From positions 3,874,001 through 3,938,000 of the forward strand of contig OU015666.1 of assembly GCA_907165275.2 (NCBI GenBank): 64,000 nucleotides of DNA, read 5' to 3'. The translations under genes were made by a program, and so were the position numbers. The DNA comes from Zygaena filipendulae (Eukaryota; Arthropoda; Insecta; Lepidoptera; Zygaenidae). Within the stretch, counting starts at the first letter, position 1. The number at the start of each line of letters is the position of its first letter. Shown here in pieces: positions 1 through 64,000 of the stretch. Below the pieces are notes generated by a model that worked only from the letters and a program-made list of their open reading frames with translations, did no database searches and was not told where the DNA came from.

Positions 1-488
1 AAGAATCTCGTTACATTAACGGCATAATCCAGCAATTCTTCACACTTGGAATGCCAACATGGATTTAAAAGGCAGCTGTATAATTGCAGTCATATATACT
101 GTGCAAGATTTAGCCGATATAGGCAAAGTTATGGAAGATGCTTCAATAGCTGCGATTCTAGTTCGACTTCTAGGAGGCTTAAGTCCTCAATATGCTCCTT
201 TATGCGCATGGTGACGTAATGTATCGTGCTACTGGAGTTTGTTGCGCAGCTTTTTCTCTTCAGCCATAGCGCTAGGAAGCTGTGAAGGGTGGATATTTTA
301 TGGGTGCTGGCTGCTGTCATAACTGTAATTTTATTGACGTCAATAAGATACACATTATTGGCCAAATTTGATTAAACGATTTGACTATGACTTTGATTTT
401 GACTTGTCGCAAAAGAATTGATGAAGTTAAGTCCGATCTCTTTTATCATTTTAGAAATAAAACATAGTGTCACTTGGTTGTCTTGTAG
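1..488. other. Non-coding left edge
   Basis: AT-rich sequence without a recognisable gene, RNA or complete repeat. Short open frames here have no family resemblance that I can see. Confidence 0.4.
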
Positions 489-587
489 ATGATACGAAGT
501 TCACCGGGTCTTCTAGTGTATTCTTTTAGTGTCGTCTTCGTCTTGATCGTCTTAAATATTAATTATTTACTACGTAGGTATCTACAT

Positions 588-833
588 TGTACAATGAGTC
601 GTACAATCGAATTACTGGTGGGTGACACTTTTACGATACACCAAATCATTTACGTTGGACTTTCCAGAGTTAAAACCTTAGATGGAGTACATCTTATCAA
701 TTTAGATCCAAGTCAAATCAAGGCACAAGAGAGCTCTATTGTAGAGTACAACCGCCTGCGCACGTTATACCGCCCTGACTTGGCCAAATTAACTATAAAC
801 AGAAAACGCGTAAAAAAAAAAAACGGATACTGA
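588..833 (+). pseudogene. C-terminal fragment of a PIF1-like helicase (Helitron-type)
   Basis: The frame ending in a stop at 831-833 contains IYVGLSRVKTLDGVHLINLD followed by IKAQ and an EYNRLR block. In PIF1/RRM3-type helicases the last conserved motif reads YVALSR, followed by a short tail, and Helitron transposons carry such a helicase. What is visible is only the last ~80 residues of a protein normally many hundreds long. The upstream part of the open frame (489-587) has no resemblance to the family. It is best read as the broken 3' end of a Helitron-type element or a relic of one. A fragment of a cellular PIF1 gene is less likely, because no further exons are visible and the surroundings are repeats. 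Confidence 0.6.
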
Positions 834-1040
834 ATGGGCAATTCACTCAAACATTTTAAACGTCCAAGAAAATACAGAAAACACAAAAAAGATAGTTATA
901 CCACGGAAACGTAGGAAAATAAACTAAATTGACAAAAACCATTTTATTATGAATAATAATTACCTACTAATAATTTCTGTAAAAAGTTTTTCTTTTCCGA
1001 TTCATTTATCCATTTCTGTTAATATACAATAATATTGTGA

Positions 1041-1495
1041 CCTATATATCTAGACACGCAGTAGCGTGTCAAGCCAAGTTCAGGCTAACAGAACTGGCGA
1101 GCAGCACCGTGTGTAACTTTTGACCCCGTCATAACTCAAAAACTATTTCACATAAACATGTCAATATGAATCACGTATTCTAAAATAGAAGCTCTGATTC
1201 TTCACTCGTTAGTACGTCACGCGATAGGAGCGATGCAGGATCAGGGGAAAAAAAATAGAATCGTTTTTGGTGGTGGTGTCTGTCGACAAGAGTTGTGGTG
1301 TCATGTCTCCAAAATATTTTACTGCATGCGGTGTTTTCTTTAAATGTAAGCAAAATACGTTTTAATTATAAATGTAACTATTTTTATTCGTGTTTGTTTT
1401 ATTTATTATTTTATCTATTGAATCTAGACACGCTGTAGCATGTTAAGCCGAGTTCAAGCTGACAACTGGCGAGCAGCACTGTGTGTAATATTACA
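1041..1495 (+). repeat. Two diverged direct copies of a ~75-bp repeat
   Basis: Around 1048-1115 and again around 1425-1490 the sequence runs TCTAGACACGC(A/T)GTAGC, then AAGCC(A/G)AGTTCA and AACTGGCGAGCAGCAC. A second pair, near 945-980 and 1725-1775, shares TTTTATTATGAA and TAATTTCTGTA. The region is therefore built from duplicated, degenerate repeat material, plausibly linked to the helicase fragment just upstream. Confidence 0.6.
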
Positions 1496-1780
1496 CGAAC
1501 CCTTACTTATTATGCCTGTAATGTAAGAATCATCAATCAAAATTGATGACAGCCGGTCTTTGGATTTTATGGTCTTTAAATATTTATGTATATGTTTATG
1601 TGTTATGGTCTTTACATAGTTACCTTGATTTGTTTTAAATCCAAACATATTAGTTTCAGTAGATACTTACTACCCCGTAAACAGATTGAAATACAATAGA
1701 TTAACAGAGACCATTTGGTATTAATTTTATTATGAACAAGTACCTAATACCTACTAGTAATTTCTGTACAAAAAGTAGTG

Positions 1781-2295
1781 ATATCCCATCAAAAACATAA
1801 ATGTGAAAGTGGAAGCCAAAGTTCAGTATTAGCTTAAGCTTAGTTGTCGACTTCGCCGACAAAAGAATTGATATCTAAATAGGTGCCAAGTTCTGTAGAT
1901 AATCCTGAAATATATTCAAAGGAGCATAGAACTCGGCTAGTTTTCACATTAAAGTTATCTTTAGCTAGTGAAATTATGAATCTTTTTTATATTATTATGA
2001 GCAAATTACTGTTTTTATACTGTAAGGTCAATAGATCTCACCCCTTCAATATTGTTTGCTGCTAAAAACAAGCCAATATCAAAAATATTTATACTATAGT
2101 TTTTAGCCAAATATAAGATATCTGGTGTGTGAAAACTAGCCAAGTTCTATGCTCCTTTGAATATATTTCAGGATTATCTACAGAACTTGGCACCTATTTA
2201 GATATCAATTCTTTTGTCGGCGAAGTCGACAACTAAGCTTAAGCTAATACTGAACTTTGGCTTCCACTTTCACATTTATGTTTTTGATGGGATAT
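1781..2295. repeat. Inverted repeat with 168-bp arms (foldback element)
   Basis: The left arm at 1781-1948 is the reverse complement of 2128-2295 over 168 positions with one mismatch that I can find (CTCGGC against the complement of GCCAAG). The spacer at 1949-2127 is 179 nt. Near-identical arms point to a young element or continuing arm-to-arm conversion. The right arm stops 17 bp before the stop codon of the secreted-protein gene at 2313, so read-through transcripts of that gene would enter it. Confidence 0.92.
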
Positions 2296-2312
2296 TATTA
2301 TCTACATAATAA

Positions 2313-2552
2313 TTAGCGCCACGTCGGATCTGGGTACCGAGGCAAGAAGTATATCACCACAGACTCCTTTTCAGAATCCACGCGTGTTTGTGAGTTGTCT
2401 GCGGTGGTGTCTGAAGGTACGTTCACCAAATCGGGTGGTATAGATTCTATGACTTCTTGGGGCCCAATCAGGGGCCTCATGTCAGGCACTTGATACAGAT
2501 TTGGCATAGCCAAAGCTACCGTTAGGAAGCTTACGAAAATTATCAGCTTCAT
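2313..2552 (-). CDS. Small secreted protein, 79 aa, family of unknown function
   Basis: The CDS starts at the ATG at 2550-2552 and ends with TAA at 2313-2315. Ten bases upstream of the ATG lies a strong 3' splice site (eight T then CAG, exon from 2562), so a 5' non-coding exon probably exists further right. The protein has a signal peptide (MKLIIFVSFLTVALA) and then a short proline-rich, acidic chain with no cysteine pairs and no membrane segment. It shares with the 177-aa protein at 33622-34155 the order signal peptide, PD(M/I)RP followed by P.EV, a VVI stretch, and a final WR. Its neighbour at 33622 also has a 3' splice site just before the ATG. I do not know the family's function. The neighbouring foldback repeat is only 17 bp beyond the stop codon. 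Confidence 0.7.
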   Translation of the reverse strand: MKLIIFVSFLTVALAMPNLYQVPDMRPLIGPQEVIESIPPDLVNVPSDTTADNSQTRVDSEKESVVIYFLPRYPDPTWR

Positions 2553-2692
2553 GTTTATATATCTGAAAAAAAATAATAATAATAATAATCCACTTCACAA
2601 CACACAGATCCACTTGACTCCACACTAAACTACCTATAAGCTTGACGTGTTGTGGCAACCAATCAAACGTGGTAGATATATACTACATATTA

Positions 2693-2830
2693 TTATATAC
2701 GCCCAGACTGGAAAATGGAACCCTGTGTTCATCACACAAACTCCACCCCACCGGGATTCGAACCCGGAACCGCTTGATTAGCGGGTAGGCATGGTGACCT
2801 ACTGCGCCAATCGGGTGAACTTCTGCTGTG
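2693..2830 (-). repeat. tRNA-derived SINE fragment
   Basis: Read on the minus strand it has a Pol III A-box-like TGGCGCAGTAGG and a perfect B box GGTTCGAATCC inside CCGGGTTCGAATCCCGG, followed by a shared body with GTGATGAACACAGGGTTCC. A second copy with the same head and body lies at 26660-26800. Two dispersed copies with a shared non-tRNA tail make this a SINE and not a tRNA gene. Confidence 0.75.
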
Positions 2831-3431
2831 AATAAGAGTTCAGTGCCATACATTAATTTTAACGGTCGACATTTGGTTTAAGGTGTTATAAAACTGTTAA
2901 TGAGATGGTGGTAGAACCCCTGAGAGCCAATTCTGCTCGCTGCAGGAGTGTTTCGCTATTGCGTTTTGCATGAGTAAAATTGACCTTCAGGCGGAAATAG
3001 TTTTTAACTTTTTTTGAAGATATATTTTGTATACTATATACCTAGGTAAAATATTAGCAAAATACGTCAAACCCACTCACCTGACGGTTTTATTGTTTGA
3101 AATACAATGATCGATAACGAGGATTACCAGTTAATATACAGCTACAATAGATACCAACGTATTAACTATTAGGTACTACTATATAGACGAACATTGATAA
3201 CCGATGGTTTTCTGCACGATAAGGCATTGCTTAACACTGCTAAAGCTGCACGTAGGTACAGAGGAACGATTCTACTAACGTAAAAACATCGCTCTACATC
3301 TATACCTACAGGCTCCCAATTCCCATCACAATATACCCCTGTCGCAACAATCTGCTTAGTACGAGTAAATATATGTATATCGGAGGAGACCCTAATCATG
3401 GCCCAAGTTGCAATTTTTTATTGCGCCTGCC

Positions 3432-3564
3432 GGGCTAAGATGCGCAAGACGACAAAATTTTATCGAGCCATTTTATCGATTCTCGTCGACATATTGTATG
3501 GCTTTGTCGACGAGAATCGATAAAATGGCTCGATAAAATTTTGTCGTCTTGCGCATCTTAGCCC
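3432..3564. repeat. Perfect 60-bp inverted repeat with a 13-nt loop
   Basis: Positions 3432-3491 and 3505-3564 are exact reverse complements over 60 bp, separated by 13 nt. The element starts GGGCTAAGATGCGCAAG and has no other content. It looks like a very short foldback MITE. Transcribed on either strand it would form a long, perfectly paired hairpin. Confidence 0.95.
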
Positions 3565-4047
3565 CCCAGGTCAATATATTTATAGTTTTTAAGCTTTATC
3601 TGACTGTACTTTACATATACTTACAAGCGAGTTGACGACAGAAAAAATAGGTAAAAACGGAAGGTGCCAACTCGCGCGCCCGCACGAGTTTGATACGCGC
3701 GAGTTGACGAACAACTCGAACAGAATTAACTCTAAATTACATTCTACACCTACAACATACAGGTGTATTACATACTTACACATTTATTATTAGTTGTGTT
3801 CGAACTTCCACGTTTTGACTCCGATGAATTCCGGAATTCCTTGGAAAATTCCCAAGTCGAACCGCGCGTGTTCAAGATCCATCATTAGATATACTAATTT
3901 TCAAGCTTATACTTACTTGTAAGTTTCCGAGAAAAACCTCTGTAACGAACGGACATGGGACATGAGTGACGGGAATGATTGTTCTTATTGGGGTTCCATT
4001 TTCCATTTTAAGAGAGGTAAGTATCTACGGTACTACAATGAAAAGAC

Positions 4048-4215
4048 ATATAATATCATTAAAAGACAGCGCTGCTGAGTTTCTTGTCAGTTCTTCTCAG
4101 CAGAGGACGTATTCCGAACTGACGGTAATTTATAGTTCTAAGAACCTGCTGACGATTACAAGTGATTGTAACCAATCCTAGTAATAAATAGCTTTTGAAT
4201 TTTGAATTGAATGAA
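4048..4215 (+). mobile_element. 3' end fragment of the same LINE family as 49234-51179
   Basis: From AAAGACAGCGCTGCTGAG through CCGAACTGACGGTAATTTA and GATTACAAGTGATTGTAACC to a TTTTGAATTTTGAATTG tail, this matches the 3' untranslated end of the LINE at 49234-51179 read on its own coding strand. It is a short, severely 5'-truncated copy, as expected from incomplete target-primed reverse transcription. No coding sequence remains. Confidence 0.85.
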
Positions 4216-6390
4216 TATAAATTTAAAAAGTATAATATAAATTAAAAAAAAAAGATAATTTTCGGTGTAAATCCACAACGGTCAGTGTTAAATAAAACAA
4301 CACACCATTTTGATTAAGAAACCAACATTATATACTTTATTCTCATATTTTATTTATTATAATTTTCTTGTGTTTTTCCATTACATCAAAATTAACACTA
4401 AATATGTATATTTGGCAATATAAAAATAAGGAATACATTTTTTTAATCGGACCACCGCACTATCTAAATTTATTTTAAAGATAAACATGACTAATTTATA
4501 TGTAGAAATATGACTAAAATTATTTAGGTAGTATATACACTCTCCTGTTTTTCCAAATGCTTTCATAGCTTTGCTGTAAATTGAAATTTATACAAATGTG
4601 GTAGAGTTCGACTAAGCTTTACCTGAGTAACCTAGGAAATAAGTACTCACAAAAATCATTAATTTGATATTATTACTGAGCAATACACAATTATTTCTTT
4701 TTTTTTTTAATAGTTTACATTGAAACGAGAGTTGAGACTTGTGCCTCGTAGAAACAGATTCGCAAAAAAAAACAATCAGTCGCGTTTATTATAATTTGAT
4801 GGTTTCTATTAGTTGCAACCAATAAACCAAAGGAAGAGAACTTTGCACTAGAAAATGACCCAACATCGTTTTAAATATACCGATTTTTATTTTGAAGTAG
4901 AGTTAGTATCGTATGAGAACTAACTTTCGAATAATAAGGTCGAGTTTTAATTCTATGTACACGGTACATTTTGTAAGAAATAGATTAACGTACTTTTCCT
5001 TTTTTTGAGTCGGTAAGATGCGAGTGCTTTGTGTTGATAGAAGTTCCCATGGTTTTCTTTCACTGGTTATAACCAATTTACAAAGAAAGGAAGAAGAGAA
5101 AGAGAAGATTACAAGTCTAGAATAGATAGACCAGTTGTCAAATACGCTGTATTAAACTGACAATATCCATTTTATAAAGCGACTACTCCATCATTTTCGA
5201 TAGAGTTGGGGACACCCGTTTCTCTACTGCAACATTTATTACCATTTAATATTAACATATTTGTTCAAAATTCAACACAATTAGGGAAATTCTAAATTCT
5301 AAGGACACTAGATAAAAGAGTTTTGTGCTATCGAATTACACGCAATTCAATTCCGATAAAAAAGTAATTGTCAATTTAAGAATCGTCATTAACTAACTAA
5401 GGTCCGTATTAATAAATGCTACTCAAAGCTGACGCTCTCTCGAGGCATTGTCTCGCTCAAAGGACTGGTAATGAGGAAGATAAACACTTAAAAGCGTATC
5501 AAGTTTGACTAGCGTTTATCAAAACGGGCCCAAGTTTTATCAATTGATAAGGCTCGGTATCTAGTATTTATTCATATATTATAAATCGATTTAAATAAAA
5601 ACAATAGTTGTAATATTATAATAGTAATGTTTTTGTCATGACATAAAGGTACAAACAGGAGCGTAAAGAACTATTCGCTATCTAATTTGCTTAAATTACG
5701 AAACTTATTTAAAACGCGCATGCGATGCGGGATTACTTTACATGTACATTACACACAGTCCTTTTAAGATTGTAGAATTTACTTATCTATTGAGAAATGA
5801 TTTTTATCTAAAACCTCGATAATTATCATAGACATATGAAATATTTATATCGGTGACTAATATATAATAATTTTTTTTTATATTTTATTTAATTTATCCA
5901 GATCTTAAATCTACAATACGTAAACATCAAAATAAGTTTTACTTAATTTTAACAGCTAAATAATCTAAACAATCATAAACAATTTAATATTTTATCCTTT
6001 TACATAAAAAATATATAACATCGAAACATTTTCATTACAAAAATAGAACAATTGGAAAAAATATAATAAGAAAATAAGCAATTCACGAATCAAACTTTAA
6101 TCATTTTATAGGGTACACGTTCGAGCAAAAAATTGGTCACCCTACCGAGGGGGTTTCGATTTAATTGCACGTCAGTGTAAAATCGAGAAAAGGCGCGTAC
6201 TTTTTTTTTAACCAACTGAATAACAAATATAGTGTAGACAAATAATGTAATAAAAATTTATTATTTTATTTTGGCAAAAATCTCTAACCACCACGACTCA
6301 ATACAGAGCTACAGGAATGTAATAGAAGCGGCTGCTTTTATAAAACCAACTTCAGAAATGCTATATAAAAGATTCAGATGCCGCAGACCA
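4216..6390. other. AT-rich non-coding stretch with one small MITE
   Basis: No gene is visible. At about 5400-5530 a small inverted-repeat element begins GGTCCGTATTAATAAATGCT and ends with the approximate complement CGTTTATCAAAACGGGCCC. The rest is AT-rich, without longer open frames or recognisable repeats. Confidence 0.5.
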
Positions 6391-6563
6391 GTAGGGGGAG
6401 CACGAATTTTTTCGCTCTCGTCTAGTCGATATCGTCGTAATGTCAAAGCGTTTTTTTGTATGGAAAATGAACAACACTGGATAGGTGGCGCTGTTCATTT
6501 TCCATACAAAAAAAATGCTCGATATCGACGAGACGAGAGCGAAAAAATTCGTGCTCCCCCTAC
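6391..6563. mobile_element. Hairpin MITE of 173 bp
   Basis: The ends are complementary from GTAGGGGGAGCACGAA at 6391 to TTCGTGCTCCCCCTAC at 6563, and the pairing continues through CGCTCTCGTCT, GTCGATATCG and ATGGAAAATGAACA with small bulges. The 128-codon open frame across it (6271-6657) arises from the palindrome and shows no protein family. Confidence 0.85.
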
Positions 6564-6825
6564 AGGTCGGTGCTATTTAAACTTACATCGCGTGCAAAAA
6601 ATTTTGACCTTTATGGTTGAAGTGTGTGATGTCAAAATTTCTAGTGCACAATTTTGATGTATAGTTAAAATAACCCTATACCTACTTCTAAAAGAGAAAG
6701 AGATAGGTAGCAAGCTCTCTCAATAAGATTTTAGGTTATGTTCTAATTAGTAGCATCATAAATCCAGACCGCAACGACCGTGACGGAAGCGTAAATTTCG
6801 ACTGAAGCGAAGCAGAGAAAAACAC

Positions 6826-7157
6826 AATGGGCATGTTGACTAATTTTTATTTTTTACTCCGTCTTGTAGATTATTAAAAGATATTGGACACGTATTTTTT
6901 CTTTTTTTACGTAATCAAAAAATAACGGCGATATATTGAGTTGAAATTTCGCGTGACGTCACTATTCTGATAGTTTGTATGGCGGTTTTGCGGTTAGTGA
7001 CGTCACGACCCCCTCACCCTAAACTTTAATGCGCTTTATCTCTGTATATTTTAATTTATTTAAAAAAGCAAAAAATACGTGTCTATTGTTTTTTTTATTT
7101 TCTAACTGATGGACTAATTATAATTTTGATTTTCAAAAGTAGTCCACATCCCTATTG
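6826..7157. mobile_element. MITE family B, complete copy (TGACGTCA-bearing)
   Basis: A roughly 330-bp element with terminal inverted repeats. It runs inward from AATGGGCATGTTGACTA through ACTCCGTC to AATATTGGACACGTATTTTTT, and outward through ATACGTGTCTATTG and GGACTAATTATAATTTTGA to TAGTCCACATCCCTATT. The centre carries two GTGACGTCA boxes in inverse orientation around a GCGGTTTTGCGG core. Partial copies occur at 7405-7500, 12309-12468, 14315-14500, 16675-16845, 43765-43930 and 44270-44345. Confidence 0.8.
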
Positions 7158-7678
7158 TAAAAGGAATCTTTAAAAGGCATCAACTATGAATCGTGTTTTG
7201 TTAGTTCAGTTTTTAATTTCTTTTTATTACGACGATGAGACAAAAAGGGGGGAAATCAAAAAACACTACTACTGGTGGGTTGAAATAACTTCATCATCAT
7301 CATTCATTTTCGCTTTAGTCCAAGGTTATCGAATGTCCTTGTTTACATTTACAACTAAATTTTTATTACGATGTTCCACTACGTACAAAAGGCAATTTGA
7401 CTAAATCTTTTGTTTGTATTCCGTCTGGTAGATTTCTAAAAAAAAATATTGGACACGTATTTTTTTTAACGTAATCAAAAAATAACGGTTATACCTCAGA
7501 GTAAATATACTACGTACTGTAGCGAATGTTGTCTCGGACACTTGTTTTGAACAGTCTCTATAGGAGTAAATTTTGCAATCAACTAATATTGAACTAGAGC
7601 GTGCTGAAGATAATTATAATAATTAAAGGTGAGCTCGCGAGCCGCGTTCCCGGGGGAGGCTGGACCAGGGCTCGCAGC

Positions 7679-8130
7679 TTAGCCCTTGTTCTCCACTGGG
7701 GTGGTGTTGAGGCTGGTCGGCGGCTTGTTCACTAACGTCTTGAACTGTTCCGGAATTGGTAGCTCCGTATCATCTCCATTCGGTTTCGGCCTCTCACATT
7801 CCTTCACTTTCCGTCCGTCAAAAAATCTCTTCTCATTTTTCAATTCCATCTGACGTCCCAAAAAAAAATAATAATAAAAAAGGTTGATATTGTAGCAGAA
7901 TGCTACAGTACGTTATACGTTGTTGGGTCAAAGTATATTTTCATCTTACCTGTTCTAAAATGGTAAAATATTTGTCCCCATAGGACTTTTAGTTTCTCCT
8001 TCCTGATTGGTCCGCGTTCATGCTTCTGTAGATAAGTTAGGTTGTAGTCGCTCGCTTGAAGGTTTTGTTTTATTACACTTTCAATCCGATGTCTGATACT
8101 TTTTATGTAGGCACTCGTACATTTTCTCAC
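7679..8130 (-). CDS. Unresolved putative exons of an unknown gene
   Basis: Two minus-strand open frames look somewhat coding. One (8130-7903) contains QASDYNLTYLQKHERGPIRK and reaches a good donor, ACAG|GTAAG, near 7944. The other (7861-7679) follows a pyrimidine-rich tract and CGTCAG, opens ATGGAATTGAAAAATGAG and ends VENKG then a stop. However, joining that donor to that acceptor shifts the frame and meets an early stop, and the first frame has no ATG. I do not recognise either protein. They lie just downstream of the sorting nexin's last exon on the same strand. They may be exons of another gene, or chance. Confidence 0.25.
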
Positions 8131-8164
8131 ATGTGTGATGAAAAATAATGTGTGTCACTGGGGG

Positions 8165-8275
8165 CCAAAATACTTTGATTTCGGGTGACATATATATTGA
8201 ATTCCTCGCTACGCTCAGGATTCTACTTTAGAATCCTTCGCTTTGCTCGAAATTCAAAATCACATCCTCGGGGAA
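8165..8275. repeat. Short dispersed repeat (CTCGCTACGCTC type)
   Basis: CCTCGCTACGCTCAGGATTCTA followed by TTCGCTTTGCTCGAAATTC resembles 18680-18760, which has CCTCGCCACGCTCGGGGATTA and TGTTACGCTCAGGGTTCAA. It is an unnamed repeat with no coding content. Confidence 0.45.
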
Positions 8276-8499
8276 CAACACAGATAACTATTTCATTAAT
8301 TTGGAACAGCAAAATATACGTATACGCGTCTATTATTTTTTTATCATCTACTTAACTGAGACAGACTAAAAACAAAAATTCAGTCAAATAGCCCATTGCG
8401 TTTTGAAGGATTATGCCATTAATCTAGCTGGTAATAAGGTCGTGTTTCGCGTACGCGTTGTTAAGGGGAGAGCGCGCGGCGCCGCCGTCAGTCCCCTAC

Positions 8500-11400
8500 T
8501 CATTTGATCGCCCGCGCTTCCGGCAGGAACGCGTCCCAGTAACGGATGGCCTGAAATCATAATAGTTATTTAACAGAGAGATAAGAAATAAATTCGCGAT
8601 GAAAATATGACATAACCAGCTGTTCCTCGCGTTAATGTCGGAGTTCCCGCGGGAATTCCGGGATAAAAAGTACCCTATGCCCTTTTCTGTACATCTAACA
8701 ATGTGTATGCAAAATTTCACGATGATGGGTTGAGTACTTAAGCCTTGAAAGTGTTACAAACAAACAAACAAACTCGCATTCGTTACATCACCGACAATAG
8801 GGTAAAAATAACGGGAAAACCGCAAATAACTAGATGAAGGCATAATGTCCGTTTTCACCAACACCCCCTATACTACCACCTAAGTATGGGATCCTTTACT
8901 TAAAAGCTTCTCTAAACCAGCCCCTGAATTGTGATTTGTGAGCCCCTAACAGTTGGTGAAACAGAAACAACCGTCTAACGGTCACCTAAAAAGGGGTTTA
9001 GGGGATCCCGTAAACTCCCCCGAGGGTGCCTCCCCCCCCAGCTGCGCGTGCGCAGCGCGGGCCGGCGCGTGCTGGCTACCTGCGCCTGGTGGTGCATGTG
9101 GTGCTCGAGGTAGCGCAGCAGCGCGGCGCGCGTGTAGGCTACCTGCGCCTGGTGGTGCATGTGGTGCTCGAGGTAGCGCAGCAGCGCGGCGCGCGTGTAG
9201 GGTACCTGCGCCTGGTGGTGCATGTGGTGCTCGAGGTAGCGCAGCAGCGCGGCGCGCGTGTAGGGTACCTGCGCCTGGTGGTGCATGTGGTGCTCGAGGT
9301 AGCGCAGCAGCGCGGCGCGCGTGTAGGGTACCTGCGCCTGGTGGTGCATGTGGTGCTCGAGGTAGCGCAGCAGCGCGGCGCGCGTGTAGGCTACCTGCGC
9401 CTGGTGGTGCATGTGGTGCTCGAGGTAGCGCAGCAGCGCGGCGCGCGTGTAGGGTACCTGCGCCTGGTGGTGCATGTGGTGCTCGAGGTAGCGCAGCAGC
9501 GCGGCGCGCGTGTAGGGTACCTGCGCCTGGTGGTGCATGTGGTGCTCGAGGTAGCGCAGCAGCGCGGCGCGCGTGTAGGGTACCTGCGCCTGGTGGTGCA
9601 TGTGGTGCTCGAGGTAGCGCAGCAGCGCGGCGCGCGTGTAGGGTACCTGCGCCTGGTGGTGCATGTGGTGCTCGAGGTAGCGCAGCAGCGCGGCGCGCGT
9701 GTAGGGTACCTGCGCCTGGTGGTGCATGTGGTGCTCGAGGTAGCGCAGCAGCGCGGCGCGCGTGTAGGGTACCTGCGCCTGGTGGTGCATGTGGTGCTCG
9801 AGGTAGCGCAGCAGCGCGGCGCGCGTGTAGGGTACCTGCGCCTGGTGGTGCATGTGGTGCTCGAGGTAGCGCAGCAGCGCGGCGCGCGTGTAGGGTACCT
9901 GCGCCTGGTGGTGCATGTGGTGCTCGAGGTAGCGCAGCAGCGCGGCGCGCGTGTAGGCTACCTGCGCCTGGTGGTGCATGTGGTGCTCGAGGTAGCGCAG
10001 CAGCGCGGCGCGCGTGTAGGGTACCTGCGCCTGGTGGTGCATGTGGTGCTCGAGGTAGCGCAGCAGCGCGGCGCGCGTGTAGGGTACCTGCGCCTGGTGG
10101 TGCATGTGGTGCTCGAGGTAGCGCAGCAGCGCGGCGCGCGTGTAGGGTACCTGCGCCTGGTGGTGCATGTGGTGCTCGAGGTAGCGCAGCAGCGCGGCGC
10201 GCGTGTAGGGTACCTGCGCCTGGTGGTGCATGTGGTGCTCGAGGTAGCGCAGCAGCGCGGCGCGCGTGTAGGGTACCTGCGCCTGGTGGTGCATGTGGTG
10301 CTCGAGGTAGCGCAGCAGCGCGGCGCGCGTGTAGGGTACCTGCGCCTGGTGGTGCATGTGGTGCTCGAGGTAGCGCAGCAGCGCGGCGCGCGTGTAGGGT
10401 ACCTGCGCCTGGTGGTGCATGTGGTGCTCGAGGTAGCGCAGCAGCGCGGCGCGCGTGTAGGGTACCTGCGCCTGGTGGTGCATGTGGTGCTCGAGGTAGC
10501 GCAGCAGCGCGGCGCGCGTGTAGGGTACCTGCGCCTGGTGGTGCATGTGGTGCTCGAGGTAGCGCAGCAGCGCGGCGCGCGTGTAGGGTACCTGCGCCTG
10601 GTGGTGCATGTGGTGCTCGAGGTAGCGCAGCAGCGCGGCGCGCGTGTAGGGTACCTGCGCCTGGTGGTGCATGTGGTGCTCGAGGTAGCGCAGCAGCGCG
10701 GCGCGCGTGTAGGGTACCTGCGCCTGGTGGTGCATGTGGTGCTCGAGGTAGCGCAGCAGCGCGGCGCGCGTGTAGGGTACCTGCGCCTGGTGGTGCATGT
10801 GGTGCTCGAGGTAGCGCAGCAGCGCGGCGCGCGTGTAGGGTACCTGCGCCTGGTGGTGCATGTGGTGCTCGAGGTAGCGCAGCAGCGCGGCGCGCGTGTA
10901 GGCTACCTGCGCCTGGTGGTGCATGTGGTGCTCGAGGTAGCGCAGCAGCGCGGCGCGCGTGTAGGCTACCTGCGCCTGGTGGTGCATGTGGTGCTCGAGG
11001 TAGCGCAGCAGCGCGGCGCGCGTGTAGGGTACCTGCGCCTGGTGGTGCATGTGGTGCTCGAGGTAGCGCAGCTGCGCGGCGCGCGTGTAGGGTACCTGCG
11101 CCTGGTGGTGCATGTGGTGCTCGAGGTAGCGCAGCAGCGCGGCGCGCGTGTAGGGTACCTGCGCCTGGTGGTGCATGTGGTGCTCGAGGTAGCGCAGCAG
11201 CGCGGCGCGCGTGTAGGGTACCTGCGCCTGGTGGTGCATGTGGTGCTCGAGGTAGCGCAGCAGCGCGGCGCGCGTGTAGGGTACCTGCGCCTGGTGGTGC
11301 ATGTGGTGCTCGAGGTAGCGCAGCAGCGCGGCGCGCGTGTAGGGTACCTGCGCCTGGTGGTGCATGTGGTGCTCGAGGTAGCGCAGCAGCGCGGCGCGCG

Positions 11401-14400
11401 TGTAGGGTACCTGCGCCTGGTGGTGCATGTGGTGCTCGAGGTAGCGCAGCAGCGGGGCGCGCGTGTAGGGTACCTGCGCCTGGTGGTGCATGTGGTGCTC
11501 GAGGTAGCGCAGCAGCGCGGCGCGCGTGTAGGGTACCTGCGCCTGGTGGTGCATGTGGTGCTCGAGGTAGCGCAGCAGCGCGGCGCGCGTGTAGGGTACC
11601 TGCGCCTGGTGGTGCATGTGGTGCTCGAGGTAGCGCAGCAGCGCGGCGCGCGTGTAGGGTACCTGCGCCTGGTGGTGCATGTGGTGCTCGAGGTAGCGCA
11701 GCAGCGGGGCGCGCGTGTAGGGTACCTGCGCCTGGTGGTGCATGTGGTGCTCGAGGTAGCGCAGCAGCGCGGCGCGCGTGTAGGGTACCTGCGCCTGGTG
11801 GTGCATGTGGTGCTCGAGGTAGCGCAGCAGCGCGGCGCGCGTGTAGGGTACCTGCGCCTGGTGGTGCATGTGGTGCTCGAGGTAGCGCAGCAGCGCGGCG
11901 CGCGTGTAGGGTACCTGCGCCTGGTGGTGCATGTGGTGCTCGAGGTAGCGCAGCAGCGCGGCGCGCGTGTCGGCCAGCCGCGTCTCCTCCCACCGCTCCA
12001 GCTCCTTCTTGATCACGCGCGAGATCGTCTCGAACTCGTTCTGCCCGCGCTCCACCTTCGCCTCCCACTGGTGCCACCGACAAGAGTGCAAGTCAAGTCA
12101 ATACGCACGTTTCCGGGGTATGATTAATCAGTACATAGTATAAAATAAAGTCGCTTTCGTATATCCCTATGTATGCTTAAATCTTTAATACTACGCAACG
12201 GATTTTGCTGCGGTTTTCACCAATAGATAGAGTAATTCATGAGGAAGGTTTATGACTATATTTTATCCTGAAATTCCCGCGGGAACTCCGAAAAAAAAAC
12301 GAATAACGTCGTACAACCTGTAGCACGTTGTGACGTCATGCGACATTTCGACTTAATGTATCTCCGTTATTTTTTGATTCAGTACGTAAAAAAATGAAAA
12401 ATATGTGTCCAATATTTTTTGTTTATCTACATGACGGAGTAAAAAATTAAAATTTAGTTAACTAGCCCATTCAACACTCTATACAGATGAACTGATTCAA
12501 GTACTTTCCCACAGCCAGCTTGTACACGTGGGCACTTTTTGTGCGCACGTGCGTGTTTGTCGCAAGATTGACAACAAGCTGACAGTAACTGTCAGCTGAC
12601 AGTGAATAACTGTCATATGTACATTCTAAATGTGTCAAATTTTCCTCAGTCAGGGAGGCGGAGAGTGTCGCTTCTTTATAAATCTCAATTCTCTGCTATC
12701 GCTTTTAATTTCATCAAAGTAATAGATTTTAATTTCATAATTTTTAGAACGCTTGCTCATAAAATTGCTGTTATTGAACCACCGGCTTTTATGTTCATAG
12801 CACACAGTTTATTAAACACACGTGCCGTTTACATTACCGCACTAGCGCTTAAACTTTCAGTTTTGTTAAACTAAACAAAAAAAAAACATCACACTAATGC
12901 TTTAACTTTAGTTTTTTTGACATTTCAACAAAAAAAATTGAATTACCACATTACTACTTTTAATAATAATGTGTTTGCCTCGGTGCTATTTGTAATGTTA
13001 TCTTATTTCAAGGTTTTATATTATTAGGTGCAATGATTATATTATTATTGTTGTTGTCTCACATCAATGATTTCGTTGGAGGCCTGTTCGATTTTCTCCG
13101 GTCGGTTCGCCAGTTCCGCCTTGGCCTTGTTCTCTCTCCGCTTGTTCAGTTGCATTTGGGCGTGTTGCCAGTTTTGGAAAACCTATAAATCATAAGAAAA
13201 ACACGATAATAATAAAGAATCCTTATAATTGGGTATTCCCCAAGGTATGAAAATCAAAATTATAATTAGTCCGTCAGTTAGAAAATAAAAAAATAATAGA
13301 CACATATTTTTTGCTTTTTCAATTTAATGAAAATGAACATAGATAAAGCGCATTAAAGTTTAGGGTGGGGGACTCGTGACGTCAATATTCATTATAAGCC
13401 CCATACAAACTGCACCGGGTTGTGACGTCACGAGAAATTTCAACTCAATGCATCTCCGTTATTTATTGATTAGGTACGTAAAAAAAGAAAAAATACGTGT
13501 CTAATATTTTTTACTAATCTACACGACGGACTAAAAAAAAAATTTTGTCAAGTAGCCAATTACTAAAATGCAAATGCGAGAAGCAGGCGAAACAGCGAGA
13601 AACAGATAGTTATCCAGTGAAGACTAGCATTTTTAGATCTATAGTCTGATGTATAGATAGGCTTAATTTTAGTAAGGTTATCTAGTTGATACCCCGATTG
13701 GGACGGCTTGATCTATTGAAAACAGGGTTCTGCTTCTCAGTCGGGGCGTATTTATCATTACAATTGTTATAAAACAAAGTCCTCCACTACGTCTGTCTGT
13801 CGTTTCGCGATAAACTCAAAAACTAATGCACAGATTTTCATGTGGTTTTTACCAATAGATAGAGTGAATAATGAGGAAGGCTTAGATATATTATAATTTA
13901 GCAGTTTTGTGTAAATTGGTTGACATATAACGATAATTGTTTGGAAGCGCCGGAAAAAGTACTTTGTTACGCTTTTACACGTTAACTACGCCTGGGGATC
14001 AAGTAGATCTGTATGCCGTAATAAAGTTACAGCTTAATGTCTGTTCGAGTATGTTCTGTTTGAGTTGTGAAGTGTTCAACTTATTACCTTGACTCTTTCA
14101 TGGAACACATCCTTGATGGACCCAATGAGGCCGAGATAGTCCTTGATGTGCTCAGTCAATACGTAGAAGTCGGTGTTGGACTGCTCCAGCCTCAAATGCT
14201 CCATCTAGATAGCAAGGTGGTGTTGAAATATTATAAAGCTGAAGAGTTTGTTTGTTTGGTTGAACTCGCTAATCTCCGGAACCACTGGTATGAATTGAAA
14301 AAATAATACACTTTTGCTTTTTCGAATGATTGAAAAAATACTTGGATAAAACGCATTTAAGTTTAGAAGTAGGAGGTCACTGCGTCATAACTAAGTAGTG

Positions 14401-17400
14401 TACCTATGAGTGACATCACACGTAATTTCAACTCAATGTATCGCCTTAATTATTAGATTACGTAAAAAAAGCCAAAATTCGTGTCCAATATTTTTCACTA
14501 GCTGTGCCCCGCGATTTCACCCGTTGTCCTTCTCTGTACCCCTGACAACGTGTATTGCCAAATTTCATCTAAATCCGTTAAGCCGTTTTTGCGTGATTGA
14601 GTAACAAACATCCAAACATCCACACTTTCACATTTATAATATTTATTTATTTATTCATTCTTTTTTGCACAAAAAGGTACAAATGGCGAACTTAATGCAT
14701 TGCAGCATTTTCTACCAAAATTTTTAGGTTTTATCTTGTTGTAGTTATTAGTAGTCTTAGCGTATTTGTATTATTAACTTCACAGTGCCTTAGTTTTACT
14801 GTAATGCTGTAAAATTTTTTGTGTTATAAATAAATAAATAAATAAATTGATAACAATATATTAGTAGGATTAATCTGCAGGACGGACTGTAAGCAAAAAT
14901 TGAGTCATCACGCCTTATTGTGTGCGGTAGGTATAGGTGTACCTTCTCGTGCAGGTCGGCGAGGTGCGAGAGCGCGCGCGACAGCGGCGCGTGCGGGTCG
15001 GCGGCGGCGAGCGCGGCGGCGGCGCGGCCCGCGTCGTGCGCGCGCGCGCCCGCCTCGCGCCGCTCGCCCGCCAGCGCCTCGCACGCGCCGCACAGCCGCC
15101 GCAGGCTCGCCTCCAGCGCCTCCACGCGCGCCGACCGCTCCTCGAACCACTGCCCACCCGGCACAGATAAGCAATAACATGGTAACCCACAATATGAATG
15201 TTATCGATTCGGAACGATTTGTAGAGAGGCAGAGAACGTTTTTTAATTATGAGTTCACCTTATTGCATTTGTTTAAATATGTAATACTAAATATTGCGCA
15301 TAAAAAATGTTGACACAAAATGGCGCTATAATTTTAAAACTTTAAATTTACTCAAAATTTCTCCAGCGTGGGTTAACACACTATTGCTTATCTATGTCCA
15401 ATTAGAGGCATCAACATAAGGCGTGGACGTGTACTCTCCAATATAGATAAGATTAGATTAGATTTATTTATTTCGCTTTAACATTAATAACAGTATACAT
15501 ATACATTATATGTATACACAGTGTTATTCATAAAAGGGATCTTCATTTAAAATTGAATAAAAATAGAAACAATAGGCATGTCAAGGGGGCGTCCGTTAAT
15601 CACGCGAGGCGCGAAACGGGGGGGGGAGATATCACGTGTATTTATTTTTCGTATTTAAAGATAATTTTCTGGAATTTTTAAAATACACGTGAATTTTGGT
15701 ATAGGCGGGGGAGTCTAAAACCTCGCCGTCACCACATAATTATCACCAAAGCGGAGGAGGGGTCCAAAAGTTGCTAAAAAAACATCACAATATGATTAAT
15801 GGACGCCTAAGCTGCTACCACTGACTGAGGAGAAATTCGCTCGGTTATATCTGTTCAGTAGAAACTGTCATTCGGCAAATTTCTTGGCTCTAGCAGTAAG
15901 TGAAGCTCTTTGTAGTGTGGCCTTAGCCTTAGGGTTTATCATTGTTGTGATGCTCTCCTACTTTTCATAGAGGGGAGTGTTCATCGATAGCATGTCCTTT
16001 CGGATGAACACTGTAATATCAGTGCAGAGCAGGCATCGCTGCACTGCTCAAGAAATTTTCATGTCACTTTTTCAATGTGTCAGTAAAACGATACCGTATC
16101 TCGACTACTGTAAGCCTATTTTTGAAGTGACTTCGTGCCAAATTATATTGCTTACGTTGCTTACAATAGCAAATTTTTAACATACAGGGTCAGACTCGTC
16201 CATCCTGTAGGTGATCTTGTTGACCGTCTCGCCGACCTTGTTGAACAGCCGCAGCATGCCGGCGCCGCTCAAAGCAGAGGTGCTAGTCGCTTTCGGCAAC
16301 TCCATCTCTGCAGGTTGACGAACAGATAATCGGTCAGTTTACTTATATATTAGATAACTTTGATGCGCACTAGACAGTAACAGTTATAAAAGTAGTATTG
16401 TAAAAAAAAAAATCTTACCGGACTCGAGGAACTCCCTGAAGTCGGGGTCGATGCACAGCACGGGGTGCTGCGCCACGCGGTTGAGGAAGCGCTCGAGCGC
16501 CGCGCGCCGCCGCTCCACGAACTCCGAGTGCACGCTGCCGCCCCCCGCGCCGCCGCCCGCGCCACCCGCGCCGCCCGCGCCGCCCGCCGCGCCGTTCGCG
16601 CTCTCCGCGGACGGCGTGGACGACATCTTCAGCTTGGTAGTACCTTTACACGTAACATTGAAAAAATGGATATTTTCCAAGGTATGAAGATCAAAATTCT
16701 AATTAGTCCGTCAGATAGAAAATAAAAAAAATAATAGACACGTATTTTTTAACTTTTCAAATTAATGAACATAAACATAGACAAAGCGCATTAAAGTTTA
16801 GGGTGGGAGACTCGTGCGTACAAACTGCACCAGGATGTGATACGTAACATTTTTTTCATACCACCTGCTCGATAATGTCCAATTACATATCTTAATAATT
16901 AACCAAATAATAAAATTGATGAAAAAATTTCCTGATAATAAAAATAACTAAACTTATTTAACCAATTACAAGTTGGACCAACTGCGAATTGGACCATTTG
17001 CGAATTGGACCATTTGAGAATTGGACCATTTGCGAATTGGACCATTTGCTAATTGGACGGTTTGCGAATTGGACATTTTAAACCCTCTGGACCATTTGCG
17101 AATTGGACCATTTGCGCCTAAACGCACATCGTTCAGGCGCATTTCGTCCAATTCGCAAATGGTCCAATCCTCCAATTCGCAAATCGTCCAATTCGCAAAT
17201 GGTCCAATTCGCAAATGGTCCAATTCGCAAATGGTCCAATTCTCAAATGGTCCAATTCGCAAATGGTCCAATTAGCAATTGGTCCAGTTCGAAATTGGAC
17301 TTGGTGCAATTTGTAATTGGTCAGATAAGTTTCGTTATTTTTATTATTAAGAAGATTACTTATCAAATGTTTGGTGACCCAAATAAATTAAAAAAAAAAA

Positions 17401-20400
17401 AGATAAAATAAAGATAAATAAAAAGATTTTATTTCAGACTAACTGTTCCCCGTGGTTTCAGCGGCGTTAATTTCGGAGATTTCGTGGGAATTATGGGATA
17501 AAAGTACCCTTTATCCTTTTCTGTACCCCTGAAAAAGTGTACTATTTCAAATTTATTGTAGTTTCACACGCATTAATTTCGGAGTTTCCGCGGAAATTTT
17601 GGAATGAACAAAATTTAAAAAAAAATATTAAAACCGACTTCCAAAAACACAAAAATAAAAAGCTAAAAATAAAAAGCTAATAATGACAAAATACCGCTTT
17701 ACTTAATCCAAAACACAAAAACACACGTAATATTATTATTGGTTTGTGCTACAACAGATCGGTTTGAATTCGGTGACAAGCCAAATATGGAGGGGGTAGA
17801 TGGGCTAAGTCGACTCTTGCCACCAGCTCTTCGTGAGCAGAACAACCCAAGTAGGCAGACACCAGCGGGTTTTTAGTTTTGTGTTTTTGGAAGTCGGTTT
17901 TAATTTTTTTTTTGTTAAAATTTTGTTTATTTCTCGCTTTTAAGTGACTTAGTTGGTAATTTCTCCAAATTACCTCTAGTATTATAATTAAATATTGTAT
18001 TAAATATAAACATAAGTATATAACTTTATTATTTACTTAATAATATTTTTATGCGCAGTTTTAATTAAAATTAATAATTAACCAAATAATAAAATTGATG
18101 AAAAAATTTCCTGATAATAAAAATAACTAAACTTATTTAACCAATTACAAGTTGGACCAACTGCGAATTGGACCATTTGCGAATTGGACCATTTGCGAAT
18201 TGGACCATTTGAGAATTGGACCATTTGCGAATTGGACCATTTGCTAATTGGACGGTTTGCGAATTGGACATTTTAAACCCTCTGGACCATTTGCGAATTG
18301 GACCATTTGCTAATTGGACGGTTTGCGAATTGGACATTTTAAACCCTCTGGACCATTTGCGAATTGGACCATTTGCGCCTAAACGATCACATTACATCCC
18401 AACCCAAGAGAGGGAGGTAATGTTGTATGAAACTTCCAAGGGAATAAAGTGATTTGAGTTTGGAACGTTATTTGTTGGAAAACACTTTTTTTTTGTTTTC
18501 TTTTTATGCGATCTGCCTGTGATGGCCAGTTCTATTTTTGAATAAACCGTCTGCCCATGTAAAGAGGGTTTATGTCTCGCAGTAGGTATGAAAAGTAGAT
18601 TATGCACCTCGAGGATAAAGCCTGTCTTCGTCACGGGCAGCTTAAACCCCTCGCTTAACTCAGGACTCTACATAACTTTATATTTTAAATACCCTCGCCA
18701 CGCTCGGGGATTAACTCTAGAGTCCATCGTTACCATGGATTGTTACGCTCAGGGTTCAATAGGCCGCCGGTGACGTAAGACAGTGCTTTACTCCCTCGGT
18801 GCATAATCTACTATTATTAATCTAAATTCTACACGACGGACTAATAAAAAAACTAGCCCATTGTTCCTAAACTATGTCTACCTAGACCATCATGTACAAT
18901 AATGTGCACATCACATTGTAACATTACAGAGGTACGATAGGAATGAGTTGGTGACACGGCATAACACGCTTTTCACTGGTAAGAGAACAAACACATACTA
19001 CATGACCCATTCAGGTGGAGTCTTCAAACTTCAACAGCTCACGCTGGGTCACAGGGGCGGGAGAAGGGGGCTTAGGTTTTCGCCACGTAGTCAATATCTT
19101 CTTGGTAAAAGGACGTCAGCTGATTTAAATCTGAATAAAATTGTCCTACAGATCATGATAAATGAAATAATAAATAAATAATGAATACATAATTATAATT
19201 AAAAATAACTACTAGATACGAATCTAACACTAAAATAATTTTTCAAATCAGATTCCTGAGATTAGCGCGTTCAAGTAAACAAACAAACTCTTCAGCTTTA
19301 TAATATTAGTATAGATAGATAGTATAGATAAATAGATAATCTAATACATTTTATACTTTGTGAAATCAGACAGATACAGATACATCAAGAGGTAATGATT
19401 TACTACAGATCTTAACGTCTCACCGACAATACTCTTCTCCGGTGCTGGGGGAATAATTCTGCCCGTGTGTAGGTATTTCTCTGTAAGTTTTCCATGCAAG
19501 CCAAGGAAATCGCTAAAACGTCTCGGCACAGAGAACTCGTGCTTGCTGAATATTGGCATATTGGTTTTAGTGAGCACCCGGTACGCCACATAAGAGCTCA
19601 TGCCTTCTCCAATCTTTTGTGGCTCGGTGATCGTGATTATGATGTTGTTAGCGCGTTCTGTTGCTATCTGTAAACAATGTTACCTTGTAATTTTTTTGTG
19701 AGTAACCAAGTTTATGATTACGCAGACTTTGGCTTTTACATAAATTAGACTGATTTACCCACATGCACGGTCAGCGATTTTTGTAAGAGAGATAACGCGA
19801 ATATCGATAACAGGCATAAAACCAATTTTATCCTTATACAACTTAAGGATAAATATGTTTTATACATGTTTTTAATCTAAAATATAATATGGGACATTCA
19901 ATGGAACTTTCACCAAGTTTTATCTATTTACCTCTTCCATGATTGGACTGGCCAGCAAGGCAGCTGGTGCAGGATCATCACCAATTGAAACTTGCTCCAT
20001 ACTGTCACGAGCCCCATTCACCTCACGGTCCAGACTTACCTCCTGCATCAAAACTATACTTAAACTATGTACATTGTACAACTATTATATTCAGATATAC
20101 CCACACTTCTAAAATACTGATGATCTAAACTAATATTATAAAGGGGAAAGATTTAATTTTTTGTTTGTTAAGATTTAACTCAAAAACTACTGGACTGATT
20201 TCAAAAATTCTACCTTATTTCTGAGTAATATAAGCTATATTGTAACCCTGAATTCCCATGTAACTGCAGGAAACAGCTAGTCTATGATAAATTAACCAAT
20301 CAGATCTTGATTTTTTTTGTGCTCTCTCTCTTTTTGTCAACTCAGACTATCTATATTAATATCACAAAGAGGTAAAGTTTGTGAGTTTGTGACATTGTAG

Positions 20401-21188
20401 GGGGTAATCTCTGGATCTACAGAATTATATAGCTTTCCTTAATAAATGGACTATCCAACACAAAAACAATTATCAATTCGAAACAGTAGTTCCTGAGATA
20501 AGCGCTTTCAACCAAACAAACAAAGAAACTCTTCAGCTTTATAATAATAATAGTATAGTATATTGCAATTCCTAAAAGTACTTAAACTGAAGTAGACATA
20601 AGTAAGTCCTGTTTATATTGAAGTAATAAAAACTGTATTCATTTAATTGCTATCTAAATAAGCTAAAATTATACTACAAATAACAAAATAATTGTAACAA
20701 CAGTAACCACATACCATTTATAGCTTTTTTTTCATAATAAATATTAATAGAATATGTTTAACGAGATAACGCAAAGCTTGATAAAAACTGCTATAGTAGG
20801 TAGGTACTATAAATATATTTTCTAGTTTTTAAGTTACACCTGTTTACACTTGTAACACAACTACACAAGTGAACTACAAGGTCACTCGTTGTTGAATATT
20901 ATTGATAAATAACAACACCGGATTTTATCGAATTATGCAGGAGAAGTGATTTAATCGGATTTATGAATAGAAATTTGATGATTCATATGTTCTACTTGGG
21001 CGGAAAGGGGCGTACACTAATCACTGGTGTTCGTGTAATTCGAGTTAGTTGCAGACGTTATTAATATGAATAAAATTTTAAACGTAAATCCGATAAGATA
21101 CCTGGACCGCTGAGGCGAAAATATCTTCATCACCCCGGTCTGTGTCGATATCAATGTTGAAGGGCGGCGAGTCCGGGCCCTCAGACAT
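8500..21188 (-). CDS. Snx1: Sorting nexin SNX1/SNX2 ortholog (retromer-associated PX-BAR protein)
   Basis: Coding exons in transcription order: 21188-21102, 20042-19932, 19667-19424, 16643-16419, 16307-16186, 15149-14943, 14204-14088, 13182-13063, 12067-11915, 8550-8500. All junctions are GT-AG and phases agree, giving 478 aa, close to the family's 450-520. Residues ~67-160 form the PX domain that binds phosphoinositides, with RRFSDF at 115-120 and PPAPEK at 139-144. The rest is the membrane-bending BAR domain, ending AIRYWDAFLPEARAIK like vertebrate SNX2. SNX1/2 dimerise with SNX5/6-type partners in endosome-to-Golgi retrieval with retromer. A Gly/Ala-rich stretch lies in exon 4. The ninth exon runs into a 46-copy tandem array (see 9080-11968), so longer forms are possible. 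Insects usually have one gene for SNX1 and SNX2; I cannot choose between the two names. Confidence 0.95.
8617..8790. mobile_element. Family A lepidopteran repeat fragment in the last Snx1 intron
   Basis: It carries GGAGTTCCCGCGGGAATTCC, GGGATAAAAAGTACCCTATG and a tail CAAACAAACAAACTCGCATT. These are the hallmarks of the dispersed repeat seen complete at 39840-40010. It is non-coding. Confidence 0.6.
9080..11968 (-). repeat. 63-bp tandem array of an exon end plus its 5' splice site, 46 copies
   Basis: On the minus strand each unit is 54 nt of exon, coding TRAALLRYLEHHMHHQAQ, followed by GTACCCTAC or GTAGCCTAC. The donor-to-donor distance is 63 bp, and (11915-9080)/63 is exactly 45, so no indel has accumulated. 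The copy nearest 12067 is the genuine exon end, preceded by the codons for LAD. All others repeat that exon end and the first bases of the intron. The frame stays open through every copy and closes at a stop about 36 codons beyond the last. Variants are few: GTAGCC for GTACCC in six copies, an L-to-P change in two and an L-to-Q change in one. Long open frames on the opposite strand and in another frame are by-products of the period. Confidence 0.97.
11915..12067 (-). CDS. Snx1: Snx1 coding exon 9, shortest form (start of the donor ladder)
   Basis: The 3' splice site is CACCAG|TGGGAGGCG at 12067. The exon encodes WEAKVERGQNEFETISRV, then KKELERWEETRLAD and the first TRAALLRYLEHHMHHQAQ, and ends at GCGCAG|GTACCC. 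It is phase 0 at both ends. Joined to 8550-8500 this reproduces the vertebrate order, in which a YLE.......Q helix is followed directly by the YW.AFLPEA C-terminus. That supports this first donor as the ancestral one. Use of donor n instead would add 21(n-1) residues here. Confidence 0.85.
12115..12300. mobile_element. Family A-like repeat (TAGTATAAAATAAAGTC type)
   Basis: The fragment runs TAGTATAAAATAAAGTC, CTATGTATGCTTAAATC, GCAACGGATTTTG, CCAATAGATAGAGTAATTCA and CCCGCGGGAACTCCG. Similar copies occur at about 13760-13930, 24600-24800 and 58115-58315. They are probably 3' portions of an RTE-type retroelement or a SINE derived from one. All are non-coding. Confidence 0.6.
12309..12468. mobile_element. 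MITE family B, right half
   Basis: It contains GTTGTGACGTCATGCGACATT, then TCTCCGTTATTTTTTGATT and the terminal ACATGACGGAGTAAAAAAT, but the left end is missing. It lies in intron 8 of the sorting nexin gene. Confidence 0.65.
13227..13561. mobile_element. MITE family B, complete copy in Snx1 intron 7
   Basis: It runs from AATTGGGTATTCCCCAAGG through AGTCCGTCAGTTAG to ACACGACGGACT and TCAAGTAGCCAATT. The centre has CGTGACGTCAATATTC and TTGTGACGTCACGAG. An inverted-orientation copy with the same ends is at 33009-33277. Confidence 0.8.
14500..14640. mobile_element. Family A repeat fragment
   Basis: CTAGCTGTGCCCCGCGATTT is followed shortly by CCTTCTCTGTACCCCTGAC and ATCCGTTAAGCCGTTTTTGC, and it ends TTCACATTTATAATAT. 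The internal part of the family is deleted here. It lies in intron 6 of the sorting nexin gene. Confidence 0.65.
15310..15400. repeat. Dispersed repeat pair (AAAATGGCGCTA type), copy 1
   Basis: AAAATGGCGCTATAATTTTA and then ACACACTATTGCTTATCTAT recur at 23898-23980, in a PRRC1 intron. It is an unnamed non-coding repeat. Confidence 0.6.
15585..15815. mobile_element. MITE with GGGCGTCC(G/A)TTAAT ends
   Basis: It starts GGGGGCGTCCGTTAATCACG and ends TGATTAATGGACGCC, an inverted-repeat pair about 230 bp apart. A related element with the same ends lies at 41325-41650 in an LTA4H intron. It is non-coding. Confidence 0.65.
16892..17375. mobile_element. Foldback element with inverted minisatellite arms
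   Basis: The left arm is a run of ~16-bp units (GAATTGGACCATTTGC), the right arm the same units in inverse orientation (GCAAATGGTCCAATTC). The arms meet at a small palindrome, GCGCCTAAACG / CGTTCAGGCGC near 17114-17140. The outer flanks are also complementary (ATAATAAAAATAACTAAACT against AGTTTCGTTATTTTTATTAT). Long inverted arms built of short repeats are the hallmark of foldback-type transposons. The open frames here, with GPFANWTICELDHLR-like text, are translations of the repeat. It lies in intron 3 of the sorting nexin gene. Confidence 0.85.
17608..17925. mobile_element. Inverted-repeat element enclosing a Ty3/Gypsy pol fragment
   Basis: A 27-bp perfect terminal inverted repeat (17628-17654 and 17877-17903, containing AAAACCGACTTCCAAAAAC) extends imperfectly outward on both sides. 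Between the arms, 17757-17860 on the plus strand translates to FEFGDKPNMEGVDGLSRLLP and a following PALREQNNPSRQ. The DGLSRL block is typical of the RNase H end of Ty3/Gypsy polyproteins, where DALSRL is usual. The piece is about 35 codons with no wider frame. It is either a captured fragment or an internally deleted element. Confidence 0.6.
18071..18385. mobile_element. One-armed second copy of the foldback element
   Basis: The left flank and left arm repeat 16892-17124 almost exactly, up to GCGCCTAAACG, where the right arm should begin but is absent. A segment with ACGGTTTGCGAATTGG and ATTTTAAACCCTCTGG is duplicated internally relative to the first copy. The two elements lie about 1.2 kb apart in the same intron. 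Confidence 0.8.
19424..19667 (-). CDS. Snx1: Snx1 coding exon 3, core of the PX domain
   Basis: The exon follows TTTACAG at 19668-19674 and ends GTCG|GTGAGAC. It encodes most of the PX fold, from IATERANNIIITITEPQKIG through SSYVAYRVLT to RRFSDFLGLHGKL and IIPPAPEKSIVG. The RRFSDF and PPAPEK blocks are the known phosphoinositide-contacting parts. It leaves one base, completed by GT at the start of exon 4. Confidence 0.93.
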
Positions 21189-23051
21189 GCTGGATTATTT
21201 AATGCAACTGATCTTGGACGAAGTATTGCAGCAAAAAATACGTGAATTAAAAACTACTGAGCCCAAAATTAACCGCAATTAGTACTAAACTAACAACAGG
21301 CAGGAACGAGGGTAATAAAACTTCAACAAAATCGACAACTGTTTTGTTTGACAGTTTTCTGTGACGTCTGCAGACTGCGCAAAGAGGTTTTTTTTTTCCA
21401 AGGTCATTGTTGTTTTGAAGTGTACAGGTACGGCCCTTTCGGGGAAGGCAAAGTAAACTTAGTCCATACAGTCAATACAGTTATTTCATTCTTCTTGAAG
21501 TTATTTACATCGAAATGCATTAGTGTATAACAGTGAATAGTGATCCATTAACTGATTGCGGATACCAATCACTATTCGCTGTCATGTTCTGCATGTTCAT
21601 CACTAATGAATGATGACACAATATTAACCACGATAAACTAATTTGTAAAACAAAAAAATAAATTGACGTCCATTTTGCTCAAATGCCGACGAAATTCCAT
21701 ACCCAAAGTTTTTTCTTTTATTTTATTCTATGTAAGGATTGTATTTCTTTATTTTACTAATTACTTTTACTAGTTTTACTAATTAATTATGTTACTAATA
21801 TAGGTACAGTTTGCCTGGAAGGAATTGCTTTTAAGCAATAAGGCCGCCCTTTGTTGCCTGTATTTCCCACCATGTATTTTAATATTTTTGTTTCTGGTGA
21901 CAATAAAGAATATTTGATTTGATTTGATATATTGATTTCTTTGTAGTTTGTCTACCTACCTTTCTGAGAAAAAAAACTGTTAGACAGCTGTGCTTGAACT
22001 GACTTGAAGTTGACATTCGTTTGACATTAAATGAAAGTGACATTGTGTTAATGTTGAAAAGTTTTTATTACTTTAATTTATTGTTTAAATTAAGTTGAAA
22101 CTTGAAATAGTAAATACAAATTATAATTTATAAAACGTGAAGATTTTTGTGCCGACTCAGAGTGCGAGCCCTCTTTAATAACAAATATAGGTACCTATTT
22201 CATAATTACTATACGTCATCCTGTAGCTTTCAAAATAAACTTGATGTTATTGATAGCACGTAGTGATAGTAATAACTTTGAATATTATTAAAATGCCTGA
22301 TCAACAACATGGTCATTGGCAAAATGAATGCAATGGATAAATGTCAAGAAGTTGAATGGCTAAGTATATAAAAAGCAAGTGTGAGAGAATGCGTCTGTAG
22401 AATTTGTTATGTAGGCCGTATATTGGTCAGGCAGAGCACCTGAGATGGGCAGCTGGCAAACATCAAGAGCTATAAGAATAAGAACGAACAGATATCTATG
22501 AAAATGAGTATGAATGTGGACAATGTGAAGGTGTATAAGGATCATTGCAAGTTGAGGTCCATATTATTTGCCTACATCTGTATGCATGTTAGGTACTATA
22601 CTTATGTAAAAAAGAAAAAACTTTTTCCTAATAATTTGATTGGTAGAGAAGTTGTAGTTGATGAAGAAATTAATAACAATGGTATCTATTGTTAATGCTA
22701 AAGTTATCACACAGTGGTACCTGCTCCCAAACTTAGCAAAGTTGTTCTTCTTCTCTTCAATTATGGCAATCTATCGCGATTTATTGCATTTAATTCTGCC
22801 AATGCATGTATTTTTAGCAATTAAAGTAGTTATGGCGAAACGCAAATGACAGTTAGATTGATCTCCAAGATAAAACACCATCAGACGTCTGAATATACAG
22901 ATATAATCTTTTTGATAAATATTTGTGTTAAAAGTGGTTTTGAAAACATTAAATTTCTCTCTTGGAAAGCTGCAACTGTTAGCTAGAGAAACTACCTTAC
23001 CCAGCAATAAATACAAATTTTATTTTCTAATGATTTCAGGAGTTCATAAAA
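21189..23051. promoter_or_regulatory. Shared divergent promoter region of Snx1 and PRRC1
   Basis: The two genes are head to head with 1.86 kb between their start codons. PRRC1 has a 3' splice site (TGATTTCAG, 23031-23039) just before its start codon, so a non-coding first exon lies somewhere in this interval. I cannot place TATA or initiator elements with confidence. A retroelement 3' tail occupies 21805-21935. Confidence 0.5.
21805..21935 (+). mobile_element. LINE 3' tail with TTTGATT repeats
   Basis: GGAAGGAATTGCTTTTAAGC, AATAAGGCCGCCCTTTG and GTGACAATAAAGAATATTTG are followed by TTTGATTTGATTTGAT. This is a familiar non-LTR retrotransposon 3' end in Lepidoptera, with a short tandem tail. 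No coding part remains. Confidence 0.65.
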
Positions 23052-26000
23052 ATGAGTAAGCCAGATAAAAAGAGTAAGATTCCGGAGGCACCTGTGCCTT
23101 TGGGTGGTCCTGGTGGCTCAGGCAATCTGCTGTCAAGTGTCGCCCCACCATCTGCACTCCCCAACTTCATGACAGCCAGTCCGCCCATTACAATTGTAGG
23201 TGAAACTATACTTATAATAAATACAGGTTGGGAAAATGTCATATTTGGAAGTAGGTACTCCTAAATATTGACAATGGATAATACTGAATAATAACATGCT
23301 TGAGCTAGTAGTAAATTTGGTGGAGAAAAAAAGATTTTTTTATGATGCTGATTTTTCATATTTACTACTATTTTTTCATCTCAAAATATACATAATCTAT
23401 ACTTGGATTAATTTTTTAAGTGGAATATATTAATAACATTAATAAATACAGCAGAATCTATTTACCCCTGAAGAGGGCCTCCCAAAGAGTGAAATGAAAC
23501 AAATTGTGTTGATACATATGTTTCAGATCCCACAAGAGACCCCTAAGCCAGCACTCATTCCAACACCTGTAAGCAATATTGACACTCACCAAGAGCATAA
23601 TGTAGAACCACAACAACCAAGTCCAGAATACTTTAGGTAATTAATTTAAACTTGTTGCACAAGCACAACATACATAAGGTGGACTTTATGATGTGATGGG
23701 ATTTCTGCTGGTTCACTAGAATCTTATAAAAAATACATATTAATTACCTCTTTTCCTTAGATTAATATTATACAATAGAATGATGATTAAATGACCAAAA
23801 AGGGACACCAATTATTAAGCAATGTTAAAACAAAAAATTAAGTTATTGATACAGAACACTTTATTGGGAGTTCGTACCTACTAACAAAAATTCTGACAAA
23901 ATGGCGCTAGAATTTTAAAACACAATTTACTCATTTTGCCAGTGTGGGTGAACACACTATTGCTTATCTATGTCCAAAGGTGGTCTGAATGTAAAGCTAG
24001 AGGTAATGCTGAAATTTGCAGATATTTTTATTAAAATGAGTTACATAATGTCTATCTTGTATTGAATGTTCTAAGCTTGCCAATGATAATATAGCATAAT
24101 TTAATAAATCCACAGTCCAGCAATACCGCTGAATAAGGGTGAGCCATTGCAGTCAATAAGGTCACCAGAGGACTCACAAGCGTCACAATCGCCAGAATCT
24201 CTACCGTCTTCAACATCTGAACTGGATGCACTGGGTATGCACTGTCGTCACGTCATGTGGGCACTAAAAATTGAACTTTCGCTTGGACGATTTTCAAGAC
24301 CATTAGACATCACAATACATTCCTTAGTTTTCTATACCAATTACTATAACGATTATAAATTGTCAACTTGGCCAAGGGGGCTGGTGTGCCGAGAGGATGT
24401 CGTATCGAGGGTATGCTAAGACATTTGGTGTCGGCAGGTGACGTCATGCCCGGCAGCGGTCTGCTCACGTGGGTGAAGGGCGCCGTGTCGACGGGCGGGT
24501 TGCTGCACAGGGTAGCGGAGAAGGCAAAGAGCTCCGTCGACTCCATGATCACCACACTGGATCCGCAAATGAAGGAGTATCTCAGTGAGCGTGTATTCTA
24601 AAAACAAAGTCCTGCGCCGCGCCGCGTTTGTCTGTCTGTCTGCTCGCGATAAACTCAAAAACTACTGAACGGATTTTCATGCGGTTTTCACCAATAGATA
24701 GAGTGATTCAGGAGGAAGGTTTATCCTTATAGTTTATCCTAGAATTCCCTTGGGAACTCCGCAATTACCTTGGGTAAAACTGCGGGGGACCGCTAATAGT
24801 CTATATTTTATTTGTCTTGCTCGCGCAAATGGGACATTATCACGCTTCTATCTTCTAAGTATTTGCTGCACAGTGCTGTAAAACTTGTAAAATTTTCTAT
24901 GTACCATGGTCGTAGCGGCCTTCATTTTGTAAGCACATGTGTTGTGTGTAATAAAACAATTGTGTAATGCAATTTGACTTTTACTGTTATTATAATAGTA
25001 CTGAGTGTATTGTATGTTCCTGTGTTGTACTACAAAATTTGAAAAATGTGATGCTTCATAGTGCTCGAAGCTACAGTCATAAGCTAGTTGAAATGTAATT
25101 TGAAATGCTTTTGTGACTATTTTATTTTCTTTGTAATTAAACATTCTCTTTAGATAGCGGCGGCGACATATACGTAGTGGTGGCCTCTGATAAAGACATC
25201 AAGATATCACCCATCAGGGAGGCGTTCCAAGCTGTGTTTCTAAGGGCGACGGTTATGTGAGAACCCCAAAAAAATATTTATTCTAATAAAATATACCTAC
25301 ACATACAGAAAACTGCATGTACCTAAATTGAAGGGTTTTTTATATCCCATCAATGATAGATCAAAATAGCATAGAAAGAAAGAATCAATACAATGCCTAC
25401 TTCCAAAGATTATCTCGTACAAAAATATAGTTACTAGCTATACCCCGTGGTTTCACTCGAGTTAGTTTCGGAGATCCTGCGGGTATTCCGAGATAAAAGT
25501 ACTTACTATCCTATATTTTTTCTGTACCTACCCATGACAAAGTATAGGTAGTATGCAAAATTCAATGTACTTTCGCGTTAACTTCGGAGTTCCCGTGAGA
25601 ATTCCGGGATAAAAAGTAGCCTATGTCCTTCTCTGTACCCCTGACAACGTGTATGCAAAATGTAGTCTTGAAAGCGTGACAAACAAACTCACGTTCGCAT
25701 TTATAATATTAGTAAGGATTATAACGGTAAAACCAATCAATAATAACTAACATAGAATCTGTTTTCTTTGATCTGAATCTGAATCTGAACAGGCACAGGT
25801 TAACTTATAATAGAAGACACTCTTGCATACTTAAAACGTCAAGCATGCCATCATAATCTCATTCCATGCATCCACAAACAGATCACAGTCGGAGTTTAAT
25901 GTTTGTTCGTCTGTTCGTGCAGCGGGTGCGCGGCGCAGAGCTCGGTGACCGCCGCCCAGCCGGTGGGCTACGCGGCCGCCTACGCCGCGGCCAAGCAGCG

Positions 26001-28811
26001 CATCGCGCACGTGCGCTCCACGCGCGCCGACCTCACCAACCACGTGCCCGTCGTCGCGGTGGAGGGGTTCATAGCGGAGGCCATCCCAGACAGGTAATAA
26101 TAATAATCCACTACACAACACACAGATCTACTTGATCGCACAGTAAGCTATTATTAGCTTGTGCTGTCGAAACCAAGCAAACGTGGTATATAGTACGTAG
26201 AATTACATAATTATATATTATACTATTTTATAATATATAAAGCTAGATTGCCACTCACTCATTGACATAATTGTTCTCCCAGAAGGAGCCACTCTAGGTT
26301 GATATAATGTATGGAACATGTAGAGGGGACGTTTCGGTGATTATGGGAAAACCTCGACATCTTCGATTTCTGCTTCTCATCAGGTAGTGAGTCGACTGCC
26401 CGCCGAAACTATCCATCGAAAGTGAAAACGTTTCTAACTAAATTTCATCCACACCTTGGGCAAATTTCAATAGTGTAACTTTTTTTTCAAAATGGCGGAA
26501 AAAAACATGGCCGCCGAACAAAATTCAAACTCGATTATCTCCGAAACTAAAAGAGTCAGGTGGGGGGTGCTCGAACAAATAGAGGTCAATGGGGGGCAAC
26601 CGGGCACAGGGCGACCAAGCCTCGCGGTCGCGAATAGGGCGAATCTAGTTATACTATTAATATATAAACACATCCAGACTGGAAAGTGGAACCCTGTGTT
26701 CATCACACAAAATGCACCCCCACCGGGAATCGAACCCGGAACCTCTTGATTAGCAGGCAGGCATGGTGACCTACTACGCCAATCAGCGCAAGCTTATCTA
26801 TTATAAGCGGTTTCACCGGTGTTAATTAAGGGACAAAAGTAGTATAGGAGTATAGTGTTTTATAATGCCAGATGGTACGAGCAATCGTTACTGGTGCTGT
26901 CGCGGCCGTCGCTCGCGCTGGAGCTCCACGCGCTGTCGCAGGGCTGTGCGCTGCCCGCGGCGGCGGCGGCGGCGGCGCGCGCGGCCACGCCCGCCGACTA
27001 CCCGCACAGCGCCACAGGCTACAGCCTCCCCATCGGCGCGGTCATGGCCGACAGCCTGCAGGTAACACTGGCCCCCCGCGCGCGCCCGCCGACTACCCGC
27101 ACAGCGCCACAGGCTACAGCCTCCCCATCGGCGCGGTCATGGCCGACAGCCTGCAGGTAACACTGGCCCCCCGCGCGCGCCCGCCGACTACCCGCACAGC
27201 GCCACAGGCTACAGCCTCCCCATCGGCGCGGTCATGGCCGACAGCCTGCAGGTAACACTGGCCCCCCGCGCGCGCCCGCCGACTACCCGCACAGCGCCAC
27301 AGGCTACAGCCTCCCCATCGGCGCGGTCATGGCCGACAGCCTGCAGGTAACACTGGCCCCCCGCGCGCGCCCGCCGACTACCCGCACAGCGCCACAGGCT
27401 ACAGCCTCCCCATCGGCGCGGTCATGGCCGACAGCCTGCAGGTAACACTGGCCCCCCGCGCGCGCCCGCCGACTACCCGCACAGCGCCACAGGCTACAGC
27501 CTCCCCATCGGCCCGGTCATGGCCGACAGCCTGCAGGTAACACTGGCCCCACGCGCGCGCCCGCCGACTACCCGCACAGCGCCACAGGCTACAGCCTCCC
27601 CATCGGCGCGGTCATGGCCGACAGCCTGCAGGTAACACTGGCCCCCCGCGCGCGCCCGCCGACTACCCGCACAGCGCCACAGGCTACAGCCTCCCCATCG
27701 GCCCGGTCATGGCCGACAGCCTGCAGGTAACACTGGGCCCCCCTCCGCCCGCCATGCCCGCCGACTACCCGCACAGCGCCACAGGCTACAGCTTCCCCAT
27801 CGGCGCGGTCATGGCCGACAGCCTGCAGGTAACACTGGCCCCCCGCGCGCGCCCGCCGACTACCCGCACAGCGCCACAGGCTACAGCCTCCCCATCGGCC
27901 CGGTCATGGCCGACAGCCTGCAGGTAACACTGGCCCCACGCGCGCGCCCGCCGACTACCCGCACAGCGCCACAGGCTACAGCCTCCCCATCGGCGCGGTC
28001 ATGGCCGACAGCCTGCAGGTAACACTGGCCCCCCCGCGTGCGCTCGCCGACTACCCACACAGTGACACAGACTACAGCCTCCCTATCGGCGCGGTCACGG
28101 CCGACAGCCTGCAGGTAACATTGCCCGCCCCCCTCCGCCCGCCACGCTCGCCGACTACCCGCACAGTGACACAGACTACAGCCTCCCCATCGGCGCGGTC
28201 GTGACAGCCTGCAGAATATGTATGTACGCATCCGTGAAGATAAAGTGGGGAAGCTTGAAGTTGGCGGGGGGGGGGGGGGGGACTCGCTTCTTTACCTACT
28301 AATCAGTGTAAATAGATAGTACATACCAATTCAAACTTGTTGGTAATGGGGATGTGGACTACTTTTGAAAATCAAAATTCTAATTAGTCCGTCAGTTAGA
28401 AAATAAAAAACAATAGACACGTATTTTTTTGCAAATAAATTAAAATATACAGAGATAAAGCGCATTAAAGTTTAGGGTGAGGGGGTCGTGACGTCACTAA
28501 CCGCTAAAACCGCCATACAAACTGTCAGAATAGTGACGTCACGCGAAATTTCAACTCAATATATCGCCGTTATTTTTTGATTACGTAAAAAAAGAAAAAA
28601 TACGTGTCCAATATTTTTTTAATAATCTACAACACGGAGTAAAAAATAAAAATTAGTCCACATGCCCATTATGGTGTGTACGCAGGTGCCGCGTGCGCAG
28701 TGGCAGGAGGCGTGCGCGGGCGTGTCGCGGCGCGAGACGCTGGCGCTGGCGGCGCGAGCGCTGGCCGGCGCTTACAAGCGGCAACTTGCTATATCCGCCG
28801 CGGAGGCCTAA
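23052..28811 (+). CDS. PRRC1: PRRC1 (proline-rich coiled-coil protein 1)
   Basis: Coding exons: 23052-23195, 23527-23636, 24116-24234, 24438-24584, 25154-25256, 25923-26093, 26872-27061, 28686-28811. Phases agree at every junction and give 369 aa (human PRRC1 is about 445). The N-terminal third is proline-rich and disordered (PEAPVPLGGPGGSG). The conserved C-terminal fold shows SSVDSMITTLDPQMKEYL, GGDIYVVVASDKDIKI, AAQPVGYAAAYAA, VAVEGFIAEAIPDRW and a final SRRETLALAARALAGAYKR, matching PRRC1 block by block. PRRC1 is reported as a regulator linked to ER-Golgi (COPII) traffic and PKA. The intron before the last exon begins in a tandem array of donors (see 26991-28214). Exon 1 uses the donor ATT|GTAGGT; the tempting alternative GTAG|GTGAAA would bring a stop. 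Confidence 0.94.
26660..26800 (-). repeat. tRNA-derived SINE fragment, second copy
   Basis: It has the same head and body as 2693-2830: B box GGTTCGATTCC within CCGGGTTCGATTCCCGG, A-box-like TGGCGTAGTAGG, and GTGATGAACACAGGGTTCC. It lies in PRRC1 intron 6. Confidence 0.72.
26872..27061 (+). CDS. PRRC1: PRRC1 coding exon 7, form ending at the first donor
   Basis: The exon follows AATGCCAG and begins with the last base of an Arg codon, then WYEQSLLVLSRPSLALELHA. It contains an Ala-rich run (LPAAAAAAARAATPADYP), then HSATGYSLPIGAVMADSLQ, and ends CTGCAG|GTAACA. Ending here gives phase 0 and an in-frame join to VPRAQWQEACAGVSRRE in the last exon, as in the family. Each later donor copy would extend the exon by 95 nt and lose this frame. 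Confidence 0.85.
26991..28214 (+). repeat. ~95-bp tandem array of an exon end plus its 5' splice site, 13 copies
   Basis: The exon-end motif CTGCAG followed by GTAACA(C/T)TG ends at 27061, 27156, 27251, 27346, 27441, 27536, 27631, 27726, 27828, 27923, 28018 and 28114. The thirteenth copy (28214) reads GCAGAATATG and has lost GT. Spacing is 95 bp except 102, 96 and 100 near the far end. About 70 bp of each unit are the coding end of exon 7 and about 25 bp are intron start. Divergence rises toward the far end, where the youngest-looking units give way to diverged ones. The region is far more GC-rich than its surroundings. Confidence 0.96.
28344..28671. mobile_element. MITE family B, complete copy in the last PRRC1 intron
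   Basis: It runs from TAATGGGGATGTGGACTA to TTAGTCCACATGCCCATTA, with AGTCCGTCAGTTAGAAAAT and ACACGGAGT inside. CGTGACGTCACTAACC and TAGTGACGTCACGCG flank the centre. It is the best copy for defining the family's outer ends. Confidence 0.82.
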
Positions 28812-28979
28812 CGAGGCACAGCTTACACGAGACGCGCGAAGCACAAGAGATATAAAGGTCAGTTTAGACAAGTCGCAGTTAGCATCGACGGACTACGCCA
28901 GCCCCCTTAGCCAAGTTGACAATCTAAGTAATTATTATCGCTATATAGAAAACTAAGGAACGTATCGTCATGGTGGGTC

Positions 28980-29245
28980 GGCAACCTTTGTGATAATTGA
29001 ATTGAATTTATTTATTTCTCAGATACAATTTAAATAATATAAATATTACAAAGTATGTACCGAGATAGTCAAAATGTATACGTATTTTGATGGTTACGCA
29101 CAAACACTTCGTCACTCACTTCATTTTTAAGATTAGCAGGCAGGCAGTTGTATAATTTAGGCCCGATAACTCTCGGGTTTTTTGTTGCAATTTGTGTACG
29201 GTGTGCGACAGGTCGTAACCGACCCGCCTGACGTGTTCGGCTTTA
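28980..29245 (-). mobile_element. 3' fragment of a non-LTR retrotransposon
   Basis: On the minus strand 29240-29090 translates to LRPVAHRTQIATKNPRVIG, then PKLYNCLPANLKNEVSDE, the kind of C-terminal tail seen after the reverse transcriptase of LINEs of the Jockey/CR1 group. It is followed by an A/T-rich tail with AAATAAATAAATTCAATTC. It is 5'-truncated and inert. Confidence 0.65.
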
Positions 29246-32200
29246 ATGGCGCTCAAATGCAATTAGATTATGTCGGGTATATATATTAATTGATAATTTT
29301 TTCTGTGTTATGAATGACTTTTATTGAAAAGGTATTTGAGACGAGAATCGGATACTTAACACACTCCTTCAATACTCGTTTTGCGCTGGACACCTGATAC
29401 CTAAGTCTTGTAAAGTTGGTTGGCATAATACCAAACACTTCTTGTGGTTATTTAATTGAAAGTTAGAATCAAGGTTCATTTCTAGAAAATTCTTACGTAT
29501 ACATATAAACGTGAAAGTTTGTATGGATGTTTGTTACTCTTTTACGCAAAACTACTGAATGGATTTTCACGAAACTTTACAATTAGTATATTATACATCA
29601 GAATAACACATAGGGTACTTTTATCCCGGAATTCCCGCGGGATCTCCGAAATTAACGCGGGTGAAACAGTGGGAACAGATAGTATCATATAAATTATAGA
29701 AGCAAACAGTTTTCTGATGTACTGCTTACTTTCGGAACAGATGGCGTTGTGTGATGTCCAAAATTAATCATATAAACAAACCTATGTTACAAACAAAATC
29801 GAACTTTATGATAATATTTTAATTGTTACAGACACGAAGATCAGAAACCTATCAGTGTAAAAATCAAGATGCTTAAATACTTATAAAAACCAAACCACAG
29901 ATAATATAATACTATACTAGACCAAACTATGCGCATCCCCGTGGACTGACTTAAATACCTACATACTACCCTTATATAATTTTGTTTTAAAACAAAATAT
30001 ATAACGATAGCGGGGCGTATAACCAATTTATGAAATGTATTTGGTTTGTCGGAGCCGGAGGTGGCAGAAGAAAGATCTGTTAATCACAGTTATCCCTATT
30101 GCGTTTATTAAAAGAGTAATTGAAAGCACGTGGGGCGAGGGGTTCCCCGGACATGCATAAACTTGCGATTAGAAATGTTTCGGAGCGGGAGTTGGAACCG
30201 GAGTTGTAATATCTATCGGAAGTTCCGACTTATCGGAGTCTCGAGTCGAAGTCGAAGCTTCGTAACACCTGTCTGTTAAACAAGGCAGGTACAGAGTACA
30301 GACCAACAATTAGCATTAGTAATAAATAATTATATTTTTTTTTTTATTAAATTAGTAAAAAACCTTCGTTTTATATTATAGTAATCTTTAAACGCACTAC
30401 GCAGTACTCTCCCAAGTGGGTTCCGTGAATGCGGATAGTTCGCGCGGTAACATCTTGAATACTGTAAACATATAAAAATAAATAAGTAATAATATATAAA
30501 TAGGAATATTATAATAATAAAATAGATATATTTTTAACCATTGACTTTTTCTTAACCACCACTTCACTCTTGGCACATCTACAACTTAGATGTCCCTAGT
30601 CTCTACCACAGAATACTAAATAGCTGTTCCCCCGGCGGTTTCACCCGCGACCATACAAACTCAACACCTCCACACCTCTGGGATGAAATTTGAACAATAC
30701 ATAATAAAACGTTAATTTACCTACTAAAGATGTATAACTATGCTGAACTTGCCAATAGACAATTTGTTTGGCACCGTTTTGGCACCCATACATTCATCTC
30801 ATTGGAGGTTAAATTTCGAAAAAGTTTATCTTTACGTTGCAAAACGACTGCTGACTGATGTTACAGTTGTTAAGGCTTAGCGTTGATATGACGTGTTTGA
30901 CTCAAGATTCCAATAAACCCTTTGATAAAAGTTGTCTGTGAACTGTTCTGTGTCTTGTATTAATCAGATGATTGATTGTTGTTAATCAGATACAAGTGAA
31001 GCTGACGTGGCCATACGAGGTATCAATAAATTCATAATCATTAAAAGACATTCGTGACATCATTTAGGATTCATATGAAGCATATTTTTGGGCTAAAACT
31101 CATAGCGCTAGCCAAACAGTAAAAAAATGTTAGTAGTATTATTTTAGTTAGTTATTGAACTGAAATAGGTTATTTTCTATAGGTAACTAGCTGTGCCCCG
31201 CGGTTTCACCCGCGTGAGTTTCGGAATTCCCGCAGGAACTCACTTTAGGGGGATGAAAAATAGATAGTAGCCGATTCTCAGGCTTACTGAATATGCATAA
31301 AAAAATTCATGAGAATCGGTTAAGCCGTTTCGGAGGAGTATGGGAACGAACATTGTGACACGAGAATTTTATATATCAGATTATAGTGTCTTGAACTAGT
31401 GGAGAGATTAAAAAAATATACTGACAGATTGCTCAAGTGTAGGTACCTATTGTAACTTATAATAACTTTATCACCCAAACAAAGCGTTTCTAATAATAAA
31501 TTTTCAGTCAATATTTATGGTAGGTACTTTAATTAAGCCTATAAAGTTCAAATGTGATTTTAAATAATAATTTTAGGACATTATTACACGTCAGACAAAT
31601 GAATAAGACCATAAGACCTACCTAGTACCTACATACTAAACACTCAGGCGCAGGGTAAACACATACTTAATGCATACTCTGAAGCGGACATCGAACCTGC
31701 GACACCGGTGTAGCAGTTAGGTGACGCTAACAACAAGACTTAGGTCCGTATTCCAGAAGGTGACTCAGATCACGTTTCACTTGAGATTAGTTTTAGGCTC
31801 AGATCATAACTCAAGCGTATATCTTATTATAGAATGCTCTTTAGGTTCTAATCACTTGAAACTAGTCTTGAGTAGAGATTCTGAACTCTGATTGGTTCTT
31901 ATTACTTGAAACTAATGTTGAGTAGAGATTTTGACCTCTGATTGGTTGACACAATCACAGATAATATAATAATCGGTTCCACGCAGTTTCAACCGCTGGA
32001 GTAGGTAAATAGTGTTTAGTGATTTTAACCAATTTTACGTACCTACCTAAAACGGGATGGATGAATATAATGTAAGTAAATACAGTCAACCGAATTGGAT
32101 CATTGAACACGGTAATAATTATATTATCTTTGTTAGTTAATGTTACTTTTATGATTAAAACAAAATCAATTATAATTTTATTTAAATATTTTTTTGCGTA

Positions 32201-33008
32201 TTGCTCTCACTAGAAATGTATAATTAGATTATCGAAAAAGTGACAATTACAGCCTTTCGCTGCTCAAATCAAATAAATTTTCATATCCTGGAAAATGTCC
32301 ATGTTTCCAAAAATTCAAAACAATCTCATTAGATCTATTCTCAAGAGTGGTCTCGACAGGACTTACGTAATCAAAGATCAAATCTTTGCTTGAGTGTAGT
32401 TTAATACTCAAGTATCGTTCTAGAATAAGGACATACTCAGCTGATTGTTGATTGATGAATCTCGTTTAAAATTAAAGCTTTACTTGAAATTAGTTTTAAA
32501 ACTAGATTCATGACTTGAGTAACCTTTTGGAATACGGGCCTAAGGGTGCTCGCCTGTCATGTTTGAGCAAATAAGTAGTGAGTTGCGCAGTTTAATTTGG
32601 ATATTTTGTTTGGTCCAACCAACCAAACGTGACGGTCACTTTAGGATCAGTATCAAACTATTCATGTACATACTACACGTTGAATAGGTGTGATTAGTCT
32701 GTTTTTCTAGAATGATTAGAGTAGGTATGAATAATGCACTAAATACATGGTCAAATCAAATCGAAATGATAACGACTTATCTTTATCTTTCCATTGAGAG
32801 ATAATATTTAATACATTAGTATTATATATCACGAAGTAAATTGCATTAACTTCTGTATTTTTATATTGTTCGTGCATCGTGAATCAAGCGAAACGAAACT
32901 CTTCTGCACTAAGGTAATTACTTTGTTTACTTTTTCAATGTAGGTACTTACTTATTCTGTGATCTTGCTCCAGCCAGATATAATATTTCCGACTGCGACA
33001 GCTACAAT
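29246..33008. other. Intergenic stretch with repeats only
   Basis: No gene is visible. Recognisable pieces are family A repeats at about 29500-29690 and 31186-31390, a tRNA-like B box (GGTTCGATGTCC, minus strand) at about 31655-31745 that probably marks a SINE head, and a longer inverted-repeat element at 31736-32531. The rest is AT-rich. Confidence 0.55.
31736..32531. mobile_element. ~800-bp terminal-inverted-repeat element
   Basis: The left end CTTAGGTCCGTATTCCAGAA and the right end, complement of TTTTGGAATACGGGCCTAAG, pair over about 28 bp with four mismatches and continue into ACTCA. Inside are two diverged direct repeats around TCTGATTGGTT at about 31885 and 31940. There is no transposase frame, so it is non-autonomous. 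Confidence 0.7.
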
Positions 33009-33277
33009 AATTGGCTACTTGACAAAAAATTTTTTTTAGTCCGTCGTATAGATTAGTAAAAAATATTGGACACGTATTTTTTCTTTTTTTACGTAATCAA
33101 AAAATAACAGAGATACATTGAGTTGAAATGATGAAATGTTGAAAACTTTAATGCGCTTTATCTATGTTAATTTTCATTAAATTGAAAAAGCAAAAAATAC
33201 GTGTCTATTATTTTTTTATTTTCTAACTGACGGACTAATTAGAATTTTGATTTTCATACCTTGGAGAATACCCAATT
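33009..33277. mobile_element. MITE family B, inverted orientation
   Basis: The ends AATTGGCTACTTGAC and GGAGAATACCCAATT match those of 13227-13561 in reverse. The centre is shortened and has lost its TGACGTCA boxes. Confidence 0.75.
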
Positions 33278-33621
33278 GGTTAAATCTATATGAAAAAAAT
33301 ATGAAATGAAATGATTTTATTCCGCTACATTGAAGTTACCTATATATTCCTTTTGGAAAAATCTTATTAGATAATTGGAATAGATTATAGAGATAAGAGA
33401 CAGATGTGAATTTTTTTCTTTCAATCTTAGACTGTAGGTACCTAAATTACATTTCTAAATAATAATGTCTATTCACCGATTCCACGAATTCAGCCATGGT
33501 TCAAGATCACAGGTACACAGTACATTTCAGCACAGTCATCTCGGTATAAGTAAATTCTAGGTTTGTGTTTGCAAAACTGATCACTTAAAGATTTACAAAA
33601 CATGTTTTCCCTTCAGACAAC

Positions 33622-34155
33622 ATGAAGGTGCTAATCGCCTTGGCTTGCGTAGCTGTCGTCAGCGCACTGCCGCCAGTGGAACCACAAACACCAGACATCA
33701 GACCAGTATTCGTACCTCCAGAGGTTTTAGATGCCGTCCCAGAAGCGGTTAAGGTAGTTGCCTCACCTGCAGCTCCCGCACCCCTAAGCGAGGCTGACGA
33801 CCGAACTGTCGAAAACGCACAGGGACCACAAAAACCAGATATCAGACCAGAATTCGTTCCTCAAGAGGTTCCATATAAAGTCAGGGTAGAGGACTCACCA
33901 CCAACACCTGAAGTCGATGCTGTGAGAGTTGTCGATGCATCTTTAGATGAGGCTGTTGATCCAGTTAATGTTGTTGATGCACCAGTGTATGAACCAATCA
34001 GCAGATCGGAATTGGAAACTCTAGTATTCATGCTCCAAGATGCCCCAGAAAAGGTTGTGGTTATTGACCACTACCCACAAATTCCTCTGTTGCCACCAAG
34101 AGGAGTGCCACCCTACCACTTCCCACCTTACTACCAAAACCCTCTTTGGCGTTAA
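33622..34155 (+). CDS. Secreted proline-rich protein, 177 aa, unknown function
   Basis: A 3' splice site (TTTTCCCTTCAG, exon from 33617) lies five bases before the ATG, so the whole coding region is in one exon behind a non-coding first exon. The product has a signal peptide (MKVLIALACVAVVSA), no cysteines in the mature chain and no membrane segment. An internal repeat is visible: PDIRPVFVPPEV at residues 24-35 and PDIRPEFVPQEV at 72-83, plus VRVVDA and VNVVDA at 101-106 and 115-120. It ends in a Pro/Tyr-rich tail with NPLWR. The minus-strand gene at 2313-2552 is a shorter relative with one PDMRP unit and a final TWR. The function is unknown to me. Its 3' end converges with mRpL13, about 290 bp away. 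Confidence 0.85.
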   Translation: MKVLIALACVAVVSALPPVEPQTPDIRPVFVPPEVLDAVPEAVKVVASPAAPAPLSEADDRTVENAQGPQKPDIRPEFVPQEVPYKVRVEDSPPTPEVDAVRVVDASLDEAVDPVNVVDAPVYEPISRSELETLVFMLQDAPEKVVVIDHYPQIPLLPPRGVPPYHFPPYYQNPLWR

Positions 34156-34447
34156 GTCACTTTCTTTCTTTTGACAAGTGGGTTTGTCTGTAGGTATGTC
34201 TATAATATAATGTAGATAGAGATAATATATCTTTGCTTGGCTTCCAATTGTTTTAGAAGTGGAATCAACTAGATTTATGTGTTGTGTAATGTTATAAATA
34301 TGTATTTTATTGTTGCAGACTTTTCAATTTGATGAAAATATAATATCATAATTTCATTTTTGATTTATTTTTACACTACCCACCTACTTATAAAACTAGG
34401 AACCTACATACTTACACAGTAAAATTAAATAATTATATAATTGTAAC

Positions 34448-37338
34448 TCATTTTAAAACATAGTCCTCTGGATATTCCATAACCTTGGGATACTTTTGTA
34501 CTTCCTCTTCAGGAATATGGTCAAGTCTTGTTGGCACTAAACGAAGTTGACGGATCTGATTTGAGACATTTTGTAGCACATCTTCAGCCACTTTGTCTCC
34601 AGGATAGATAAATAAGCGTTCCATTGTGTGACGTCTTTGGAGAGTGCCTTTCATCGCTCTATACACAGCTTTCTTAATTATCTGTAATAAAAACATATAA
34701 ATAAATTAATAAATATAAACATGTCAGAAGTTTCTTGATTAGTCAATAATTAATTTCAGTTACAACTATTCTGATTAAATAGTGTCAATGAAAATATGGC
34801 CAATAGCCAGTTAGTAAAAATTCTTAAATTAAATTAATTCTTAAAGTTACTAGTACTTTCATTTATTTTAGGAAAATATCATTGCTAAAGTTCTAGCACC
34901 ACGGAAGTCAAATTTTAATGAAATACGTTTCTTATTTCATTTGATAGGGAATTGCAAGCAAATAATTTTGTTTTAAAATTAAATATGCCTCAATGAATTA
35001 TACATATTTTAATAATTTGTATATTGAATAACAATAATAATAAGCCTTTATTTACTGAATAAGTGTGTACATAATTACATTTTTTTTTGTTTGTTTTATT
35101 TGATTTCCTAATATCTAGTTGTGTGCACATCAATCCAGAATAGATACAGAGTCAGTGTGTCCAACAGACACCTAGGCCTCCTCCAATACTTTCCATGTTC
35201 TTCTGTCTTTAGCCATCCTTAGCCATAACGGTCCAGCTACTTTTTTTATGTCGTCTGACCATCTTTTGTGTTGTCTCCCTCTTTTCCTATTGGTTTGTAT
35301 CTAGGTGACCATTCTGTTAGGGTTTTTGACCATTTCTCGATTGGTTGTCTTAGCATGTAACCTGCTGATCTCCACTTTAATTTTCACATTGATATCTTTG
35401 CACTTTGTTATATTTCTGAGATCTGAAGCTCGTTTCCTGTCTGTCCTTTTGTATCCGAGGATACTCCTCTCAATGCTCCTTCGGCAGGTCCTAAGCTTAT
35501 GTTGCTGTTTTTGTGTGGTGACCCATGTTTGACATCCGTATGTAAGAATAGGCAGGATACATGTGTTGAAAAGTTCCTTTTTACTGATATTTTATATTGG
35601 TTACCCTTCATAATATTCTTTAAGGGCCAGAATCTCTTCCACGAGTTGGCAATCCTCCTCTCTATTTTGTGTTTTTGTTGGTCATAAAATGAGATAATTT
35701 GCCCAAGATATATGTAGGTCTCTAAGAAATTCTGAGCACATAAAGAAATACTTAAAGGAGACTACAATATAAAAATGAAAAAAATTGTAATGGACACCTG
35801 TCTGCTACTATGCCTAACATATGGCTGCCAAACGTGAGTATACATGAACAAAATCAGAAATAGAATAAGGATTTGCCAGAGAGGAATGGAAGGAAGCATC
35901 TTAAAAATAAAGAAAGTAGGTACATAAGGTCAGAAGTGAAATAATTAGAAGTAGAACAAAGGTAACCAATGCACTGCAACATACCTTAAAAATGAAATGG
36001 CAATTGGCAGGACACATCGCGCGACTGACTGACGGAAGATGGACTGTGAAAGCAACAAAATGGAAAGAGCCAGATGGAAAAAGGAATGTTGGTTGGCCTA
36101 TCCAACGATGGACTGACAATATCATCCAGGTGGCAGGAATTGAGTGGATACAGAAGGGAAGAGACCGCGAGGCTTGGAGGGGATTGGAGCACCCGAGAAG
36201 GGATTCCCAGTAATAATAAACATGCGTAAAAAAAAAAACATGTAACTATATTGCTGAGAAATGAATAAAGGTTTATTATTATTTATTTATTTATTTTATT
36301 TATTTAATCCTTTATTGCACATAAAATAACAATGAACCTAATGAAAAAGGAGAAAGCAATATTAAGCAATATTAAATTATTATAATTATTATTATATGTA
36401 GGTCTTAACATATTCTATGAGTTCGCCTTCTATAAAGATGTTAGTTTCTATCCTATTTGTCATTACTTTCGTTTTTGCTAGTTAGTTACAGGTACAGGTA
36501 GTTACTGATAACCCAGAAACATTACAACTAATGCTACAAGAACTCTCCACAAAGAGCAAAGAAGTTGGACTAATGATGAATATTGAATAAACCCAACTCT
36601 AAATAGTTGTTTGATGCAAAATGAAACAGGTTTGTTTGCTCTCCTGAAAAGTTGCATAATTTAACTTCCGTGGTGTCAGAACTTCAGCGACATTATGGTT
36701 AAACCTATGATTAATCAAAGCAGTTAAATTTTCAAATTAATATAATAGTAGGTACATCTTATATTATCTATGAAATGTAAAATAAATTATCAAAAGAATG
36801 ATCATTCTTTGCATGACTCCCTACAAATATAAATAATTTATAGACAAAAATCTGCCTACACAATCAATCCCTGGGGCCTGGGGCATAGAGTTCAAGGATA
36901 TTATAATAACGCTCACCATTGTAGGATCCTTAGAGTGCAGCTCCCAAGCTAAGGTCCACGAAGCACCGCCAGGATAGCCAGTGTGGTGGAAATACGCTCG
37001 TTTACGCCAATCGTCACCACGTAAAGCTATCTCTCGGCTGTTTATGCACACCACAACATCACCACAATCGTTCATTGGATGATATATCGGTTTGTGCAAA
37101 CCCATCAAATATTTTTTAATTACATCGGCTGATTGATAAGGGTCTTGCCATTTACAGTCAAATATGTGCCAAGTTCGAGCGAAGGTAGCCCATTGCTGAA
37201 ATTTGTGATTTCCAATTAATGAAAATTGTTAAATTTTAAGTAGCCAGTACTGTTATTTTTAAAGTTCCCCGTAAACCGCGAAGATAATTCATAGTTAAAG
37301 ATAAAATTACTGACCTGAACTCTTTTGGCTGCACTCAT
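34448..37338 (-). CDS. mRpL13: Mitochondrial ribosomal protein L13 (uL13m)
   Basis: Three coding exons: 37338-37315 (MSAAKRVQ), 37195-36917 and 34681-34448. Phases are 0 throughout and the total is 178 aa, the same length as human MRPL13. Family blocks are clear: QQWATFARTWHIFDCKWQDP across the first junction, GLHKPIYHPMNDCGDVVV, HHTGYPGG, then RAMKGTLQRRHTMERL and a final YPEDYVLK. The protein is a core component of the large mitochondrial ribosomal subunit. An AATAAA signal on the minus strand (34364-34369) lies about 80 nt beyond the stop codon. The long second intron holds RTE retroelement remains (35130-36235). The gene sits tail to head with LTA4H, about 650 bp from its stop codon. Confidence 0.97.
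35130..35700 (-). mobile_element. Degenerate RTE-type LINE C-terminal region (minus)
   Basis: Minus-strand frames contain KIERRIANSWKRFWPLKNIM, then a shifted frame with KRNFSTHVSCLF and TDVKH (relic of the YG.QTW block). Further pieces resemble RSIERSILGYKRTDRKR and KRWSDDIKKVAGPLW. Several frameshifts and stops make it dead. It lies in mRpL13 intron 2. Confidence 0.65.
35735..36235 (+). mobile_element. Degenerate RTE-type LINE C-terminal region (plus)
   Basis: The plus-strand frame ending at 36213 reads WQLAGHIARLTDGRWTVKAT, then WKEPDGKRNVGWPIQRWTDN and AGIEWIQKGRDREAWRGLE. This is the conserved tail of RTE-clade reverse transcriptases (WAGH.AR ... RW.DDI ... W...A.DR..W). Upstream it is broken by stops. 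It stands head to head with the minus-strand fragment at 35130-35700. Confidence 0.75.
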
Positions 37339-37985
37339 TACGATTGGCACTCTCTACTAAATAATTATAGAACTATCCAATGAGTTTATGTAAATATAAA
37401 AGTTTAAAGAAAGGAAGAACACCCGTGAAAAATATAACTTCTAGTTCTACTTTACAAATTTTAGGTTAAAAATAAACAATTGGTTTTGACTTTTGAGTGT
37501 TTTGACGTTTTTACTTTTTGTTGTTGACTTGATTAATTGACATTGGCGGAATTGTTGTGCCTTGTGTTAATCAGTTTTAATTTTTTTTTTTTTAGAAAGC
37601 AATATTAGAACGTAGTTTTAAATCTTCCGGTTCTGTTAAGTAATTTATGGTGTTCGCTACCTTCTCTTTTTGGTTTAGCTCTCAGAAGAAACCACTACAT
37701 GACGGGTCATCAGTAGTGATTATATGATACGTAGTGATTACCTTCTCTCTGTATATGATCTTTGTCAGCAGTCAGCACGCAGCTGTGATTTTATTATCTT
37801 TGTTCTTTACGTGCGATTTTAATAATAATAACATTTATTATGAATGAAAAATAAAATTACTGAACATCATTGAAAACTTGTATTTATTATTAAAATTTAC
37901 ATTCATTCCATAGTTTTGAAAATAAAATCAAGCTTACAATATCAACAAAAAAAAAAACAAAATGTCACCAAGGATTTCACAAATC
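37339..37985. other. Intergenic region between LTA4H and mRpL13
   Basis: It holds the mRpL13 promoter side and the LTA4H 3' UTR. A minus-strand AATAAA at 37882-37887 lies about 100 nt beyond the LTA4H stop codon. No further gene is seen. Confidence 0.6.
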
Positions 37986-40900
37986 TCATCCGTCTAAATG
38001 CAAATCTTTGCGTATCGTGTACGCCGATACGTGCATCATGTAGGGTTCATTTTCAAGGAAATTGGCTATGGTCTGTTGTCTCACTTCTTCCCAGGCGTAG
38101 AGGTCTCTGTAGATCGGTCGGACGTACTTCATGCGGCCCTGTTGGTTGATGAACTCGTAAACATCATTGAGCACTGTATCGTCCTTGCTTCTGATGCACA
38201 ATCTCAGCCAGCGGTACTTGATCTCGGAATTTTTGCTCTCCGCGATCTTGTACTCGTTACCCAAAGTGCGCAGATTTATCAAGTCCAATGCTGGGCTCTC
38301 CAGTAATTGCTGGAGCAAGTTGATCACTTGGTGTGGAGTGAACTCTTCCACATCACTGTAGGAGAAAGTGGCATTCTTCTTGGAGATCTTGGTCAGTAGC
38401 GCGTTGATTGCTTTCGTCATTGATGTGTCGTAGCTAAAATAAAACAAATATGAAGTGAAGATTATGTAAAATTGACTGTTACTACTACTCATTTTCCTCA
38501 GAGGGCTTATGTTACACTTCGATATTAGGGTAACTATTTAACTAGTAAAATTTAGGTAGGATCTAGGTGGGTCCTAACGGTCGATGCGAATACCCAGGTG
38601 CTATAACATCGTGATGAACATAACTACTTCTAAATATTTAATAAACTAAAATTATTTATATCCCTGGCAAGCGCGGTCCGAAGGGGGGGGGGGGGGGGAC
38701 ATGACCCCCCAAAATCCTTTTTTTTTCGCAATGTGTGCAATATAGTCTAATTTACTCGACATATTATATTATTAGTGACCCCCCCCCCAAAATTTCGGCC
38801 TGCGACCGCGCCTGATCTCTGGATCTTTGCCGCCTTTTTACTGTTAATTTGTTTTTAAGTGCTGTAGATAAAAGTAAATAAATAAATAGACTGTGCAATA
38901 AAGTTCTTTAAAAAATAAATAAATAAATCTTCGAATTATTGAATTGTTATAAATCTTTTGGTCAGTGCCACGATTCGTAAATCGTAATACAATACAAGTA
39001 GCTATAATAAATATTACGAACCTACAAGTCTTAATTTCGGTTCTTAGATACGAAAATATAATTCCGACAAATAAATTTACGCCAAACGATGAATGATGCT
39101 CCGGTTTGCAATCGTACTTTTGTAAAGACGTTTGGATGATTTTTATTCAATCACATAACGGCTGAACAGATTTTGATGGAGTTTAGCACACAGATTATGT
39201 TATGGATTAAAACAAAGCATTTTTTGTATCCTGAAAGAGTTAACGAAAGAATCTTGAAACTCGGCAGGCGAAGCCAAAGAGAACAAATACCTTTAAAAAA
39301 ACGAGAGTTCTGACCCGAACCACCTTTAAGTGTTATCCGTGGGCGACAAAGGGGGCGGTGAAATAACCTTCAGGTATGTATGACCCATCAGCGTGTCATG
39401 ACTCTTTCTTCTTTTTCTTTCTTCTATTTTATCAAAATTTTCTTCTATGTTTTTTAAACAGAACACCCGGCATAGAACACCCTTGAATAGGTCCCTAGTT
39501 TAACCAAACATATTGTATAACTAGCTATGCCCCGCGGTTTCACCCGCGTGAAACGTTTTTATAAAACAACTTTTTTTCCCGACATCCGATTTAAATGAAA
39601 CAAAACCCATATGTAGCTCCAGTTCAAGCTTAATCTATCTGTGAAAACCGCATGACAATCTGTTCAGTAGATCCGAAATTATCGCGAACAGACAGACAGA
39701 CAGAAAAGAATTTTAAAATTTTTTTTTAGTAGTTGGTTATTCTTATTTTATCGCCCTCCGTCAATTTTTGTTAAAAATATTCAAAGTACAGAATCGCGAA
39801 TTCTACTCTTTTATTATAGTATAGATTAGCTGTGCCCCGCGGTTTCACCCGCGGTAATGTCAGAGTTCCCGGGGGAATTCCGGTATAAATAGTACCCTAT
39901 GTCCTTCTCTGTACAACGTGAATGCTAAATTTTATCCAAATCCGTTGAGCCGTTTTTGCGTGATTAAGTAACAAACATTCACACTTTCACATTTATAATA
40001 TTAGTAGGAGGAACAACCTTTTTTTATATCTCGAGTTCCAGATGGAATTTCGAATGAATAGAAACATGAGTATCTAAGTTAGACCCTTAGCAATACAACA
40101 AAAAAAGCGTATTCAATTTGGTGCAGCAGTTTTTGCGTAGCACGAATACAAACATACAGACAGACAGGCAGACAAAAATTCTAAAAACGGTATTTTTGGC
40201 TTCTATATCACTCAGAGAGTCGCCTAAATTTATTTTTTCTTATTTATCAACCATGTACAGACATCGACCTGTTAAAATTTTATTATAGTATAGACATGGA
40301 CCAATAAAACTAGTTTAATTGGTCCATGGTATAGATTAACTGGTAGTTGTTAGTGAAAACTGACTCGGGAATGACCGGGGGCATGCCGCTGTTGTGCAGC
40401 CAGGCGTCCCAGTCGATGCTGTCGAGCGGACACGGGCACTCGGCGCCCTTGAAGTACTGCAGGAAGTACGCCTTGAACTGCTCCGTGTCCAACGACTGCC
40501 GTTGGAAGGTGCTCAGGTACGACCGCATAAACTCATCGAAGTTCGCTGCGGAGGAAGATTTCCCCGCGGTTTCACCAGACGATAATTTCGGAGTTCTTGC
40601 GGGAACTCCCTTAACATTCTAATGAGACCAGTCCGGGAGTATAACCTTTCATACAAAAAAAGAATTGGTCCAACGGTCCAATGCTGCGGCGGTGCGGCGA
40701 GTAATCGCGTAACAAACACAAAAAAAACAACATACACTGGAATTGAGAAGCTCCTCCTTTTTGGGAAGTTGGTTAAAAAACAAGTCTTACTCCCAGGTTT
40801 GCAGTGTACACACTGATTGCTGCATGCGTCACCTTTGTGACGGAAAATAAATAAGTATAATTATTATTATTATGGTATTATATTATCTGTGTTATGGTTC

Positions 40901-43900
40901 TCACCCGCCCCACCGACTAAATTCTCCAAATATCTCAAGAAAAGCGATCCTTTCTCGTACGGAACGGTGGAAAACGCATCGTCAGGATGTACACCCTTCA
41001 AATCCACCACCAGCTTGGTCAGTGGATTGGTTTCTCCTAACTCTTGCATCACCTAAAAACATGGAGATATTTTATAAATTTCTTACCGGCGCCACCGACT
41101 AGGTCTTCCAAATAACGCAAGAACAGGGAGCCCTTCTCGTAGGGGACCCGCGAGAACGCGTCGTCTGGGTGGATGCCTTTAAGGTCCACCACTAACTTTG
41201 TGAGGGGATTGTCCTCGCCCACATGATTGACCTGCAAAGTTGCTTTTACATTTTAACCGACTGTTAGCCGCGGCTCTAATCGCGTAGCGTTTGGAACTTG
41301 GAAGTGCCTTAGCGGCAGGACCGTAGGAGACATCCATTAATTACCTGAGGTGATTTTGGCGATTTTTCGATCCCCCCCTCTTCCCTGGTGAGGTGTCGTG
41401 AGATTTTGCTTGACCTCTCCAGACTCCCCTCTCCATTAATCTCATTTGATTTTTGAAAATACGAGAGAGTATATTTTAGTGGAGAAACATGATCTCTTAT
41501 TTATTTTCATCCAGTTTTCTTGCAATTTTACACTGTTTTTTGTGGGGGGAAAATCCGTGATATCTCCCCCACATGAGTTTCGGTGAGGTTCGGCTCGACT
41601 TCCTCCTCACCATAAACGCCTCTCGAAATTAATGGACGCCCGTTTGGCCCCAGTGTGAGGTCATTGTCACACCTCCAAACAGGTAGGGCTTCTTAAGTAT
41701 AAAAATAGACAAATACTTGCCAATTTTCGCACACAAAGCTATTCGACTATTCGTTATGCACACGAGTTACGGCACGTTACGAATAACGCTGTTATCGAGA
41801 TTGACAGTGCGTGGAATATGTTGGAAAATATATTCAAGACTAGCTGTTGCCCGCGATTTCGCTGGCATTAGTGTAGATTTTGTCGAATTTTTCATCCCTC
41901 GGGGACATTACGTTTTGTTTTTTTTTTTGATGAAAAGTAAGCTATGTAAGTGTAATAAACTCACATTCACATTAAACATTAGACAAACAAGACAATGTAA
42001 TATTGTCATTTGAGTATGTAACGTAAATTGTATTTTCAAGTTTTATTGTTGGCAAAAATTTTACACATAGTCAAATAACTCAAAAAAGTTAATGTAACTC
42101 AAAATTTTATATTAGTTATCGAGTGATGTTTTTGTGTCAATGATTATTATTATTCGCATTTATTATATTAGTTAAGGATTAGGATTGACTAACCGCTTCA
42201 CGCAGATCCAGCAGTCCCTGCAAGCTCTCGAAGTCCCTGCTCCGCTTGGCCTCCTCGGCGTCGGCGACCAGGGAGGCGGCCACCTTCCTCTCCAGGAACA
42301 CGGTGAAGCCCTCGTTCAGCCAGAAATGCTCAAAGTTCCTGTTAGTGACCAGATTGCCCGTCCAGCTGTGCATGATCTCGTGAACTATCACGTCAGCTTG
42401 GCTGCGGTCACCGGCCTGTAAGGGAGGTTAGGATTATGAATATTTCTTAACGCGCCGTTTAGATGAAGGGGCTTCATTCGGGCACACTATCGCCGCGTGC
42501 TCAAAAAATTACACTGTCAAAGATATTTTATTTAAAAAAACATCGATAGATTGAAATGTAAAATAGGATTATCCTATTTTTCGTTAATAGTTCTACAGCA
42601 TATGAATATTACAGTAAAAAGTAGATAACAAAACTTCAAAAAACGGCCATTTTCGGCGAATTTGGTATCTACATTCTACTTTTTCAAAGCGTTATCAAAT
42701 TCAGTTACAAATACAGACCAACCTGGTGCTTTATGAGCTTTTATCGGGCTTAAACCCAAGCACCGGGTTTAAACCGGGTTGATATCGCCAATCTATAGGT
42801 ACAAAATCAAAATAAATTCCTAACTACAAATCAAATGTAAAAACAATGCTACGATAGATTTAGTCTGGTTGTAATGTAAATATGGAATCAATTGTAATTA
42901 TGTACTCGTGCCAACAAATAATAAAATACAATATATTATTTTACATGATAATATGGTACAATTTAAACCATTTTTTACCTTTGCTATTTCACATTTCTTT
43001 AAAAACGGCTGGAAAGAAAATCTTTGCTCCATACACTTATTAACATAATATTATTATTTACTCTTCTAAAAGAATCATAAAATAAACACAATATTGCCAT
43101 TATATTATTAAAATTAATAACAAACTTTTAAGGCAATACAAAGAATATCAGTGAATACTTAACAATTTGCTATGGCAAAAAAAATTCAATCCTAAGAGAA
43201 ACATAAAATCAAACACCATTACATTTTAAACAAAAGGCAATACAAATACTAATAAAAAGAAATAAAATATTGTTATTACTTTACAGCAAAACGACAGTGG
43301 GAATATTCATTAGTAGTGTTTTGTATGTGTATTAGTAAAAAATAAAATATTAAGATTATTGTATCAAAGTGAAACATTGGGCAATGTAGGGAGACGAAAA
43401 CTTACCAATAAAGTGGGAGTAACGAATGTGAGGCAAGGGTTCTCCATGCCCCCGTAGGGGAAGGAGGGCGGCAGTACGACCAGGTCGTACTGCGTCCATT
43501 GGTACGGGCCGCACAGCGCTTCGGCGGCTTGCAGATACTTCTCCGTTTCGGCAAACTCCCACGCGCTTCTTTCTATATCTGCCTTTTCTGTCCACACCAA
43601 TGATCTGTAACGAGTTAAAGCAGCTCACTATTCAACCTCACACTAAATCTTCTTAACCAACTCAGGATGGAGTTGATTGATTGAGTTGCAGTTTTTAAAT
43701 GGTTAAAAGCCGAAATCAATTAAAATCAATGTAAACTAATATTTCCTAGTAGGCATTGTGCCGGAGTATGAAAATCAAAATTCTATTTAGTCCGTCAGTT
43801 ATTTAATGATAGTAAAAAATTATAGACAAATATTTTTTTGCTTTTTATTTGCATTAAGTTTAATAATGGGGGCTCGCGACGTCATAACACCATATAAACT

Positions 43901-46900
43901 GTACCAATTCATGACGTCAAGCGACATAGTATAGTATTATATTATCTGTGGTATTGCTGTTATACATATATTGACTAGCTGTGCCCCGCGGTTTCACCCA
44001 CGTGAGTTTCGGGATTCTCGCAGGAACTTTTTTTTAAAATAAAAGTTGCCTAGTTACTCCTTATAACATCAGCTATCTGCCAGTGAAAGATTCGTTAAAA
44101 TCGGTCTAGCCGTTTCAGAGATTAGTAGGGACAAAGACAGAGAAAAATTTTTAAAATTGATTTTATTATCTAAGTACCGTATTTTCATATGAATTTCATG
44201 AAATTAGTGAAAAGTTGTTTATTTGGAATTACAAACAGACACTTCAATTCTATTTATATGTACTATAGATTACGTAAAAAAAAATGTTTCCAATATTTTT
44301 ATCAATCCACACGATGTGGCGGTCTAAATATTTAAAAGTTAGTCACCTCGCCTATTCTTGCTATGCCATGTATTTTGTGATTTTCACCTGGGTCCGAGCC
44401 TCCTGTGCTCCATGGCGCCGACGGCGATGGCCAGCAGGTAGGAGGGTATGGGCACCGGCTGCCGGAAGGTGGTCCTGTTGGCGGCGCACTCCTGCCGCAG
44501 CGCGCTCATCAGCACCGTGAACTGGGGCGGCGCCTCCACCGCTGCCTCGTACGTGAACTTCACGGCCGGCGTGTCCTGGCACGGCACTATCGAGCGGGCG
44601 TGTATCGGCTGTGGAGTCAAAAAACTTTTTAGAGTCGTAAAATTATTCGAATATCGACAGACAGACACTAGAAGTGGCACTTTGCCGATAAGAAACTGGA
44701 ATAAGATGGAATAATGGTGGAGTTTTTGGCGGGAACTTCAGGTTTTTGGTCCTTCGAGCCAGATGATTTTGGATTATTTATTTTAATTAGTTTTTAAATT
44801 GTTTAGTGTATAGTGTTCATACTTCATAGTATGTAGTTTTATTTTAATTTAAACTTGATATTGTTACCTGACATTGGCTGAACATGTATGGATGCTCTTT
44901 GCCCGACGTTTGATTGGGATCCAGCCATTGCAACGCCGATGCCGTCGGCGACGTCGTGTATTTCACATTTATTTTTAACCTGTCATCAATGAAATTTAAC
45001 ATCATATCTCATTGAAGTCAAATTAGAAAATTAACAAAAACCGATACAATCAAACAAGTATTCAAACACAACTCTACAACTACCTACTTTCTGAACCAAA
45101 ATAAATAAAGTAGTATGCAAACCTATCTCCTTCATAGACAATTTTAGTAACAATTTCGTTTTGATTGCACTGGCAACATTTACAAGAATCGTCTGTAGTA
45201 TCTGAGTTGTATGACGACACTGAATTAATAGATTCCATTTTATCAGGCTGATTCAGATACTCGATAGGTTTGTAAAGAAAGAACTCTGACATGTTTACGG
45301 TATTCACTATGGTTTGTGGATTTTCAAATCTTTGTGCAGGTGGAAGGTTAACTTGGACTTCGAAGTCTTTGAATACTTCTTTTTTCAAATCACACCTGCT
45401 TTAAAAATTCTGTCCATAATATATATTTTCTACTTTCGAAGGTGAATTTTAAATTTCACCTCCAAAGGTCGAAATTTCAATAGATAAAACTTTAAAAATA
45501 AATATTTTAAAAGTTTTTTTAACTATTATTATGTATAATAATTATAATAAATATTTATTTTTTTCTTACTTACATCTAAATAGTACAAGGTTGAGATCTC
45601 TTTTCAAGTAGAAATAATATAGACAAAATTTCAAAATCATTGTTTAAATTCCTCTACACCTTATTTTCATTTAAATGTCTTCATTGTGCAGACACTCCTT
45701 CTTACAAATAACCACATGGTCACAAAAATCATGCCCAATATACATCCTCATCATTTTCCCTAACCCTATCTGTCATATCTTGTTTCTTCATTTGTTTAGG
45801 TCCTAACTATTTCCCGTAGTATTCCTGCAGGAATTCTGGGATAAAAATACTCCATGTCCTTTTCTGTACCCTCTGATGTGTATGCAAACTTTTATGATAA
45901 TGTAGTAGTTAAGGTATGAAAAGGTGACAGGTGGTGACAGAGTTACTTTCACATTCATAATATTAGTATGTAGTATGGATTTGACAGAGGTTGATATCAT
46001 TTTAATAACAAGTGTGGCAAAGATGTACCTACTCACTTGTCACAACTGATGAGACATTGAGGCACTGTCACACTCAACTTAGATCCATAGTTGGGAATGT
46101 GTTCTGATATCTGATAGTTCAACTGTGTACCATCTTCCAACTGTATGGACTCTATTTTCAGGTTGCTGACATCTAAAATCTGCAATGGTAATTTTTCGAA
46201 ATCTTCAATTTTATAATCTTTTTCTCTTATGGTTAAAAAAGTACACAATGGTTTTGCTCAGTCAATATTCACAATTATGGACACATAATATATTAAGAAC
46301 TTTATTACTCAGTAAATAAGGCTTACACTTGTGTAACATAAATAAGAGTCATACAAGTGAGTTATCACGTTGATTAGGACTTTTTGATGCTGTCAGATAG
46401 CAATATTATGTCAACCAGATTAATATTAAACTCACTGTCAGATAGGATTTTCACTGTGCAATGTATTTCATGCTATCAAAGCTTATTGATGAATTGGAAT
46501 AAAACTTAGTATTAAGTATATGCACTAGATAACTCTTAATGTCTCTAGTGAACATTTAATACTTAAAAATTCTATTCCAGTACAATCAATGTTTTTTAAG
46601 AAATTTGCAAATACATTAGAGTTTGGACAATAAACAGGATCTTTTAAAAAGCCCCTTAAACCTATGCTTAGGTTGTAAGTTTCTGGCAAGCTCCTTGACT
46701 AGGTACCCAGAAACTACACCCATTGAATGCCAAATGGTCTCATAAAAGTTACAATTTTATAGTAATTGTTAATATACCAGTTCATCAGTCGGTTTCAGCA
46801 CATCAAAATTAAGCTCTGCTAATCCATGGAGTATTTTATTTTCAAAATCCACACCCAAAACCAGTGATACGTGTTTTATTTTTGCTATTTCTGCAATAAA

Positions 46901-47103
46901 TTAATGATGACATAAAAGAAAAATCATTAAAAATTCATTTTCTGATTTCCAGAAATTTAAATTTATTTATTTATTTAAATAAATACACATTGAAAAAAGC
47001 AAAAATGTTCCAAATTGCTTAAGTTTAATATTTTGTACCCAATATTATATGCATTACCTGGTCTAGAATATGAGGAGGGATCCATAGGACTTAAGGCGCT
47101 CAT
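37986..47103 (-). CDS. LTA4H: Leukotriene A4 hydrolase / aminopeptidase, M1 family
   Basis: Exons: 47103-47058, 46890-46778, 46179-46037, 45395-45123, 44979-44868, 44608-44388, 43604-43406, 42415-42194, then 41231-41087 or 41052-40905, 40545-40365, 38433-37986. Phases agree. Without the 45395-45123 exon the product is 609 aa, against 611 in human LTA4H; with it, 700. The catalytic domain shows GGMEN (exopeptidase motif), HEIMH and the third zinc ligand in WLNEG 23 residues after the first His. The C-terminal helical domain ends [12 protein letters not shown]. Family members are cytosolic zinc aminopeptidases; only some also hydrolyse LTA4. The start [15 protein letters not shown] fits insect members, and a 3' splice-like TTTTATGTTTTAG precedes it. 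A second copy begins at the right edge of the window. Confidence 0.95.
38640..38815. repeat. Repeat with G/C homopolymer tracts
   Basis: GCAAGCGCGGTCCGAAG is followed by a run of about 18 G, then further on CCCCCCCCCAAAATTTCGGC and GACCGCGCCTG in the opposite sense. The ends are roughly inverse, so this is probably a small MITE. A related piece (ACCCCTTCGGACCGCGCCTG) is at about 57735. Confidence 0.5.
39520..40010. mobile_element. Family A repeats, two adjacent copies
   Basis: The first (39520-39830) begins CTAGCTATGCCCCGCGGTTT and carries CCCGACATCCGATTTAAATG, GCATGACAATCTGTTCAGTA and a run of ACAG units. The second (39830-40010) begins TTAGCTGTGCCCCGCGGTTT and ends TTCACATTTATAATATTAGT. 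Both lie in the last LTA4H intron. These are typical short lepidopteran retroposons without coding capacity. Confidence 0.7.
40905..41052 (-). CDS. LTA4H: LTA4H alternative exon 9b
   Basis: This 148-nt exon (GTTTTTAG|GTG to GGCGG|GTGAGA) encodes [20 protein letters not shown], then [15 protein letters not shown] and [13 protein letters not shown] plus one base. It is a homologue of the exon 35 bp upstream in transcription order (41231-41087). Both start in phase 0 and leave one base, so either can be spliced to 40545, but both together would break the frame. Confidence 0.85.
41087..41231 (-). CDS. LTA4H: LTA4H alternative exon 9a
   Basis: This 145-nt exon (TTGCAG|GTC to GCCG|GTAAGA) encodes [19 protein letters not shown], then [15 protein letters not shown] and [13 protein letters not shown] plus one base. 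The Tyr in VPYEKG corresponds to catalytic Tyr383 of human LTA4H. The residue five before it, Tyr378 in human (the LTA4 adduct site), is Phe here and in exon 9b. Confidence 0.87.
41325..41650. mobile_element. MITE with CATTAATTACC / AATTAATGG ends
   Basis: GACATCCATTAATTACCTGA at the left pairs with AAATTAATGGACGCC at the right, with CCCCCCTCTTCCC and GTGGGGGGAAAAT tracts inside. It is a relative of 15585-15815. Confidence 0.55.
42194..42415 (-). CDS. LTA4H: LTA4H coding exon 8 with the zinc-binding site
   Basis: It encodes [18 protein letters not shown], then [15 protein letters not shown] and a linker ending LLDLREA. HEIMH supplies two zinc ligands and the catalytic Glu, and the Glu of WLNEG is the third ligand. 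The donor is GCG|GTTAGT. The exon is 222 nt, phase 0 at both ends, and joins in frame to either exon 9a or 9b. Confidence 0.95.
43975..44160. mobile_element. Family A repeat in an LTA4H intron
   Basis: CTAGCTGTGCCCCGCGGTTT, CACGTGAGTTTCGGGATTC and TCGGTCTAGCCGTTTCAGAG match copies at 31186-31390. It is non-coding. Confidence 0.65.
45123..45395 (-). CDS. LTA4H: LTA4H extra exon, 91 codons, frame-neutral
   Basis: The exon has good splice sites (AAAGCAG|GTG and GATAG|GTTTG) and is 273 nt, so it can be skipped without loss of frame; both neighbours join in frame with or without it. It encodes [19 protein letters not shown], then a polar stretch and a cysteine cluster, CKCCQCNQ, with acidic serine-rich sequence before it. 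Nothing in human LTA4H corresponds to it. It falls in the N-terminal beta-sheet domain between VPQC and [18 protein letters not shown]. Its status is uncertain: a lineage-specific insertion, an alternative exon, or an open frame that is not normally spliced in. Confidence 0.6.
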
Positions 47104-47820
47104 TGCTCCTATTTGACTAAAACATAAAATATTTAAAGTCATGAAATGCAATGTTAGTAATGTCAAAAAAATTTGGGCCATTGTGTTAATCGCAATACAC
47201 AGTTACTGCAGCGAGCTATGTTCCCACACTGAGTCTTATGATCGCAGTCGTTTTATCGGCGCCCAGTGCCCACCAAACAGCAGTGCCAGACACCAGCACT
47301 GCACACAGCGTTCGTTTATGTTTACACCAGTTTACACCGCCAGTACCGGCGACAGAGAAAATTACGGCCGACCAGCCAGTCACTTTCTGAGTTTTATGTA
47401 TGTATAAACTAATTTATTTTGTTAAAATAATGTAGGTACCAAATGTAGGACTGTAGGTAGGTTGCCACTCGAGTACCTACCTCAATGATGTCATTGACAA
47501 GTAGATCTGTGTGTTGTGAAGTGGATTAATATTATTATTATTGACCTACCTATAACTTTTATTAAATTTAAACTTTAAAAAAACTTGCCACTATATTTTG
47601 TTGCCGTAACTAAATTTTAAAATTATTTTAGATTATCCTCACAATTACCTTTGTTAATTGCAAACGTTATGTGCAAAAAAACTGAGCAAACTGAATTGCT
47701 GACATTTGACAAACTTTGGCAAAAGCCAAAGCCAAAATATGGACGTCTAGTTAATTTGTGATATGGACCTTATAAAATATGCCCGAGAGTCGAGACCCGA
47801 GTACAGACGAATGAGTGAGA

Positions 47821-47930
47821 GAGAGAGCGAGTGATCACACTAAATTAAAATGAACCTAGGGAAGTCGATTTAGGGTACAATTTAGTGTAGTGTGATTACT
47901 CGCTCTCTCTCTCTCACTCACGGACCCTAA
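47821..47930. repeat. GA/CT hairpin upstream of LTA4H
   Basis: GAGTGAGAGAGAGAGCGAGT with ACACTAAATT after it pairs with AATTTAGTGTAGTGTGATTA and CTCGCTCTCTCTCTCTCACT. Loop sequence (AAATGAACCTAGGG) and an extra GTGTA interrupt the stem. It lies about 0.75 kb upstream of the LTA4H start codon. Confidence 0.75.
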
Positions 47931-48659
47931 ATTGTATCCGATTTAGGGCCCTAGATTGGTGCCTTGAAATTGGGAAATGTAATAAGTGCTTATGCGCTAG
48001 CACGGTAGGTAGGTACTCGGCTACTCGACGATCATCGTCTGCGGGTTTATGAACACAAATTAACTACATAAATATGTCTGTTGAGGTGTCCGCATTATCT
48101 CCGATCACATGATCAACGATCTCAACGATCATCGTCGATACGATAATGTAGTGCAAGCATTAAGAAGAAGAAGAAGAAGAAAATACATTTATTTCAGCAT
48201 TAGGTTAGGTAGTACCTACAACCTCAGACGAAATAAAATCTTTTTATTTCGTCTGAGCCTACAACTTGGTACATACCTACATGATACAACTACAATAAAA
48301 AAAACATTCGCGTCGAATTGAGAACCTCCTCCTTTTTGGGAAGTTGGTTAAATACCCACCTTTTGGAGTTACCTTTGGGAGATATAATTGTATTTCGTGT
48401 TGACGAACAGTAAATGTATCTCCTTATTATTGCAGCACAAGGTAGATAATTTAGTTTTTTACCAGATAAATTCACGCAACTTTTATGAAAGCCGTGTGAG
48501 ACATGTAAAAACCATAGAGTAACTTATATACTACTGTAAAAACACCTTACTGAGTTTGAGTTTACTGATAAGCCTAGCACTCATTTTTTTTTGTTTAAAT
48601 ATTCTATCATCTATGGTAATTGGTATGATAAGTGGTAAGTAGTGATTACCTTCTCTCTG

Positions 48660-48830
48660 ATACGGGATTTACACTCGCGCCTCGTTCCTCGCCTCGTGGT
48701 TCGTCTTGTAGCCAGGTACGAGGCGCGAGTGTAAACGCTGTTTTATCGGCGTTTACACTCGCACCTCGTTCCTCGTCTTGTGCTTCGTTTCGTGGTGGGG
48801 TACGAGGTGCGAGTGTAAACGCTGCCTCGT
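48660..48830. mobile_element. Two adjacent hairpins with TTTACACTCGC ends
   Basis: Each hairpin begins TTTACACTCGC(G/A)CCTCG and ends with its complement CGAGG(C/T)GCGAGTGTAAA (about 48668-48735 and 48751-48820). Related sequence makes up the tandem duplication at 51451-52330. Confidence 0.75.
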
Positions 48831-48879
48831 CCCGTCGCTCGTGCGTGCGACCCTTTTTTTGAACCAAGCACAAAAAAAG

Positions 48880-49233
48880 GGTTTTTAAAAATCTTTTCTC
48901 TCTTTCTGTCTGTTCACGATAATCTCCGAATCTACTGAACGGATTGTCATGCGGTTTAGGATTAAGCTTAACCTGGAGTTACATAGGCTTTGTTTCATTG
49001 AAATCGGATGTCGGGAAAAGAAGTTGTTGTATAAAAAGAAGTTGTTGTATAGAAACTTTTCGCGCGGGTGAAACCGCGGGGCACAGCTAGTACTAATATA
49101 ATAAAAGAGTAGAATCCGCGATTCTGTACATTGAATATTTTTAACAAAAATTGACAGGGGACGATAAACGAAGAGTAACCAACTATAAAAAAAGGGGTTT
49201 TAAAAAATCTTTTCTGTCTGTCTGTCTCTCAGT
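48880..49233. mobile_element. Family A repeats: one complete copy and the left part of an interrupted one
   Basis: A copy in reverse orientation ends CCGCGGGGCACAGCTAG at about 49092. The next copy starts there, with AGTAGAATCCGCGATTCTGT and GAGTAACCAACTAT, and stops at TCTGTCTCTCAGT (49233), where the LINE is inserted. Its remainder resumes at 51180 with TTCGCGATAATCTCTGAATC and ends at about 51362. Confidence 0.75.
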
Positions 49234-51179
49234 CAAAATTCAAAATTCAAAATTCAAAAGCTCTTTATTACTTAGGATTGGTTACAATCACTTGTAATCG
49301 TCAGCAGGTTCTTAAAACTATAAATTACCGTCAGTTCGGAATACGTCGTCTACTGAGAAGAACTGACAAGAAACTCAGCAGGGCTGTCTTTAAATGATCT
49401 TACTTATAAACTAGGAGAACAAAAAATAGTAATTGGATAGAGCAATTCATTCCCAAACGTCTGTATCATTTAAATAGTCTACTACACTATAATATGCTTT
49501 ATCGCATAATCTGTGTTTAATAAGCGTCTTGAATTTATTAATTGACAAATTAATTACATCGTTAGGGAGTTTGTTGTAAAAGCGTATACATTGTCCTTTA
49601 AATGACTTAGAAATTTTATGGAGCCTAGTCTTAGGCACAGCGAGTTTATCTTTATTTCTTAAGTTAAGATTATGTAAATCACTGTTTTTCTTAAAGTTGC
49701 CTAAATTTTTGTGAACATATAATAAATTCTCGTATATATACTGAGAATGTACAGTCATTATTTTAAACTCGCTGAATTTAGTTCTCAGTGAATCCCGAGG
49801 GCGCAACTTATAGATTGCGCGAATGGCTCGTTTCTGCAACACGAATACAGAATCGATATCCGCGGCACTACCCCACAGCAGTATGCCGTATGACATAATG
49901 CTGTGGAAATAACTAAAATAAACTAAACGCGCGGTATTAATATCAGTAAGTTGACGGATTTTCTTAACAGCATAAGCGGCCGAGCTTAATCTACCTGATA
50001 ACTTTTTTATATGTGGGCCCCATTGTAATTTTGCATCTAATGTTATACCTAGAAAGACAGTTTCATCGACCATTTCCAAATCCTCATTATTAATCAGTAA
50101 TCTGGTTTTTACTTGTTTAACATTTTTGGTCACAAATCTTATACATTTGGTTTTATCACGGTTTAGTAATAAGTTATTAGCATTAAACCAGTGTACTATT
50201 TTAGAGAGAGCATTGTTCACATCGTCTACAGCCGATTGCTGTCTATTAACCTTAAACACTAAAGATGTATCATCTGCAAACAATACTATCTCATGGTTGT
50301 CCCTCACTAGATAAGGTAAGTCATTTATATAAACAAGGAACAGGAATGGTCCTAATATAGATCCTTGGGGTACTCCCATTACCACGGCAGAACCATGTGA
50401 TCGTTTTCCGTTGACATCAACCCTTTGAATCCTATCACTCAAGTACGAAGTAAGAAGATCCAAAGCTACACCTCGTATTCCGTAATAGTGTAGTTTCCTG
50501 ACCAAAGTTGTATGCTCAACACAATCAAAGGCCTTGGATAAATCACAAAACACTCCATAAGCATCACGTGACTCCTCCCAGGCCTCAAAAATATTTTCAA
50601 TTAATTTAATTCCTGCATCAGTTGTAGAGCGACCACGAGTAAAACCGAACTGTTTATGATGCAGCAAGTCGTTTTTATTAAAGTATGCGAGTAGTTGGCT
50701 AAGTATAAGCTTTTCAAATATTTTACTAAATGTGGGTAGTACTGAAATTGGTCTAAAGTTAGTAGGATCTGTTGTACTACCTGTTTTAAACAAAGGTGTT
50801 ATTTTACTATATTTCATTTGGTCAGGAAACACACCACAGTCTATACATTTATTAAATATATCAACTAAATCTAGTGCAATAATATCAATTAATGAACTTA
50901 TAATAGTAACAGAAATCCCCCACAGATCAGCTGTTTTTTTAAGATTTATTGTCTTAAACACTTTGAAGATATCATATACACTTACATGGCTAAAACTGAA
51001 TTCATTAGAACATTCTGGAACATTTTCCTTAAGAAGTGACTCTGCAACGGGGGTGGAAGAGCCTAAAGTGCTGGTTAAAGAAACGGGTATTTTAGCGAAG
51101 AAGCTTTCAAATTCATTCGCGACTTCCAAATCTGACTGAATGATTTTACCATTAACACATAGTTTAAAGTTAGTGTCAC
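49234..51179 (-). mobile_element. 5'-truncated non-LTR retrotransposon (CR1/L2-like LINE)
   Basis: It carries an open reverse transcriptase frame (51177-49447; first Met at 51129, 560 aa from there). From that Met, RT motifs are: NFRPISVLPTFSKIFEK at ~124-140, FCDLSKAFDCV at 194-204, GVPQGSILGP at 252-261 and the catalytic FADD at 284-287. There is no RNase H after it, and the endonuclease domain expected upstream is missing, so the copy is 5'-truncated and cannot move on its own. The 3' end has a short AATTTTGAATTTTG tandem tail. The interrupted target repeat and a 4-bp CAGT at both ends (49230-49233 and 51180-51183) mark the insertion. The intact frame suggests a recent event. Clade assignment is by feel of the motifs only. 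Confidence 0.88.
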
Positions 51180-51450
51180 CAGTTCGCGATAATCTCTGAA
51201 TCTACTGAACGGATTTCGGATTACATGCGGTTTTCGCAGGTAGATTAAGCTTAGCCTGGATCTACATATAGGCTTTGTTTAATTCAAATCGGATGTCAAG
51301 AAAAAAAAGTTGTTACATAAAAACTTTTCACGCAAGTGAAACCGCGGGGCACAGCTAGTTTCTTAATAAAATCTAGTCCATATAACGTTTACTTTTTGGT
51401 TATTTTTGTGGAATCTATGTTTGGGATCCCAAATTATCGGTTTCTTTTAA

Positions 51451-52330
51451 AATAATTCTAGAAACCAAAACGTTTCTTGTTGCAAGTTACAACCAATCCA
51501 ATTATGCAGTTTAAAAGCACACAACCATCGCGGCCCAAAGTTGAAACCCGACTGAAGCGAGAACGCGAGTGTAAACACCACGCTCGCTTTGACGCGAGGT
51601 CCTTTGACTCGTGACCAAAAAACCGCTCCGGAAGCGAGCGGTGCGAGTGACGAGGCGAACCACGCGGCGAGCCCCTAGCGTCTGTTCACACTCGCGCCTC
51701 GTCCCTCGCCCCGCGCCTCTTGCTCCTTTTTCGTCCCTTTGACTCGTGACAAAAAAGCCGCTCCGGGGGACGCGAGCGGCACAAGCGACGAGGCGAACCA
51801 CGCGGCGAGCGACGAAGCGCGAATGTAAACAGTCGCTCGGGGCTCGCCGCGTGGTTCTCCTCGTTGCTCGTACGCGAGTGTAAATGACGCTTAAAATAAT
51901 TCTAGAAACCAAAACGTTTCTTGTTGCAAATTGCAACCAATCCATTTTTGCAGTTTAAAAGCACACAACCATCGCGGCCCAAAGTTGAAACCCGAATGAA
52001 GCGAGAACGCGAGTGTAAACACCACGCTCGCTTTGACGCGAGGTCCTTTGACTCGTGACCAAAAAACCGCTCCGGAAGCGAGCGGTGCGAGTGACGAGGC
52101 GAACCACGCGGCGAGCCCCTAGCGTCTGTTCACACTCGCGCCTCGTCCCTCGCCCCGCGCCTCTTGCTCCTTTTTCGTCCCTTTGACTCGTGACAAAAAA
52201 GCCGCTCCGGGGGACGCGAGCGGCACGAGCGACGAGGCGAACCACGCGGCGAGCGACGAAGTGCGAATGTAAACAGTCGCTCGGGGCTCGCCGCGTGGTT
52301 CGCCTCGTCGCTCGTACGCGAGTGTAAATC
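51451..52330. repeat. 444-bp tandem duplication upstream of NEURL2
   Basis: AATAATTCTAGAAACCAAAA starts at 51451 and again at 51895, an exact 444-bp shift, and the two copies match closely through to about 52330. Each copy contains several stretches of the TTTACACTCGC family in both orientations and GAGGCGAACCACGCGGCGAG boxes. Minus-strand open frames inside are by-products of the GC-rich palindromes. The duplication ends about 210 bp before the NEURL2 start codon, so it sits on or next to that promoter. Confidence 0.88.
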
Positions 52331-52539
52331 CCGTATAAGTAGTTTGTGCTCTCTGACGAGATTATCAGGGACTCAGAAATTGCGTGCCTAATTTTTTCTT
52401 TAAATTATTGTTGTTGTTCTCTTGTTTTTAATTAATTTTGCTAGTTTGAAGGTGATTGTTATTTTAAAATTATCATGGCTCGTGCCACTTACAAGTGACT
52501 AGTGGAGATAACTTTAGTAAATTTATTTGTACTTACAAA

Positions 52540-54564
52540 ATGCTGTCCCGATTTCACCATTATCATGGATCAAATATTATACTATTTGAAGAAAATACAG
52601 TGGCGTATAGAAAAACAAGTTTTGCTCATGGGATAACTTTCAGCGAGAAGCCGCTTTTGCCGGGCGAGATATTTTTAGTAGAAATTGAAAAAATTGAGCC
52701 AGGATGGAGCGGTCACATGCGACTTGGCCTCACTTTGCTGGATCCTCAAACGGCTGCATTGGGTGACAAAGGTTTGCCGCAGTATGCACTCCCTGATCTA
52801 GCAAATACTGGCTTATCATGGATATTTCCTATATCGAAGGCGCAAAATAACGTTTTGATTGAACTAGTGAATCAAGGTGCAAGTGGACGCCGTGATAATG
52901 AACCCCGAATGTCAGTGCTTGGCGATGGACACAGTATTAAAACACCCAGAGGTTTTATCTCTAAAATGGTTCTCAGACCACAGATATTATCTCAAAATGG
53001 AAAACGTCAAGGTATTCTGCCTATGGATGCAGGTAGTCGTATTGGTGTTATGTTTGTGCCATGCCCTAAAACTAAAAAAGATGATCCAGACTTGGCTGAA
53101 ATGCATTTTATTATAAATGGTGAAGATCAAGGTCCATCCACCAAAGCTATTCCATACACAAGAGGACCATTACATGCTGTTGTTGATGTGTATGGAACCA
53201 CAAAGCAAGTTAGAATTATTCAACTGTATGGAGGTAGAAATTTTTGAAAAAAATAATAATTTTATTTTATGTTCTCTGTATGTATTTGTAATGCCTAATA
53301 GCATGAATCCCACATTACAAAATTAATCTGCGAGTCTACAAAGTCTACATAGATCTGCATTCTGCACTAGAGTGAAAGAAAACATGTTTTGTTTTCTTAA
53401 AATCTATATATTTATAAAAACAAAAAGTAACTGATAAAACATGAAATCTTAAAAACTACTTGACCTTTGAAGCTATTTGGCAGGTTTATAGGTTGAGGAT
53501 GTAAGCTACGAAAAGATTTTAGAGAAACTCTGAAACTCCCAAATTAATGTGACTGTGGATGAAACCCGAGGAAAGAGCTAGTCTGTGTTAAATGTCATTT
53601 ACTGGTACTGAAAATAGAAATACTGCCTGACAAGTCTTGGAAAATACAAATCCTACTAATATTATAAACCCGAAAGTTTGTAAGAATGTATGGATGGATG
53701 GATGTTTGTTACTCTTTCATGCAAAAAGTACTGGATAGATTTAAATGAAACTTTACAATAAAATAGCTTATACATCAGGTTAACACATAGGGTACTTTTT
53801 ATCCTGGAATTCCTGCGGGAACTCTGAAATTAACGCGGGTGAAACCGTGGTACACAACTAGTAATACATAATTATATACTTGAGTGGTACCATTTTACTA
53901 ATCCTTACTGATCTAATCAAACAGTCTAGTTGTTTAGATAATCTATACATACAATAAAATTGTAACAGGTTAATGTCTGTACATGGGAGATAAATAAGAA
54001 AAAATAAATTTAGGCGACTCTGTGAGTGATATAGTAGTCAAAAATACCGTTTTTAGAATTTTTGTCTGTATGTTTGTATTCGTGCTACGCCAAAACTGCT
54101 GCACCAAATTGAATGCGGTTTTTTTGTTGTATTTCTAAGGGTCTAACTTAGATAGTCATGTTTCGATTTTTTTTAAATTCCATCTGGAACTCGAGATATT
54201 AAAAAAAAATGCTGGTCATCCTACTAATATTATAAATGTAAAAGTGTGGATGTTTGAATGTTTGTTACTCATTCACGCATAAACGACTGAACGGATTTGG
54301 ATGAAATTTGGCATGCACACTGTCAGGGGTACAGAGAAGGACATAGGATACTTTTTATCCCGGAATTATCGTGGGAACTCCGAAATTACCGCAGGTGAAA
54401 CCGCAGGGCATAGCTAGTTATGACTATAATCACTCATGTTTGTTTTAATTTCAGTGAAAACTCTGCAGAATGTTTGTCGAGATGCAATTCTTCAGTACAT
54501 AAATGATGGTTCTGTGAAGTCATTACCATTACCAAAATCGCTGAAGGATTTCCTACTATCATAA
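52540..54564 (+). CDS. NEURL2: NEURL2 (Neuralized-like protein 2, NHR and SOCS box)
   Basis: Two coding exons: 52540-53233 and 54455-54564, with GGAG|GTAGAA and TTTCAG|TGAAAAC, phase 1. The product is 267 aa (human NEURL2/Ozz 285). The NHR domain fills most of exon 1: [60 protein letters not shown] and [13 protein letters not shown], then [18 protein letters not shown]. Exon 2 encodes a SOCS box ([16 protein letters not shown] to [11 protein letters not shown]), which in the family recruits Elongin BC and Cullin for ubiquitin ligation. I chose the ATG at 52540 because it opens the conserved [10 protein letters not shown]; a short upstream frame (ATG at 52474, eight codons counting the stop) precedes it. 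A polyadenylation signal, AATAAA, lies at 54611-54616. The intron contains two reversed family A repeats. Confidence 0.93.
53645..54420. mobile_element. Family A repeats in the NEURL2 intron, reverse orientation
   Basis: One copy (53645-53870) runs from CCTACTAATATTATAAA to GGGTGAAACCGTGG. Another (54215-54420) runs from CCTACTAATATTATAAATGT to GTGAAACCGCAGGGCATAG. Between them (about 54000-54210) is the TTTAGGCGACTCTG and GCTGCACCAAATTGAATGCG sequence also found reversed at 40050-40240. Confidence 0.7.
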
Positions 54565-54616
54565 ATGTTTGTATTATACAGTATGCTTCGTAAAAGGACA
54601 ATAAGGCTGCAATAAA

Positions 54617-55384
54617 GAAAACTTTTCTTTTTGCATTAGTATGTCAAAGATTTTAAAGTATCCAATGTAGGTATTTACTTTATGATAATGTAAAGGTATT
54701 TTTATACCTATCTTAAATAAAAAGAAAATAGTTTCCAAACGAAACGAAAGTTATGTGAACTAGCCAAGATTACTAAAGACCATACCTAATGTGAACATAT
54801 TGGTGAGTTTGATTAAATCCTCTTAATGGAGTGTTTCATATTTAATAAATGTGAAAATTGTTTATATTAGAGAGATTGATGATGAAGGTAGTTCACTATG
54901 AATTAACAGATTATCATTAAGTCATTAAGATTATCATATATACAAGCATGTTGTCAGGTTGTAGAAAGGAGTAAATCGGAATTCAGGTGATTTTTTCTAA
55001 ATCTTTATTTGATATGGATGTCAAATCTACAGAATGGAAGAAATGGTGTGTGGAAGTTATTAAAGTAAAACATTCCTTTATATAAAAAAATAATTAGGTA
55101 TAACTGTATTGAAAGATTCAAAAAATCTCTAATGTTATTCTAATTTAATAATTGAAAAATACGTAGTTTTTTTATTAAGAAATTGACTCTATTGACACTA
55201 TTATGTCTTAAAGCTGTATAATATATTTCACCTATCTTTGTCTTTAATTCCCAGCTGAGACGAACTAGTTTTCAAATAGCTTTGAATGCAATTGTACCTA
55301 TATGTATTTTATTTTTATGATGTTAATGCAAAATTGTGTCAAAAAATCATGTAAATCTTTTAAATACTTAATAAGTTATAGCTA
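54617..55384. other. AT-rich non-coding stretch
   Basis: This follows the NEURL2 polyadenylation signal. I see no gene, RNA or complete repeat in it. Confidence 0.5.
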
Positions 55385-55748
55385 CTTTTTTATGTCATAG
55401 GGGGCAAACGGGCAAGTGGTACACCTGATGGTAAGTGTAATACCGCCGCCCATGGATATCTGCAACACCAGAAGGCATGCAGGTGCGTTGCCGACCTGGA
55501 ATGGGGATGGGAACTGGCTTTCAAGTGGGGCTGCCGGAACACACCGATAGGTGCTTGGCGACAGATTTGCAACTTGAAGGTGGTAGCTAGCGAGCCGGGC
55601 ACTATAGAGCGCCCTACCACCATGCTATGGTTTCCTCACGATGTTTCTCTTCACCGACAGCTCAAGCTAGGGCTAGTTAGTTAGGGTTTGAACCTACGCC
55701 TTGCGGCGTTTGATCCGAACGCACCAACCACTGAGCTGTCATCGCTAT
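55385..55748 (-). mobile_element. tRNA-derived SINE, apparently full length
   Basis: Read on the minus strand, the head at 55748 has TGACAGCTCAGTGGTTGGTG (A box TAGCTCAGTGG-like) and GTAGGTTCAAACCCTAAC (B box). A body follows with GTCGGTGAAGAGAAACATCG, GGTGTGTTCCGGCAGC and GCAACGCACCTGCATGCC. It ends CAGGTGTACCACTTGCCC. A body-only fragment lies at about 57060-57185 in the plus orientation. Confidence 0.8.
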
Positions 55749-58700
55749 AAAACTTATGATTTCATGAGTTGTATTTTAGTTGAACTTAAAGAATACTGTG
55801 TGGTGCAAGGATGTAGGCATTGATTTAAAAACTTTCTACATTGTAAATTTAGGACATGGGGCAAGTATAGATATAGTAAGTCTAGGAGATAGATCATAGA
55901 GGTAAGAGGATAGATAGAAAAAGAAGCTTTAGAAGATATTATATAACTAGTGACCAATGTAAGGGCCTTAATACTCTATAATAATCATTATGGGTATCTA
56001 AATCAGAAGGTAAAGTGCGATATCTCTGCTTGACCATGTCCGAAATTACCCTCATTACTATGATCATTAGATACTATGTATATTAGTCTTTTTACGATCC
56101 CATGAAATCTCTTTCGTAAATCCCTTTATGTGTGCAACTTGTTTAAGTAGTTGATTATATATTAAAGTTTTATTTAATAGAACCGCAAGTTCATCATTTA
56201 TGTAGAACTTCAAGTTCATTAAAAGTAGAAATACAAGTTAATGAAAAGCGAAAATGAAAGAGTTGGAAAAAGCAAGAGTACTGAGTTCTCGAGCATCCTT
56301 TGTTACTAATGCAAAAAACAACTTTAGCTTTGGACAGCTTTATCAGAAAGTAATACTCTTAATTATAATGTAAATTGTGATAGAAAACGAATTCGTGTTC
56401 GAAGAGAAGTAGGAATACCTACCTATTGAAATTTAGGAAGAAACATCCTACAGTTGTATCGAAGTTTTTATGTTTTTCCAAATAAAGCAGCTGTTTAGGG
56501 ATAGGAGCTGAGGATAGGAGTGACAAAATAAAAATTGTTAAATACTTATATTGAATTTCTGTTAAAAAAACTTTACAAGGTTTATTATGCTTAGAAACCA
56601 GGCGTCGTGGTTTCGATCCCCAGATCAAAGAAAACGTGACGAATATTTTGGTGTTTACTATGTAGATATTACAAGAAAAGTGTGTAAGCTCGGCCGCACC
56701 CGCACGCTTTTTGGGTTCGGTTTCCCATTAAAGATCCGATCCGGAGCATCGAGTGTGTAGTGCTTCATACAAACTTAAACGATACAAAATGCACGCCTTC
56801 GCCTTCGCTTCGCCTCCGGCTTCTGTGTGTAGTGGCCTTTAAGGTTGCCAGACAAGGCACCCGAAAGCATTCTATTGTAAGAAATTGACGCCTTCGGATG
56901 CTCAGCCCCCCTTAGCTAAGTTTAAAATCAATGATTGTCATCGTTATAGAAAACTAAGGGACGTATCATCATACTGTGTAGTGTGTTACGTGCTCACGAA
57001 AAATTTAACTTTGACTGGACTATTTTACGCTACATTGTCATGTCATGTAGCGTTGACGATCATCCCCATTCCAGGTCGGCAACGCACCTGCAAGCCTTCT
57101 GGTGTTGCAGATGTCTATGGGCGGCGGTAATCACTTACCATCAGGTGTACCACTTGCCCGTTTGCCCCCTATGACATAAAAAAAGATCATAGATTGTCAA
57201 CTTGGTTAATGGGGCTAATTCGCTAACCTTATCGGATAACGGGACACGATAGCCGTGCGTGTGCGGCCGGGGTAAGTGCTATTGTTATGTCAGTTTTCTG
57301 GTACCCATAGTACAAGCTCTCTCTAGTTTGGAACCAGCTCCCCCTTCACCGCTAACGCATAGAAAACTGCGGGATTGGCCAAGTTGACATTTACAATCGT
57401 TAACGCATAGAAAACTTTGGTCAGCCAATCAAAACAAGCTTTACGTGACCACTTGCAAACTAGGGTTTTGATTGGCTGACCAAGTGAAATGACGGTTCTT
57501 CTTCTTCTTCTTTAATAATGGCGTCTATAATTATAATTTTCCAATGACAATGTTTCTTAATAATAAAAATCTCTTCATCTATTTCTTCAATGATGGCGAA
57601 ACGCCAATGACAATGTTAGATTGTTCCCCAAGTTAAAACATGGCCTTCATCTTGAAAGCCAGTTTCCTGCTGCGACTGCCGCGGCGCTGCAGTGCGTCTG
57701 GCATGTTTGCTTTCATGTCCCACGTGACCCCCCCACCCCTTCGGACCGCGCCTGTTGTTTTCTATGCGTCAACGATTGTAGAATGTCAACATGGCTAACC
57801 CCGCTGGAACGGAGTGGTTATGTCACGTAGTCACGCTAAACTGAACTTTGATTGGACTATTTTACGTGACCACGCGACATGATTCGTTTCTCAGTTTTTT
57901 ATGCGTTAACGATTGTAGATTGTCAACTTGACTAGGGGGGCAGGTGGCGTTGTGTGATATTTAAGAATTATTATTATTAGATAGTTTTCTGGTTAATCTA
58001 TCCATCTGCCATCAGGGGTGTGGTCATACAATTCGTCAACATCCAAAATAGTTAACACTACTACCTACCTAACTACCCACCATATCACGTGTGAAGTGTC
58101 AAACTATCACTAATTACATAGTATAAAACAAAGTCACTTCCCGCTGTCTGTCTGTTCCTATGTATGTATCTTTAAAACTAGGTACGCAACGAATTTTGAT
58201 GCGGTTTTTTTAATAGAGTGATTCAAGAGGAAGGTTTATACGCTTAGTTTATCCTGGAATTCCTGCGGGAACTCCGAAGTACAGCTGGACAAGGGGACAG
58301 CTAGTTACTACTAAAATATATCTATACGCATACATAGAACACTAAGAAACGAATGGTTATGTAATGTAACCAATTTGAATTAAAGGGCCTTTGAATTAAA
58401 TATTTATATGTTAGGTATTCTTTTAGTTTTGGGGTTTTATGGTGCTTTATTAAAAAGCGAAAATCTAAGCTACGATAGTATATTGTTACCTTAGAAAGTT
58501 AAACTGAAGAATCGGCAGTGTTTCAATACTAGTGAATAAGACTCGAGTCGTCCATTAAAAAGTTGCTATCTATAGGATGTTTTCGTTTCAAGAAGCTTCT
58601 GCTAAAAATCTCTCGCCTGTCTTGCATTCAATGTATCTTGAATATTTTATATAATTATCATATTAAATGTAAAAGATGAAATTTTACCATACCTATAGGT

Positions 58701-58982
58701 CTCAAAAGATGTTTTTTTATTAGTTACGAAGCACCTGTTGGTACCGAAACTAGCGATCATTAAAAAGTAAAAAAGTTACTAACTATAACTTATTACTTGA
58801 AGTATTGAGTAACTAAAGTAGGTAAGATCACTACTTATGAAGGATGGTAATTTCATTTTATACTCCGGATGTTTGTTTCCCACAATGGTACTGTATATGT
58901 ATGTATGAATGAGTAATCGTCTATATCTAGGTACCTACTGGTATTTCTTGTACCTACTAACATTATAACGAAAAAAGATTTG
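55749..58982. other. Intergenic stretch with repeat fragments
   Basis: No gene is visible. A SINE body is at 57060-57185. Several copies of a repeat containing AACGATTGTAGATTGTCAAC and GCCAAGTTGAC occur between 57300 and 57950; the same words appear in PRRC1 intron 3 near 24355 and after PRRC1 near 28905. A family A-like piece is at 58115-58315. Confidence 0.5.
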
Positions 58983-59203
58983 ATTTTAAGTGTTTGTTTG
59001 TTTGTAATGGAGAAACTCCTAACGCGAGTCAGACTCAGCCTGTAGACTAGGATAAAAGCGCGCCGTCGACGCACGTCTCTAAAACGCGCGTCGACGGCGC
59101 GTTTAAAACACGTGGTGTGCACAGGCTCTTACTGATATAGTTTTTAAAAACGGTTCAGCAGCTTCAGTTTCTCCATTACAAACAAACAAACACTTAAAAT
59201 GGT
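58983..59203. mobile_element. MITE with 33-bp terminal inverted repeats
   Basis: TTTTAAGTGTTTGTTTGTTT and then GTAATGGAGAAACT at 58983-59016 are complemented by AGTTTCTCCATTAC and AAACAAACAAACACTTAAAA at about 59169-59202. An inner palindrome (GCGCCGTCGACGC / GCGTCGACGGCGC) lies near 59057-59100. Confidence 0.8.
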
Positions 59204-59894
59204 GCCTATGCACACCACTTTTTAGGCCCTTAGGTATAAAATGCTGCATTATTCCCGAGTAACATAGAGTAGATACTTTTTATCCCGGATTTCTTACGAG
59301 AACTCCGAAATTAACGCGGCTGAAACCGCAGAAATCGACTAGTCTTCAATAAGTTAAAATTTTGAATATTTTTTTATTTATTCCTGTTTTATGTATTAAA
59401 AAAAAACAAATTATTGTATTTTTTTTTTACTTTTTAAATTGAAAATTGTTATTACCTACATGTTGTGAACGTTGTCTACTATAGTTATTTCAAGAATTTT
59501 ACATGTGAGAATGAGGTTGAACAATTTGAATTGTACGTAGGTATATCTATTTTAATCCAATTAAATTATTTTTGCCTATTAAGTAATTGGGTTTTTGTTT
59601 TTTTTACTATTAATTTGAAAAAATAAACAGCTAAGTTTATATAGAGTCTAGATATCTATAGGTAAAGGTTTGGTAAAGGCATTGTGGAAGGGAAAAAACT
59701 TCCATTGCTAAAAAGATAACGTTCGAAATAGTATATTTCATTACAAGTGTGGAAAGGCTGTCACCTTCGGCTGCGCCTCGGCTCGGGTCGACATTTGTCG
59801 GAACTCTTTGCAATGACGGTTTCGCAGGTGTACTGAACAACTATTTTTAATACAGTTGCGAAAAAAATGAAAAAATTTAGTAATAGTATATTTT

Positions 59895-61677
59895 AATACA
59901 GTTGCTCAAAAAGTGGCGTATTGCAGGGACGTTTAGCGTTCGGGATGTGGGCTATTACATACTCGAGCTTTTTGTTTACCTTTCCCGAACTCGTGCGTTC
60001 TCTTTGCCAACTGTCAAAAATGGCGACACGACTTTGACACACTTTTTGCATTGCGAAACGTAGGTTTCGCATTACTAATACGACTAGCGCCATCTCTTGA
60101 TCACAGTTGGAACTTAGTTGAGTTTGTTGTGTTTTTGATATTTTATTAAATTGCTTAATTTTTTCGTAACTGTATTAAAAATAGTTGTTCAGTACACGTG
60201 CGGAACCGTCATTGCAACTAGTTCCGACTGTCAACCCTCACCTTCGGCTGCGCCTCGGCTCGGGTAGACATTTGTTGGAACTCTTTGTAATGACAGCCTT
60301 TCCGCACTTGTAACGAAATAGTATGACGGTTCCGCACGTGTACTGAACAACTATTTTTAATAATAATAATAATAATATAGATTTATTTCAGACCTGAGTC
60401 CATAGTAGTGTTGGTAACAATCGTCTTACATGCTAGGGTTAGTATTTAACAAAGCTGAATTCTAATTTACATGAAGGTGTACCCACCTCCGCAACAGCGG
60501 TGAGTCCCACCTGTCCGCAAACACACTCAGGATGGTGTTAGTGCTGCCTCGAAGACGTGTCAGCAAGGAGGCGCACTGTTTCCTAATTATGGCAGCAAAA
60601 CCATCGGTCCGCGCCTCTGCGAACATTCCAGACGCACTACTACGCCTCGGCAGCCCCAACACCCTCCTAAACGCGTTATTATACTGGACACGCAGGTCGC
60701 TGTCCGCATTTTTAATACAGTTGCGAAAAAAATGAAGAAATTTAGTAAAATAATAAAAACACAAACTCAACTAAGTTCCAACTGTGATCAAGAGATGGCG
60801 CTAGTCATATTAGTAATACGAAACCTACGTTGCGCAATACAAAAAGTGTGTCAAAGTCGTTTCGCCATTTTTGACAGTTGGGAAAGTGAACGCACGAGTT
60901 CGGAAAAGGTAAAGAAAAAGCTCGAGTATGTAATAGCCCACTTCCCGAACGCTATACGTCCCTGCAATATGCCACTTTTTGAGCAACTGTATTAAAAAAT
61001 AATAAAAACACAAACTCAACTAAGATCCAACTGTGATCAAGAGATGGCGCTAGTCGTATTAGTAATACGAAACCTACGTTGCGCAATACAAAAAGTGTGT
61101 CAAAGTCGTTTCGCCATTTTTGACAGTTGGGAAAGAGAACGCACGAATTCGGAAAAGGTAAAGAAAAAGCTCGAGTATGTAATAGCCCACTTCCCGAACG
61201 CTATACGTCCCTGCAATATGCCACTTTTTGTGCAACTGTATTAAAATAGTATATTTCATTATAAGTGCGGAAAGCCTGTCATTGCAAAGAGTTCCGACAA
61301 ATGTCTACCCGAGCCGAGCCGCAGCCGAAGGTGAGGGTTGACAGTCGGAACTAGTTGCAATGACGGTTCCGCACGTGTACTGAACAACTATTTTTAATAC
61401 AGTTACGAAAAAATTAAGCAATTTAATAAAATATCAAAAACACAACAAACTCAACTAAGTTCCAACTGTGATCAAGAGATGGCGCTAGTCGTATTAGTAA
61501 TGCGAAACCTACGTTTCGCAATGCAAAAAGTGTGTCAAAGTCGTGGCGCCATTTTTGACAGTTGGCAAAGAGAACGCACGAGTTCGGGAAAGGTAAACAT
61601 AAAGCTCGAGTATGTAATAGCCCACATCCCGAACGCTAAACGTCCCTGCAATACGCCACTTTTTGAGCAACTGTATT
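59895..61677. repeat. Large inverted repeat, 436-bp arms, with a nested LINE and two extra units
   Basis: The arms are 59895-60330 and 61242-61677. Each consists of a 282-bp element with AATACAGTTGC/TTACG-type ends (59895-60176 minus; 61396-61677 plus) and a second module with CTTCGGCTGCGCCTCGGCTC. The arms differ at only a few sites that I can find. The spacer contains a LINE fragment (60362-60707) and two more copies of the 282-bp element type (60714-60993, and 60994-61242, which lacks its left end). A further copy of the second module is at about 59730-59840. Confidence 0.85.
60362..60707 (-). mobile_element. 3' end of a non-LTR retrotransposon with 9-bp target duplication
   Basis: On the minus strand it translates to DSDLRVQYNNAFRRVLGLPR, RSSASGMFAEARTDGFAAI, IRKQCASLLTRLRGS and a final RRWVHLHVN. 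That is the extreme C-terminus of LINE reverse transcriptase proteins of the CR1/Jockey type. It ends in an AAT/ATT microsatellite tail. ATTTTTAAT occurs at both edges (60353-60361 and 60708-60716) as a target-site duplication. It is a dead 5'-truncated copy. Confidence 0.8.
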
Positions 61678-62592
61678 AAAAAATAATTGTAACAACTTTG
61701 TTTGCATTGAATAATGACTAAGAAGGTATAGGTAATTTTATTGTTTTACAACGCAGCGGCTGTTGTGTCGTCACCTCAGAACAATAACAGGTCGTCGTCA
61801 CCAACTATTGCCACTTGCCGCCGCGCGTTGCGCTCTGTGACATTAAAGTTCTATTTGCAAATTTTACATAGATAATATGGTGTAGAATAATTGCTAAAAT
61901 CATAATCACTATGGAGGTTAGACTTTAGAGACTGGTAGTGATGTAGATGTCACAAAAAACAGCAGCAGAGGGTTAAATTCTGCTAATTCACTAAACAGCA
62001 CCACTCCTCGATAAGCTTCCCTTCTTTGGACCTACCTTATAAATTTGTAAAATTTCGTCATATGCGACACCAATAAGTGTCTTGTATTTATTGTTATCAG
62101 CAGACAACAATGCCCGGCAGCATGAGTGAAGAGCGCGATAACCACTGGCGAAGTCGGAAGTTACACAGCAGGGTTCCTACACTATCGACTCTATGACAAC
62201 CTTTGAAATGAAGGAATATCTCTGTGATTATTTATCTTTCCTTCCCTTTCATAATCTATTTATTTTCAACTTCAAGTAGTCTAGCTATAAACATGTTGAT
62301 TTTTAAATCTCTTGACAGTGAGATTACACATTATGAAATTTATAGTAGGTAGGTTGTAAGGTGTATCGTGTTATTACTCTGACATAGGTACAGTACCTAT
62401 AGGTATTTCATTTAGCTTATCACTTTTTACAGTTGATGAACTTTATTGGTTCTTCTCATCTTCTTTTCCATCAATTAATACCTACGACGTTCATTATATA
62501 AACCAAAGTATTAAATTTACATTTTTATATGTTTTTAAATTAAAAATGAATATACTTACCTACCTAATACTATATTGAATTCACAAATTTAA
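61678..62592. other. Non-coding stretch before the second LTA4H copy
   Basis: I see no gene or complete repeat here. It presumably includes the 3' UTR of the LTA4H-like gene at the right edge. Confidence 0.45.
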
Positions 62593-63602
62593 TTAGTTTA
62601 AATGCAAATCTTTGCGTATCGTGTACGCCGATACGTGAATCATGCGAGGTTCATTTTCGAGGAAATTGGCTATGGTCTGTTGTCTCACTTCTTCCCAGGC
62701 GTAGAGGTCTCTGTAGATCGGTCGGACGTAGTTCATGCGGCCCTGTTGGTTGATGAACTCGTAAACATCATTGAGCACTGTATCGTCTTTGCTTCTGATG
62801 CACAATCTCAGCCAGCGGTACTTGATGTCGGAATTTTTGCTCTCCGCGATCTTGTACTCGTTACCCAAAGTGCGCAACTTCGTCAAGTCCAACGCTGAGC
62901 TATCTAGCAGTTGCTGGAGTAAGTAGATTACTTGGTGCGGAGTAAACTCTTTCACGTCGCTATAATGTAGGGTGACGTTCTTTTTGTTAATCTTTGCCAG
63001 TAGTGTGCTGATTGCGTTCGCCATTGACATGTCGTAGCTACATAAAAAAAGTTATTCATTAGATTTAAACCACTATTGTTGGGATCATCCATAAAGTAAG
63101 TACCTACTTACGTCACACTAATTTCGTGATTTTTCCCTTCCCCTCCCTGATGGGTGTGACGTCGCATATGTTGCAATTTTAAATCAGGAAACTATTAAAT
63201 CGAAATAGCTGTTCCAATAAAACAGTTTAAACCTTATGTGAATACAGATAGAGTTGGAAATATTTTTAAGATTTTTCGCCAATTTTTCGGCATTTTAAGA
63301 ATTATAATATGTATAAGATTTTGAAATGTGACATCACGAAGCTTATCATCACGACTTAACGTGTGACTTTATGGATGGTACCTTATGAGCATGTCATAAA
63401 GGTTTTTTAATGAAAACTCACTCGGGAATGACCGGAGGCATGCCGCTGTTGTGCAGCCAGGCGTCCCAGTCGATGCTGTCGATCGGACACGGGCACTCGT
63501 TATCCTCGAAGTACTTCAAAAAGTACGCCTTGAACTGTTCCGTGTCCAGGGATTTTCGTTGGAAAGTGTTAATGTAAGAACGCGTGAATTCTTCGAATTT
63601 CG
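62593..63602 (-). CDS. Second LTA4H-like gene, last two coding exons (partial)
   Basis: Exons 63602-63422 and 63037-62593 correspond exactly to the last two exons of the gene at 37986-47103. The first is 181 nt in both; the last is 445 nt here and 448 nt there. The phases are the same. The protein reads AKFEEFTRSYINTFQRKSLD, a shared [18 protein letters not shown], and an end [11 protein letters not shown]. The donor here is GA|GTGAGT, and the acceptor is ATGTAG|CTACGAC. The catalytic exons must lie beyond 64000 if the gene is complete. It is a same-strand paralogue about 15 kb from the first copy, with NEURL2 on the other strand between them. Confidence 0.92.
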
Positions 63603-64000
63603 CTGCAGGGGAAAATTTTCTTTGTAACATTTAGGTACATGTAGGTATGTCATGTCGCCTCTTGGTATGTGCATAGTGCATTATGCAGAGGCCAGAGACT
63701 ACTTCTACATATAAAAGACTTAAAAGAAGGGAGGTTCTCAATTTTCTTATGGCATGTTTCGTATGGGGGCGATTGTTGCAAAAACTAGCCACACGACCGA
63801 TAGGACGAAAATATTTTTATGATTCTTTTTTTGGAATAAAATCTTATCGACTAATGAAAAAGTTAATTTCAAGGTTTACCCAGGAAATAGGAAGTACCTA
63901 AAGATTTGAAATTTCGAGTTTGTTTTAGGTACTTTTGCAAAAAAGTAATTTTAACATATTAAATTAAGTTTCTACTATCAAATCTTAAGACTTTCTCAAA
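63603..64000. other. Right edge, probable intron of the second LTA4H copy
   Basis: No homologue of LTA4H exon 9 is visible up to the window end. In the first copy exon 9b lies 359 bp upstream of the corresponding exon, so here the intron is longer. Confidence 0.5.

Follow-up and report, generated by a model that had tools for sequence, protein, structure and literature searches.

This locus raises the question of whether the 46 tandem splice donors at the end of the penultimate coding exon of a sorting nexin gene provide a graded series of protein lengths or form a repeat that splicing treats as intron. The sequence-only reading of the window (the whole 64,000-nucleotide stretch analysed) had proposed a ladder of in-frame donors and, as a second option, splicing confined to the first donor with the remainder an intronic satellite. 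We consider it fairly probable that the array is a minisatellite that arose through tandem duplication spanning the exon 9 5′ splice site, that it is one member of a class located at exon-intron edges, and that splicing at the outermost site keeps it intronic. The features of the gene are as follows, with a slash marking splice junctions.

21188-21102, 20042-19932, 19667-19424, 16643-16419, 16307-16186, 15149-14943, 14204-14088 and 13182-13063, minus strand: SNX exons 1-8, by gene model and the Pfam PX and Vps5 domains.
11915..12067, minus strand: SNX exon 9 by donor 1, 153 nt, with the acceptor ggcaccag/TGGGAG; SNX1 chains align across the exon 9-10 join.
9050..11970, minus strand: minisatellite of 63 bp x 46.4 (TRF, 99% matches), with 46 units, each with CAG/GTA.
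9080..11914, minus strand: sequence added if the last donor were used, 2835 nt or 945 codons without a stop, by translation.
8500..8550, minus strand: SNX exon 10, AIRYWDAFLPEARAIK followed by the stop, with the acceptor tgatttcag/GCC.

The SNX1/2 gene model comprises 10 exons with GT-AG introns. The identity as a sorting nexin, previously read from the letters of the DNA, was confirmed by a PX domain (PF00787, E 3.1e-24), a Vps5-type BAR domain (PF09325, E 2.6e-70) and the alignment to SNX1, and the nearest named relatives among the matches listed were lepidopteran. Compared with the three SNX1 chains shown (solved SNX1), the donor-1 form aligned without gaps between YLE..QAQ and AIRYWDAFLPEA; because this alignment crosses the exon 9-10 join, the donor-1 form is the conserved one. 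Translation from the first and last donors gave products of 478 aa and 1423 aa, the latter in a frame free of stops, so that the length range proposed earlier holds with no frame change, and the in-frame donors do lie just before AIRYWDAFLPEARAIK, as had been described.

Copies 1-46 run from window position 11968 down to 9071 on the minus strand, and the spacing is 63 bp in all 45 intervals. Each unit joins 54 nt from the end of exon 9, which translate to TRAALLRYLEHHMHHQAQ apart from one altered residue in each of three copies, to 9 nt of intron start beginning with GTA. Unit mapping and TRF thus agree with the claimed copy number, exact period and donor in every unit, as well as with the two variants of the intron start: CAG is followed by GTACCC in 40 copies and by GTAGCC in 6 (copies 16, 17, 32, 41, 45 and 46, the last two included). 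Within the exonic part, copies 5 and 9 carry A>P and copy 15 carries L>Q, so that all three exonic differences alter the protein. The many head-to-tail units fall within the roughly 10-100 bp of minisatellites, and the unit spans exon and intron, its splice site lying within the range called by TRF, as in exon-intron-boundary repeats. A two-unit query against the same genome returned 22 matches among the best-scoring candidates, all inside the array, and a search of the SNX intron for a partial 47th unit gave a local score of 32, which is not significant, shuffled sequence reaching up to 40. The array is confirmed as a genuine feature of the sequence.

The divergent neighbour of the SNX gene, which is PRRC1-like, shows the same array layout at a donor:

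26872..27061, plus strand: PRRC1-like exon 7 by donor 1, with lepidopteran PRRC1 matches.
26988..28200, plus strand: minisatellite of 95 bp x 12.6 including the exon 7 donor, CTGCAG/GTAACA in 12 copies (TRF).
28686..28811, plus strand: PRRC1-like last exon with TAA end, in frame from donor 1 alone.

Read-through past donor 1 of this gene meets a TAA at 27158-27160, at donor 2, and the thirteenth unit is without GT. Only one of the 12 donors, donor 1 joined to the last exon, yields the PRRC1 C-terminus, and the gene therefore needs donor 1 despite eleven further copies. Repeated 10-mers were absent from PRRC1 proteins among the 120 matches listed.

Similar arrays occur elsewhere in the genome. 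A pattern of three CAGGTACC words at a spacing of 20-80 bp, listed completely, identified 14 loci, compared with 0+2 and 0+0 hits in the controls, and all 13 loci besides SNX were inspected. Eleven of the 14 contain a splice site or start no more than 31 nt from a donor: the donor lies inside the array in four, SNX among them, the acceptor lies inside in two, and five arrays start shortly after a donor. The inspected loci with such positions were:

C4, 30 x 23 bp: donor inside; exon by open frame and GT-AG only.
C8, 7.8 x 52 bp: donor inside; exon by open frame and GT-AG only.
C15, 9.2 x 22 bp: donor inside; APC1 exon, E 1.4e-9.
C12, 22.8 x 32 bp: acceptor inside; WD40-like, E 7e-4, below the curated cut-off.
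C22, 16.2 x 25 bp: acceptor inside; exon by open frame and GT-AG only.
C7: starts 31 nt (best TRF row) or 16 nt (following row) after a donor; SID-1, E 5e-18.
C18: starts 17 nt after a donor; ClpX, E 7e-4.
C19: starts 19 nt after a donor; PI4KA, E 1.3e-14.
C26: starts 17 nt after a donor; anoctamin, E 3e-27.
C27, short array of 2.9 x 21 bp: starts 19 nt after a donor; GH31-like, E 0.0014, below the cut-off.

Three loci are misfits: on C25 the array ends 92 nt before a presumed acceptor, on C11 a presumed stop codon lies within the array, and on C18 no exon was seen at an array of 7-bp units. Relatives sought for the presumed exons at C4, C8 and C22 gave none that was convincing. As CAGGTACC resembles a donor, loci using it as a splice site were partly selected for by the search, which does not apply to the five arrays that follow a separate donor.

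Because CAGGTACC holds a donor-like word, the search was repeated with a word that has no relation to splicing, GGCGCC, and tandem places were judged by eye among the matches listed (C1-C9 and the start of C10). At least five tandem places were found among these matches, one with a donor inside, two near presumed donors and two off junctions:

Kinase exon array, 76 bp x 9.4: donor inside the unit; PF00069, E 7.8e-8.
C10 array: starts 14 nt after a presumed donor.
C4 array of the GGCGCC search: a presumed donor lies 0-5 nt away; no relative was found.
Other two arrays: a presumed exon lies about 230 nt from one, and none was seen at the other.

Three CAGGTA words gave 202+341 hits against 37+134 in the control, the matches listed reaching into contig C7. 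Of four comparison arrays taken from these listed matches, the first lies 5 nt downstream of a presumed donor, with no relative found, another stops 55 nt short of the acceptor in a PWP2 exon (E 2e-14), and no exon was seen at the remaining two. Three AGGTAAG words remained below their control (7+80 against 778+533 hits); a GC-rich array of 39 bp x 12.8 at a zinc-finger-like exon, with an acceptor inside and an exon identity that is weakly supported, was hand-picked from these matches, and the GC-rich loci L029-L031 were hand-picked from pattern lists. In a random sample of 20 x 10 kb (200 kb), one array exceeded the thresholds, with no evident exon beside it. A scan of the genome for the kinase family returned 133 matches and no evident array, short units being liable to escape such a scan; yet one kinase exon does carry an array.

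Splice sites are therefore not multiplied at the sorting nexin alone: they are multiplied in tandem at GC-rich exon edges in several genes. Besides the SNX and PRRC1-like arrays, seven arrays in the same genome have a splice site inside (four donors and three acceptors), several exons of the class being judged from open frame and GT-AG alone. The unit lengths of the nine splice-site arrays are 63, 95, 23, 52, 22, 76, 32, 25 and 39 bp. Two of the nine are divisible by three and seven are out of frame, so the in-frame SNX unit is no more than chance gives. The exonic share inside the TRF span is 4, 7, 8, 10, 12 and 19 nt in six arrays and 37, 56 and 74 nt in the other three. Predicted U1 pairing of the array donors (-7.1, -7.7 and -8.0 kcal/mol) is about as good as that of the other donors of the SNX and PRRC1-like genes (-1.9 to -8.3 kcal/mol), and donor strength consequently gives no reason for a choice of donor 1.

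The comparison with related species proposed earlier was made at the protein level on gene predictions, by seeking repeated 10-mers in 120 listed SNX relatives, 38 of them named lepidopteran SNX2 entries. Among these 38, four predictions contain internal repeats whose ends coincide with exon ends in the SNX gene model of the window: Plodia X1 at exon 6, Galleria at exon 6, Operophtera at exons 4 and 9, and Phthorimaea at exon 9 with a further repeat inside exon 6. One of the 82 remaining relatives, a sea urchin entry, had repeated 10-mers, 236 residues apart. In Galleria, Plodia and Operophtera, extra residues between the copies are compatible with an intron start; the Phthorimaea exon 9 repeat is without them and may be a plain exon duplication. 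In the window, SNX exons 4, 6 and 9 have GC contents of 0.76, 0.83 and 0.69, compared with 0.47-0.63 in the other exons.

These results bear on how the 46 SNX donors are used. One alternative is that many of them are used, giving a spread of SNX lengths with no selected role, a spread that would be tolerated because all lengths are in frame. The near-identical donors of ordinary strength would suit such leakage, and in the gene models of Plodia X1 and Operophtera the following exon is attached to a late copy. Leakage would, however, shift the frame in PRRC1 and, by unit length, in seven of the nine arrays, and when SNX proteins of 783-2490 aa were sought, the part of the candidates that was scored yielded 7 hits, of which none was lepidopteran. 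We regard this alternative as unlikely. A selected length dial, in which the repeats would lengthen the last BAR helix by graded amounts, is far less probable still. In its favour, 63 bp correspond to 21 codons and hence to three heptads, and the frame remains open over all the added codons. Near-identical units share one frame, and the open frame therefore counts as about one event and not 45; it stays open in 71% of trials when the SNX unit is shuffled and in 93% when only the 9 intron bases are shuffled, while the chance of a unit length divisible by three is 1 in 3. The open frame thus says little about function. The links between units read V-P-Y, with proline, in 40 of 45 cases and V-A-Y in 5 of 45, and a low-confidence AlphaFold model (mean pLDDT 53), computed from a single sequence in which exon 9 is extended by three units, shows a helix break at each link. 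The differences among copies change the protein, like arrays elsewhere are mostly out of frame, and the neighbouring PRRC1-like gene obtains its C-terminus from donor 1 alone. The ladder stands as a structure; as a source of isoforms it is weakly supported. Least probable of all is multiplication of the copies by the assembler, which would fit their 99% likeness and is opposed by the scattered variants among them, the recurrence of arrays with different units in many genes and the like repeats in gene models of other Lepidoptera.

The minisatellite kept intronic by outermost-site splicing corresponds to the second option of the sequence-only reading, the better fit of the two, in which donor 1 would be the one used. 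Slippage or unequal exchange at the edges of GC-rich exons would begin the duplications. Where a donor is duplicated, the event would leave the exon and donor 1 intact while new copies enter the intron; duplication across an acceptor would be the mirror case, with the last acceptor kept. Exon definition would then select the outermost site, so that the array would behave as intron and escape selection. Inner SNX donors, each adding 21 residues, are probably of minor use and without function. Splicing experiments that set two equal donors against each other often show a preference for the donor closer to the acceptor, which is the opposite of the choice of donor 1 proposed here. Also weighing against this reading are the short exonic share of several arrays, the three misfit loci, the AGGTAAG pattern that stayed below its control, the hand-picking of loci L029-L031 and the array without an evident exon in the random 200 kb. 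Overall, the arrays look like a recurring repeat type tolerated by splicing rather than a protein-length dial. A broader proposal has somewhat less than an even chance: that in Lepidoptera minisatellites recur at GC-rich exon edges and multiply splice sites, dozens of which are tolerated through outermost-site exon definition, and that new introns and length variants keep arising from them.

The arrays are natural constructs in which up to 46 near-identical sites compete, donors as well as acceptors, in and out of frame, and a single long-read RNA data set could therefore reveal how splicing chooses between equal sites. They also suggest that exon edges are a mutational hot spot, which may contribute to intron change. 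For annotation they carry a warning, as short junction reads can identify the copy used only if they extend upstream by more than one unit.

Compared with SNX1/SNX2 sorting nexins, the moth gene shares the PX and Vps5/BAR domains and is unusual only at the end of exon 9 and in the following intron. Intron gain has been described in which a segment with AGGT is duplicated in tandem within an exon, a single such event giving a new intron (PMC3443670). Tandem duplication multiplies splice-site sequence in both cases; the moth arrays multiply a splice site that already exists. The earlier statement that no gene with this layout had been described needs qualifying, since the predicted SNX2 of Operophtera brumata resembles a like array at exon 4 and human boundary repeats have been published. 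Internal tandem repeats at human exon-intron boundaries, in genes of segmental duplications, change splicing or create introns, with 27 intron modifications, and the units average 30 bp, repeated 4 times (PMC2812944). A search of open-licence papers returned no recognised report of donor-multiplying arrays in insects. Both the human repeats and the arrays of the SNX type are minisatellite-like repeats at an exon-intron boundary; the latter differ in having the donor within the unit, up to 46 copies, an insect genome and acceptors too. As far as the literature search shows, three features are new: the number of copies, a unit that contains the splice site, and the repeated occurrence of such arrays within one genome and, judging by gene models, in other moths.

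Apart from the array in SNX, the window carries several other tandem repeats. In an intron of this gene, a 16-bp unit, TTGGACCATTTGCGAA, forms arrays at window positions 16973-17320 and 18152-18377, and in the former the unit is present in both orientations. Downstream of SNX, a short open frame (QMELKNEKRFFDGRKVKECERPKPNG...) was located on the minus strand at window 7650-7850, which looks like part of another gene. Near-perfect tandem duplications, each of two copies, were found at window 51447-52329 (444 bp) and window 60747-61246 (249 bp).

The PRRC1-like gene, the divergent neighbour of SNX, bears a second array with a donor inside it (95 bp x 12.6, window 26988-28200), separate from the SNX finding. 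Elsewhere in the Zygaena filipendulae genome (G000), an array of 76 bp x 9.4 contains the donor GGCG|GTGAGT of a kinase exon (locus L053, G000:C7:88400-89900). Additionally, 70-bp arrays in which a unit can contain as many as three CAGGTAAG words are situated on two chromosomes, at G000:C7:5172245 and G000:C22:5051051, and resemble each other. Arrays including an acceptor were identified at two further loci of this genome, namely L044 (25 bp x 16.2) and L050 (32 bp x 22.8); they mirror the arrays that carry a donor.
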